The notes below the pieces were generated by a model. The model was not told where the DNA came from. It did no database searches and was given only the letters and a program-made list of their open reading frames with translations. A stretch of DNA of 36,263 bases, taken from contig NZ_JAKGCV010000014.1 in NCBI RefSeq assembly GCF_021556455.1, forward strand, positions 1 to 36,263. The letters run 5' to 3'. Shown here one piece after another: positions 1-36,263 of the stretch. Each line of letters begins with the position of its first letter. The first letter of the stretch is position 1. The stretch is from Streptomyces fuscigenes. GTDB lineage: Bacteria; Actinomycetota; Actinomycetes; Streptomycetales; Streptomycetaceae. The position numbers and the translations under genes were made by a program.

Positions 1-51
1 CGGCGACGACGGGGCGGGCGCGGGGGACGGGGGGACGGGCGGAGGCGTCAT
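1..51 (-). CDS. possible start of a Pro-rich protein, cut by the window edge
   Basis: A minus-strand ATG at 51 opens a frame that runs off the window, beginning MTPPPVPPSPAPAP. There is no ribosome binding site, but a TAGCCT hexamer lies exactly 6 nt upstream, as in leaderless genes. Only 17 codons are visible, so this may be chance. Not recognised. Confidence 0.2.
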   Translation of the reverse strand, partial: MTPPPVPPSPAPAPSSP

Positions 52-534
52 CCGGTCAGGCTAAGGGGGGCCTGCGGGCGGCCGAAGGGGCTCGGGGCCG
101 CCGTGGCGCGTCGCGCGGAGCCCCCGGGGCCCTGGGCACGGAACCCCGGGCCCGGAACCGAGCCGGTCACCGGAGGCCGGGCGCTGCGCGCCGGGATCAG
201 GGACGGGCGCCTGCGCGGGCCCGCGCAGGCGCGGCAGCGGTCCGGCACCCGCACGGCAGAGGTCCGGCACCGGGGCCGTGGCACGCTGGGGAGGACGCCG
301 CGCCGCGGCGACCGCGGACAGGGCCGTTCCGTCACTGCTGCCGCACCGCGCCGTCCGGCGGGACACGGCTCCGCCACGGCCCTGGCACGGCTGGGTGACA
401 AGGTGCCCGGGCCCCGGGTACCGCGGTGTGACGATGCCACCATCGGGCAAGATCCTCCGCGCGGACGACATGTTGTCTTTGCCTACGCATTACTCTTGAC
501 GCGAGACCGCGCGAGTCGGTCATGGAGGAATGAG
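52..534. other. gene-free GC-rich stretch with a perfect 26-bp palindrome
   Basis: No convincing gene lies here; the long open frames on both strands are by-products of high GC. A perfect 26-bp palindrome occupies 207-232 (half-site GCGCCTGCGCGGG), able to form a strong hairpin or cruciform. The segment should hold the promoter of the gene at 535, but I could not find a convincing -35/-10 pair. TTGACG at 496-501 has no good partner. Confidence 0.5.
58..63 (-). promoter_or_regulatory. candidate leaderless -10 box (TAGCCT)
   Basis: Read on the minus strand, TAGCCT lies 6 nt before the ATG at 51, with a weak TTCGGC 17 nt further upstream. Transcription would start at or next to the A of the ATG. 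Support is only as good as the partial gene it serves. Confidence 0.25.
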
Positions 535-1398
535 ATGAGAAGCAGCAACCCGGTCTTCTCACGACGGGGTTTCACCCGCGACGCCGGCGGCGCCGGCGGT
601 TACGCGGGATTCAACACGGCGCCCCAGGCAGGGGGAACGGCCGTCGGCACCAATCCCTACGCCACCAACCCGTACGCGGGCGCCCCCTACGGCGGCCCGG
701 CGGCGGGCCGGTCCGGCGCCATGACGATGGACGACGTCGTCTCCCGCACCGCCCTGACGCTCGGCGCGGTCGTCGTGACGGCCGTCCTGTCGTGGCTGCT
801 GCTGCCGGTGGACGAGGCGAACATCGGCAAGTCCTACGGGATCGCCGTCGGCGCCGCGCTCGTCGCGCTGGTGCTGGGGCTCGTCCAGTCCTTCAAGCGC
901 AGGCCGACGCCCGCGCTGATCCTCGCGTACGCGGCGTTCGAGGGTGTCTTCCTCGGCGTGCTGAGCAGCGTCGTCAGCACGTACATCGCCTCCGGGGTCG
1001 TCGTGGAGGCGGTCCTCGGCACCATGGCCGTGTTCGCCGGGACGCTCTTCGCGTACAGGATGCGCTGGATCCGGGTGACGAGCCGCTTCTACCGGTTCGT
1101 GATCGCCGCGGCCGCGGGCTTCCTGATCCTGATGGTGGTGAACCTGCTGTTCTCCGTCTTCACCCACGGGGACGGCCTGGGCTTCCGCAGCGGCGGTCTC
1201 GGCATCGCCTTCGGCATCGTCGGCATCCTGCTCGGCGCGTGCTTCCTCGCGCTCGACTTCAAGCAGGTGGAGGACGGCGTCGCATACGGCGCGCCCCGCG
1301 AGGAGGCCTGGCTCGCGGCGTTCGGCCTGACCATGACGCTCGTCTGGATCTACCTGGAGGTCCTGCGGGTGCTGTCGATCCTGCAGAGCGACAACTGA
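535..1398 (+). CDS. Bax inhibitor-1/YccA family membrane protein
   Basis: 287-residue integral membrane protein of the BI-1/YccA (TMBIM) superfamily. Residues 1-60 are a Gly/Asn/Tyr/Pro-rich cytoplasmic tail of the kind seen in actinobacterial members. Seven hydrophobic segments follow, the sixth ending in the acidic motif LALDFKQVEDGV, where the family carries its conserved Asp residues linked to pH-dependent ion leak. The start is ATG 535, preceded by GGAGG at 525-529 with good spacing; the frame stays open far upstream but without a binding site. The family is linked to calcium leak and membrane protease control in other bacteria; the role in Streptomyces is unknown. The gene is monocistronic and ends at a strong two-way terminator. 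Confidence 0.9.
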   Translation: MRSSNPVFSRRGFTRDAGGAGGYAGFNTAPQAGGTAVGTNPYATNPYAGAPYGGPAAGRSGAMTMDDVVSRTALTLGAVVVTAVLSWLLLPVDEANIGKSYGIAVGAALVALVLGLVQSFKRRPTPALILAYAAFEGVFLGVLSSVVSTYIASGVVVEAVLGTMAVFAGTLFAYRMRWIRVTSRFYRFVIAAAAGFLILMVVNLLFSVFTHGDGLGFRSGGLGIAFGIVGILLGACFLALDFKQVEDGVAYGAPREEAWLAAFGLTMTLVWIYLEVLRVLSILQSDN

Positions 1399-1457
1399 CG
1401 CACCCGGACGGCGCCGCCACGGGCCACGGGCCCGTCACCGCGCAGCCGGCAAGCACA

Positions 1458-1498
1458 CGGAAGGGGTCCGCGGGCACAGTGCCCGCGGACCCCTTCCG
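1458..1498. terminator. perfect 20-bp inverted repeat, two-way terminator
   Basis: Positions 1458-1477 and 1479-1498 are perfect reverse complements (20 bp each, one central base). The repeat lies 60 bp past the BI-1 stop and between convergent genes, so it can stop transcription from both sides. There is no T-run, as is common for Streptomyces terminators. Confidence 0.8.
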
Positions 1499-1600
1499 CA
1501 TGTCCTCGGCCCGCAGCGAGGCGCATGGCCCGGCAGCGCCGGGTCGGCAGTCGCCTGCGGACCAGGACGCCGAGGCCGTGGCCGGTCCGTTCCTGGTGAC

Positions 1601-1623
1601 GGCGGCCGGTCGTTCCGGCCGCC
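1601..1623 (-). terminator. 9-bp stem-loop after the DUF4287-like gene
   Basis: GGCGGCCGG, five loop bases, then CCGGCCGCC. It lies about 50 nt past the stop of the minus-strand gene 1674-1904, ahead of the larger two-way hairpin. Confidence 0.55.
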
Positions 1624-1673
1624 TGCGGGGCCGCGGACCCGGCGCCACTCCGCGGGGGCCGGGCCGCGGGGGA

Positions 1674-1904
1674 TCAGAGCAGGCGACGGGCCGCCCGCCT
1701 CAGATCGTGTTCGTGGACGATCGCCTTCGCGTGTCCGTACGACAGGTCGTGCTCACCCCTCAGCCAGCTGACCTTCTCCTCGAAGCGGACAAGGGCAGGG
1801 CCTTCGTCGAGTGTGCGCAGCCAATCCGAAACGCCTCGGCCTGTGCACTGCGGGATGCGGGAGAGCAGATTGCGATGGGTCTCTTCGGAGAAGACAAGGG
1901 ACAT
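1674..1904 (-). CDS. small DUF4287-like protein
   Basis: 76-residue soluble protein with no signal peptide or membrane segment. The C-terminal half carries WLRGEHDLSYGHAKAIVHE followed by a basic tail, and the N-terminal part contains GRGVSDWLRTL. This layout matches the small DUF4287 family common in actinobacteria; the family call is from memory. ATG 1904 was chosen because GGAGG sits a few bases upstream; the frame stays open to about 2066, but without a binding site, and that part would overlap the divergent gene at 2051. Function unknown. Confidence 0.75.
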   Translation of the reverse strand: MSLVFSEETHRNLLSRIPQCTGRGVSDWLRTLDEGPALVRFEEKVSWLRGEHDLSYGHAKAIVHEHDLRRAARRLL

Positions 1905-2038
1905 CGGCGCCTCCGGACGCTCGCGCGTACTGGTGCAGCGGCGGCTGCGTGAGAAGCAGCCGTTAACGACACCGTGCCTGAGCGTTCGCCCGTTGGCAAC
2001 AGTCCCGGGACCTTTCCCGCCGATCGGGGAGAGCCGCG

Positions 2039-2044
2039 TAGGGT
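2039..2044 (+). promoter_or_regulatory. leaderless -10 box (TAGGGT)
   Basis: TAGGGT fits the Streptomyces TAGRRT -10 consensus and is exactly 6 nt before the GTG at 2051, with no Shine-Dalgarno between. Transcription should begin at the start codon. No clear -35 box. Confidence 0.5.
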
Positions 2045-2050
2045 CGCGGT

Positions 2051-2371
2051 GTGCTCGATACGACACCGCTGACCTCGCCCGTGGACCGCTTCACCGACCG
2101 CCTGCGCGCCGCGCCGCACAGCCGGCTCCGGCGAGGACCGGCGGCCGCCGCGCTCACGCTGGCCAGGGAGCTCTCCGCACGTGCCCAGCGCCTCGACGAC
2201 CCCGGCACGGAGCCGCGGATCATGCCGGACGCGGGAGCACTCCTGGTGGCCGACCAGCTCGCCGTCGCGGTGGGGGACCTGGTCGAGGCACTGCGGACGG
2301 CCCCGTCGCAGCGGGAGCTGGACGAGGCCGTCAGATCAGTCGCGAGAGTGGTTGCGGAGGCAAATCTCTGA
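2051..2371 (+). CDS. small conserved-looking protein of unknown function
   Basis: 106-residue Ala/Arg/Leu-rich protein, predicted mostly helical and cytoplasmic. There are no membrane segments and no motif I recognise. Codon use has the strong third-position GC bias of real Streptomyces genes, apart from a few codons at the very end. GTG 2051 has no Shine-Dalgarno but a TAGGGT hexamer 6 nt upstream, pointing to a leaderless mRNA. It is divergent from the DUF4287-like gene and convergent with the gene ending at 2416. No function can be proposed. Confidence 0.7.
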   Translation: MLDTTPLTSPVDRFTDRLRAAPHSRLRRGPAAAALTLARELSARAQRLDDPGTEPRIMPDAGALLVADQLAVAVGDLVEALRTAPSQRELDEAVRSVARVVAEANL

Positions 2372-2415
2372 GGGTGCGCCGCGAAGGGCGCCCCGCGGGT
2401 CCGCGGGGTGCCCGC

Positions 2416-3621
2416 TCAGAGGGACGCGATGACGCGGTCCGCGAGGATGTACACGTGCTCCTCGGCGGCGTCCGTGGCGTCAGTACCGTCGGTGGCGTCG
2501 GTGGCGTCGGTGGCGTCGGTGGCGTCGGTGGCGTCCGAGTTGTCGGTGCCGTCCGCGACAACCGCGCCGTCGGCACGGGCCGTCCCGCAGGAGAAGGTCA
2601 GGCTGTAGGCGCCCGAGACTCCCGACCCGCCGAGCAGGTACGGCGTCCCGCCCTGGCGCAGTGAGCGCGCCAGGCGCTCCGCCGTCTCCCGGTGGCCCGG
2701 GGTCATGCACAGCGTGGTGCCATCGGCGAACATGTACACGTCGAGCGTGCCCAGGGGGCCCGGGCGCACGTCGGACAGCGCGGTCCGGGTCCGGGCCAGC
2801 TCCTCCAGCCGCTCGACCGTCCGCTCGTGGTCGGTGACGATCGGCGAGCGCGTCGGCACGAAGTCGGGGTGGGAGGGGTGCCTGCGGCGTGCCGCGGCCA
2901 GCTCGGGGGAGTCCTCGGGGAACTCGCCGGCCGGAGCGGCCGGCGCCGCCGGGCCCGCGCTCTCCACGTCGTCCCCGCCGGTCGAGGGGAAGCCCGCGAA
3001 GTCGTCGAACGCGTCCGCGACCTGGTCGTACGCGGCGGGGTCGTAGGCCGGCTGGTCCTGGAGGCGGTCCTGCGCGGCCTGGTCGAACGCGTCGCGCACG
3101 ATGCCGTCGGCGGGCAGCCCGCCGCCGTGGATGCCGGCGACGTCCGGGATGCCCGGGAGATCGTGGCCGAGCGCCTCGAAGGCCGAGAAGTCGGCCTGGC
3201 GGGGCATGAAGAACGCGGCGTCCTCGAAGGACGGGTCCACGCCCGGCCCGATCAGGCCGCCGAGCACCGACGGCGAGTCCGCCGCGTCCCGGGCCTCCTG
3301 CGCGGCCCAGAAGGCGCGCGCCTCGGCGAGCTCGCGCTCGCGCTCCTCGGCCAGGGCGTCGGCGACCGCCGTGCGTATCGCGTCGGCGGTGTCCACCGCG
3401 TCGGCCGCTGCGACCGGCGCGGGGACGGCGGAGCCGGCCTCCGTCGCGGCAGCCCTGGCCTGCGGTACGGAGACGCCGGATCCGCCACTGTTCACCTCGG
3501 CCAGGTCGGTGCGCAGGGCGGTGACCTCCCTGCGCAGCCCGTGGGCGGCGTGCAGTGCGGCCGCGCCCACGGCGGTCGCGGTGGCCGTGGTCAGCAGCAA
3601 GGCAAGAGACATGGCGCTCAC
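2416..3621 (-). CDS. membrane-anchored unknown protein with TDA repeat
   Basis: 401 residues. Residues 5-27 form one N-terminal membrane anchor, followed by a short coiled-coil-like stretch (LRREVTALRTDLAEVN) and a long acidic, Ala-rich, probably disordered middle part. The C-terminal third looks folded (LGTLDVYMFADGTTLCMTP; YSLTFSCG) but is interrupted near the end by a Thr-Asp-Ala repeat before the final VYILADRVIASL. GTG 3621 was chosen because GGGGAG lies 6 nt upstream; ATG 3612 is the alternative. With no cleavage site visible, the protein is probably anchored by its N terminus. Family not recognised. Confidence 0.8.
   Translation of the reverse strand: MSAMSLALLLTTATATAVGAAALHAAHGLRREVTALRTDLAEVNSGGSGVSVPQARAAATEAGSAVPAPVAAADAVDTADAIRTAVADALAEERERELAEARAFWAAQEARDAADSPSVLGGLIGPGVDPSFEDAAFFMPRQADFSAFEALGHDLPGIPDVAGIHGGGLPADGIVRDAFDQAAQDRLQDQPAYDPAAYDQVADAFDDFAGFPSTGGDDVESAGPAAPAAPAGEFPEDSPELAAARRRHPSHPDFVPTRSPIVTDHERTVERLEELARTRTALSDVRPGPLGTLDVYMFADGTTLCMTPGHRETAERLARSLRQGGTPYLLGGSGVSGAYSLTFSCGTARADGAVVADGTDNSDATDATDATDATDATDGTDATDAAEEHVYILADRVIASL
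2491..2535. repeat. in-frame 9-bp tandem repeat, 5 copies
   Basis: Five exact copies of GGTGGCGTC, read on the minus strand as Thr-Asp-Ala codons inside the gene 2416-3621, with diverged copies on each side. Because 9 is a multiple of 3, copy changes lengthen or shorten the protein without a frameshift. Confidence 0.9.
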
Positions 3622-3697
3622 TTACTACTCCCCAAACTCATCGGATTCCCCCGGTCTTCCTATCTCAGCTTGTCGCGGGTGCGCGGCGACCGTCAGT

Positions 3698-3716
3698 GCA
3701 TTACGTCACGAAATGC
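3698..3716. promoter_or_regulatory. 19-bp near-perfect palindrome, candidate operator
   Basis: GCATTACGT C ACGAAATGC has one mismatched pair in 9 and is AT-richer than its surroundings. It lies about 77-95 nt upstream of the GTG at 3621, where a dimeric repressor could act. No regulator gene is adjacent. Confidence 0.4.
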
Positions 3717-3768
3717 GTGGGTCTTTGGACCCTTCGGTAACCCGGGGGAAGCTGCTGACCTGCACAAA

Positions 3769-3811
3769 GCAATCTCCCCCCGGAATTGGTCACAATCCGG
3801 GGGGAGATTGC
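3769..3811 (-). terminator. 16-bp stem-loop terminator after the thiolase gene
   Basis: Arms 3769-3784 and 3796-3811 (GCAATCTCCCCCCGGA and its complement) with an 11-base loop. On the minus strand the stem is followed by TTTG. It separates the thiolase gene (ends 4005) from the next minus-strand gene (starts 3621). The rest of the 3622-4004 gap holds nothing else I can identify apart from the palindrome at 3698. Confidence 0.75.
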
Positions 3812-4004
3812 ATTACGGCAGAGGCTCACGCGACGCACGAGCGGCGGGGGGCTCACGCGGGCGGACGGGGGCCTTGGCGCCTCCGGGCGGCTTGTCCGCT
3901 GGTGCGGCGCATCGGCTCAGCTGCGTGCTTCTTTTGTTCTGGGCTTCGCTTCCGCTGCGGGCGGGTGCCCTTCGTACCTCAGGACCCCCACCCTCCGCTG
4001 CGGC

Positions 4005-5225
4005 TCAGCTCAGCCTCTCCAGCACCATGGCCATGCCCTGGCCGCCTCCCACGCACATCGTCTCCAGGCCGAACTGCTTGTCGTGGAACTGGAGGCTGTT
4101 GATCAGCGTGCCGGTGATGCGGGCGCCCGTCATGCCGAAGGGGTGACCGACGGCGATCGCGCCGCCGTTGACGTTCAGCTTCTCCAGCGGGATGCCCAGG
4201 TCCCGGTACGACGGGATGACCTGCGCGGCGAACGCCTCGTTGATCTCGACCAGGTCGATGTCGTCCATGGTCATCCCCGCGCGCTTCAGCGCCTGCCGGG
4301 ACGCCTCGACCGGGCCGAGGCCCATGATCTCGGGCGACAGGCCCGTCACGCCGGTGGAGACGATGCGGGCGAGGGGCGTCAGCCCCAGCTCGCGTGCCTT
4401 CGTGTCGGACATGATCACGAGGGCGGCGGCGCCGTCGTTCAGCGGGCAGCAGTTGCCGGCCGTGACAAGGCCTTCGGGACGGAAGACGGGCTTCAGGCCC
4501 GCGACGCCCTCCATCGTGACGCCCGCGCGCGGGCCGTCGTCCTTGGCCACGACCGTTCCGTCCGGCAGCGTGACGGGCGTGATCTCCCGCTCCCAGAAGC
4601 CGTTCTTGAGCGCTTCCTCGGCGAGGTTCTGCGAGCGGACGCCGAACTCGTCCATGTCCTCGCGCGTCACTCCCTTGAGCCGCGCCAGGTTCTCCGCGGT
4701 CTGGCCCATCGCGATGTACGGGTCGGGGAACAGCCCGTCCTCGCGCGGGTCGTGCCACCCGGCGCCGGTCGACTGGGCGACCTCGGCGGTGCGCGCCTCG
4801 GCGCTCGCGAAGAGCGGGTTGTGCGTGTCGGGCATCCCGTCGCTGGTGCCCTTCACCGAGCGGGACACCATCTCGACGCCCGCGGAGATGAAGACGTCGC
4901 CCTCGCCCGCCTTGATGGCGTGCATCGCCATCCGGGAGGTCTGGAGGGAGGACGAGCAGTACCGGGTGATGGTGCAGCCGGGAAGGTGGTCCATCCCCAT
5001 CTGTACGGCCACGATCCGCGCGAGGTTGTGGCCCTGCTCGCCGCCGGGCAGACCGCAGCCGAGCATCAGGTCGTCGATGTCGTGCGGATCGAGACCGGGG
5101 ACCTTGTCGAGGGCGGTCTTGATGATGGTGGCGGTCAGGTCGTCCGGCCGCAGCTCCTTGAGGGACCCCTTGAAGGCCCGCCCGATGGGGGAGCGGGCGG
5201 CTGAGACGATCACGGCTTCTGGCAT
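4005..5225 (-). CDS. acetyl-CoA C-acyltransferase (thiolase)
   Basis: 406-residue thiolase with all catalytic parts: acylated Cys90 in RYCSSSLQ, His361 in AVGHPFGMTGAR, and Cys391 in CVGGGQGMAM. NEAFA is at 329-333. It catalyses either CoA-dependent cleavage of 3-ketoacyl-CoA in beta-oxidation or the reverse condensation of two acyl-CoAs. Sequence alone does not tell FadA-like from AtoB-like use, and no beta-oxidation partner is adjacent. Length is normal for the family. ATG 5225 has AGGAG about 8 nt upstream. A TAGGAT -10 box lies just upstream, so it is probably transcribed alone rather than with the SGNH gene 385 bp away. Confidence 0.93.
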   Translation of the reverse strand: MPEAVIVSAARSPIGRAFKGSLKELRPDDLTATIIKTALDKVPGLDPHDIDDLMLGCGLPGGEQGHNLARIVAVQMGMDHLPGCTITRYCSSSLQTSRMAMHAIKAGEGDVFISAGVEMVSRSVKGTSDGMPDTHNPLFASAEARTAEVAQSTGAGWHDPREDGLFPDPYIAMGQTAENLARLKGVTREDMDEFGVRSQNLAEEALKNGFWEREITPVTLPDGTVVAKDDGPRAGVTMEGVAGLKPVFRPEGLVTAGNCCPLNDGAAALVIMSDTKARELGLTPLARIVSTGVTGLSPEIMGLGPVEASRQALKRAGMTMDDIDLVEINEAFAAQVIPSYRDLGIPLEKLNVNGGAIAVGHPFGMTGARITGTLINSLQFHDKQFGLETMCVGGGQGMAMVLERLS

Positions 5226-5275
5226 CGGGCGCTCCTGGTGGGCGGGGACGGTTCGGCGGCTCTGCTCCGCAGTCC

Positions 5276-5281
5276 ATCCTA
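5276..5281 (-). promoter_or_regulatory. -10 box (TAGGAT) of the thiolase gene
   Basis: On the minus strand TAGGAT, a perfect Streptomyces -10, lies about 50 nt before the ATG at 5225. The expected leader of roughly 43 nt includes the AGGAG site. The -35 region is weak. Confidence 0.45.
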
Positions 5282-5460
5282 AGCGGTTGCTCAGGTGGAT
5301 GGGAGGGTAGTCCCCGCGGGTCCGGGCGGCGAAACCGGAGAGGCGGCCGGGGCGGAGTGAGATGGCACACGCGGCCCGGAGGGCGGGAGCCTGCCGGCTT
5401 CACGCTGCGCGACCCGGCTGCGGGGCCGCGACCGGCTCGGCGCGGAGCGGGGGCGGCGGG

Positions 5461-5504
5461 ACCGGCCCGTACAGGAGGGTGTACCGGCCCGTACAGGAGG
5501 GTGT
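5461..5504. repeat. 22-bp direct repeat, 2 copies
   Basis: Two exact adjacent copies (5461-5482, 5483-5504), each beginning ACCGGCCCGTACAGG. They lie in the 385-bp gap between the thiolase and SGNH genes. Each contains GTAC, but no convincing operator symmetry. Besides this repeat, the -10 box and the hairpin at 5538, I see nothing in the gap. Confidence 0.85.
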
Positions 5505-5537
5505 CAGGGAGCCGGGACCGGGACCCCCCGGGCCGGG

Positions 5538-5573
5538 CGCGCCACGGCCGGGCCCGGAGGCGGCCGTGGCGCG
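5538..5573 (-). terminator. 13-bp stem-loop terminator after the SGNH gene
   Basis: Arms 5538-5550 and 5561-5573 (CGCGCCACGGCCG and its complement) with a 10-base loop, about 38 nt beyond the stop of the minus-strand SGNH hydrolase gene. Confidence 0.7.
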
Positions 5574-5610
5574 GGCGCCGCGCGGGCCTTGCGCGAGGGG
5601 TGGACGGCCG

Positions 5611-6612
5611 TCACGAGTCCTGGTGGGCCTCTCGGGGTGCCGGCTCCTGCTGGGTGATCGGGTGGCGCCTGCGGCGGTGCTTCAGCAGTGCCCAGGGGGC
5701 GCGCGCCCCCGTGACCTCGGTGCCGCCGCGCGCTGCCGCCTCGGACGCCGCCTTGGCGACCGGCAGCATGTTCTCGTCGCGCGTGACGTCCAGCCGGTCC
5801 GTCTCCGGCCACAGGCCCAGTGCCGCGCAGAGCGTGGGCAGCACGGCCATGGCCGCCGTCGCGTACCCGTCGACGGACGGGTGGTAGTGGTCCGGCCCGA
5901 ACATCTCGCTCGGGTGCGCCTCGAACTCGGGGCCCAGCAGGTCTCCCAGCGACACCGTGCGGCCGCCCTGCTCCACCGTGACGATCGTCTGCGCCGCCGC
6001 CAGCTGGCGGCTCGTGCGCCGGGCCAGCCAGCGCAGCGGCTGGTAGACGGGCTCGACGGTGCCGAGATCCGGGCAGGTCGCGACCACCACCTCCGCCCCC
6101 GCGGTGCGCAGCCGCCGGACCGCGGCCGACAGGTAGCGAACGGACTGGGTGGGCGCCATCCGGTGCGTCACGTCGTTCGCGCCGATCATGACCACGCAGA
6201 TGTCCGGCAGCCGGGACGGGTCGGACAGCATGAGGGAGACCTGGCGCTCCAGGTCGTTGGACCGGGCTCCGGGCAGGGCCACGTTCACGAGATCCACGGG
6301 CCGCTCGGCCACCGCCGCGAGCCCCGACGCCAGCAGGGCCCCCGGCGTCTGGCCGACCCGCCGCACCCCCTGGCCCGCCGCCAGCGAATCACCCATCACG
6401 CCCAGCCGCAGTGCGTCCGCCCGGCCGTACGCGAGGCCGTACCAGCCGTTCCCGTTCGCCGGGACCGGGGCGTCCGGAATGCCCACCCGCCGCTTCGCCA
6501 GCTGGACCTCGGCCAGCAGCACCCCCATCCCCGCCGCGCCGATCAGACCGATGCCGCCGCCCCCGAAAGCCGCGCCCGTCGCGATGCGTCTGGCCACCCT
6601 CGCTCTCGACAC
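5611..6612 (-). CDS. SGNH/GDSL family esterase or lipase, membrane-associated
   Basis: 333 residues. A Gly/Ala-rich hydrophobic stretch (about residues 12-35) follows a basic start and could be a membrane anchor or uncleaved signal. The SGNH blocks follow in order: GDSLAAGQG with nucleophile Ser76, Gly in the ALPGARSND region, GANDVTHR with Asn146, and DHYHPSVDGY with the Asp241/His244 pair. It should hydrolyse an ester of unknown substrate. GTG 6612 was chosen because GAGGAGG lies 11 nt upstream and a likely promoter sits just before it. The in-frame ATG at 6654 has no binding site and overlaps that promoter. The Arg/His-rich C-terminal tail is probably disordered. Confidence 0.88.
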   Translation of the reverse strand: MSRARVARRIATGAAFGGGGIGLIGAAGMGVLLAEVQLAKRRVGIPDAPVPANGNGWYGLAYGRADALRLGVMGDSLAAGQGVRRVGQTPGALLASGLAAVAERPVDLVNVALPGARSNDLERQVSLMLSDPSRLPDICVVMIGANDVTHRMAPTQSVRYLSAAVRRLRTAGAEVVVATCPDLGTVEPVYQPLRWLARRTSRQLAAAQTIVTVEQGGRTVSLGDLLGPEFEAHPSEMFGPDHYHPSVDGYATAAMAVLPTLCAALGLWPETDRLDVTRDENMLPVAKAASEAAARGGTEVTGARAPWALLKHRRRRHPITQQEPAPREAHQDS

Positions 6613-6653
6613 TGTCCGAGCCACCTCCTCTGCACACACGCACGTACATCGCA

Positions 6654-6682
6654 TATCTGCCCCCCGGAGGGCCCCGCATCAA
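6654..6682 (-). promoter_or_regulatory. candidate promoter of the SGNH hydrolase gene
   Basis: On the minus strand TTGATG (6682-6677), a 17-nt spacer, then CAGATA (6659-6654). Start would be near 6647, giving a leader of about 35 nt that includes the GAGGAGG site. This supports GTG 6612 as the start. Confidence 0.4.
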
Positions 6683-6774
6683 CGACATCGGCCATCGAAT
6701 CTCGGCCGGTGTGCGCGGGGGCCCTCCCACCCTGCCTACGCTGCCGTCACTGGGCCCGCACGGGGCGCCGTGCC

Positions 6775-6780
6775 TAGGCT
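6775..6780 (+). promoter_or_regulatory. -10 box (TAGGCT) for cbs
   Basis: TAGGCT fits the Streptomyces -10 consensus and lies 57 nt before the cbs GTG. No good -35 box is visible. A short inverted repeat GCACGG/CCGTGC lies directly upstream at about 6758-6773. Confidence 0.4.
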
Positions 6781-6836
6781 GTCGGGACCATCACGGAGAT
6801 CCCGATGGCAGCCCCGGACCAACCGGAGACAAAACG

Positions 6837-8249
6837 GTGCAATTCCACGATTCGATGATCAGCCTTGTCGGCAACACCCCGCTGGTGAGACTGCGCAGCG
6901 TGACCTCGGACCTCCAGGCGACCGTCCTGGCAAAGGTCGAGTACTTCAACCCCGGCGGCTCGGTGAAGGACCGCATCGCCCTCCGCATGATCGAGGCGGC
7001 CGAACGCAGCGGAGAGCTGCGCCCCGGCGGCACGATCGTCGAGCCCACGAGCGGCAACACGGGCGTCGGCCTCGCCATCGTGGCCCAGCAGAAGGGCTAC
7101 AAGTGCGTCTTCGTCTGCCCGGACAAGGTCTCGACGGACAAGATCAACGTGCTGCGGGCCTACGGCGCCGAGGTCGTCGTCTGCCCGACCGCGGTCGACC
7201 CCGAGCACCCCGACTCGTACTACAACGTGTCGGACCGGCTGGTGCGGGAGATCCCCGACGCCTGGAAGCCCGACCAGTACAGCAACCCGAACAATCCGCT
7301 CTCGCACTACGAGACCACCGGTCCCGAGCTGTGGAAGCAGACCGACGGACGCATCACGCACTTCGTCGCGGGCATCGGCACCGGCGGCACGATCTCCGGG
7401 ACCGGCCGCTACCTCAAGGAGATCAGCGCCGGCCGTGACGGAGGCCCGGTGCGCGTCGTGGGCGCGGACCCCGAGGGTTCGGTCTACTCGGGCGGGTCCG
7501 GGCGCCCCTACCTCGTGGAGGGCGTGGGCGAGGACTTCTGGCCGAGCGCCTACGACCGGAGCGTGAGCGACGACATCGTCGCCGTGTCCGACAAGGACTC
7601 GTTCCAGATGACGCGCCGCCTGGCCAAGGAGGAGGGGCTGCTGGTCGGCGGTTCCTGCGGCATGGCGGTCGTCGCGGCGCTGGAGGTCGCGGAGGGGCTC
7701 GGGCCGGACGACGTGGTCGTCGTGCTGCTGCCGGACAGCGGACGCGGCTACCTCAGCAAGATCTTCAACGACGAGTGGATGAACGACTACGGCTTCCTGG
7801 AGCACGGCGGAGGAAGCGCCAGCGTCGGCGACGTCCTGCGGCACAAGGAGGGCGCGATCCCGACCCTCGTCCACATGCACCCGGAGGAGACCGTCGGCGA
7901 GGCCATCGACGTCCTGCGCGAGTACGGCGTCTCGCAGATGCCGATCGTGAAGCCGGGCGCGGGGCACCCGGACGTGATGGCGGCCGAGGTCATCGGTTCG
8001 GTCGTGGAGCGCGAACTGCTCGACGCGCTGTTCACCAAGCGCGCCACCCTCGCCGACCCGCTGGAGCGCCACATGTCGTCGCCGCTGCCGCAGGTCGGCT
8101 CGGGCGAGCCCGTCGCCGACCTGATGGCGGTCCTCGGCGGCAGCGGCCAGGCCGGCGCCGACGCGGCCATCGTCCTCGTCGAGGGCAAGCCCATGGGCGT
8201 CGTGAGCCGGCAGGACCTGCTGGCGTTCCTGTCGGCGGACGCGCACTAG
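6837..8249 (+). CDS. cbs: cystathionine beta-synthase
   Basis: 470-residue PLP enzyme of reverse transsulfuration, joining serine and homocysteine to cystathionine. The catalytic domain (about 1-320) has Lys44 in NPGGSVKDR (Schiff base), TSGNTG at 71-76 (cofactor carboxylate) and GTGGT at 181-185 (phosphate). The C-terminal part (about 335-468) holds two CBS motifs with PEETVGEAIDVLREYGVSQMP and GVVSRQDLL, as in two-domain actinobacterial Cbs. GTG 6837 was chosen for GGAG 8 nt upstream. A cysteine synthase would be about 310 residues and lack the CBS pair. It is divergent from the SGNH gene; no other sulfur gene is adjacent. Confidence 0.95.
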   Translation: MQFHDSMISLVGNTPLVRLRSVTSDLQATVLAKVEYFNPGGSVKDRIALRMIEAAERSGELRPGGTIVEPTSGNTGVGLAIVAQQKGYKCVFVCPDKVSTDKINVLRAYGAEVVVCPTAVDPEHPDSYYNVSDRLVREIPDAWKPDQYSNPNNPLSHYETTGPELWKQTDGRITHFVAGIGTGGTISGTGRYLKEISAGRDGGPVRVVGADPEGSVYSGGSGRPYLVEGVGEDFWPSAYDRSVSDDIVAVSDKDSFQMTRRLAKEEGLLVGGSCGMAVVAALEVAEGLGPDDVVVVLLPDSGRGYLSKIFNDEWMNDYGFLEHGGGSASVGDVLRHKEGAIPTLVHMHPEETVGEAIDVLREYGVSQMPIVKPGAGHPDVMAAEVIGSVVERELLDALFTKRATLADPLERHMSSPLPQVGSGEPVADLMAVLGGSGQAGADAAIVLVEGKPMGVVSRQDLLAFLSADAH

Positions 8250-8259
8250 ACGCGCAGGG

Positions 8260-8301
8260 GCCTCCCGTCGGTGCGTGCCCGGGCGCGCGCCGACGGGAGG
8301 C
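8260..8301 (+). terminator. 12-bp stem-loop terminator after cbs
   Basis: Arms 8260-8271 and 8290-8301 (GCCTCCCGTCGG and its complement), starting 10 nt past the cbs stop. The 18-base loop is itself GC-rich and self-complementary. Confidence 0.8.
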
Positions 8302-8427
8302 TGCCGCGACCGGCCGGCATCAAGCGGGCCGGGCGGCCGTCCTCCGGCCGGGCGGGGGCCTGTCGGCTGCCTGTTGCCGGGCGGGGCCGGTCGGCTGCCC
8401 TCCGGCCGGGTGGGAGAGGTCGTCTGT

Positions 8428-8580
8428 CTGTCCTGCGGACGGGCGGGGGTCCCCCGGGTGTTCACCGGCCGGCGCGGACCCTGCCGACTGCTCTCCGGCC
8501 GACTCGGGGCCGGTCGGCTGCCTGTCCTGAGGACGGGGGGCTGCCGGGTTCTCACCGGTCGACGCGGACCCTGCCGACTG
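8428..8580. repeat. imperfect long direct repeat in a gene-free stretch
   Basis: Copy A 8428-8490 and copy B 8522-8580 begin CTGTCCTG and both end CGCGGACCCTGCCGACTG, with small indels between. The phrase GTCGGCTGCC recurs at about 8356, 8389 and 8513. The whole gap 8302-8920 has no believable gene; open frames here are side-effects of composition. It looks like a decayed tandem array. Confidence 0.7.
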
Positions 8581-8920
8581 TCCCCCCCGGGGCGGGCGCC
8601 GTTCGCCGTTCGGGGCTTCGCGCAAGTGGTACGCGGCCGACACGTTCACGCAGCACGCGCTTAACACGCCCCGGGCAGGGTTGATCTCGCGCCGGGGAAA
8701 CGACGGAGCGGCTCCCTGACCTTCCCGCGGCGCCCGGGCACGGGGGTCGGCCCTGACCCGCACCGTGCCACCGCGCGGGGACCGCCGTCGTCCCGCCCCC
8801 TGCTTCACGTCGGGGGTGCGGCGGCCCCGCGCCTTCCGGTATGTCCGTCGCCGCCCCGGGCGGGTGCGGCGGCCCAGGACGGTTGAGTTCTGCGGTCGGC
8901 GGAGTCGGGGACCTGCGGGC

Positions 8921-9781
8921 TCAGGGCTTGTCCGGACGGTAGACCTCGCCCGGCTCGGGCGCCGCGGGCCACAGCAGCTGCGAGACCGTGACGACGGTGT
9001 ACCCCTTCGCGTCGAGCGCCGAGAGGATGCCGGGCAGCGCGGGCGCGGTGCCCGGGTAGATGTCGTGCAGCAGGATGATGCCGTCGCGTCGCGTCTGGTC
9101 GAGGACGCGCTGCTTGATGACGGCCGAGTCCCTGGTCTTGTAGTCCTTCGCCGTGACGCTCCACAGCACCTGGGAGAGGCCGAGTTCGCGGCAGATCTTC
9201 GTGACGTCCTCGTTGGTGCGGCCCTGTGGCGGCCGCATCAGGGTGGGCGCCGTGCCGGTGATCTTCTTGACGGCGTCCTGGTTCAGCTTCAGCTCCTTGC
9301 GGGCCTCCGCCGGGTCGATGTCGGTGAGGATCTGGTGCGTCCAGGTGTGATTGCCGATCTCCATGCCGGCGGCTGCCTCCTGCCGGACCAGGTCCGGATG
9401 CTTGAGGACGTGGTTCTTGCCGAGCGTCATGAACGTCGCGTGCGCGTGGTACTTCTCCAGAGTCTTCAGGACCTGGGGCGTGTACTGGCTCGGGCCCGCG
9501 TCGAAGCTGAGGGCGACGCACTTCGCCTTCCGGCAGTCCACCGCCCCCGGCTTGCCCGCCGCGACCGCGGCGGCGCTGCCCGGTGCCGCGCCGATCCCGG
9601 TCCTGGCCCTGCCGGTGACGGGGGCCGCGCCTGCGGGCTTGGCCCCGTCGCGCGCGGCCTTGGGGCTGGTCACGGGGTAGGAGGCCGCGCACCCTGCGAG
9701 AACGGGGACGAGGCATCCGGCGGCCACGAGGCCGGCCAGGAGCCGGGCCGGGGCCTTCGGGGCGGTTATGTGCTGACGCAT
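8921..9781 (-). CDS. NodB-type polysaccharide deacetylase lipoprotein, altered metal site
   Basis: 286 residues. A basic start and hydrophobic stretch end in the lipobox LAGC, with lipidated Cys31, so it is an exported lipoprotein with a Ser/Ala/Gly-rich linker (32-80). The NodB domain follows: motif 1 is SFDAGPS (93-98 region), motif 2 NHTWTHQ with His145 and His149, motif 3 RPPQGR at 183-188, motif 5 LLHD at 237-240. In the family the second Asp of motif 1 (TFDDG) binds the metal; here it is Ala95. Activity may be changed or lost. ATG 9781 has GGAAG 8 nt upstream. Probable target: peptidoglycan or another surface glycan. Confidence 0.88.
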   Translation of the reverse strand: MRQHITAPKAPARLLAGLVAAGCLVPVLAGCAASYPVTSPKAARDGAKPAGAAPVTGRARTGIGAAPGSAAAVAAGKPGAVDCRKAKCVALSFDAGPSQYTPQVLKTLEKYHAHATFMTLGKNHVLKHPDLVRQEAAAGMEIGNHTWTHQILTDIDPAEARKELKLNQDAVKKITGTAPTLMRPPQGRTNEDVTKICRELGLSQVLWSVTAKDYKTRDSAVIKQRVLDQTRRDGIILLHDIYPGTAPALPGILSALDAKGYTVVTVSQLLWPAAPEPGEVYRPDKP

Positions 9782-10049
9782 GGGCTTACTTCCGAACTTT
9801 CGTACTGCGCGATGGATGGGGGGTGTGGGGCCGTCCGGTCCGTCCCGTGCGAAGGCCCCCGCACGGTTGCGGACACGCGGACGTCGGCCCGGTCGCCGGC
9901 ATGACACCGCGGGCGCGCGGTGTGACCTGCCTGCGGGCATGGCTGTGCCATGGACGTGGGCATGACAGATGACCGGAGGAGTGACTGGGCGCAGGCCGAC
10001 CTCCTCCCGGTCGGCAAGGCGCAGCCTGGTTCGCCACCTGGTCGAGGAC

Positions 10050-10070
10050 TATACACGGCAGGTATACACG
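10050..10070. promoter_or_regulatory. TATACACG direct repeat, candidate operator
   Basis: Two copies of TATACACG (10050-10057, 10063-10070) with 13-bp periodicity, in an AT-rich patch followed by TAGTGCATAG. The patch stands out sharply from its GC-rich surroundings. It is about 270 bp upstream of the minus-strand deacetylase gene. Confidence 0.4.
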
Positions 10071-10339
10071 TAGTGCATAGCTGGGTGAGGAGATGGGCGT
10101 GCATGCACCGGGAGGGCTGCGGAAGCGCTCCGGAACGAGCCTCTGGGGTGCTCCGGAGAGGAGTCTCGGGGGCCTCGGGAGGACTCCGGGAGAACTTCGG
10201 GAGGGCTTCCGGAGCGTGACGAGCACGGACGCGCGGGCCTCGGGAGCCGGCGTGGGGCGGCGAGGGTGTTCGGGGCTGTGGCGCTCCGTCCCCGGTCGAC
10301 TCACCCGCTCAGCGGATCACCCGTTGAACAGATCTACGT

Positions 10340-10403
10340 TTCAGCGGCTCAACTCTTCAGCAGCTCAACGGTTCAGCAGGTCAACGGTTCAGCAGGTCAA
10401 CGC
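10340..10403. repeat. 16-bp tandem repeat, 4 copies
   Basis: Four adjacent units (10340, 10356, 10372, 10388) of consensus TTCAGCAGGTCAACGG. The right-hand two are nearly identical and the left-hand units diverge. A 16-bp period rules out a coding repeat. Confidence 0.9.
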
Positions 10404-10652
10404 TTGACCATCTTGGAGGCTCGGCGGCGCGGGGATTCAGCGCTCCGAGACCCTGCGCGCCGGTCGGGTGTGCCCGCAGGCAGTCCAGAAAGCGCCCGGG
10501 AGCCCGTCCACTGATGCGGACCCCGGCCCCCTGCGCGACGGACGAACGGCGGAGGGGTGATCTGTTCGCCGGTGCATGAGGGCGTGTGCCGGTCGGTTCG
10601 CTTGATCATCTACTCACACGACGATGAGGCACAGCGACGAACAGGCCGCACG

Positions 10653-10732
10653 ACGACGAACGGATCGGACGACGAACCGATCGGACGACGAACGGATCGG
10701 ACGACGAACGGATCGGACGACGAACCGATCGG
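10653..10732. repeat. 16-bp tandem repeat, 5 copies
   Basis: Five units of ACGACGAACSGATCGG (10653, 10669, 10685, 10701, 10717). Position 10 is G, C, G, G, C in order, so two unit variants alternate irregularly. A diverged unit (GCGATGAACG) follows. The unit is unrelated to the 16-bp unit at 10340. Confidence 0.9.
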
Positions 10733-10860
10733 GCGATGAACGTGTCAGGCGACCATCAGGGCGCACCGCGATCGGGTCGTACGGAACGAGCGATCCGAGC
10801 CACCCCCCCCGCCACGCTCGCGCCGGAAGCGTCCGGGCGCCGGGGCGGGTGCCGGTCGCC

Positions 10861-11271
10861 TCAGTCCTCCCACGTCGACGGGCGGCGGGTGCGGCCCCAC
10901 GGCCAGAAGCGGGTGGAGTGGACGGTGTTCACCGCGACGATCCCCAGCCAGGCCGCGATCAGCCCAGGCAGCCCGCCGAGCGAGCCGGCGATACCCGAGA
11001 GGGGCACGGCCAGGATCAGCGAGACGATGCCGAAGCCGTAGCGTTCGGCGAATCCGTCGTGGGTGCGGGCCTGGGAGGCGCCCCGCGCCACCACCAGCTG
11101 CTGCTCGGCAAGCTGCCGCCGCACGCGCTTGTCGGCCGCGCCGTCGAGGCGCTGCTCGACCTTCTCCAGGAACGAGTCCACGAGCGCGGAGTCGTAGTCC
11201 TCGCCCAGCTCGCGGCGGGCCTGGAGGGTGGCGTTGAGCTCCTTCTTGAGCTCCGGGTCGTGGGTGTCCAT
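10861..11271 (-). CDS. small membrane protein of unknown function
   Basis: 136 residues. The N-terminal 75 residues are charged and helical (ELGEDYDSALVDSFLEKVEQ), followed by two hydrophobic segments at about 80-100 and 103-118 and a basic tail ending in STWED. This soluble domain plus helical hairpin looks like the small integral membrane proteins often found in Streptomyces. ATG 11271 lacks a strong Shine-Dalgarno, but TAGCGT lies 8 nt upstream, so the mRNA may have almost no leader. It is divergent from the RpiR-type regulator. Function unknown. Confidence 0.8.
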   Translation of the reverse strand: MDTHDPELKKELNATLQARRELGEDYDSALVDSFLEKVEQRLDGAADKRVRRQLAEQQLVVARGASQARTHDGFAERYGFGIVSLILAVPLSGIAGSLGGLPGLIAAWLGIVAVNTVHSTRFWPWGRTRRPSTWED

Positions 11272-11279
11272 ACCCCATG

Positions 11280-11285
11280 ACGCTA
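11280..11285 (-). promoter_or_regulatory. -10 box (TAGCGT) close to the start codon
   Basis: On the minus strand TAGCGT is 8 nt before the ATG at 11271, so the transcript would start 0-2 nt before the gene. No -35 box is obvious. Confidence 0.35.
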
Positions 11286-11420
11286 GGCTGCCGCGCCAGC
11301 CCGCACACGGGGGCTAGCCCCCCTCTTGGGTGTCGTGCCCACCCCTCCGCCGCGCGCGCCGCCCACCCCTCCGCCCGCAGGCCGCCCGCTCCCTCGGCCG
11401 CGCCCGGGCCCGGCCCTCGA

Positions 11421-11450
11421 CCCGGTCGTTCCCGGTCGTTCCCGGTCGTT
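11421..11450. repeat. 10-bp tandem repeat, 3 copies
   Basis: Three exact copies of CCCGGTCGTT in the 365-bp divergent gap between 11271 and 11637. A looser duplication of CCCACCCCTCCGCC lies near 11338-11375. The rest of the gap is the rpiR promoter/operator area. Confidence 0.85.
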
Positions 11451-11605
11451 CTCCGCGGCCGGCGGTGCGCCCACGGATCAGAAGCCCCCCGGTCGCACCC
11501 TCCGCCGCGGTCGGCCCCCCCGCGCACCGGCCGCCCACCGGCTGCTCGGCCCGTCGGCCCTGCGCTCCTGTCCGGCTTGTGTATGAAGGTATGCAAACGG
11601 GTGCG

Positions 11606-11630
11606 TCAGTGAATGGATCACTGATACCTT
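11606..11630 (+). promoter_or_regulatory. operator and leaderless promoter of the RpiR-type regulator
   Basis: TCAGTGA-N5-TCACTGA (11606-11612 and 11618-11624) is a perfect 7-bp inverted repeat abutting TACCTT (11625-11630), which is exactly 6 nt before the ATG at 11637. There is no Shine-Dalgarno, so the mRNA is probably leaderless. An operator in the spacer region suggests autorepression; that is inference. Confidence 0.6.
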
Positions 11631-11636
11631 GCCCGC

Positions 11637-12482
11637 ATGAGCGACACTCCCGCCGAGCGGTTGCAGCGTCTCTTCGAGGGACACCGCCTGACCCCCGCGC
11701 AGCGTCGCATCGCCCACAGCATGGTGCGCCGGGCCGGCGAGGCACCGTTCCTGTCCAGCGTCGAACTGGCCGAACTGGCCGGGGTCAGCCAGCCGTCCGT
11801 CACACGGTTCGCCGTCGCGCTCGGCTTCGACGGCTACCCCGCGCTGCGCAGGCACCTCCGCGAGGTCGCGCCCGCCGCCGTGCCGGAGGAGACCGACGAG
11901 GACGGCGAGTACAACGGCTACCAGCAGGCCGTGCTCGGCGAGATCGACAACCTCCGCGAACTCGCGGCCCTCCTCGCCGACCCCGCACCCGTGGAACGCG
12001 CGGGCCGGCTGCTCGCCTCGTCCCGGCCGCTGCCCGTCCTCGGACTGCGCGCCGCGTCCTCCCAGGCCAGGGGGTTCGCCTACTTCGCGGCGAAGGTCCA
12101 CCCCGACGTGCGCCTGCTCGACGAGGGCGGCAGCATGCTCGTCGACCGCCTCGACGCGGCGCGCCGCGCCGGTGCCACCGCACTCATCTGCTTCGCCCTG
12201 CCGCGGCATCCGCGCGAGGTGGTCGAGGCGCTGGCCCACGCCCGCGCGATCGGGCTCACCGTCGTGACCGTCGCCGACTCCTCGTTCGCGCCCGTCGCCC
12301 CGTACAGCGACGTCCTGATCCCGGCCGCGGTCGGCACCGGCCTCGCCTTCGACACGGTGTGCGCGCCCATGCTCCTCGGTCGCGTCCTGCTGGAGGCCAT
12401 GTGCGACGAACTGCCGGACGCGCCCGTGCGGCTGGAGGAGTTCGACGCCGCCGCCGTGGCACGCGGACTGTTCGCCGGCTGA
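11637..12482 (+). CDS. RpiR/MurR-family transcriptional regulator
   Basis: 281 residues with the two-domain RpiR layout. The N-terminal helix-turn-helix (about 1-77) includes SSVELAELAGVSQPSVTRF, the recognition-helix region typical of HTH_6. The C-terminal SIS domain (about 120-250) contains GLRAASSQARGFAYF and ALICFALPRHPREVVEAL, the sugar-phosphate binding fold. Members sense phosphosugars or related metabolites. No sugar gene is adjacent, so the regulon is unknown; the hut operon 6 kb away is one possibility, but its promoter lacks this operator sequence. ATG 11637 has a -10 box 6 nt upstream. Same-strand neighbour 12609 follows after 126 nt with its own likely promoter. Confidence 0.9.
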   Translation: MSDTPAERLQRLFEGHRLTPAQRRIAHSMVRRAGEAPFLSSVELAELAGVSQPSVTRFAVALGFDGYPALRRHLREVAPAAVPEETDEDGEYNGYQQAVLGEIDNLRELAALLADPAPVERAGRLLASSRPLPVLGLRAASSQARGFAYFAAKVHPDVRLLDEGGSMLVDRLDAARRAGATALICFALPRHPREVVEALAHARAIGLTVVTVADSSFAPVAPYSDVLIPAAVGTGLAFDTVCAPMLLGRVLLEAMCDELPDAPVRLEEFDAAAVARGLFAG

Positions 12483-12543
12483 GGCTCCGTCCGTACCCGG
12501 CTCCCCTTTGCAGGGCTTTCTCAGCGGGCCTTCACCTTCTCTC

Positions 12544-12572
12544 ATGACCCCCTCACCTGCCGTCACTACTGT
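12544..12572 (+). promoter_or_regulatory. candidate promoter of the gene at 12609
   Basis: ATGACC (12544-12549), a 17-nt spacer, TACTGT (12567-12572). The expected start near 12579 leaves a leader of about 30 nt containing GGAGGAGG. Confidence 0.4.
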
Positions 12573-12608
12573 GCGGGCCACCAACAGCTGGTGCGGAGGA
12601 GGCACATC

Positions 12609-13175
12609 GTGGCGCGCGGAGGGCAGCAGTCGCTGGCCAGGGTGGCGGTGATCGTACGGGCGGGCGCCGTCCCGTTGTTCTGGCTGGGAGTGCTCTCCGC
12701 CGGGATCGGGCTGCTGCTGCCCGGCCTCACCGGCCGGCGCGTCGGAGTCTGTGCGGGGGCCGCGCTGTTCCTCGTCTGCGCCGGGGTGGTCGCCCTGGTC
12801 CGGCGCCGCCGCTACCGGGAGTGGACCGACCGCGCCTCCCGCGCCGGCAAGTTCGACTTCCTGCAGGACCGGCAGGTGACCCTGCGCAACTGGCGCCGCG
12901 CCCACCGCTGGTGGCTCGTCGCCGCGTTCGTGCTGGGGCTCGCCTGCTCGCTCGTGGTGCCCGCGGCGTTCGGCATGGCGCTCGCCGGGACCGGAGCGGG
13001 GCTCTGGCTGAAGGCCGTGTGGATCGGCCGCGCGGAGCGCAGGAACGAGGCGATCCTGTGGGTTCGCACGGACTGGGCCGGGGCCCGCAGCCCCGTCGGC
13101 AAGCAGGTCAAGGGGTACCGGAAGACCGGCATCGCGGCGGGCGACGCCGCTCCCGGAGGAGCCCGCCGCCACTGA
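12609..13175 (+). CDS. membrane protein of unknown function
   Basis: 188 residues. Hydrophobic segments at about 9-35, 41-62 and 100-135 (the last long enough for two passes) are separated by a basic loop with RRRRYREWTDRASRAGKFDF. The C-terminal 50 residues are soluble and contain RRNEAILWVRTDWAG. GTG 12609 was chosen because GGAGGAGG ends 6 nt upstream; an upstream in-frame GTG at 12591 would cover that site. Not recognised. The repeat-filled gap 13176-13419 follows. Confidence 0.8.
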   Translation: MARGGQQSLARVAVIVRAGAVPLFWLGVLSAGIGLLLPGLTGRRVGVCAGAALFLVCAGVVALVRRRRYREWTDRASRAGKFDFLQDRQVTLRNWRRAHRWWLVAAFVLGLACSLVVPAAFGMALAGTGAGLWLKAVWIGRAERRNEAILWVRTDWAGARSPVGKQVKGYRKTGIAAGDAAPGGARRH

Positions 13176-13224
13176 CGACCCGGCCGGTCCGGTCGGCCGG
13201 TGCGGGACGGTCGGAGACCCCGAA

Positions 13225-13296
13225 GCGCCGGACGGACGGAAGAACCGAGCGCCGGACGGACGGAAGAACCGAGCGCCGGACGGACGGAAGGGCCGA
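13225..13296. repeat. 24-bp tandem repeat, 3 copies
   Basis: Three adjacent 24-bp units at 13225, 13249 and 13273, each starting GCGCCGGACGGACGGAAG. The first two are identical; the third ends GGCCGA in place of AACCGA. It lies between convergent genes ending at 13175 and 13420. Confidence 0.9.
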
Positions 13297-13307
13297 GCGT
13301 CGGACCG

Positions 13308-13379
13308 CCGGGCGGAGGTCCGGACCGTGTACCGAGCGGTCCGCCGGGCGGAGGCCGGGACCCTGTACCGAGCGGTCCG
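13308..13379. repeat. 36-bp tandem repeat, 2 copies
   Basis: Two 36-bp units (13308-13343, 13344-13379) starting CCGGGCGGAGG and ending TGTACCGAGCGGTCCG, differing at a few bases. It follows directly on the 24-bp array, so the whole gap is repeat-derived. Confidence 0.85.
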
Positions 13380-13419
13380 CCGGCGGTCGGCCGTACCGGC
13401 CACCGGCGGAACGGCCGGG

Positions 13420-13794
13420 TCAGACCTCCAGATCGTTCTCGATCCGGTTGAGCTGATGGCGGGCCATCGCCAGGTTCGCGCGGCTCTTGTCCAGGGCGAG
13501 GTAGAGGAACAGCCCGTTCTTCCCGCGCCCCTTCAGCAGCCGGATCAGGTGGTACTGGCTGCCCAGCGTGATCAGGATGTCCTCGATCTCGTCCTTGAGA
13601 CCGAGCAGTTCCATCGTGCGGACCTTGGCTCTGACGACGTCCGTATTGCCGGCGGCGGCGACGGTCAGGTCGAAGTCCTTGCCGCCTCCGATCGTGCCGA
13701 GCGCCATTCCGCTGGTGTAGTCCACCAGGGCCGCGCCGATCGAGCCGTCGATGGAGGTGGTGGCTTCCTTGAGCGAAGCTTCGGTGTTGGCCAT
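13420..13794 (-). CDS. roadblock/LC7-like protein C
   Basis: 124 residues with the alternating pattern of a roadblock fold: GAALVDYTSGMALGTIGG, helix AAAGNTDVVRAKVRTMELL, then DILITLGSQYHLIRLL, then GLFLYLALDKSRANLAMAR. Such small proteins act as dimeric scaffolds or regulators of small GTPases (MglB type) and occur in Streptomyces conservons. It is a clear paralogue of the protein at 15418-15966. ATG 13794 is the start most like related proteins. The frame also opens at ATG 13890, 3 nt after the upstream gene's stop, which would add 32 basic, Ser/Thr-rich residues by translational coupling; I cannot decide between them. Last gene of the operon. Confidence 0.8.
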   Translation of the reverse strand: MANTEASLKEATTSIDGSIGAALVDYTSGMALGTIGGGKDFDLTVAAAGNTDVVRAKVRTMELLGLKDEIEDILITLGSQYHLIRLLKGRGKNGLFLYLALDKSRANLAMARHQLNRIENDLEV

Positions 13795-13893
13795 GGGTGT
13801 CGCATGTCCTTTGTTTCTGGCGGCCGCCTTGGTGGTCCTGCGGCCACGGGATGGTGAGGATGTGGGGGGCTTGGCGGAAGCTGAGGTCATCGG

Positions 13894-14286
13894 TCAGGCG
13901 TTCTCCAATCGGTCGAGGGCGCCGTCCACCAGTTCGCCGATCCGCGCGCTCGACCTGCGGGCCTCCAGATGGAGGCGGCCCACGTTCGTACGCGGTTCGG
14001 CCATCAGAGTCAGCACTGCCGACGCGCCTGCCGCGTACGTCGCGACGTAGCCGCGCTCACCCCGTACGAGGAGTTCGCGGAAGCCGCCCTGCCCCGTCGT
14101 GTCGGTGAGCCGCTGGGCCACGCCGAGCGCGGCGGCGGTCAGCGCGGCCACGCCCTCGGCCTCGTTGCCCGCGGTCTCCTGGGCGAGCACGAGCCCGTCG
14201 ATGCTCGCCGCCAGTGCGCCCGTCACCTGGGGAAGGCAGGCCCGCAGGCGCCGCAGCTCGCCGAGCACGTCGGCCTCTGCCGTCAT
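13894..14286 (-). CDS. roadblock/LC7 domain protein B
   Basis: 130 residues and the most typical roadblock protein of the three: VTGALAASIDGLVLAQE, then the helix AEGVAALTAAALGVAQRL, then FRELLVRGERGYVATYAAG and SAVLTLMAE, then a C-terminal helix LHLEARRSSARIGELVD. ATG 14286 has AAAGGAGA 7 nt upstream. It is cytoplasmic and presumably a dimer or heterodimer with its neighbours. It lies 82 nt after the DUF4388-like gene on the same strand. No small GTPase, DUF742 protein or histidine kinase is adjacent, unlike a conservon. Confidence 0.88.
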   Translation of the reverse strand: MTAEADVLGELRRLRACLPQVTGALAASIDGLVLAQETAGNEAEGVAALTAAALGVAQRLTDTTGQGGFRELLVRGERGYVATYAAGASAVLTLMAEPRTNVGRLHLEARRSSARIGELVDGALDRLENA

Positions 14287-14368
14287 CAGCTGTCTCCTTT
14301 CGGCGCGTTGCCGCAATGTGCGCCTCATGACGGAGTGGTCAGAGCGTGTCCGGTGGGGGAGCAGGGCA

Positions 14369-15421
14369 TCACAGGGTTGCCTCCAGGGCGTCGCGCAGCC
14401 TGCGCAGCAGGGCGATGTCGGGGTCGTCGGAGAGCGTGGCGACCCAGGAGGGCACGGCCCCGGTGGACTCCGGCGGAGCGAGCGGTTCCTTCGGGGTGTC
14501 CACGAGTCCGGCCGCGGCGAGGCGGCGGATGTCCAGGAGGATGTGGAACGCGGGGCGGCCGAGCGCCCACGCGATCGCCGCCGGAGTCCTGGTGCCGTCC
14601 GCGAGGGCGAGCACGTCACGCTGTCTGCGCGGCACGAGCTGGCCGGGGGCGGGCTCGCGGGCCACGACGGGCGCGGTGTCCGCGCTCGCATACGGCCAGA
14701 CGCTGTCGAGGAGTTCGCGCCGGCGGAGCGTCTCGCGCTCGACGGCCGCCGCCGAGACGGGCCGGACGGCCCCGAACCAGTGGGCCACTCCGTAGCGGAA
14801 GCGCGTCGGGCCGCTGCCGGGGGCGAGCGCGAAGAACGCGGCGTCGAACATCGCGCCCAGGTGGCATATCTCCAGCTCCCCGCCGCCGACCCGGCCGCTG
14901 TCCACCAGGAAGCGGGCGACCTCCCGGCGCGCCCCCGCCTTGTCGACGGCCTCCTGCCAGCCCGTGCGCGGCAGCCGCCCGCCGGCGGTGAGCAGCACGT
15001 CCACGCCGGGTGCGGACGGACTCTCCGCGTGCACGATCCGGCCCTCGGAGAGGTAGAGGGTCCCGTGGTCCCGCAGCAGGGCCCCGGTGGCGCGCTCCTC
15101 GGCGAGGCGCGTCAGCATCGGCGACACGGAGCGGGCGGGCAGATGGTGCGACGCCCCCGGCGTCCGGTGCTGCGTCCGCCCCGGCACGTCGTGCTCCGCG
15201 TGTTCCGGGTGCTCCGGCAGTTCCGGGGCCTCGTGACCCCGGAGGTCGGGCGACCCGTGGTCCGGCCTGCCCCCGGCCTCGTGCTCCCCCGGCGCGGGGC
15301 CCGGTGCTCCGGGGCCGGCCGGTGTCGGAGCCGTCCCGGCGGTCCTGTGGAGTGCGGCCGCGTGAAGTGCGGTCGCGTGAAGTTCGGCCGCGTGGAGTTC
15401 GGCCGCGTCGCGTGCGGTCAT
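14369..15421 (-). CDS. DUF4388-like protein with His-rich N terminus
   Basis: 350 residues. Residues 1-100 are low-complexity, rich in Ala-Glu-Leu-His and Pro-Glu-His repeats, and probably disordered. Residues 102-165 (LTRLAEERATGALLRDHGTL, then GRIVHAES) resemble DUF4388/PATAN domains, which occur with two-component and GTPase signalling. A stretch near 260-310 (ADGTRTPAAIAWALGRPAFH, then RLAAAGLV) looks like a winged helix, so DNA or protein binding is possible. ATG 15421 overlaps the upstream stop as ATGA, indicating coupled translation. The domain calls are by eye and moderate. Confidence 0.75.
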   Translation of the reverse strand: MTARDAAELHAAELHATALHAAALHRTAGTAPTPAGPGAPGPAPGEHEAGGRPDHGSPDLRGHEAPELPEHPEHAEHDVPGRTQHRTPGASHHLPARSVSPMLTRLAEERATGALLRDHGTLYLSEGRIVHAESPSAPGVDVLLTAGGRLPRTGWQEAVDKAGARREVARFLVDSGRVGGGELEICHLGAMFDAAFFALAPGSGPTRFRYGVAHWFGAVRPVSAAAVERETLRRRELLDSVWPYASADTAPVVAREPAPGQLVPRRQRDVLALADGTRTPAAIAWALGRPAFHILLDIRRLAAAGLVDTPKEPLAPPESTGAVPSWVATLSDDPDIALLRRLRDALEATL

Positions 15422-15966
15422 CCGAGCACCAGCCGTTCTGCCAACTGCCGCATGCGTATGCGCGCCAGTGCGAGATTGCCCGTGTCCCGGTCGAGCCAGA
15501 GGTGCAGGAACACGCTGCTGTCGAACGTCGTCTCCACGAAGCACAGCAGGTGGTACCCGGTGCGGGTGGAGACGATCACGTCCTCCACGGGTAAACCTTT
15601 CTCCGCGGCGCCCTCGCTGCCCCCGTTTCCGTCCCCGTCGCCCCCGCCCTGCACGCTGCCCCCGGTCCGGCCGGCCGTTGCGGAAGTGGCGGACTGCACG
15701 GGGGAGCCGGAGGCGGGAAGAGGTCCGGAGGTTGGAGGAGGCGGGAAAGCGGAAGATGCGCCGGAGGAGCCGCCCGGAGCGAAGGTCGTGTACTCGGCGG
15801 CTGCACGCGCCAGCTCCGCGGTCTCCGCGGCGGTGGCCTCAGGATCCCCGCCGGGCGACTCGCCCACCGCGCCGAGGGCCAGCCCGCTCGTCCAGTCGAC
15901 GACCGACGCTCCGCGCGCTCCCGGCAGGGCCATGGCCTCTTCCAGGCATGCGTCGATTCCGGGCAC
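15418..15966 (-). CDS. roadblock-like protein A with long linker insert
   Basis: 182 residues, first gene of the operon. The halves match protein C: GASVVDWTSGLALGAVG at the start and VEDVIVSTRTGYHLL, then LWLDRDTGNLALAR at the end. Between them, residues about 63-124 are a Gly/Ser/Pro-rich insert absent from protein C. GTG 15966 was chosen for the GGGAGGGAG just upstream; the in-frame ATG at 16002 lacks a site. It ends in an ATGA overlap with the DUF4388-like gene. Confidence 0.78.
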   Translation of the reverse strand: MPGIDACLEEAMALPGARGASVVDWTSGLALGAVGESPGGDPEATAAETAELARAAAEYTTFAPGGSSGASSAFPPPPTSGPLPASGSPVQSATSATAGRTGGSVQGGGDGDGNGGSEGAAEKGLPVEDVIVSTRTGYHLLCFVETTFDSSVFLHLWLDRDTGNLALARIRMRQLAERLVLG

Positions 15967-16116
15967 GCGAACTCCCTCCCCCAGACAGGCGTGCAGACGC
16001 ACAGTCGTGCGGCTGCAGTGACCGCGAGACTACGCAAAGCGCTCGGCCCGCGACGGGGAGTCCGGCATTTTCCGTCGAGAGAAACCAGTTATGAACCTGG
16101 CATATGCAAGAACGTG

Positions 16117-16142
16117 TCCGTATCTGACCGAACGAGATCGGA
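16117..16142. promoter_or_regulatory. imperfect dyad in an AT-rich patch
   Basis: TCCGTATCT and AGATCGGA flank CGAACG-type bases, an imperfect inverted repeat about 150-175 nt upstream of the roadblock operon start. The surrounding segment, about 16060-16200, is much AT-richer than its neighbours. Likely a control region; no clear -35/-10 pair found. Confidence 0.3.
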
Positions 16143-16615
16143 CCTGTCTGATTTCTGGATTAACTGGCTGCTCGAATCCGAAGCTCAGCACTGAACTCGG
16201 ACCCGCGTCCGAAAGCTCCGCCGGTGACGCTCCGACCCGTACCGGAATGCCGGGAGACGGCAGGAGCGGGCGAGATGACCGGAAGGCGCGAGGGCTCTGG
16301 TGCGCCTCTCTTGCGGGAGCGAGGAGCGCCTGGAAGGCGGCCGTCCCCGGGAGGCGGTGCAGGTGCGAGGTGGGGCTGCGAGGGGAGGCGGGGCAGGCGC
16401 GAGGGATCGCGGCGGGAGGGGCTGCGGCGGGAGGCGAGGTGGACGCGAAGCAGCGGCGAGAGGGCGTCCGCGGCCACCGGTCGCCACCGACCCGCACGTC
16501 CCCGTGCGGCCGGCCCGCCGATGCTGCCTGGCCCCCTGCCCCCTGCCCCCTGCCGCGCCCGCGCGACATGCGCGACTGGCCTGACCCGACCGTCCCCGCA
16601 CGGACGGTCCACTGG

Positions 16616-16664
16616 TGCCGGATGCCGGATGCCGGATGCCGGATGCCGGATGCCGGATGCCGGA
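16616..16664. repeat. 7-bp tandem repeat, 7 copies (TGCCGGA)
   Basis: Seven exact copies of TGCCGGA, followed by a diverged copy. Perfect identity suggests recent expansion or slippage. Confidence 0.95.
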
Positions 16665-16762
16665 CGCCTCCCGCTTGACGGCTGACGCCTGCCCCATGCG
16701 TTCGGTCCTGCCTGCCGCCCGCTACCCGCCGCGTGCCGTTACGCACTACCCCTCGTCTGCGG

Positions 16763-16797
16763 ACGCCAGACGCCAGACGCCAGACGCCAGACGTCAG
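16763..16797. repeat. 7-bp tandem repeat, 5 copies (ACGCCAG)
   Basis: Four exact copies of ACGCCAG and a fifth with one change (ACGTCAG), then decayed copies to about 16830. Read in phase, GCCAGAC differs from the GCCGGAT of the array 100 bp away by two transitions. Confidence 0.9.
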
Positions 16798-16860
16798 ACG
16801 CCACGCGCCAGAGGCCAGAGGCTGGACGTCGTACGCCGGACGTCGGCCTCCCCGCTCGGC

Positions 16861-16964
16861 GGCCCCCTTCGGCCCCCCGGCCCCCTTCGGCCCCCCGGCC
16901 CCCTTCGGCCCCCGGCCCCCTTCGGCCCCCGGCCCCCTTCGGCCCCCGGCCCCCTTCGGCCCCC
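16861..16964. repeat. 17-18-bp C-rich tandem repeat, 6 copies
   Basis: Six units of GGCCCCCTTCGGCCCCC, the first two with one extra C. On the minus strand, which is the coding strand of the gene ending at 17037, this gives runs of 5-6 G separated by CC or CCGAA, placed 73-176 nt past the stop. G-quadruplex or hairpin formation is plausible, and it may work as a terminator. Confidence 0.9.
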
Positions 16965-17036
16965 GGGCCCCGGCCCCCGGGCCCCCCGGTCCTTCCGGCC
17001 CCCCCCGGTCCGCCGCCCGCCGCCCGCCGCCCGCGG

Positions 17037-18452
17037 CTAGGACAGCAGCGCGTCGGTGTGTGCCACGCCCGACTCGGCGACGATCTCCTCGATCGTCTGC
17101 GGCGTCCGGACCGTCGCGAACCTGACCTCGGCGCCCCCCGGGCCTTCCGGGCCGTCTGGGTCCTCGGTCACCGTGAACCCGTGCACCGCGGGGCGCGGCA
17201 GGCTGTTGTACGCGTAGTGGTGTGCGAAGTAGTACGCGCCGGTGTCGAGCGCCGCCACCACGTCGCCCTGCTCGATCAGGGGCAGCGGCCGGCCGGTCGC
17301 GAGTACGTCGCCCGAGAAGCAGGCCGGGCCCGCCACGTCCTGCACCACGGGGTCGCCGGTGCGCGGCTCGCCCTTGGCGTCGTACGCGGCGATCCGCAGC
17401 GGCCACGACTCCGGTGCGTACACCGTGCGCGTCGCCACCTGCACGCCCGCATGCGTCACGGCGATCGGGCGCTCGCCGGCGGACTTCGTGTACTCGACCT
17501 TGGCGAGGATCGTGCCGTGTTTGGCGAGCAGCGACCTGCCGAACTCCGTGACCAGCCCGTACCTGCCGTCGAACAGCCCCGGCACGGTCTCCTTGAGGAC
17601 GCGCACGTACTCCGCGAACGCGGGGGTGTGCTCCTCGGACGCGAAGTTCACGGGGAGCCCGCCGCCGATGTCGAGCGTGTCGACCTGCCGGCGTCCCGCC
17701 GCCTCGTTGATCTCCTCGGCCAGCTCGTACAGGGCCCTGATGCCCTCGGCGATCAGTTCCAGCGGCACGCCCTGCGAGCCGGAGTGGGCGTGCAGCCGCG
17801 TCAGCCACGGCCGGTGCGCGTAGGCCCCGAGGACCCACTCGCGGGCGCCCGGGTCCCGAAGCGCCACACCGAACTTCGACGTGGACGTGGCCGTGGACAG
17901 TGCGCCGATGGAGCCGGTGCCCGTCTGCGGGTTGATCCGGATGCCGACGGGGGAACGCGTGCCGAGCTCGGCCACGAGCGTGTCGAGGCGCGCCAGCTCC
18001 TGGCGGTTGTCCGCGTTGACCGCGATCCCGAGGGAGAGCGCCTCCCGCAGCTCGGCGGTCGTCTTGGCGGGGGAGTCGAGCACGGTCGCGGCGGCAGGCA
18101 CCCCGGCGGCCCGCGCCAGCGCCAGCTCTCCGGGGCTCGCCACCTCGGCGCCGACGCCGAGCTCGCGCAGCAGCCGCACCACCGGCACCAAGGGGGACGC
18201 CTTCACCGCGAAGGCGTGCAGTACCGGCGTGCCGGGCGGGAGCGCCTCGCCGAAGGCCGTGCGCAGCGCCTCGACGGACTGCCGGATGCCCGCCACGTCC
18301 AGCAGGCCCACGACCGGCTGCTCGTCGCTGATCAGCCCGTCGGCGACGGCGGCGCGCACCGCGCGGTGCCGCCGCGCGGCGGCCGCTGCGCCCTGCTCGG
18401 CGGCCCGGTCCCGTATGTCGGTCATGTCGGTCTCTGTCTTGCCCATGTGCAT
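17037..18452 (-). CDS. fold-type III PLP enzyme, diaminopimelate decarboxylase-like (Y4yA type)
   Basis: 471 residues. The alanine-racemase-like barrel has PLP Lys84 in HAFAVKASP, His223 in LHAHSGSQ, and GGG at 263-265 in DIGGGLPVNF. The C-terminal beta domain has Cys378 in GPACFSGD and GAYYFAHHYAYN at 405-416. These match the decarboxylase layout, but EPGR is replaced by EFGR and the last motif differs from true LysA, so it is probably not the lysine pathway enzyme. It resembles the Y4yA-like group of unknown substrate (from memory). ATG 18452, 18446 or 18425 could be the start; none has a strong site. Divergent from hutU with 164 bp between. Confidence 0.85.
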   Translation of the reverse strand: MHMGKTETDMTDIRDRAAEQGAAAAARRHRAVRAAVADGLISDEQPVVGLLDVAGIRQSVEALRTAFGEALPPGTPVLHAFAVKASPLVPVVRLLRELGVGAEVASPGELALARAAGVPAAATVLDSPAKTTAELREALSLGIAVNADNRQELARLDTLVAELGTRSPVGIRINPQTGTGSIGALSTATSTSKFGVALRDPGAREWVLGAYAHRPWLTRLHAHSGSQGVPLELIAEGIRALYELAEEINEAAGRRQVDTLDIGGGLPVNFASEEHTPAFAEYVRVLKETVPGLFDGRYGLVTEFGRSLLAKHGTILAKVEYTKSAGERPIAVTHAGVQVATRTVYAPESWPLRIAAYDAKGEPRTGDPVVQDVAGPACFSGDVLATGRPLPLIEQGDVVAALDTGAYYFAHHYAYNSLPRPAVHGFTVTEDPDGPEGPGGAEVRFATVRTPQTIEEIVAESGVAHTDALLS

Positions 18453-18495
18453 GTGCCCATCATGCTCGATGGCCCGGACGGCCGAGCCGACCCTG

Positions 18496-18534
18496 TTGAC
18501 TAAGAATATTCAGAGCGTCAGGATGTGAATATCC
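18496..18534 (+). promoter_or_regulatory. hut promoter with GAATATYC direct repeats
   Basis: TTGACT (18496-18501), a 17-nt spacer, CAGGAT (18519-18524). GAATATTC (18504-18511) lies in the spacer and GAATATCC (18527-18534) at the expected start point, 23 bp apart, about two helical turns on the same face. A repressor bound here would block hutU and could also affect the divergent gene. Confidence 0.55.
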
Positions 18535-18616
18535 AGTTCATCCGTGCGCGCCGGACCGCGGACCCCCCGGGTCCGGACCGCCGCAACGCCGCAACGCTCG
18601 TGGAGGAGTACCCGCC

Positions 18617-20286
<1,670 letters not shown>

Positions 20287-20290
<4 letters not shown>

Positions 20291-21513
20291 GCGCCCCCGC
20301 CTTCCAGACGATGTGGACCGACCTCGCCCGCATCGGCCGCGACAGCACCACGGGCGGCTACCGCCGCTACGCGTGGACGGGCGCCGACACCGACTGCCGC
20401 GCCTGGTTCCACGCCCAGGCCGAGGCCCGGGGCCTGTCCACCGAGACCGACCGCAACGGCAACCTCTGGGCATGGCTGGGCGACCCCGGGGCCGGCGACG
20501 CCGTGGTCACCGGCTCGCACCTCGACTCCGTGCCCGACGGCGGCGCCTTCGACGGCCCACTCGGCGTCGTGTCCGCCTTCGCGGCCCTGGACGAGCTCCG
20601 CGCCCGCGGGGCGACGCCGACCAAACCCCTCGCCATCACCGCTTTTGGCGACGAGGAAGGCGCACGCTTCGGAGTCGCCTGCGTCGGCTCCCGGCTGTCC
20701 GCGGGGCAGCTGACCCGCGACCAGGCCCACGCCCTGCGGGCCACCGACGGCACCACGCTGCCGCAGGCCATGGAGGCCGCCGGCTACGACCCCGACGCCA
20801 TCGGACCCGACCCCGAACGGCTCGGCCGTATCGGTGCCCTCGTGGAACTCCACGTCGAACAGGGCCGTGCCCTCGACCTCACCGGCGACCCCGTCGGCCT
20901 GGCCTCCGCCGTCTGGCCGCACGGACGCTGGAGGTTCGACTTCCAGGGTGAGGCCAACCACGCCGGCACCACCCGTCTCGAGGACCGCCGCGACCCGATG
21001 CTGCCGTACGCCGAGACCGTGCTCGCGGCCCGCCGCGAAGCGGAACTCGCCGGCGCCCTCGCCACCTTCGGCAAGGTCCTCGTCCAACCCAACGGCGTCA
21101 ACGCCATCCCCTCCCTCGTCAGTGCCTGGCTCGACTCACGGGCCGCGGACCCCGCGTCCCTCGACACGGTCGTCGCCGCAGTGGAGTTGGCGGCCCGCGC
21201 GGCCGCCGACCGCTCGGGCGTCGAACTCGCCGTCGTACGCGAGTCGTTCACCCCCATCGTGGAATTCGGGCACGCCCTGCGCGACGAACTCGCTCGCATC
21301 CTCGGTGGTTCCTCCGCGGCCTCCCTTCCCGTGATCCCCTCGGGGGCCGGCCACGACGCGGGCATCCTGTCCGCGTCCGTACCGACCGCCATGCTGTTCG
21401 TACGCAACCCGACCGGCGTCTCGCACTCCCCGGCCGAGACCGCGAGCGAGGACGACTGCGTGGCCGGCGTGCGCGCCCTCGCCGACGTATTGGAAGGACT
21501 CGCGTGCGCATGA
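20287..21513 (+). CDS. M20-family amidohydrolase (annotated type: allantoate amidohydrolase)
   Basis: 408-residue dinuclear metal hydrolase of the AllC/beta-ureidopropionase branch of M20. Metal ligands are visible: His78 in GSHLDS, Asp89 in GGAFDGPLG, Glu124 in DEEGARF, His189 in ELHVEQG and His380 in GVSHSPAE; Asp80 supports catalysis. Homologues cleave N-carbamoyl or allantoate C-N bonds. Here the gene overlaps hutU at its start (GTGA, with GGAGGAGGG upstream) and hutF at its end, so it belongs to histidine breakdown. By position it is the candidate N-formylglutamate deformylase, replacing HutG; that is inference. No allantoin gene is nearby. Confidence 0.92.
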
Positions 21514-22880
21514 GCGCCACCGGTGCCGCCACCTACTGGCTGGAACACGCCTGGCTCGACACGTACGTCGAGCCGGGCGTCGCGGTCGAGACCGCGCACG
21601 GCCGCATCACCGCCGTGCGCAAGCAGACACCGGCCCCGCCACCCGGCGCCGTCGCGCTGCGCGGCCTCACCCTCCCGGGCATGGCCAACGCCCACAGCCA
21701 CGCCTTCCACCGAGCCCTGCGCTCCGAAGTGCAGGTCGGCAGCGGAACCTTCTGGACCTGGCGCGACGCCATGTACCGGGCCGCTGAACGCCTCACGCCC
21801 GAGACGTACCACGCGCTGGCGCGCGCGGCCTACGCCGAGATGGCCCTCGCGGGCATCACGGCCGTGGGCGAGTTCCACTACCTGCACCACCAGGACGACG
21901 GCACCCCCTACGCCGATCCCAACGCCATGGGCGAGGCCCTCCTTGCCGCCGCGGCCGAAGCCGGCATCCGCATCACCCTCCTCGACACGCTGTACCTCTC
22001 CTCCGGACTGTCGTCCACGGAACCGGGCGGCGCGCCCCTGACCCGTCAGCAGCTCCGCTTCTCCGACGGCACCGCCGACGCCTGGGCGCAGCGGGTCTCG
22101 GCCCTGCGGACGCCGGACCCCGACCAGGCGCTGATCGGCGCGGCCATCCATTCGGTACGCGCTGTGCCTGCTGACCAGATGGCCCCCGTGGCCGCGTGGG
22201 CCGAGTCCCGCCAAGCCCCGCTGCACATCCACCTTTCTGAGCAGACCGCCGAGAACGACGCGTGCCTCGACGTGCACGGCCGCACGCCGACCCGGCTCCT
22301 CGCGGACCACGGAATCCTGGGGCCCCGCACCACCGCCGTACACGCCACCCACCTCACCGACGAGGACATCGACCTCATCGGCAACTCCGGCACCGGTACC
22401 TGCATGTGCCCCACCACGGAACGCGACCTCGCCGACGGCATCGGCCCCGCGGTCGCGCTCGAGCGAGCAGGCTCACCGCTCTCCCTGGGCAGTGACAGCC
22501 ACGCCGTCGTCGACCTGCTCGAAGAGGCACGCGCCATGGAACTCGACGAGCGCCTGCGTACCCGGCGGCGCGGTCACTGGACCGCGGCGGCGCTGCTGCG
22601 AGCCGCCTCCGAGACGGGGCACGCCGCGCTGGGCCGCCCCGATGCCGGACGCATCGAGCAGGGCATGCTCGCCGACCTGACGACCGTCGCTCTCGACTCG
22701 GTCAGGACAGCGGGAGCGCGTGACAGGTTCGGAGCGGAGACCGCCGTATTCGCCGCGTCAGCGGCCGACGTGCGCCATACCGTGGTGGGCGGCCGCCACG
22801 TCGTGCGGGACGGCGTCCACACCCTCGTACCGGAAGTCCCCGCGGCGCTCGCCGAGGCGATCGCCGCCCTGCACACCTGA
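21504..22880 (+). CDS. hutF: formimidoylglutamate deiminase
   Basis: 458-residue amidohydrolase-superfamily enzyme that hydrolyses N-formimino-glutamate to N-formyl-glutamate and ammonia. Metal site: His64 and His66 in [10 protein letters not shown], His243 in HIHLSEQ, Asp331 in [10 protein letters not shown]; His283 in HATHLT is a further active-site His. GTG 21504 is preferred because GGAAGGA ends 5 nt upstream. ATG 21510 is the alternative; it would overlap the upstream stop as ATGA. Co-translated with the M20 hydrolase, whose likely substrate is this enzyme's product. Confidence 0.95.
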
Positions 22881-22987
22881 CCCCTCCTCCCACATCCGCC
22901 CCGTACGGATGCCGCCCCGCACGACGGCCCCCCTGTCCGTCCACTCCCGGGCCGACGCCCGAGCGCAGGAAGGAACACAGCACCGCG

Positions 22988-24154
22988 ATGACGACACTCG
23001 TCACCCACATCGCCAGCCTGGTCACCAACGATCCCTCCCTCGGTGACGGTCCCCTCGGTCTGATCCAGGACGCGGCCGTCGTCATCGACGGCGACCGCGT
23101 TGCCTGGGTCGGTGAGACAAGCAAAGCACCCGCCACTGACAACCGGGTCGACGCCGAGGGCCGCGCGGGGATCCCCGGCTTCGTCGACTCGCACTCCCAC
23201 CTCGTCTTCGCCGGCGACCGTACGGCCGAGTTCAACGCCCGGATGTCCGGCCGCCCCTACTCGGCCGGCGGCATCCGCACGACCGTCGCCGCCACCCGCG
23301 CCGCGGCCGACACCGACCTGGCCGCGACGCTCGACCGCTACCTCGCGGAGGCCCTGCGCCAGGGCACGACGACGATGGAGACCAAGTCCGGCTACGGCCT
23401 CACAGCCGCCGACGAGTCCCGGGCGCTGCGTCTGGCCGCCGACCGCACCGACGAGGTCACCTACCTCGGCGCCCACATCGTGGCTCCCGAATACGCCGAC
23501 GACCCGGCCGCCTACGTCGACCTCGTCACCGGCCCCATGCTCGACGCCTGCGCACCCCACGCCCGCTGGGTCGACGTCTTCTGCGAGCAGGGTGCCTTCG
23601 ACGGCGACCAGGCCCGTGCCGTGCTCGAAGCGGGCATGAAAAAGGGCCTGCTGCCCCGCATCCACGCCAACCAGCTGTCCTACGGCCCCGGCGTGCAGCT
23701 CGCCGTGGAGCTGGGGGCGGCCTCCGCGGACCACTGCACGCACCTGACGGACGAGGACGTGGACGCCCTGGCGGGGAGCGGCACGGTCGCGACGCTGCTT
23801 CCCGGCGCCGAGTTCTCCACCCGGGCGAAGTGGCCGGACGCACGCCGTCTCATCGACGCAGGCGCGACGGTCGCCCTCGCCTCGGACTGCAACCCGGGCT
23901 CCTCGTTCACGTCGTCCGTGCCCTTCTGCATCGCGCTCGCCGTGCGCGACATGGGGATGACGCCCGACGAGGCCGTCCGGGCAGCGACCGCCGGCGGAGC
24001 CGCGGCCCTGCGGCGCACCGACATCGGCCGGGTCGCTGTCGGCGCGCGCGCCGACCTCGTGCTCCTCGACGCCCCGAGCCACGTCCACCTCGCGTACCGG
24101 CCGGGCGTGCCGCTGGTGTCCGCCGTGTGGCGGGCCGGCCGCCGGGAGGTCTGA
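22988..24154 (+). CDS. hutI: imidazolonepropionase
   Basis: 388 residues. Opens the imidazolone ring to give N-formimino-glutamate. Typical HutI motifs are HxH at 69-71 in [19 protein letters not shown] at 132-138, His226 in RIHANQL, His249 in ADHCTHL and Asp300 in [11 protein letters not shown] 22988 has GGAAGGA about 13 nt upstream, somewhat far. A 107-nt gap after hutF without a terminator suggests it is still in the operon. It completes the set hutU, hutF and hutI. Confidence 0.97.
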
Positions 24155-24213
24155 GCACCCGCCTTCGGAAGCTCGGGACCGCGGAGCGGGGAGACAGGCG
24201 GCAGCGCGGGATC

Positions 24214-24255
24214 GACAGCCGACAGCCGACAGCCGACAGCCGACAGCCGACAGCC
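24214..24255. repeat. 7-bp tandem repeat, 6 copies (GACAGCC)
   Basis: Six exact copies of GACAGCC starting 60 nt past the hutI stop. The last copy runs into CAGCCGACGGCTG, a small hairpin, so the array edge may serve as a terminator. The remainder of the 350-bp gap up to 24505 shows nothing clear. Confidence 0.95.
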
Positions 24256-24504
24256 GACGGCTGACTGCAAGGGACGCTGCGCACGAGTCGATGCCACGCC
24301 AAACGGGCCGGACGTCCCGTCAGATGGTGCCGCGGGGGAGGGTCATCGGCACTCTGTCGCACAACAGTTGCCCCGTACGTCTCCCCCGTCTCAACCGCCC
24401 CACCTGAAAAGGCAGGCCCTGTCCCCGGCGGATTTGGCCCGGTAACGTCCTGTTCCGCATGCGGGTGCCTTGGAGACCGGGCCCGCAGGGGGAAGTTGGG
24501 GACA

Positions 24505-25665
24505 GTGCGCCGCGACCGGGGGGTCGAGTTGAGCGTTGTGCGCAGTGCTGTGCGTATAAGAGTGGTCGCTCCGGAGGGGCTCGGCGAGGGCGAGCTCGAG
24601 ATCTGGCGCGCCTTGCGGGCGAAGTCGGGAGCTCCCAGGAATCCCTTCATGGAGCCAGAGTTCACCTGTGCCGTGGGCCGGGTGCGGCCGGCGGCACGTG
24701 TAGCGGTCGTGAGCGAGGCATCCGAGGGAGCCATCGGGCCCGGAACCCGGGGCGTGGCCACTGAGGCAGCCGGATTCTTCCCGTTCGAAACCGGCCCGTT
24801 GGGGCACGGCAGGGCCATCGGACTCGGCGTTTCCGACAGCCAGGGCGCTGTACTGCGACCGGGACTCCATGTGCAGGCCAGGGATCTGATGCGGGCGTGC
24901 TCGCTGTCCGCATGGGAGTTCGACAACCTGGAGGACGGGCAGACACCTTTCCTGCCGCACGCGGCGGAGGCGTTCGAGTCGCCGGTCATCGACGTGAGCG
25001 ACGGCTTCGAGGCCTATGAAGCGACGCTGCGTGAGGGTTCGCCGAAGTTCTACCGGACGACGAAGGCCAAGGAAAGAAGGCTGGGACGGCAGTCCGGCGA
25101 GGTCAGATTCGTCTTCGACGAACGCGATCCGGCGGCCCTGACCCAGCTCATGGAGTGGAAGTCGGCCCAGTACCGCAGGACGGGCCGGCGCGACCGGTTC
25201 GCCAAGGCGTGGATCCGCGACCTGGTCCTCCAACTCGCCGAGACGCGCAGCCCGGACTGCAGCGGAGTGCTGAGCGTGCTGTACGTCGCGGACCGTCCTG
25301 TGGCCGCGCACTTCGGACTGCGGTCCCGGACGGTGCTGTCCTGCTGGTTTCCCGCCTATGCGACCGAGTTCGCGAAGTACTCGCCGGGGCTGGTCCTCCA
25401 TCTGCGGATGGCGGAGGCCGCCGCGGCCGCGGGCATCGACATGCTGGACCTCGGCCGCGGGGCAGCGGAGTACAAGGACTCGCTGAAGACCGGTGCCCTG
25501 AAGGTCTACGAGGGGTCGGTGGTGCGGCCCGGGCCGCGGGCCGCTCTGCATCGCCTGAGCAGGGAGCCCGCCCGGCAGGCCCACAGCTTCGTCAGGAACC
25601 GGCCCCGGCTCGCCTCGCTGGCACAGCGCACTCTCAACCGGATCGGAAAGCTGCGAGAACGCTGA
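24505..25665 (+). CDS. CelD/BcsL-like GNAT acyltransferase
   Basis: About 386 residues. The C-terminal half has the double-GNAT features of the CelD/BioF2-like group: YEATLREGSPKFYRTTKAKE, then SVLYVADRPVAAHFGL, then MLDLGRGAAEYKDSLKTGAL (D-GRG-YK signature). These proteins act with polysaccharide synthesis genes and probably transfer an acyl group to a sugar or carrier. GTG 24505 is chosen because a GGGGGAAG stretch lies upstream; GTG 24538 and TTG 24496 are alternatives. First gene of a 7.7-kb plus-strand polysaccharide cluster. Confidence 0.82.
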   Translation: MRRDRGVELSVVRSAVRIRVVAPEGLGEGELEIWRALRAKSGAPRNPFMEPEFTCAVGRVRPAARVAVVSEASEGAIGPGTRGVATEAAGFFPFETGPLGHGRAIGLGVSDSQGAVLRPGLHVQARDLMRACSLSAWEFDNLEDGQTPFLPHAAEAFESPVIDVSDGFEAYEATLREGSPKFYRTTKAKERRLGRQSGEVRFVFDERDPAALTQLMEWKSAQYRRTGRRDRFAKAWIRDLVLQLAETRSPDCSGVLSVLYVADRPVAAHFGLRSRTVLSCWFPAYATEFAKYSPGLVLHLRMAEAAAAAGIDMLDLGRGAAEYKDSLKTGALKVYEGSVVRPGPRAALHRLSREPARQAHSFVRNRPRLASLAQRTLNRIGKLRER

Positions 25666-25804
25666 GGACGCCCGGGTGGCGAGGCGAACGGTCGGGCGGT
25701 GGGAAAGGGGCCGTTGAAGGTCCGGAGGGAGTACGGAAGCGAAGGGGTCGGGGCGGCACGGAGAAATTTCTTCGCTACTGAGCGTGAGGAACGAGGTGTT
25801 GACC

Positions 25805-26077
25805 GTGTCGAACGAGCATGGAGAACCCGGAGCAGAGCAGAACACATCAGGCCCGCCGACCGCGAGCCGTCATTTCCAGCGAGTGGACATGTCCCGGAGG
25901 CGCCAGGTCCGCGCGAGTCGGGGCGGACGCTTCCACAGCCACAGCCACAGCCACAGCCACAGCCACAGCCACAGCCACAGCCACAGCGGTGGGGGCCCGG
26001 GCGGTGCGGAGAGCTGGAGTGGTGCCGGGAGCGCGACCAGCGGCACCGACCGGCGTCGCCCCTCCGAGGGCGTCTGA
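25805..26077 (+). CDS. possible small protein with His-Ser repeat
   Basis: A 90-residue frame from GTG 25805 (GAGG 8 nt upstream). It starts MSNEHGEPGAEQNTSG, carries nine His-Ser pairs encoded by the CCACAG repeat, and ends in a Gly/Ser-rich tail. His-Ser tracts can bind metals, but the repeat keeps all frames open, so this may not be a gene. A 10-bp palindrome AGAAATTTCT lies about 40 nt upstream. No other gene is seen in 25666-26123. Confidence 0.25.
   Translation: MSNEHGEPGAEQNTSGPPTASRHFQRVDMSRRRQVRASRGGRFHSHSHSHSHSHSHSHSHSGGGPGGAESWSGAGSATSGTDRRRPSEGV
25933..25986. repeat. 6-bp tandem repeat, 9 copies (CCACAG)
   Basis: Nine exact copies of CCACAG about 140 nt before the GT2 start. In the three forward frames it encodes His-Ser, Thr-Ala or Pro-Gln repeats, so length change never causes a stop. 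Confidence 0.95.
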
Positions 26078-26123
26078 AAGACCAGGAGCACCTGCAGGAC
26101 CGAAAAAGTTCCGAGGGGGGACC

Positions 26124-27626
26124 ATGCCGTACGGGGATCTGCCGCAGCACTTACCGCCGGGCTCCCGGCGCGCCGGGAGCGAGAAGGAGGCGCCCGGCGG
26201 GGGCCCGGCGCGCGCACGGCGTTCCGCCGGGATCGCCGTGGTCGACCTGGATCTCGCGGGCCCGCGCGGCCCCGTGCTCTCCTGCGCCCCCGCGCCCGGC
26301 GGCCCCGAACCCGAGCCGGGCGGTGATGCGTACGCACTCGTCCGGCTGAGGGGAGAACCGGTGGGCACCGTGCTCGTCCGTCTCCCGCACGACGAGGACC
26401 CTGCCGTGGCCCTGGCCGCCGCCTACCGCGCCTGGCTCGACGGTGTGAGGGGGCCCGCGCCGGCCGAGACGCTGTCGGCAGTGATCGCGTCGGTGACAGC
26501 CTCTGGGCGAACGGCCGGGACGGCAGCAGGGGTCGGGGCAACGGACGCGCCGGCGGCAGTGCCTCTGCCTCCGCCGCGTACGAGCGTCGTCGTCGCGACC
26601 CGTGAGCGGGCCGGCATCCTGGCCCGCGCCCTCGACTCGCTCCTCGCGCAGGACCACGCGGACTTCACGATCCTCGTCGTGGACAACGCCCCGGCCACCA
26701 GCGCCACGCGCGATCTCGTCAGGAACGCGTACGCGGGACGCGTCGGCTACGTACGGGAACCGGTGCCGGGCCTCGCGGCAGCGCACAACCGAGGACTGGG
26801 GACCATTGGGCAGGACCGGGAGGTCGTGGCCTTCACCGACGACGACGTGGTGGCGGATCCCCACTGGCTCACCGCCCTGACCAGGCCCTTCGCGGATGAC
26901 CCGGGGCTCGGCTGTGCCACCGGGCTCATCCTCCCCGCCCGCCTCGGGACGCCCGCGCAGATCCTCTTGGAGAGCCACGGCGGCTTCGCCAAGGGCTTCG
27001 CGCCCCGGGTCTACGACCCGGCCGACCCGCCCGCGGACGAGCCGCTCTTCCCCTTCACAGCGGGGAGCTTCGGCTCGGGCGCCAACATGGCCTTCCGAGC
27101 GGGAGCCCTGCGCGCGGTCGGCGGCTTCGACCCGGCGACGGGTACGGGCACGCCCGCGCGGGGAGGCGACGACCTGTACGGGTTCGTACGGATCCTGGGC
27201 GCGGGGCACCGGCTGCGCTACACGCCGGACGCGCTCGTGTGGCACCACCACCGCGAGACCTGGCAGGACCTCAGGAACCAGGCGTACGGGTACGGCGCCG
27301 GACTCACGGCGTACCTCACGGCGGTCCTGGTGCGGCAGCCCGCCCTGCTGCCCGCGCTCCTGGCCAGACTGCCCCGCGGGCTCGCGCACGCCCGGGCGAT
27401 CACCGCGGCCCGGCCGGCGGTCGCGGGGCCCGGTGGCGGGGAAGGCCCTTCCGGCGGAGTCGCATCCGCCGGGCCGCCCGCCGCCGGGCCCGTCCCGGGG
27501 GAGCACGGGGGGCAGGCGCATCCCTGGCCCCGCTCCCTGTCCCGACTGGAACGCGCGGGCATGCTGTACGGCCCGGTCGGCTACCTCAGGGCACGCCTCG
27601 CCCAGCGAGGAGGACGGCGGTCATGA
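26124..27626 (+). CDS. GT2-family glycosyltransferase
   Basis: 500 residues with no membrane segment. Residues 1-150 are an N-terminal extension of unknown fold. The GT-A domain starts at about 152 (TSVVVATRERAGILARALDS), with ILVVDNAP at 183-190 and the metal/nucleotide motif FTDDDVVAD (DDD at 239-241). The acceptor part shows SFGSGANMAFR and GGDDLYGFVRIL near 325-370. It transfers a sugar from a nucleotide donor. ATG 26124 has GAGGGGGGA just upstream; the frame is open further upstream only through the repeat. Its stop overlaps the next start as ATGA. Confidence 0.9.
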   Translation: MPYGDLPQHLPPGSRRAGSEKEAPGGGPARARRSAGIAVVDLDLAGPRGPVLSCAPAPGGPEPEPGGDAYALVRLRGEPVGTVLVRLPHDEDPAVALAAAYRAWLDGVRGPAPAETLSAVIASVTASGRTAGTAAGVGATDAPAAVPLPPPRTSVVVATRERAGILARALDSLLAQDHADFTILVVDNAPATSATRDLVRNAYAGRVGYVREPVPGLAAAHNRGLGTIGQDREVVAFTDDDVVADPHWLTALTRPFADDPGLGCATGLILPARLGTPAQILLESHGGFAKGFAPRVYDPADPPADEPLFPFTAGSFGSGANMAFRAGALRAVGGFDPATGTGTPARGGDDLYGFVRILGAGHRLRYTPDALVWHHHRETWQDLRNQAYGYGAGLTAYLTAVLVRQPALLPALLARLPRGLAHARAITAARPAVAGPGGGEGPSGGVASAGPPAAGPVPGEHGGQAHPWPRSLSRLERAGMLYGPVGYLRARLAQRGGRRS

Positions 27627-28420
27627 CCCCCGTTCCGGTCCTGCTCTACCACGCGGTGCGGGAGGACCCACCCGCCTGGATCGCCGAGTTCACCGTCACA
27701 CCGGCGATGTTCGCCGCGCAACTGGACACCGTGGTGGCGAGCGGCCGGACACCGATGACGGCCGGCGCGTTCGCCTCGGCGCTGGCCGGCTCTGGGCAGC
27801 AGCAGCTGCCGGCCAGGCCGGTCGTGCTGACCTTCGACGACGGCTTCGCAGATCTGCCCGGTCCCACGGCCGAGATGCTGGCGGCCCGGTCCCTGCCGGC
27901 GACGGCCTACCTCACGACCGGGGCGATCACACCGGGGCGCGGCAGCCTGCTCCCACCCGCGGCGATGATGTCGCTCGATCAGGCGCCCCGGCTGGAGAAG
28001 TACGGGGTGGAGATCGGCGCGCACACCGTCACCCATGCCCAGCTGGACACGCTCCCCGCCGTGCAACTACGGCGGGAGCTGCGCGAGTCGAAGGTCGTCC
28101 TGGAGGACACCCTCGGTCATGCGGTGGACCATCTCGCCTACCCCCACGGCTACAACAGTCGCGCGGTACGGACCGCCGCGGCCGCCGCCGGGTACGCCTC
28201 GGCGGTCGCCGTTCGGCACGCACTGAGTTCCGGGGCGGACGAACCCTTCCGGATCGCGCGGCTCATCCTGCGCCGGTCGCACACCGCCGGTGACGTGGCT
28301 GCGTGGATGGCGGGGGAGGGGGCACGGGTGGCGCCGTTCCCGGACGCGGCCAGGACGGTCGGCTGGCGGTACTACCGCCGGACCCGGGCCCGGATACGGG
28401 GACCGGAGTTCGCCGGATAG
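27623..28420 (+). CDS. polysaccharide deacetylase (NodB domain)
   Basis: 265 residues with an intact NodB site: LTFDDGF with Asp72 (base) and Asp73 (metal), AHTVTHAQ with His134 and His138, and AYPHGYNS near 172-179 for the RxxxG-like motif. No signal peptide, so it may act in the cytoplasm or leave with partners. It presumably removes N- or O-acetyl groups from the glycan made by this cluster. ATGA overlap with the GT2 gene and GGAGGA upstream indicate coupled translation. Compare the metal-site variant at 8921-9781. Confidence 0.9.
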   Translation: MTPVPVLLYHAVREDPPAWIAEFTVTPAMFAAQLDTVVASGRTPMTAGAFASALAGSGQQQLPARPVVLTFDDGFADLPGPTAEMLAARSLPATAYLTTGAITPGRGSLLPPAAMMSLDQAPRLEKYGVEIGAHTVTHAQLDTLPAVQLRRELRESKVVLEDTLGHAVDHLAYPHGYNSRAVRTAAAAAGYASAVAVRHALSSGADEPFRIARLILRRSHTAGDVAAWMAGEGARVAPFPDAARTVGWRYYRRTRARIRGPEFAG

Positions 28421-28523
28421 CGGCGCGGAGAAGTCCGGCGCGGCGAACGCCGCAGGGGCGATGCGGGGAACTGGGCGCGGCAGACAGGGCAGGCACCACC
28501 GACACAGCAGGGGGAGCAGGACC

Positions 28524-30413
28524 GTGGCACAGCACGAGATGTCCACGCCGGGCGGGGCACCGCACGGCACACTGACCCGGGAGCGCGCGAGACGCACCCC
28601 GGTCGGCCCGGGGCGCCTGCTGACGTGGCTGCCGCTGCCCGTCGGCGCAGCGCTGTGGGCCTGGTCCCTGCCGCGGATCCGATTCCACAACCTGGGGGAC
28701 TTCGGGCTCCTCGACCGCTTCCCTGTCGCTTTCTACGCCTCGCTCGCCGTCCTGACCGTCGGATTCATCGCCTCCCTGCGCCGGGCCGGCACGGCTCCGT
28801 GGTGGCCCCTCACCTACAGCCTGGGCATGCTGTTCGCGCTGAAGGCTCCGACGGCCCTGCTGTACGACACTGTCCGCTACGCCTGGGCGTCCAAGCACGA
28901 CGCGGTCATCGCCCGTCTGCTCACCGAGGGCACGGTCCACCCGCACCACACGCTGAACGGCGGCATGTCGGCCTACGACCAGTGGCCGGGCTTCTTCTCA
29001 CTCAACGCCGCCCTCATCAAGGCGTTCGGAGTGCAGGGCGCCGCCGTCTACACGAACTGGGCCCCCGTCATCTACGGCGCGCTCACGCTGCCGATCCTCG
29101 TCGTGATCTACCGGACGTTCACGGACGACTGGCGGCTCGTGTGGACCGCCGTGTGGATCTTCCAGCTCGCCAACTGGGTCGGGCAGGACTACCTCTCGCC
29201 GCAGGGCTTCGCCTACGTCCTGTTCCTCGCCGTCTTCGCCGTGGTGCTGCGGCACTTCGTCCGCCCTGGCTCGGCCGGCTCCCTGCGCGACCGGGACCTG
29301 CTCGATCCCGCCGCCGCGCCCGCGCCGCCGGCCACGACCTGGCAGCAGAGGGCGGTCGGAGTGGTGCTGCTCGCACCGCTCATCGCTGCGATCAACTCCG
29401 CGCACCAGCTGACGCCGGTGATGCTCTGCGTGACCCTGTTCGCTCTGTGCCTCACCCGGCGCTACCGCAATATCGGACTGTTCGTGGTCGCCGTGGTCAT
29501 CATGGGCATCTGGGACCTGACCATGGGCAGGCCGCTGTTCGTCGACACCATGAAGACGCTGAGCGGACAGCTGGGCGACCTGCTCAGCAACGCAAAGCCG
29601 GGCATCGGCGGCAACCCCACGGGCGAGGGGGCCGAACTCGTCGGCGTGGTCAACATCGTGATGGTGGTGGCTCTCGGGGCGCTCGCCGTCGTCGCGGTGG
29701 TGCTGCGCCGCCGCCTCGCCCGGTCGGCACTGCCGCTGCTGCTGGCGGCAGTGGCGCCGGCGCCACTGCTCGCGGTCAACAACTACGGCGGCGAAATGGT
29801 CTTCCGCGTCTATCTGTTCGGGCTACCGGGGTCGGCGTTCTTCGCGGCTGCGGCACTCGTGCCCTCCGTGGCGTACGCGGGCAAGGCCCGCAGGATCGCG
29901 CAGCGCGTCATGGTCGTGGCGCTGCCGGCGGGAATCCTCGTCCTGCTGGCAGGCTTCCTGCCCTCCTACTACGGCAAGGAGAGCATGCAGTACGCGCCGC
30001 CGCAGGAGGTCGCCTTCGTGGAGCGGGCCTACGACCGGGCGCCGACCGGTTCGCTCGTGATGGCTGCCACCGGTTCGTTCCCGGGCGCCTACTACCACTA
30101 CAACCACTACGACCACTGGTTCTTCACCGAGCAGGATGCGGCGGCCAACCGGCAGTTGCTCAAGGACCCCGGGGACTACCTGGCCGAGGGGATACCCGCG
30201 GGCTGCCCCGCCTACATCATCCTGACCCCGACGCAGCGCGACGCCGTTCAGGGCGAGGGCTACCTGCCGCCGGGCGGATACACCAAGCTGGTGGCCGCGT
30301 TGAAGGCCTCGCCCCACTTCAAGATCATCGAGGAGGGCAGCCACGGGCTGCTCCTCCAGCACCTGCCGATCCCGACCGCGCCCGAAGCGCTGCCGGACGA
30401 TGTCGAACCCTGA
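28524..30413 (+). CDS. polytopic GT-C-like membrane protein
   Basis: 629 residues. About ten or eleven hydrophobic segments lie between residues 25 and 470. The first outside loop contains DTVRYAWASKHDAVIARLLT and GGMSAYDQWPGFF, the kind of acidic loop found in GT-C glycosyltransferases that use lipid-linked sugars. The C-terminal 150 residues are an extracytoplasmic domain (TGSFPGAYYHYNHYDHWFF). GTG 28524 was chosen for GGGGGAG upstream. It may be the polymerase or transferase acting at the membrane; the exact family is not recognised. Confidence 0.78.
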   Translation: MAQHEMSTPGGAPHGTLTRERARRTPVGPGRLLTWLPLPVGAALWAWSLPRIRFHNLGDFGLLDRFPVAFYASLAVLTVGFIASLRRAGTAPWWPLTYSLGMLFALKAPTALLYDTVRYAWASKHDAVIARLLTEGTVHPHHTLNGGMSAYDQWPGFFSLNAALIKAFGVQGAAVYTNWAPVIYGALTLPILVVIYRTFTDDWRLVWTAVWIFQLANWVGQDYLSPQGFAYVLFLAVFAVVLRHFVRPGSAGSLRDRDLLDPAAAPAPPATTWQQRAVGVVLLAPLIAAINSAHQLTPVMLCVTLFALCLTRRYRNIGLFVVAVVIMGIWDLTMGRPLFVDTMKTLSGQLGDLLSNAKPGIGGNPTGEGAELVGVVNIVMVVALGALAVVAVVLRRRLARSALPLLLAAVAPAPLLAVNNYGGEMVFRVYLFGLPGSAFFAAAALVPSVAYAGKARRIAQRVMVVALPAGILVLLAGFLPSYYGKESMQYAPPQEVAFVERAYDRAPTGSLVMAATGSFPGAYYHYNHYDHWFFTEQDAAANRQLLKDPGDYLAEGIPAGCPAYIILTPTQRDAVQGEGYLPPGGYTKLVAALKASPHFKIIEEGSHGLLLQHLPIPTAPEALPDDVEP

Positions 30414-30661
30414 GCGCCGTGCCGCCCCGGCGGGCCCGCACGCTCCCGCACCACGCCCGGGTGCCGGACCGCCCCCGCTGCGGGTGGCCGAGGCCCCGGG
30501 TACCCGCTGCCGTGCTGCGGGGCGGACCGCCTCCGCCGCCCGGCGGACCGCTCGCGCCGCCGTCCTGCCGGCCGGCGCCCGCGCTCCAGCTGCCGTCCAT
30601 GAACCAGGCACAGCGCCCGTACCACACCCGTCCTCCCTGCCATCAGGAGCCACGTCACGCC

Positions 30662-31075
30662 ATGAACCGAACCAAGGCACAGCTCAGAGCGGTCCTCGCG
30701 CTGTCCGGGTGGGTCGCGCTGGCCGCGACCCTGCTGCCCGCCGGGGCGTTCCTGCGCTGGGCCACCATCCTGCTGTTCGTCACCTTCGGCCCGGGTCTCG
30801 CGCTGCTGCATCCGCAGTCGGGCGTGCGTCCCCCGGCGCGGCTGGAGACTCTGGCCCTCGCCGCGCCGGTGAGCTGGTCGCTCGCCACGCTCACGGCGAC
30901 GGCCCTCTTCCTCGTGCAGGGGTTCTCCACGACGGTGTTCCTCATCTCGCTCGCGGCGTTCTGCACGGTGGCTGCCCTGCTGCCCGGGCTTCCACTGCCG
31001 GCCGCGATGCGGCAGGCCGGGGACGAGCCCTCCGGGGCAGCAGGCGCCGGGACCGGCGCGGGCGGAGAGCCCTGA
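30662..31075 (+). CDS. small membrane protein of the polysaccharide cluster
   Basis: 137 residues with three or four hydrophobic segments (about 8-26, 30-50, 62-82, 86-108) and a Gly/Ala-rich tail. ATG 30662 has AGGAG about 12 nt upstream. The stop lies 2 nt before the next start, so it is co-transcribed with the GH26-like gene. It could be an accessory subunit of the GT-C-like protein. Not recognised. Confidence 0.75.
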   Translation: MNRTKAQLRAVLALSGWVALAATLLPAGAFLRWATILLFVTFGPGLALLHPQSGVRPPARLETLALAAPVSWSLATLTATALFLVQGFSTTVFLISLAAFCTVAALLPGLPLPAAMRQAGDEPSGAAGAGTGAGGEP

Positions 31076-31077
31076 CC

Positions 31078-32178
31078 ATGACGCACCGCAGCCCCCGGCG
31101 CGCGAGGCCCCCGGCGCGCCCTTCCGCCAGTACGCAGTTGTTCCTCGCCCTGGCGACGGTCGGCGCCCTGCTCGCGGGGATCGGCACCTGGTGGGCCTCT
31201 CGCACAGCGGACGACGGACTGCTCCTACCGCGCGATTGCGCACCCACGAAGCTGCTGGAGCCACCGTGCGGGGCGTGGTGGGGTGCGTACGTGCCCTACG
31301 CGGCGAACGGTTCGCTCGTCGACGCGGTCGACGGGCTGGAGCGGAAGATCGGGCGGCGGCTCGACCTCGTGTATACGTACCACGACATGTCCAACACCCA
31401 ACGGGACGGCGTGCTGCTGACGCCGGACGAGCGCCGCCTCGGCGAAGACCGCATGCTGATGCTCGCGTGGGAGTCGACGATCTGGACCGAGCCGCACCAC
31501 AAGAACTACACCGAGACCCAACTCGGCTGGGGGCGGGTCGCGGCAGGTGACTTCGACAAGTCGGTGATCGACCCTCAGGCGGAGCGCATCAAGGACTACG
31601 GGAAGACCGTCTTCTTCTCCTTCGACCAGGAGACGGACTTCCGCACGCCGGAAGCCGGCACCCCCGCCGAGTTCATCGCCGCCTACCGCCACGTGTACGA
31701 CAGGTTCAAGCAGTTGGGCGTCGACAACGTGATCTGGGTGTGGACGGTCTCCGGCTACCTCGGTCACAAGGACCTGATGAAGGAGCTGTACCCGGGAGAC
31801 GACTACGTCGACTGGATCGGCATGGACCAGTACAACTACTACCGCTGCCACAACTCGGACTGGCTCGACTTCCGCCAGAGCCAGCAGCCTTCGTACGACT
31901 GGCTGCGCAAGAACGTCTCCGACGACAAACCCATCATGATGTCGGAGTTCAGTACGGCCCCGGATCCGGAGGATCCGAGCCGGCAGAAGGACTGGTACGA
32001 GCAGATACCGGATGCCGCGCCGCACCTGCCCGACGTGAAGGCCATGGTGCAGTGGGACAGCCCGATTCCAGGGCCTGACTGCGACCTGCGGGCCGACCAC
32101 GGCCCTGCGCTGGAGGGCTACCGCAAGGCGGGCGAGGCGCCCTACGTCAACCAGCCCCTGCCGGCGCAGGTGCGCTGA
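31078..32178 (+). CDS. GH26-like glycoside hydrolase, membrane-anchored
   Basis: 366 residues. One N-terminal membrane anchor (about 20-42) puts the rest outside. The (beta/alpha)8-type domain contains FFSFDQETDF with candidate acid/base Glu185, VDNVIWVWTVSGY, DWIGMDQYNYYR, and IMMSEFSTA with candidate nucleophile Glu290. The spacing and the SEFS strand fit family GH26 (beta-mannanases and relatives), but the usual HEMN before the acid/base is DQET here. Probably trims or releases the polymer made by this cluster. ATG 31078 has GGAG 10 nt upstream. Last gene of the cluster. Confidence 0.8.
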   Translation: MTHRSPRRARPPARPSASTQLFLALATVGALLAGIGTWWASRTADDGLLLPRDCAPTKLLEPPCGAWWGAYVPYAANGSLVDAVDGLERKIGRRLDLVYTYHDMSNTQRDGVLLTPDERRLGEDRMLMLAWESTIWTEPHHKNYTETQLGWGRVAAGDFDKSVIDPQAERIKDYGKTVFFSFDQETDFRTPEAGTPAEFIAAYRHVYDRFKQLGVDNVIWVWTVSGYLGHKDLMKELYPGDDYVDWIGMDQYNYYRCHNSDWLDFRQSQQPSYDWLRKNVSDDKPIMMSEFSTAPDPEDPSRQKDWYEQIPDAAPHLPDVKAMVQWDSPIPGPDCDLRADHGPALEGYRKAGEAPYVNQPLPAQVR

Positions 32179-32263
32179 ACCGGGGCGACGACTGACGGCC
32201 CGGTGACGGACAGCCGCGTCCCCCCGCATCCAGTCATCACCCGCCCGGTCACCACACGGTCAC

Positions 32264-32308
32264 CAGCCTCCCGATCGCCAGCCTCCCGATCGCCAGCCTC
32301 CCGATCGC
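32264..32308. repeat. 15-bp tandem repeat, 3 copies
   Basis: Three exact copies of CAGCCTCCCGATCGC between the convergent GH26-like and dipeptidase genes. No clear terminator hairpin is seen in this 236-bp gap. Confidence 0.9.
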
Positions 32309-32414
32309 CGGACGCCCTGCCGGGCCTCGGGGGCGGTCTGCTCCCCCGCGGCCATGTGCTCCCCCGGGACGCGGTGCGCGCCGGTGGCCGCCGCCGCGTC
32401 CCGCGGTGGGGGAG

Positions 32415-33626
32415 TCAGGCGGCCGGCGGGCCGTCGAGCTCGTCGATCGTCGCCAGGGACGGGCCCCGGACAGCGCGCAGGGAGCGTGCGACGTCCTCGG
32501 CGCCGCGGAGGGTGCGTACGGCGTTCTGCCACGTCAGCTTCGCCAGGTCCTCGCGGGACCAGCCGCGGGCCCGCAGCTCGGCCAGCAGGTTCGGGTAACC
32601 GGCGACGTCGGACAGGTCGCTCGGGGTGAACGCGGTGCCGTCGAAGTCACCGCCGATGCCGACGTGGTCGACGCCCGCGACCTCGCGCATGTGGTCGAGG
32701 TGGTCGGCGACCGTCGCCGCCGTGGCCACCGGGCGAGGGTTGGCCGCCTCGAACTCCTCGTGCAGGCGCATGGCGCGGGCCGTGGTGTCGAGGTGGTGCA
32801 GGCCGTGCGCGCGCAGGTTCTCGTCGGCGGCCTGAGTCCAGGCGACGGCCTCCGGCAGTACGAACTTGGGGACGAACGTCGCCATCGCGACGCCGCCGTT
32901 CGCGGGCAGCTGGGCGAGCACGTCGTCCGGGATGTTCCTCGGATGGTCGCAGACGGCACGGGAGGACGAGTGGGAGAAGACGACGGGCGCCTCGGTCACC
33001 TCGAGCGCGTCGCGCATGGTGGTGGCGGCCACGTGCGAGAGGTCGACCAGCATGCCGAGCCGGTTCATCTCGCGGACGACCTCGCGGCCGAAGGCGGTGA
33101 GGCCGCCTGCCCGGGGTGTGTCGGTCGCGGAATCCGCCCAGCGCAGGTTGTGGTTGTGCGTGAGGGTCATGTACCGGACGCCGAGCTCGTACAGGGCGCG
33201 CAGCGTGCCCATCGAGTTCGCGATGGACTGGCCGCCCTCCGCGCCCATCAGCGACGCGATGCGCCCCTCACCGCGGGCCGCCTCCATCTCGTCGGCGGTG
33301 CGGGCCCGCGCCAGTTCCCCGGGGTGGCGGGCCAGGAGCCGGTCGACGAAGTCGATCTGCTCCAGCGTCGCCGCCACGGGGTTCTCGTCCGGTCCCATGT
33401 CGGACGGGACATAGACCGACCAGAACTGGCCGCCGACCCCGCCGCGCCGCAGCCGGGGAATGTCCGTGTGCAGTTCGGCGCTGCGGTCGCCGGCGACGTC
33501 GAGCTTGTCGAGGTCGTAGCCGGCCTTCTCCCGCATGGCCCACGGCAGGTCGTTGTGCCCGTCCACGACCGGGAAGGCCGCGAGCAGCTCCCGCGCCTCG
33601 TCCAGGTATGCGCTCGCGTCCGCCAT
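32415..33626 (-). CDS. membrane dipeptidase (M19 family)
   Basis: 403-residue dinuclear zinc dipeptidase. Ligands: His24 and Asp26 in VDGHNDLPW, Glu130 in LMGAEGG, His198 in VDLSHV, His219 in VFSHSSSR, and the Asp of GIGGDFDG near 327-329. No signal peptide, so probably cytoplasmic despite the family name. ATG 33626 is taken as start, but GTG 33650 overlaps the purE stop and GTG 33638 is also possible. Downstream of purK-purE on the same strand, likely one transcript. Confidence 0.92.
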
Positions 33627-33646
33627 CGTGCCGCTCACTTCCCGCC

Positions 33647-34180
33647 TCACTTCCTGAAACCGAAGGACGCCTCGCCCTGGGCCTTGGCCCGCAGCCGCTT
33701 GCCCTTCTCGGTCGCCTGCTCGTTCAGCTCCTGCTGGAAGTCCTTCATGTGGGACAGCAGCGCCGCGTCGTGGGCGGCGAGGATCCGGGCCGCCAGCAGC
33801 CCGGCGTTGCGTGCCCCGCCCACGGACACCGTCGCGACGGGCACGCCCGCCGGCATCTGCACGATCGACAGCAGGGAGTCCATGCCGTCCAGGTACTTCA
33901 GGGGAACGGGCACACCGATCACCGGCAGCGGGGTCACGGACGCCAGCATGCCCGGCAGGTGTGCCGCGCCACCCGCGCCCGCGATGATCGCCTTCAGGCC
34001 CCGGTCGGCCGCGCCCTCGCCGTACGCGATCATTTCGCGGGGCATGCGGTGGGCCGAGACGACGTCGATCTCGTAGCGGATCTCGAACTCTTCCAGGGCC
34101 TTGGCCGCGGCCTCCATCACCGGCCAGTCGGAGTCCGAGCCCATCACGATGCCGACGAGAGGTGCGTTGTCGGAGGTCAT
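33647..34180 (-). CDS. purE: N5-carboxyaminoimidazole ribonucleotide mutase
   Basis: 177 residues, normal for class I PurE. Converts N5-CAIR to CAIR in purine synthesis. Motifs: GSDSDWPVM (14-22), SAHRMP (42-47), [12 protein letters not shown] (68-79), and [23 protein letters not shown] 34180 overlaps the purK stop as ATGA, with AGGA upstream. Functions directly after PurK. Confidence 0.97.
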
Positions 34181-35343
34181 TCGGTGATCGTTCCTCGCAG
34201 GTAGCCGGCGGCGTGGCGGGCGCGCTCCAGCACGTCGTCCAGGTCGTCGCCGTAGGTGTTGACGTGACCGACCTTGCGGCCCGGCTTCACGTCCTTGCCG
34301 TACATGTGGATCTTCAGTTGCGGGTCCCGGGCCATGCAGTGCAGATAGGCCGCGTACATGTCGGGGTAGTCGCCGCCGAGCACGTTGCACATCACGGTCC
34401 ACGGCGCGCGGGGCCGCGGGTCGCCGAGGGGGAGGTCGAGCACGGCGCGGACGTGGTTGGCGAACTGCGAGGTGATCGAGCCGTCCTGCGACCAGTGGCC
34501 CGAGTTGTGGGGTCGCATCGCGAGCTCGTTCACGAGGATGCGGCCGTCGCGCGTCTCGAACAGCTCCACGGCCAGGTGGCCGACGACGTCGAGCTCCTTC
34601 GCGATGCGCAGCGCGAGTTCCTGGGCCTCACCCGACAGTTCCTCGGACAGGTCGGGCGCAGGGGCGATCACCGTGTCGCAGACGCCGTTGACCTGCTGCG
34701 ACTCGACGACCGGGTAGGCCACGGCCTGGCCGTGCGGCGAACGCACGACGTTCGCGGCGAGCTCCCGGGCGAAGTCGACCTTCTCCTCGGCGAGGACCGG
34801 TACGCCGGCCTTGAAGGGTTCGGCGGCGTCGGCCTCGGAGCGTACGACCCACACACCCTTGCCGTCGTAGCCGCCGCGGACGGTCTTGAGGACGACCGGG
34901 TAGCCGTCCGACTCAGGCTCGCTGCCCGCGGCGAGGCCCTCGGCGGCGAAGGCCGTCACGTCCGCGGGGCTCGTCACGATCCGGTGGCGTGGACACGGCA
35001 CACCGAGCGCCGTGAGCCGCTCCCGCATCACGCCCTTGTCCTGGGCGTGCGCGAGGGCGTCGGGGCTGGGCCGCACGGTCACGCCGTCCGCCTCCAGCGC
35101 CCGCAGGTGCGCGAGCGGTACGTGCTCGTGGTCGAAGGTGATCACGTCGCAGCCCTGCGCGAAGGCGCGCAGGGTCTCCAGATCGCGGTAGTCGCCGACG
35201 ACGACGTCGGCCACCACCTGCGCCGCGGAGTCCTGCGCTGTGTCACTGAGGAGCTTGAACTTCAGGCCGAGGGGGATGCCCGCCTCGTGGGTCATACGGG
35301 CGAGCTGACCGCCACCGACCATGCCGACTACGGGGAACGTCAC
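34177..35343 (-). CDS. purK: N5-carboxyaminoimidazole ribonucleotide synthase
   Basis: 388-residue ATP-grasp enzyme that carboxylates AIR to N5-CAIR. Motifs: VGGGQLARM (9-17), ATP-grasp [15 protein letters not shown] (151-165, Lys153), and [13 protein letters not shown]. Length fits PurK. GTG 35343 was chosen because TACCCT lies exactly 6 nt upstream and there is no Shine-Dalgarno, suggesting a leaderless mRNA; the frame stays open upstream without a site. First gene of purK-purE-dipeptidase. Confidence 0.97.
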
Positions 35344-35349
35344 CCGACC

Positions 35350-35355
35350 AGGGTA
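35350..35355 (-). promoter_or_regulatory. leaderless -10 box (TACCCT) of purK
   Basis: On the minus strand TACCCT ends exactly 6 nt before the GTG at 35343. No Shine-Dalgarno lies between and no clear -35 box is seen. Confidence 0.5.
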
Positions 35356-35468
35356 TCCGCAGGCCCCCGGGACGCAGGCAGCCGCACGCCGCCCCGTGTC
35401 CCGGGAGGGCCGGGAGCGGGCGGGGCACCGGTAGCGGCGGACGGCGGGCCGGGGTGCCGGGCGCTGGT

Positions 35469-35474
35469 TAGCAT
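35469..35474 (+). promoter_or_regulatory. -10 box (TAGCAT) of the GtrA gene
   Basis: TAGCAT lies 36 nt before the ATG at 35511. Start near 35481 would give a leader of about 30 nt holding GGACGGGA. The divergent purK promoter is 115 bp away. Confidence 0.4.
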
Positions 35475-35510
35475 GGGCGCGACGACACCGACCGGACGGG
35501 ACGAAATCGT

Positions 35511-36017
35511 ATGAGCGTACGGGGCGCGGACGCGGCACCGCGGTCGCGACTGCACCGCCTGCTCCGGGAGATCGTCAAGTTCGGAGCCGTGGGCGGGGCG
35601 GGGCTGCTGGTGAACCTGCTGGTCTTCAACGTGGTGAGGCACGCCACGGACCTCCAGGTCGTCCGGGCGTCGGTGCTGGCCACGATCGTGTCCATCGCCT
35701 TCAACTACGTCGGCTTCCGCTACTTCGCGTACCGCGACAGCGACAAGTCGGGCCGGACGCGTGAGCTGGTGCTCTTCCTGGCCTTCAGCGCGGTCGGCCT
35801 GGTCATCGAGAACGGCGTCCTCTACGTGGCGACCTACGGCTTCGGCTGGCACACGCCGCTGGAGAACAACGTGTTCAAGTTCATCGGCATCGGTGTGGCC
35901 ACGCTGTTCCGCTTCTGGTCGTACCGCTCGTGGGTGTTCAAGGCGCTGCCCGTCGGTGAGGAATCGTTCCTGGAGCACGGCAAGGACCGGAAGGCCCAGC
36001 CCGACCGAGTCGCCTGA
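35511..36017 (+). CDS. GtrA-family membrane protein
   Basis: 168 residues with the four membrane segments of GtrA/DPMS-like proteins (about 24-44, 53-71, 85-106, 121-140). Signatures include IVKFGAVGGAGLLVNLLVFN and FNYVGFRYFAYR, and a C-terminal RFWSYRSWVFK. The family helps move or present lipid-linked sugars in cell-surface glycan synthesis. ATG 35511 has a weak GGGA site 9 nt upstream. Divergent from purK; no glycosyltransferase is directly beside it within the window. Confidence 0.9.
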   Translation: MSVRGADAAPRSRLHRLLREIVKFGAVGGAGLLVNLLVFNVVRHATDLQVVRASVLATIVSIAFNYVGFRYFAYRDSDKSGRTRELVLFLAFSAVGLVIENGVLYVATYGFGWHTPLENNVFKFIGIGVATLFRFWSYRSWVFKALPVGEESFLEHGKDRKAQPDRVA

Positions 36018-36050
36018 CCCCGCACCGAGCCGGGCAGCGTCGGCATGTGG

Positions 36051-36142
36051 CGGCAGGGCGCGCCGGTGTGCGGCGGCAGGGCGCGCCGGCATGCGACGGC
36101 AGGGCGCGCCGGCATGCGACGGCAGGGCGCGCCGGTATGCGA
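36051..36142. repeat. 23-bp tandem repeat, 4 copies
   Basis: Four adjacent 23-bp units at 36051, 36074, 36097 and 36120, each starting CGGCAGGGCGCGCCGG; only the next few bases vary (TGTGCGG, CATGCGA, CATGCGA, TATGCGA). Each unit holds the palindrome GGCGCGCC, and the middle two also GCATGC. It begins 34 nt after the GtrA stop. The last 121 bases of the window show nothing further. Confidence 0.95.
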
Positions 36143-36263
36143 CAGGGCCGCGGGTCCCCAAGGCGGCGGGAGCCCCAGGGCCGCCGGGCCGTGGGGCCGT
36201 GGGGGCTGCTGGGCCTCAAAGCCGACTGGCCCTGGTGCCGCCGGGCCGCCGGGCCGCGCGGCC

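Follow-up and report, generated by a model that had tools for sequence, protein, structure and literature searches.

The accepted role of roadblock proteins is that of partners to small GTPases, and the locus described here raises the question of what three roadblock-like proteins and a DUF4388-like protein could be doing together where no such GTPase is encoded beside them. The locus lies in a stretch of 36,263 bases (the window), about 72% GC and Streptomyces-like. Orphan genes of the MglB type are on record: according to the available text of PMC4316618 (Wuichet and Sogaard-Andersen 2014), 328/749 MglB homologues are orphans, none of them characterised, and one small actinobacterial MglB clade is exclusively orphan, with no conservon genes flanking. 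The cassette in the window is real, conserved and unstudied, and its parts are of known kinds; what is new is the GTPase-less combination of three roadblock proteins with a PATAN domain fused to a CvnC-like domain. In the open-access papers searched, neither the cassette nor the family of its protein C was found described.

Gene order and conservation of the cassette

Reading out the open reading frames of the window gave four on the minus strand within 13420–15966, here called A, D, B and C, in agreement with the number, strand and extent of the genes in an earlier note on this DNA. The features are as follows.

15418–15966, minus strand: gene A, GTG start, 182 aa; roadblock-like and, by profile comparison, a divergent paralogue of C; contains a low-complexity insertion that is variable
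14369–15421, minus strand: gene D, 350 aa; low-complexity N-terminus, PATAN/DUF4388 domain and CvnC-like winged helix
14792–15121, minus strand: PATAN/DUF4388-like part of D, about core residues 4–113, limits taken from the D model
14492–14698, minus strand: winged-helix part of D, core residues 145–213; VIA-align Z 8.1 to a GATOR1-KICSTOR chain, hhalign 87.9% to CvnC
13894–14328, minus strand: gene B, MglB-like roadblock protein; start at 14328 (144 aa) or 14286 (130 aa)
13420–13794, minus strand: gene C, 124 aa; highly conserved protein of predicted roadblock fold, without a Pfam or NCBIfam family
13807–13812, minus strand: AAAGGA, likely ribosome-binding site of C, read from the sequence; most printed relatives are similar
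15418–15421, minus strand: ATGA, overlap of the A stop and the D start, read from the sequence; ATGA in 56/77 loci

The ATGA overlap between A and D, also pointed out in the earlier note, was confirmed, and the corresponding overlap in relatives was ATGA or GTGA in 73/77 loci (ATGA 56, GTGA 17, CTGA 3, TTGA 1). The start of C is very probably the ATG at 13794, giving 124 aa, rather than 13890, because an ATG stands at the aligned position in 74/80 C relatives (of the six without it, one or more reflect misalignment); a GAAAGGAA-like site precedes that ATG in most printed relatives, and nine listed relatives have in-frame stops somewhere within the longer match. B may start at 14328 (144 aa, beginning MRRTLRQRAERRQL): the frame from there is open in 78/78 relatives, and a RAERRQ-like string, sought with a short list of string variants, occurred in 38/78. 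The Robl_LC7 domain of B is independent of which of the two starts is chosen.

Conservation was assessed in 80 named loci, which are the 80 best matches to C in 84,980 species genomes and not an unbiased sample, with flanks of up to 8 kb per locus, shorter at contig ends. The order A-D-B-C on one strand was found in 75/80 loci, so that the neighbourhood survey proposed in the earlier note found the genes kept together; of the five exceptions, L051 and L067 start at a contig end, L086 is without D, and L082 and L107 are solo copies of C. Mean pairwise identity across these loci was 84% for C, 63% for A, 63% for B and 60% for D. The identity of C and the fixed order together point to strong selection, and weigh heavily against regarding the cassette as a functionless, decayed remnant of a GTPase system; that reading could draw on the fast change of A and on a GTPase that is missing here and present in relatives elsewhere, and we consider it very improbable. 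Chromosomal surroundings varied, with hutU nearby in 28 neighbourhoods including the window.

A match to C was present in 54/61 genus genomes (51 of them at E≤1e-40), 127/147 order genomes, 41/197 class genomes (12/90 genera) and 21/396 phylum genomes (10/236 genera). The whole cassette was also seen outside Streptomycetaceae, in L167, L172 and L173 and in L237, a record of Nocardia farcinica; L229, a linear Streptomyces plasmid, carries it too. Where the genes were arranged otherwise, D was divergent from B and C in L176, L178 and L183, C was paired with B in L170 and L171, C was divergent from A-D-B in L185, L186 and L188, and at further loci C was solo. One such solo copy, in L192, adjoins an ArsR-family regulator gene (Pfam name), and the ArsR-like neighbours in L193, L194, L196, L082 and L107 were named by their similarity to it; succinate dehydrogenase, as read by eye, adjoins L168 and L174. 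Relatives of C on Deinococcus and Pseudomonadota plasmids were 50–61% identical to the Streptomyces protein. Four IMG/VR contigs matched C, which had no match in phage records, and for none of the four proteins did PADLOC give a match at E≤0.1 that would mark the cassette as a defence system.

The four proteins

The earlier note's set of three roadblock-like proteins and one DUF4388-like protein stood up to profile searches and structure prediction, each protein by a different route. B is Robl_LC7 by Pfam (E 2e-16, 59.9 bits against a cut-off of 23). In trees, 14 conservon CvnB rows formed one group (97/92) that excluded eight cassette B rows, and B thus lies outside the CvnB clade. Short and fast rows were intermixed in the B trees, the B rows of operons with a GTPase were not a single group, and deep nodes were weak.

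C belongs to the roadblock/LC7 superfamily by its predicted fold and not by sequence family. Its AlphaFold2 model, built from an alignment of 46 A and C rows, had a mean pLDDT of 90.6, a pTM of 0.85 and the topology alpha-bb-alpha-bbb-alpha. Foldseek with this model recovered 76 PDB chains at E≤0.001, the best being Myxococcus xanthus MglB (6izw_C, E 2.5e-6, TM 0.80), and the best 50 of the 76 were MglB, MglC, Ragulator/LAMTOR, dynein light chain or roadblock entries, or complexes containing them; the fold check suggested in the earlier note came out in favour of a roadblock fold. No Robl_LC7 match at E≤1 was found by Pfam among 26 members of the C family scanned, six of which gave a weak LAMTOR5 match (best E 0.057), and the NCBIfam scan returned no family, stray single-member matches aside. 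A common origin of C and B was sought by sequence as well, and hhalign gave no signal (0.1%); their kinship rests on fold.

A is a divergent, roadblock-like paralogue of C, as judged from an hhalign comparison of the two (99.5%, E 5.8e-23, 121 columns), and carries a variable low-complexity insertion; its own Robl_LC7 score was sub-threshold (Pfam, E 0.047). All C rows, including those linked to a GTPase, formed one branch of the tree apart from the A rows (100/99).

D is composite. DUF4388 scored 13.5–14.1 bits in the window protein, below the Pfam cut-off of 25, was detected at E≤0.1 in 30/35 D relatives, and exceeded the cut-off in the relative from L167 (29.1 bits); in the D of the complete Nocardia cassette (L237) DUF4388 went undetected at E≤0.05. 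The C-terminal half resembles CvnC, the helix-turn-helix DUF742 protein of conservons (PMC8510531, available text), with an hhalign probability of 87.9% (E 3.2e-6) over 95 columns through the last helix, profile comparison being the whole basis of this likeness; as a control, one ArsR-family set of six rows gave 0.13% against D and 5.9% against CvnC. Pfam DUF742 itself was detected at E≤0.1 in 5/35 D members (best 0.0042), in no case over the cut-off. The absence of a DUF742 protein recorded in the earlier note therefore holds for genes and fails for domains, since a conservon part is present here as a fused domain. The model of the D core had a mean pLDDT of 91.0, and in VIA-align it matched only winged helices of a common kind (Z up to 8.1, residues 145–213, to the GATOR1-KICSTOR chain) and, weakly, the PilB N-terminus (Z 4.4). 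Foldseek with the D model gave no PDB match at E≤0.001, which leaves the PATAN part without a clear solved relative and is not proof of a new fold.

The winged helix invites a simpler reading, in which D acts on neighbouring genes as an ordinary transcription regulator, merely stabilised or localised by the roadblock proteins, with no switch chemistry involved. The label 'transcriptional regulator' given by NCBI to the D of a plasmid cassette is in keeping with this, as is the ArsR-family regulator gene beside solo copies of C. Because the neighbours vary between loci, however, a local set of targets for D is unlikely, and in the available text of PMC8510531 DNA binding by winged helices of the CvnC type is not demonstrated; we regard this reading as improbable.

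GTPases near and far

The earlier note's observation that no GTPase and no kinase adjoin the cassette was upheld. With a profile derived from ten proteins of the MglA/CvnD type, no GTPase of that type was detected near the cassette in any of the 80 loci (0/80), and no recurring kinase cluster was seen in the compared neighbourhoods, nor a kinase gene in the operon in the gene list of the window. The cassette is not a conservon, having neither a cvnA kinase nor a cvnD GTPase in the operon, and by the same 0/80 count of coupled GTPases it is not an MglA/MglB system.

A partner encoded elsewhere in the genome, as hinted in the earlier note, was sought for the MglA/CvnD type with one CvnD protein as query (E≤0.01) in seven Streptomyces genomes. 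Of 57 matches, 56 entered a comparison with roadblock genes; left aside were the remaining one, a contig-end fragment (G000:C142:8692-8868), and, among the roadblock matches, two that fell under the Pfam cut-off and the second half of each split one. A roadblock gene lay no more than 2 kb upstream on the same strand in 54/56 cases, the unpaired ones being G000:C435 and a partial match in G012, and in the three cassette genomes assembled as one contig (G044, G015, G005) all 28/28 matches were directly downstream of a roadblock gene. With these matches already paired, no dedicated distant GTPase of that type was seen, and the hint is not supported.

An existing conservon GTPase may act in trans. 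On such a reading the cassette would be a conservon accessory: one or more CvnD GTPases would have B and the CvnC-like end of D as binding partners, and the cassette would tune or integrate conservon signalling. Besides the resemblance of D to CvnC, conservon-type GTPases were present in every cassette genome searched, and the available text of PMC8510531 reports that CvnB9, CvnC9 and CvnD9 interact and proposes cross-talk between conservons. The position of B outside the CvnB clade (97/92) speaks against it. Two Streptomyces genomes without C (G031, G047) hold an equally ordinary set of conservons, so that co-occurrence is without power and neither supports nor refutes a GTPase in trans. Outside Streptomyces, an MglA/CvnD-type match was found in 30/31 C-bearing genomes; G600, which carries two solo copies of C, gave none at E≤1e-4, a further point against the accessory role. 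We judge this role unlikely, yet the strongest of the rival readings.

Relatives that do carry a GTPase were found among 37 stretches from outside Streptomycetaceae (25 loci outside the family and 12 non-Streptomyces plasmid stretches). GTPase, roadblock gene and C relative occurred together in 6/37: five of the 25 loci, where the GTPase adjoins C and a roadblock gene (L180, L181, L217, L218, L219), and one of the 12 plasmid stretches (L231), from Agarilytica plasmid pSU2, with the order C, BLUF photoreceptor, GTPase (33.1 bits, cut-off 27) and roadblock. The other 31/37 had no GTPase. In L218 and L219 the order was D, GTPase, B, C, with PATAN proteins scoring 58.8 and 65.8 bits. The Pfam name given to these GTPases was ATP_bind_1. 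The copy in L181 may be broken: its frame is interrupted by a TAG upstream of the P-loop, and none of the common start codons lies between the two. The earlier note's term 'stand-alone' therefore fits the A-D-B-C cassette (0/80 with a GTPase) and does not extend to the family as a whole, relatives of C, B and D adjoining a GTPase elsewhere. Loss of a GTPase and its later gain were not separated by the trees, in which deep nodes were weak and some rows long.

PATAN and C are also linked directly. One metagenomic contig (L241), the single case found, encodes both in one 295-residue open reading frame, DUF4388 (61.2 bits) followed by C, and in Deinococcus sp. QL22 a DUF4388 gene directly precedes C. 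PATAN genes near some MglA and MglB are reported in the available text of PMC4316618.

A proposed complex and its relation to known systems

Our preferred reading, to which we assign a probability of about one half, is that A-D-B-C is a translationally coupled signalling unit, a GTPase-less relative of MglA/MglB/PATAN operons. The four proteins would form one cytosolic complex, a component of the reading that we hold to be probable in its own right. C would dock on the PATAN part of D, as the PATAN–C fusion suggests, and B, as an MglB-like dimer, would contact the CvnC-like part, by analogy with CvnB and CvnC. A, the fast-changing paralogue of C, could compete or pair with C and so set the amount of D held, and the winged helix of D, once released or positioned, would be the likely output; the DUF4388 protein as output, as suggested in the earlier note, is plausible. 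The switch would be either a conservon GTPase in trans or A and C in place of a GTPase, the latter being slightly favoured.

These components are not equally secure. The cassette almost certainly works without a GTPase of its own; that it works without any GTPase is a little better than an even bet, and that its output is on transcription falls somewhat short of one. The most far-reaching version, in which C represents an unnamed, bacteria-wide roadblock family serving as adapter of PATAN proteins, and A-D-B-C works with no GTPase, A replacing the switch, is on balance unlikely.

The orphan roadblock protein here keeps constant partners, Streptomyces is amenable to genetics and some relatives do carry the GTPase, which together make the role of roadblock proteins without a GTPase experimentally addressable. 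For the C family, which is conserved between phyla but labelled hypothetical in annotations, these results would supply a fold and, in PATAN, a likely partner.

Among known systems, the conservon (cvnABCD) likewise joins a roadblock protein to a CvnC/DUF742-like domain. The cassette differs from it in lacking the CvnA kinase and the CvnD GTPase, in the placement of B outside the CvnB clade, in having two extra roadblock proteins and in the fusion of the CvnC-like domain to PATAN. The response regulators PatA and PixE share the PATAN domain with D; they carry a REC domain, whereas D has a CvnC-like winged helix instead. In the M. xanthus MglA/MglB/MglC system, too, there are several roadblock proteins, MglC being a roadblock paralogue that forms a 2:4 complex with MglB through an interface other than the one used by MglA (PMC7949163); in the available text, however, MglA is present and the complex has no PATAN–winged-helix partner, only the fold being held in common. 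The orphan MglB clade of Actinobacteria (PMC4316618) resembles B in comprising MglB-type genes with neither MglA nor flanking conservon genes, although B is likened to it by description, and the available text describes no partner corresponding to A, C or D. Group 3 MglA systems of beta- and gamma-proteobacteria, as presented in the available text of PMC4316618, combine one or two MglB homologues with a protein ending in a winged helix, for which a transcriptional role has been proposed; unlike the cassette, they include MglA, and their winged-helix protein has a receiver-like N-terminus where D has PATAN.

Surroundings of the cassette

Tandem repeats flank the minus-strand cassette (genes A, D, B and C) in the window:

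13224-13383: tandem repeats with units of 24 and 36 bases, directly downstream of C
16616-17034: dense short tandem repeats with units of 7, 17 and 34 bases, between gene A and a decarboxylase-like gene

Additional homologues of D (PATAN/DUF4388 with a winged helix) and of the MglB-like B lie close to the cassette at two related loci, and a conservon-like gene pair precedes it at a third:

L062, 9669-10169, strand opposite to the nearby cassette: second, divergent D homologue
L103, 3806-4991, strand opposite to the nearby cassette: second, divergent D and B homologues
L222 (Streptomyces genome G012), 9967-14001, same strand as the cassette and upstream of it: CvnA-like kinase (NIT, HAMP, HATPase) and CvnB-like roadblock gene

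The L222 pair, beside which no GTPase was seen, is a truncated conservon.

Solo second copies of C

An ArsR-family regulator gene, named by Pfam in L192 and by similarity in the other loci, adjoins solo second copies of the roadblock-fold gene C in Streptomyces (L082, 8001-8955; L107, 8001-8937; L192; L193; L194; L196). The contigs of L107 and L196 are equally long, and the two may be one and the same place.

C homologues on phage-like contigs and plasmids

Terminase large-subunit genes and C homologues occur together on the phage-like IMG/VR contigs L240 and L242; a third homologue (L243) has, by eye, a comparable setting. Plasmids carry further relatives:

L231 (Agarilytica pSU2), 5396-6121: BLUF blue-light sensor between C and an MglA-type GTPase
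L228 (Acinetobacter wuhouensis plasmid), 551-1516: roadblock gene, then a 321-residue unknown protein, then C

Because the BLUF sensor sits between C and the GTPase, its position suggests light input for the Agarilytica relative. IS elements lie upstream of the Acinetobacter row, whose middle protein resembles, by eye, the receiver-winged-helix protein found in Group 3 MglA systems.
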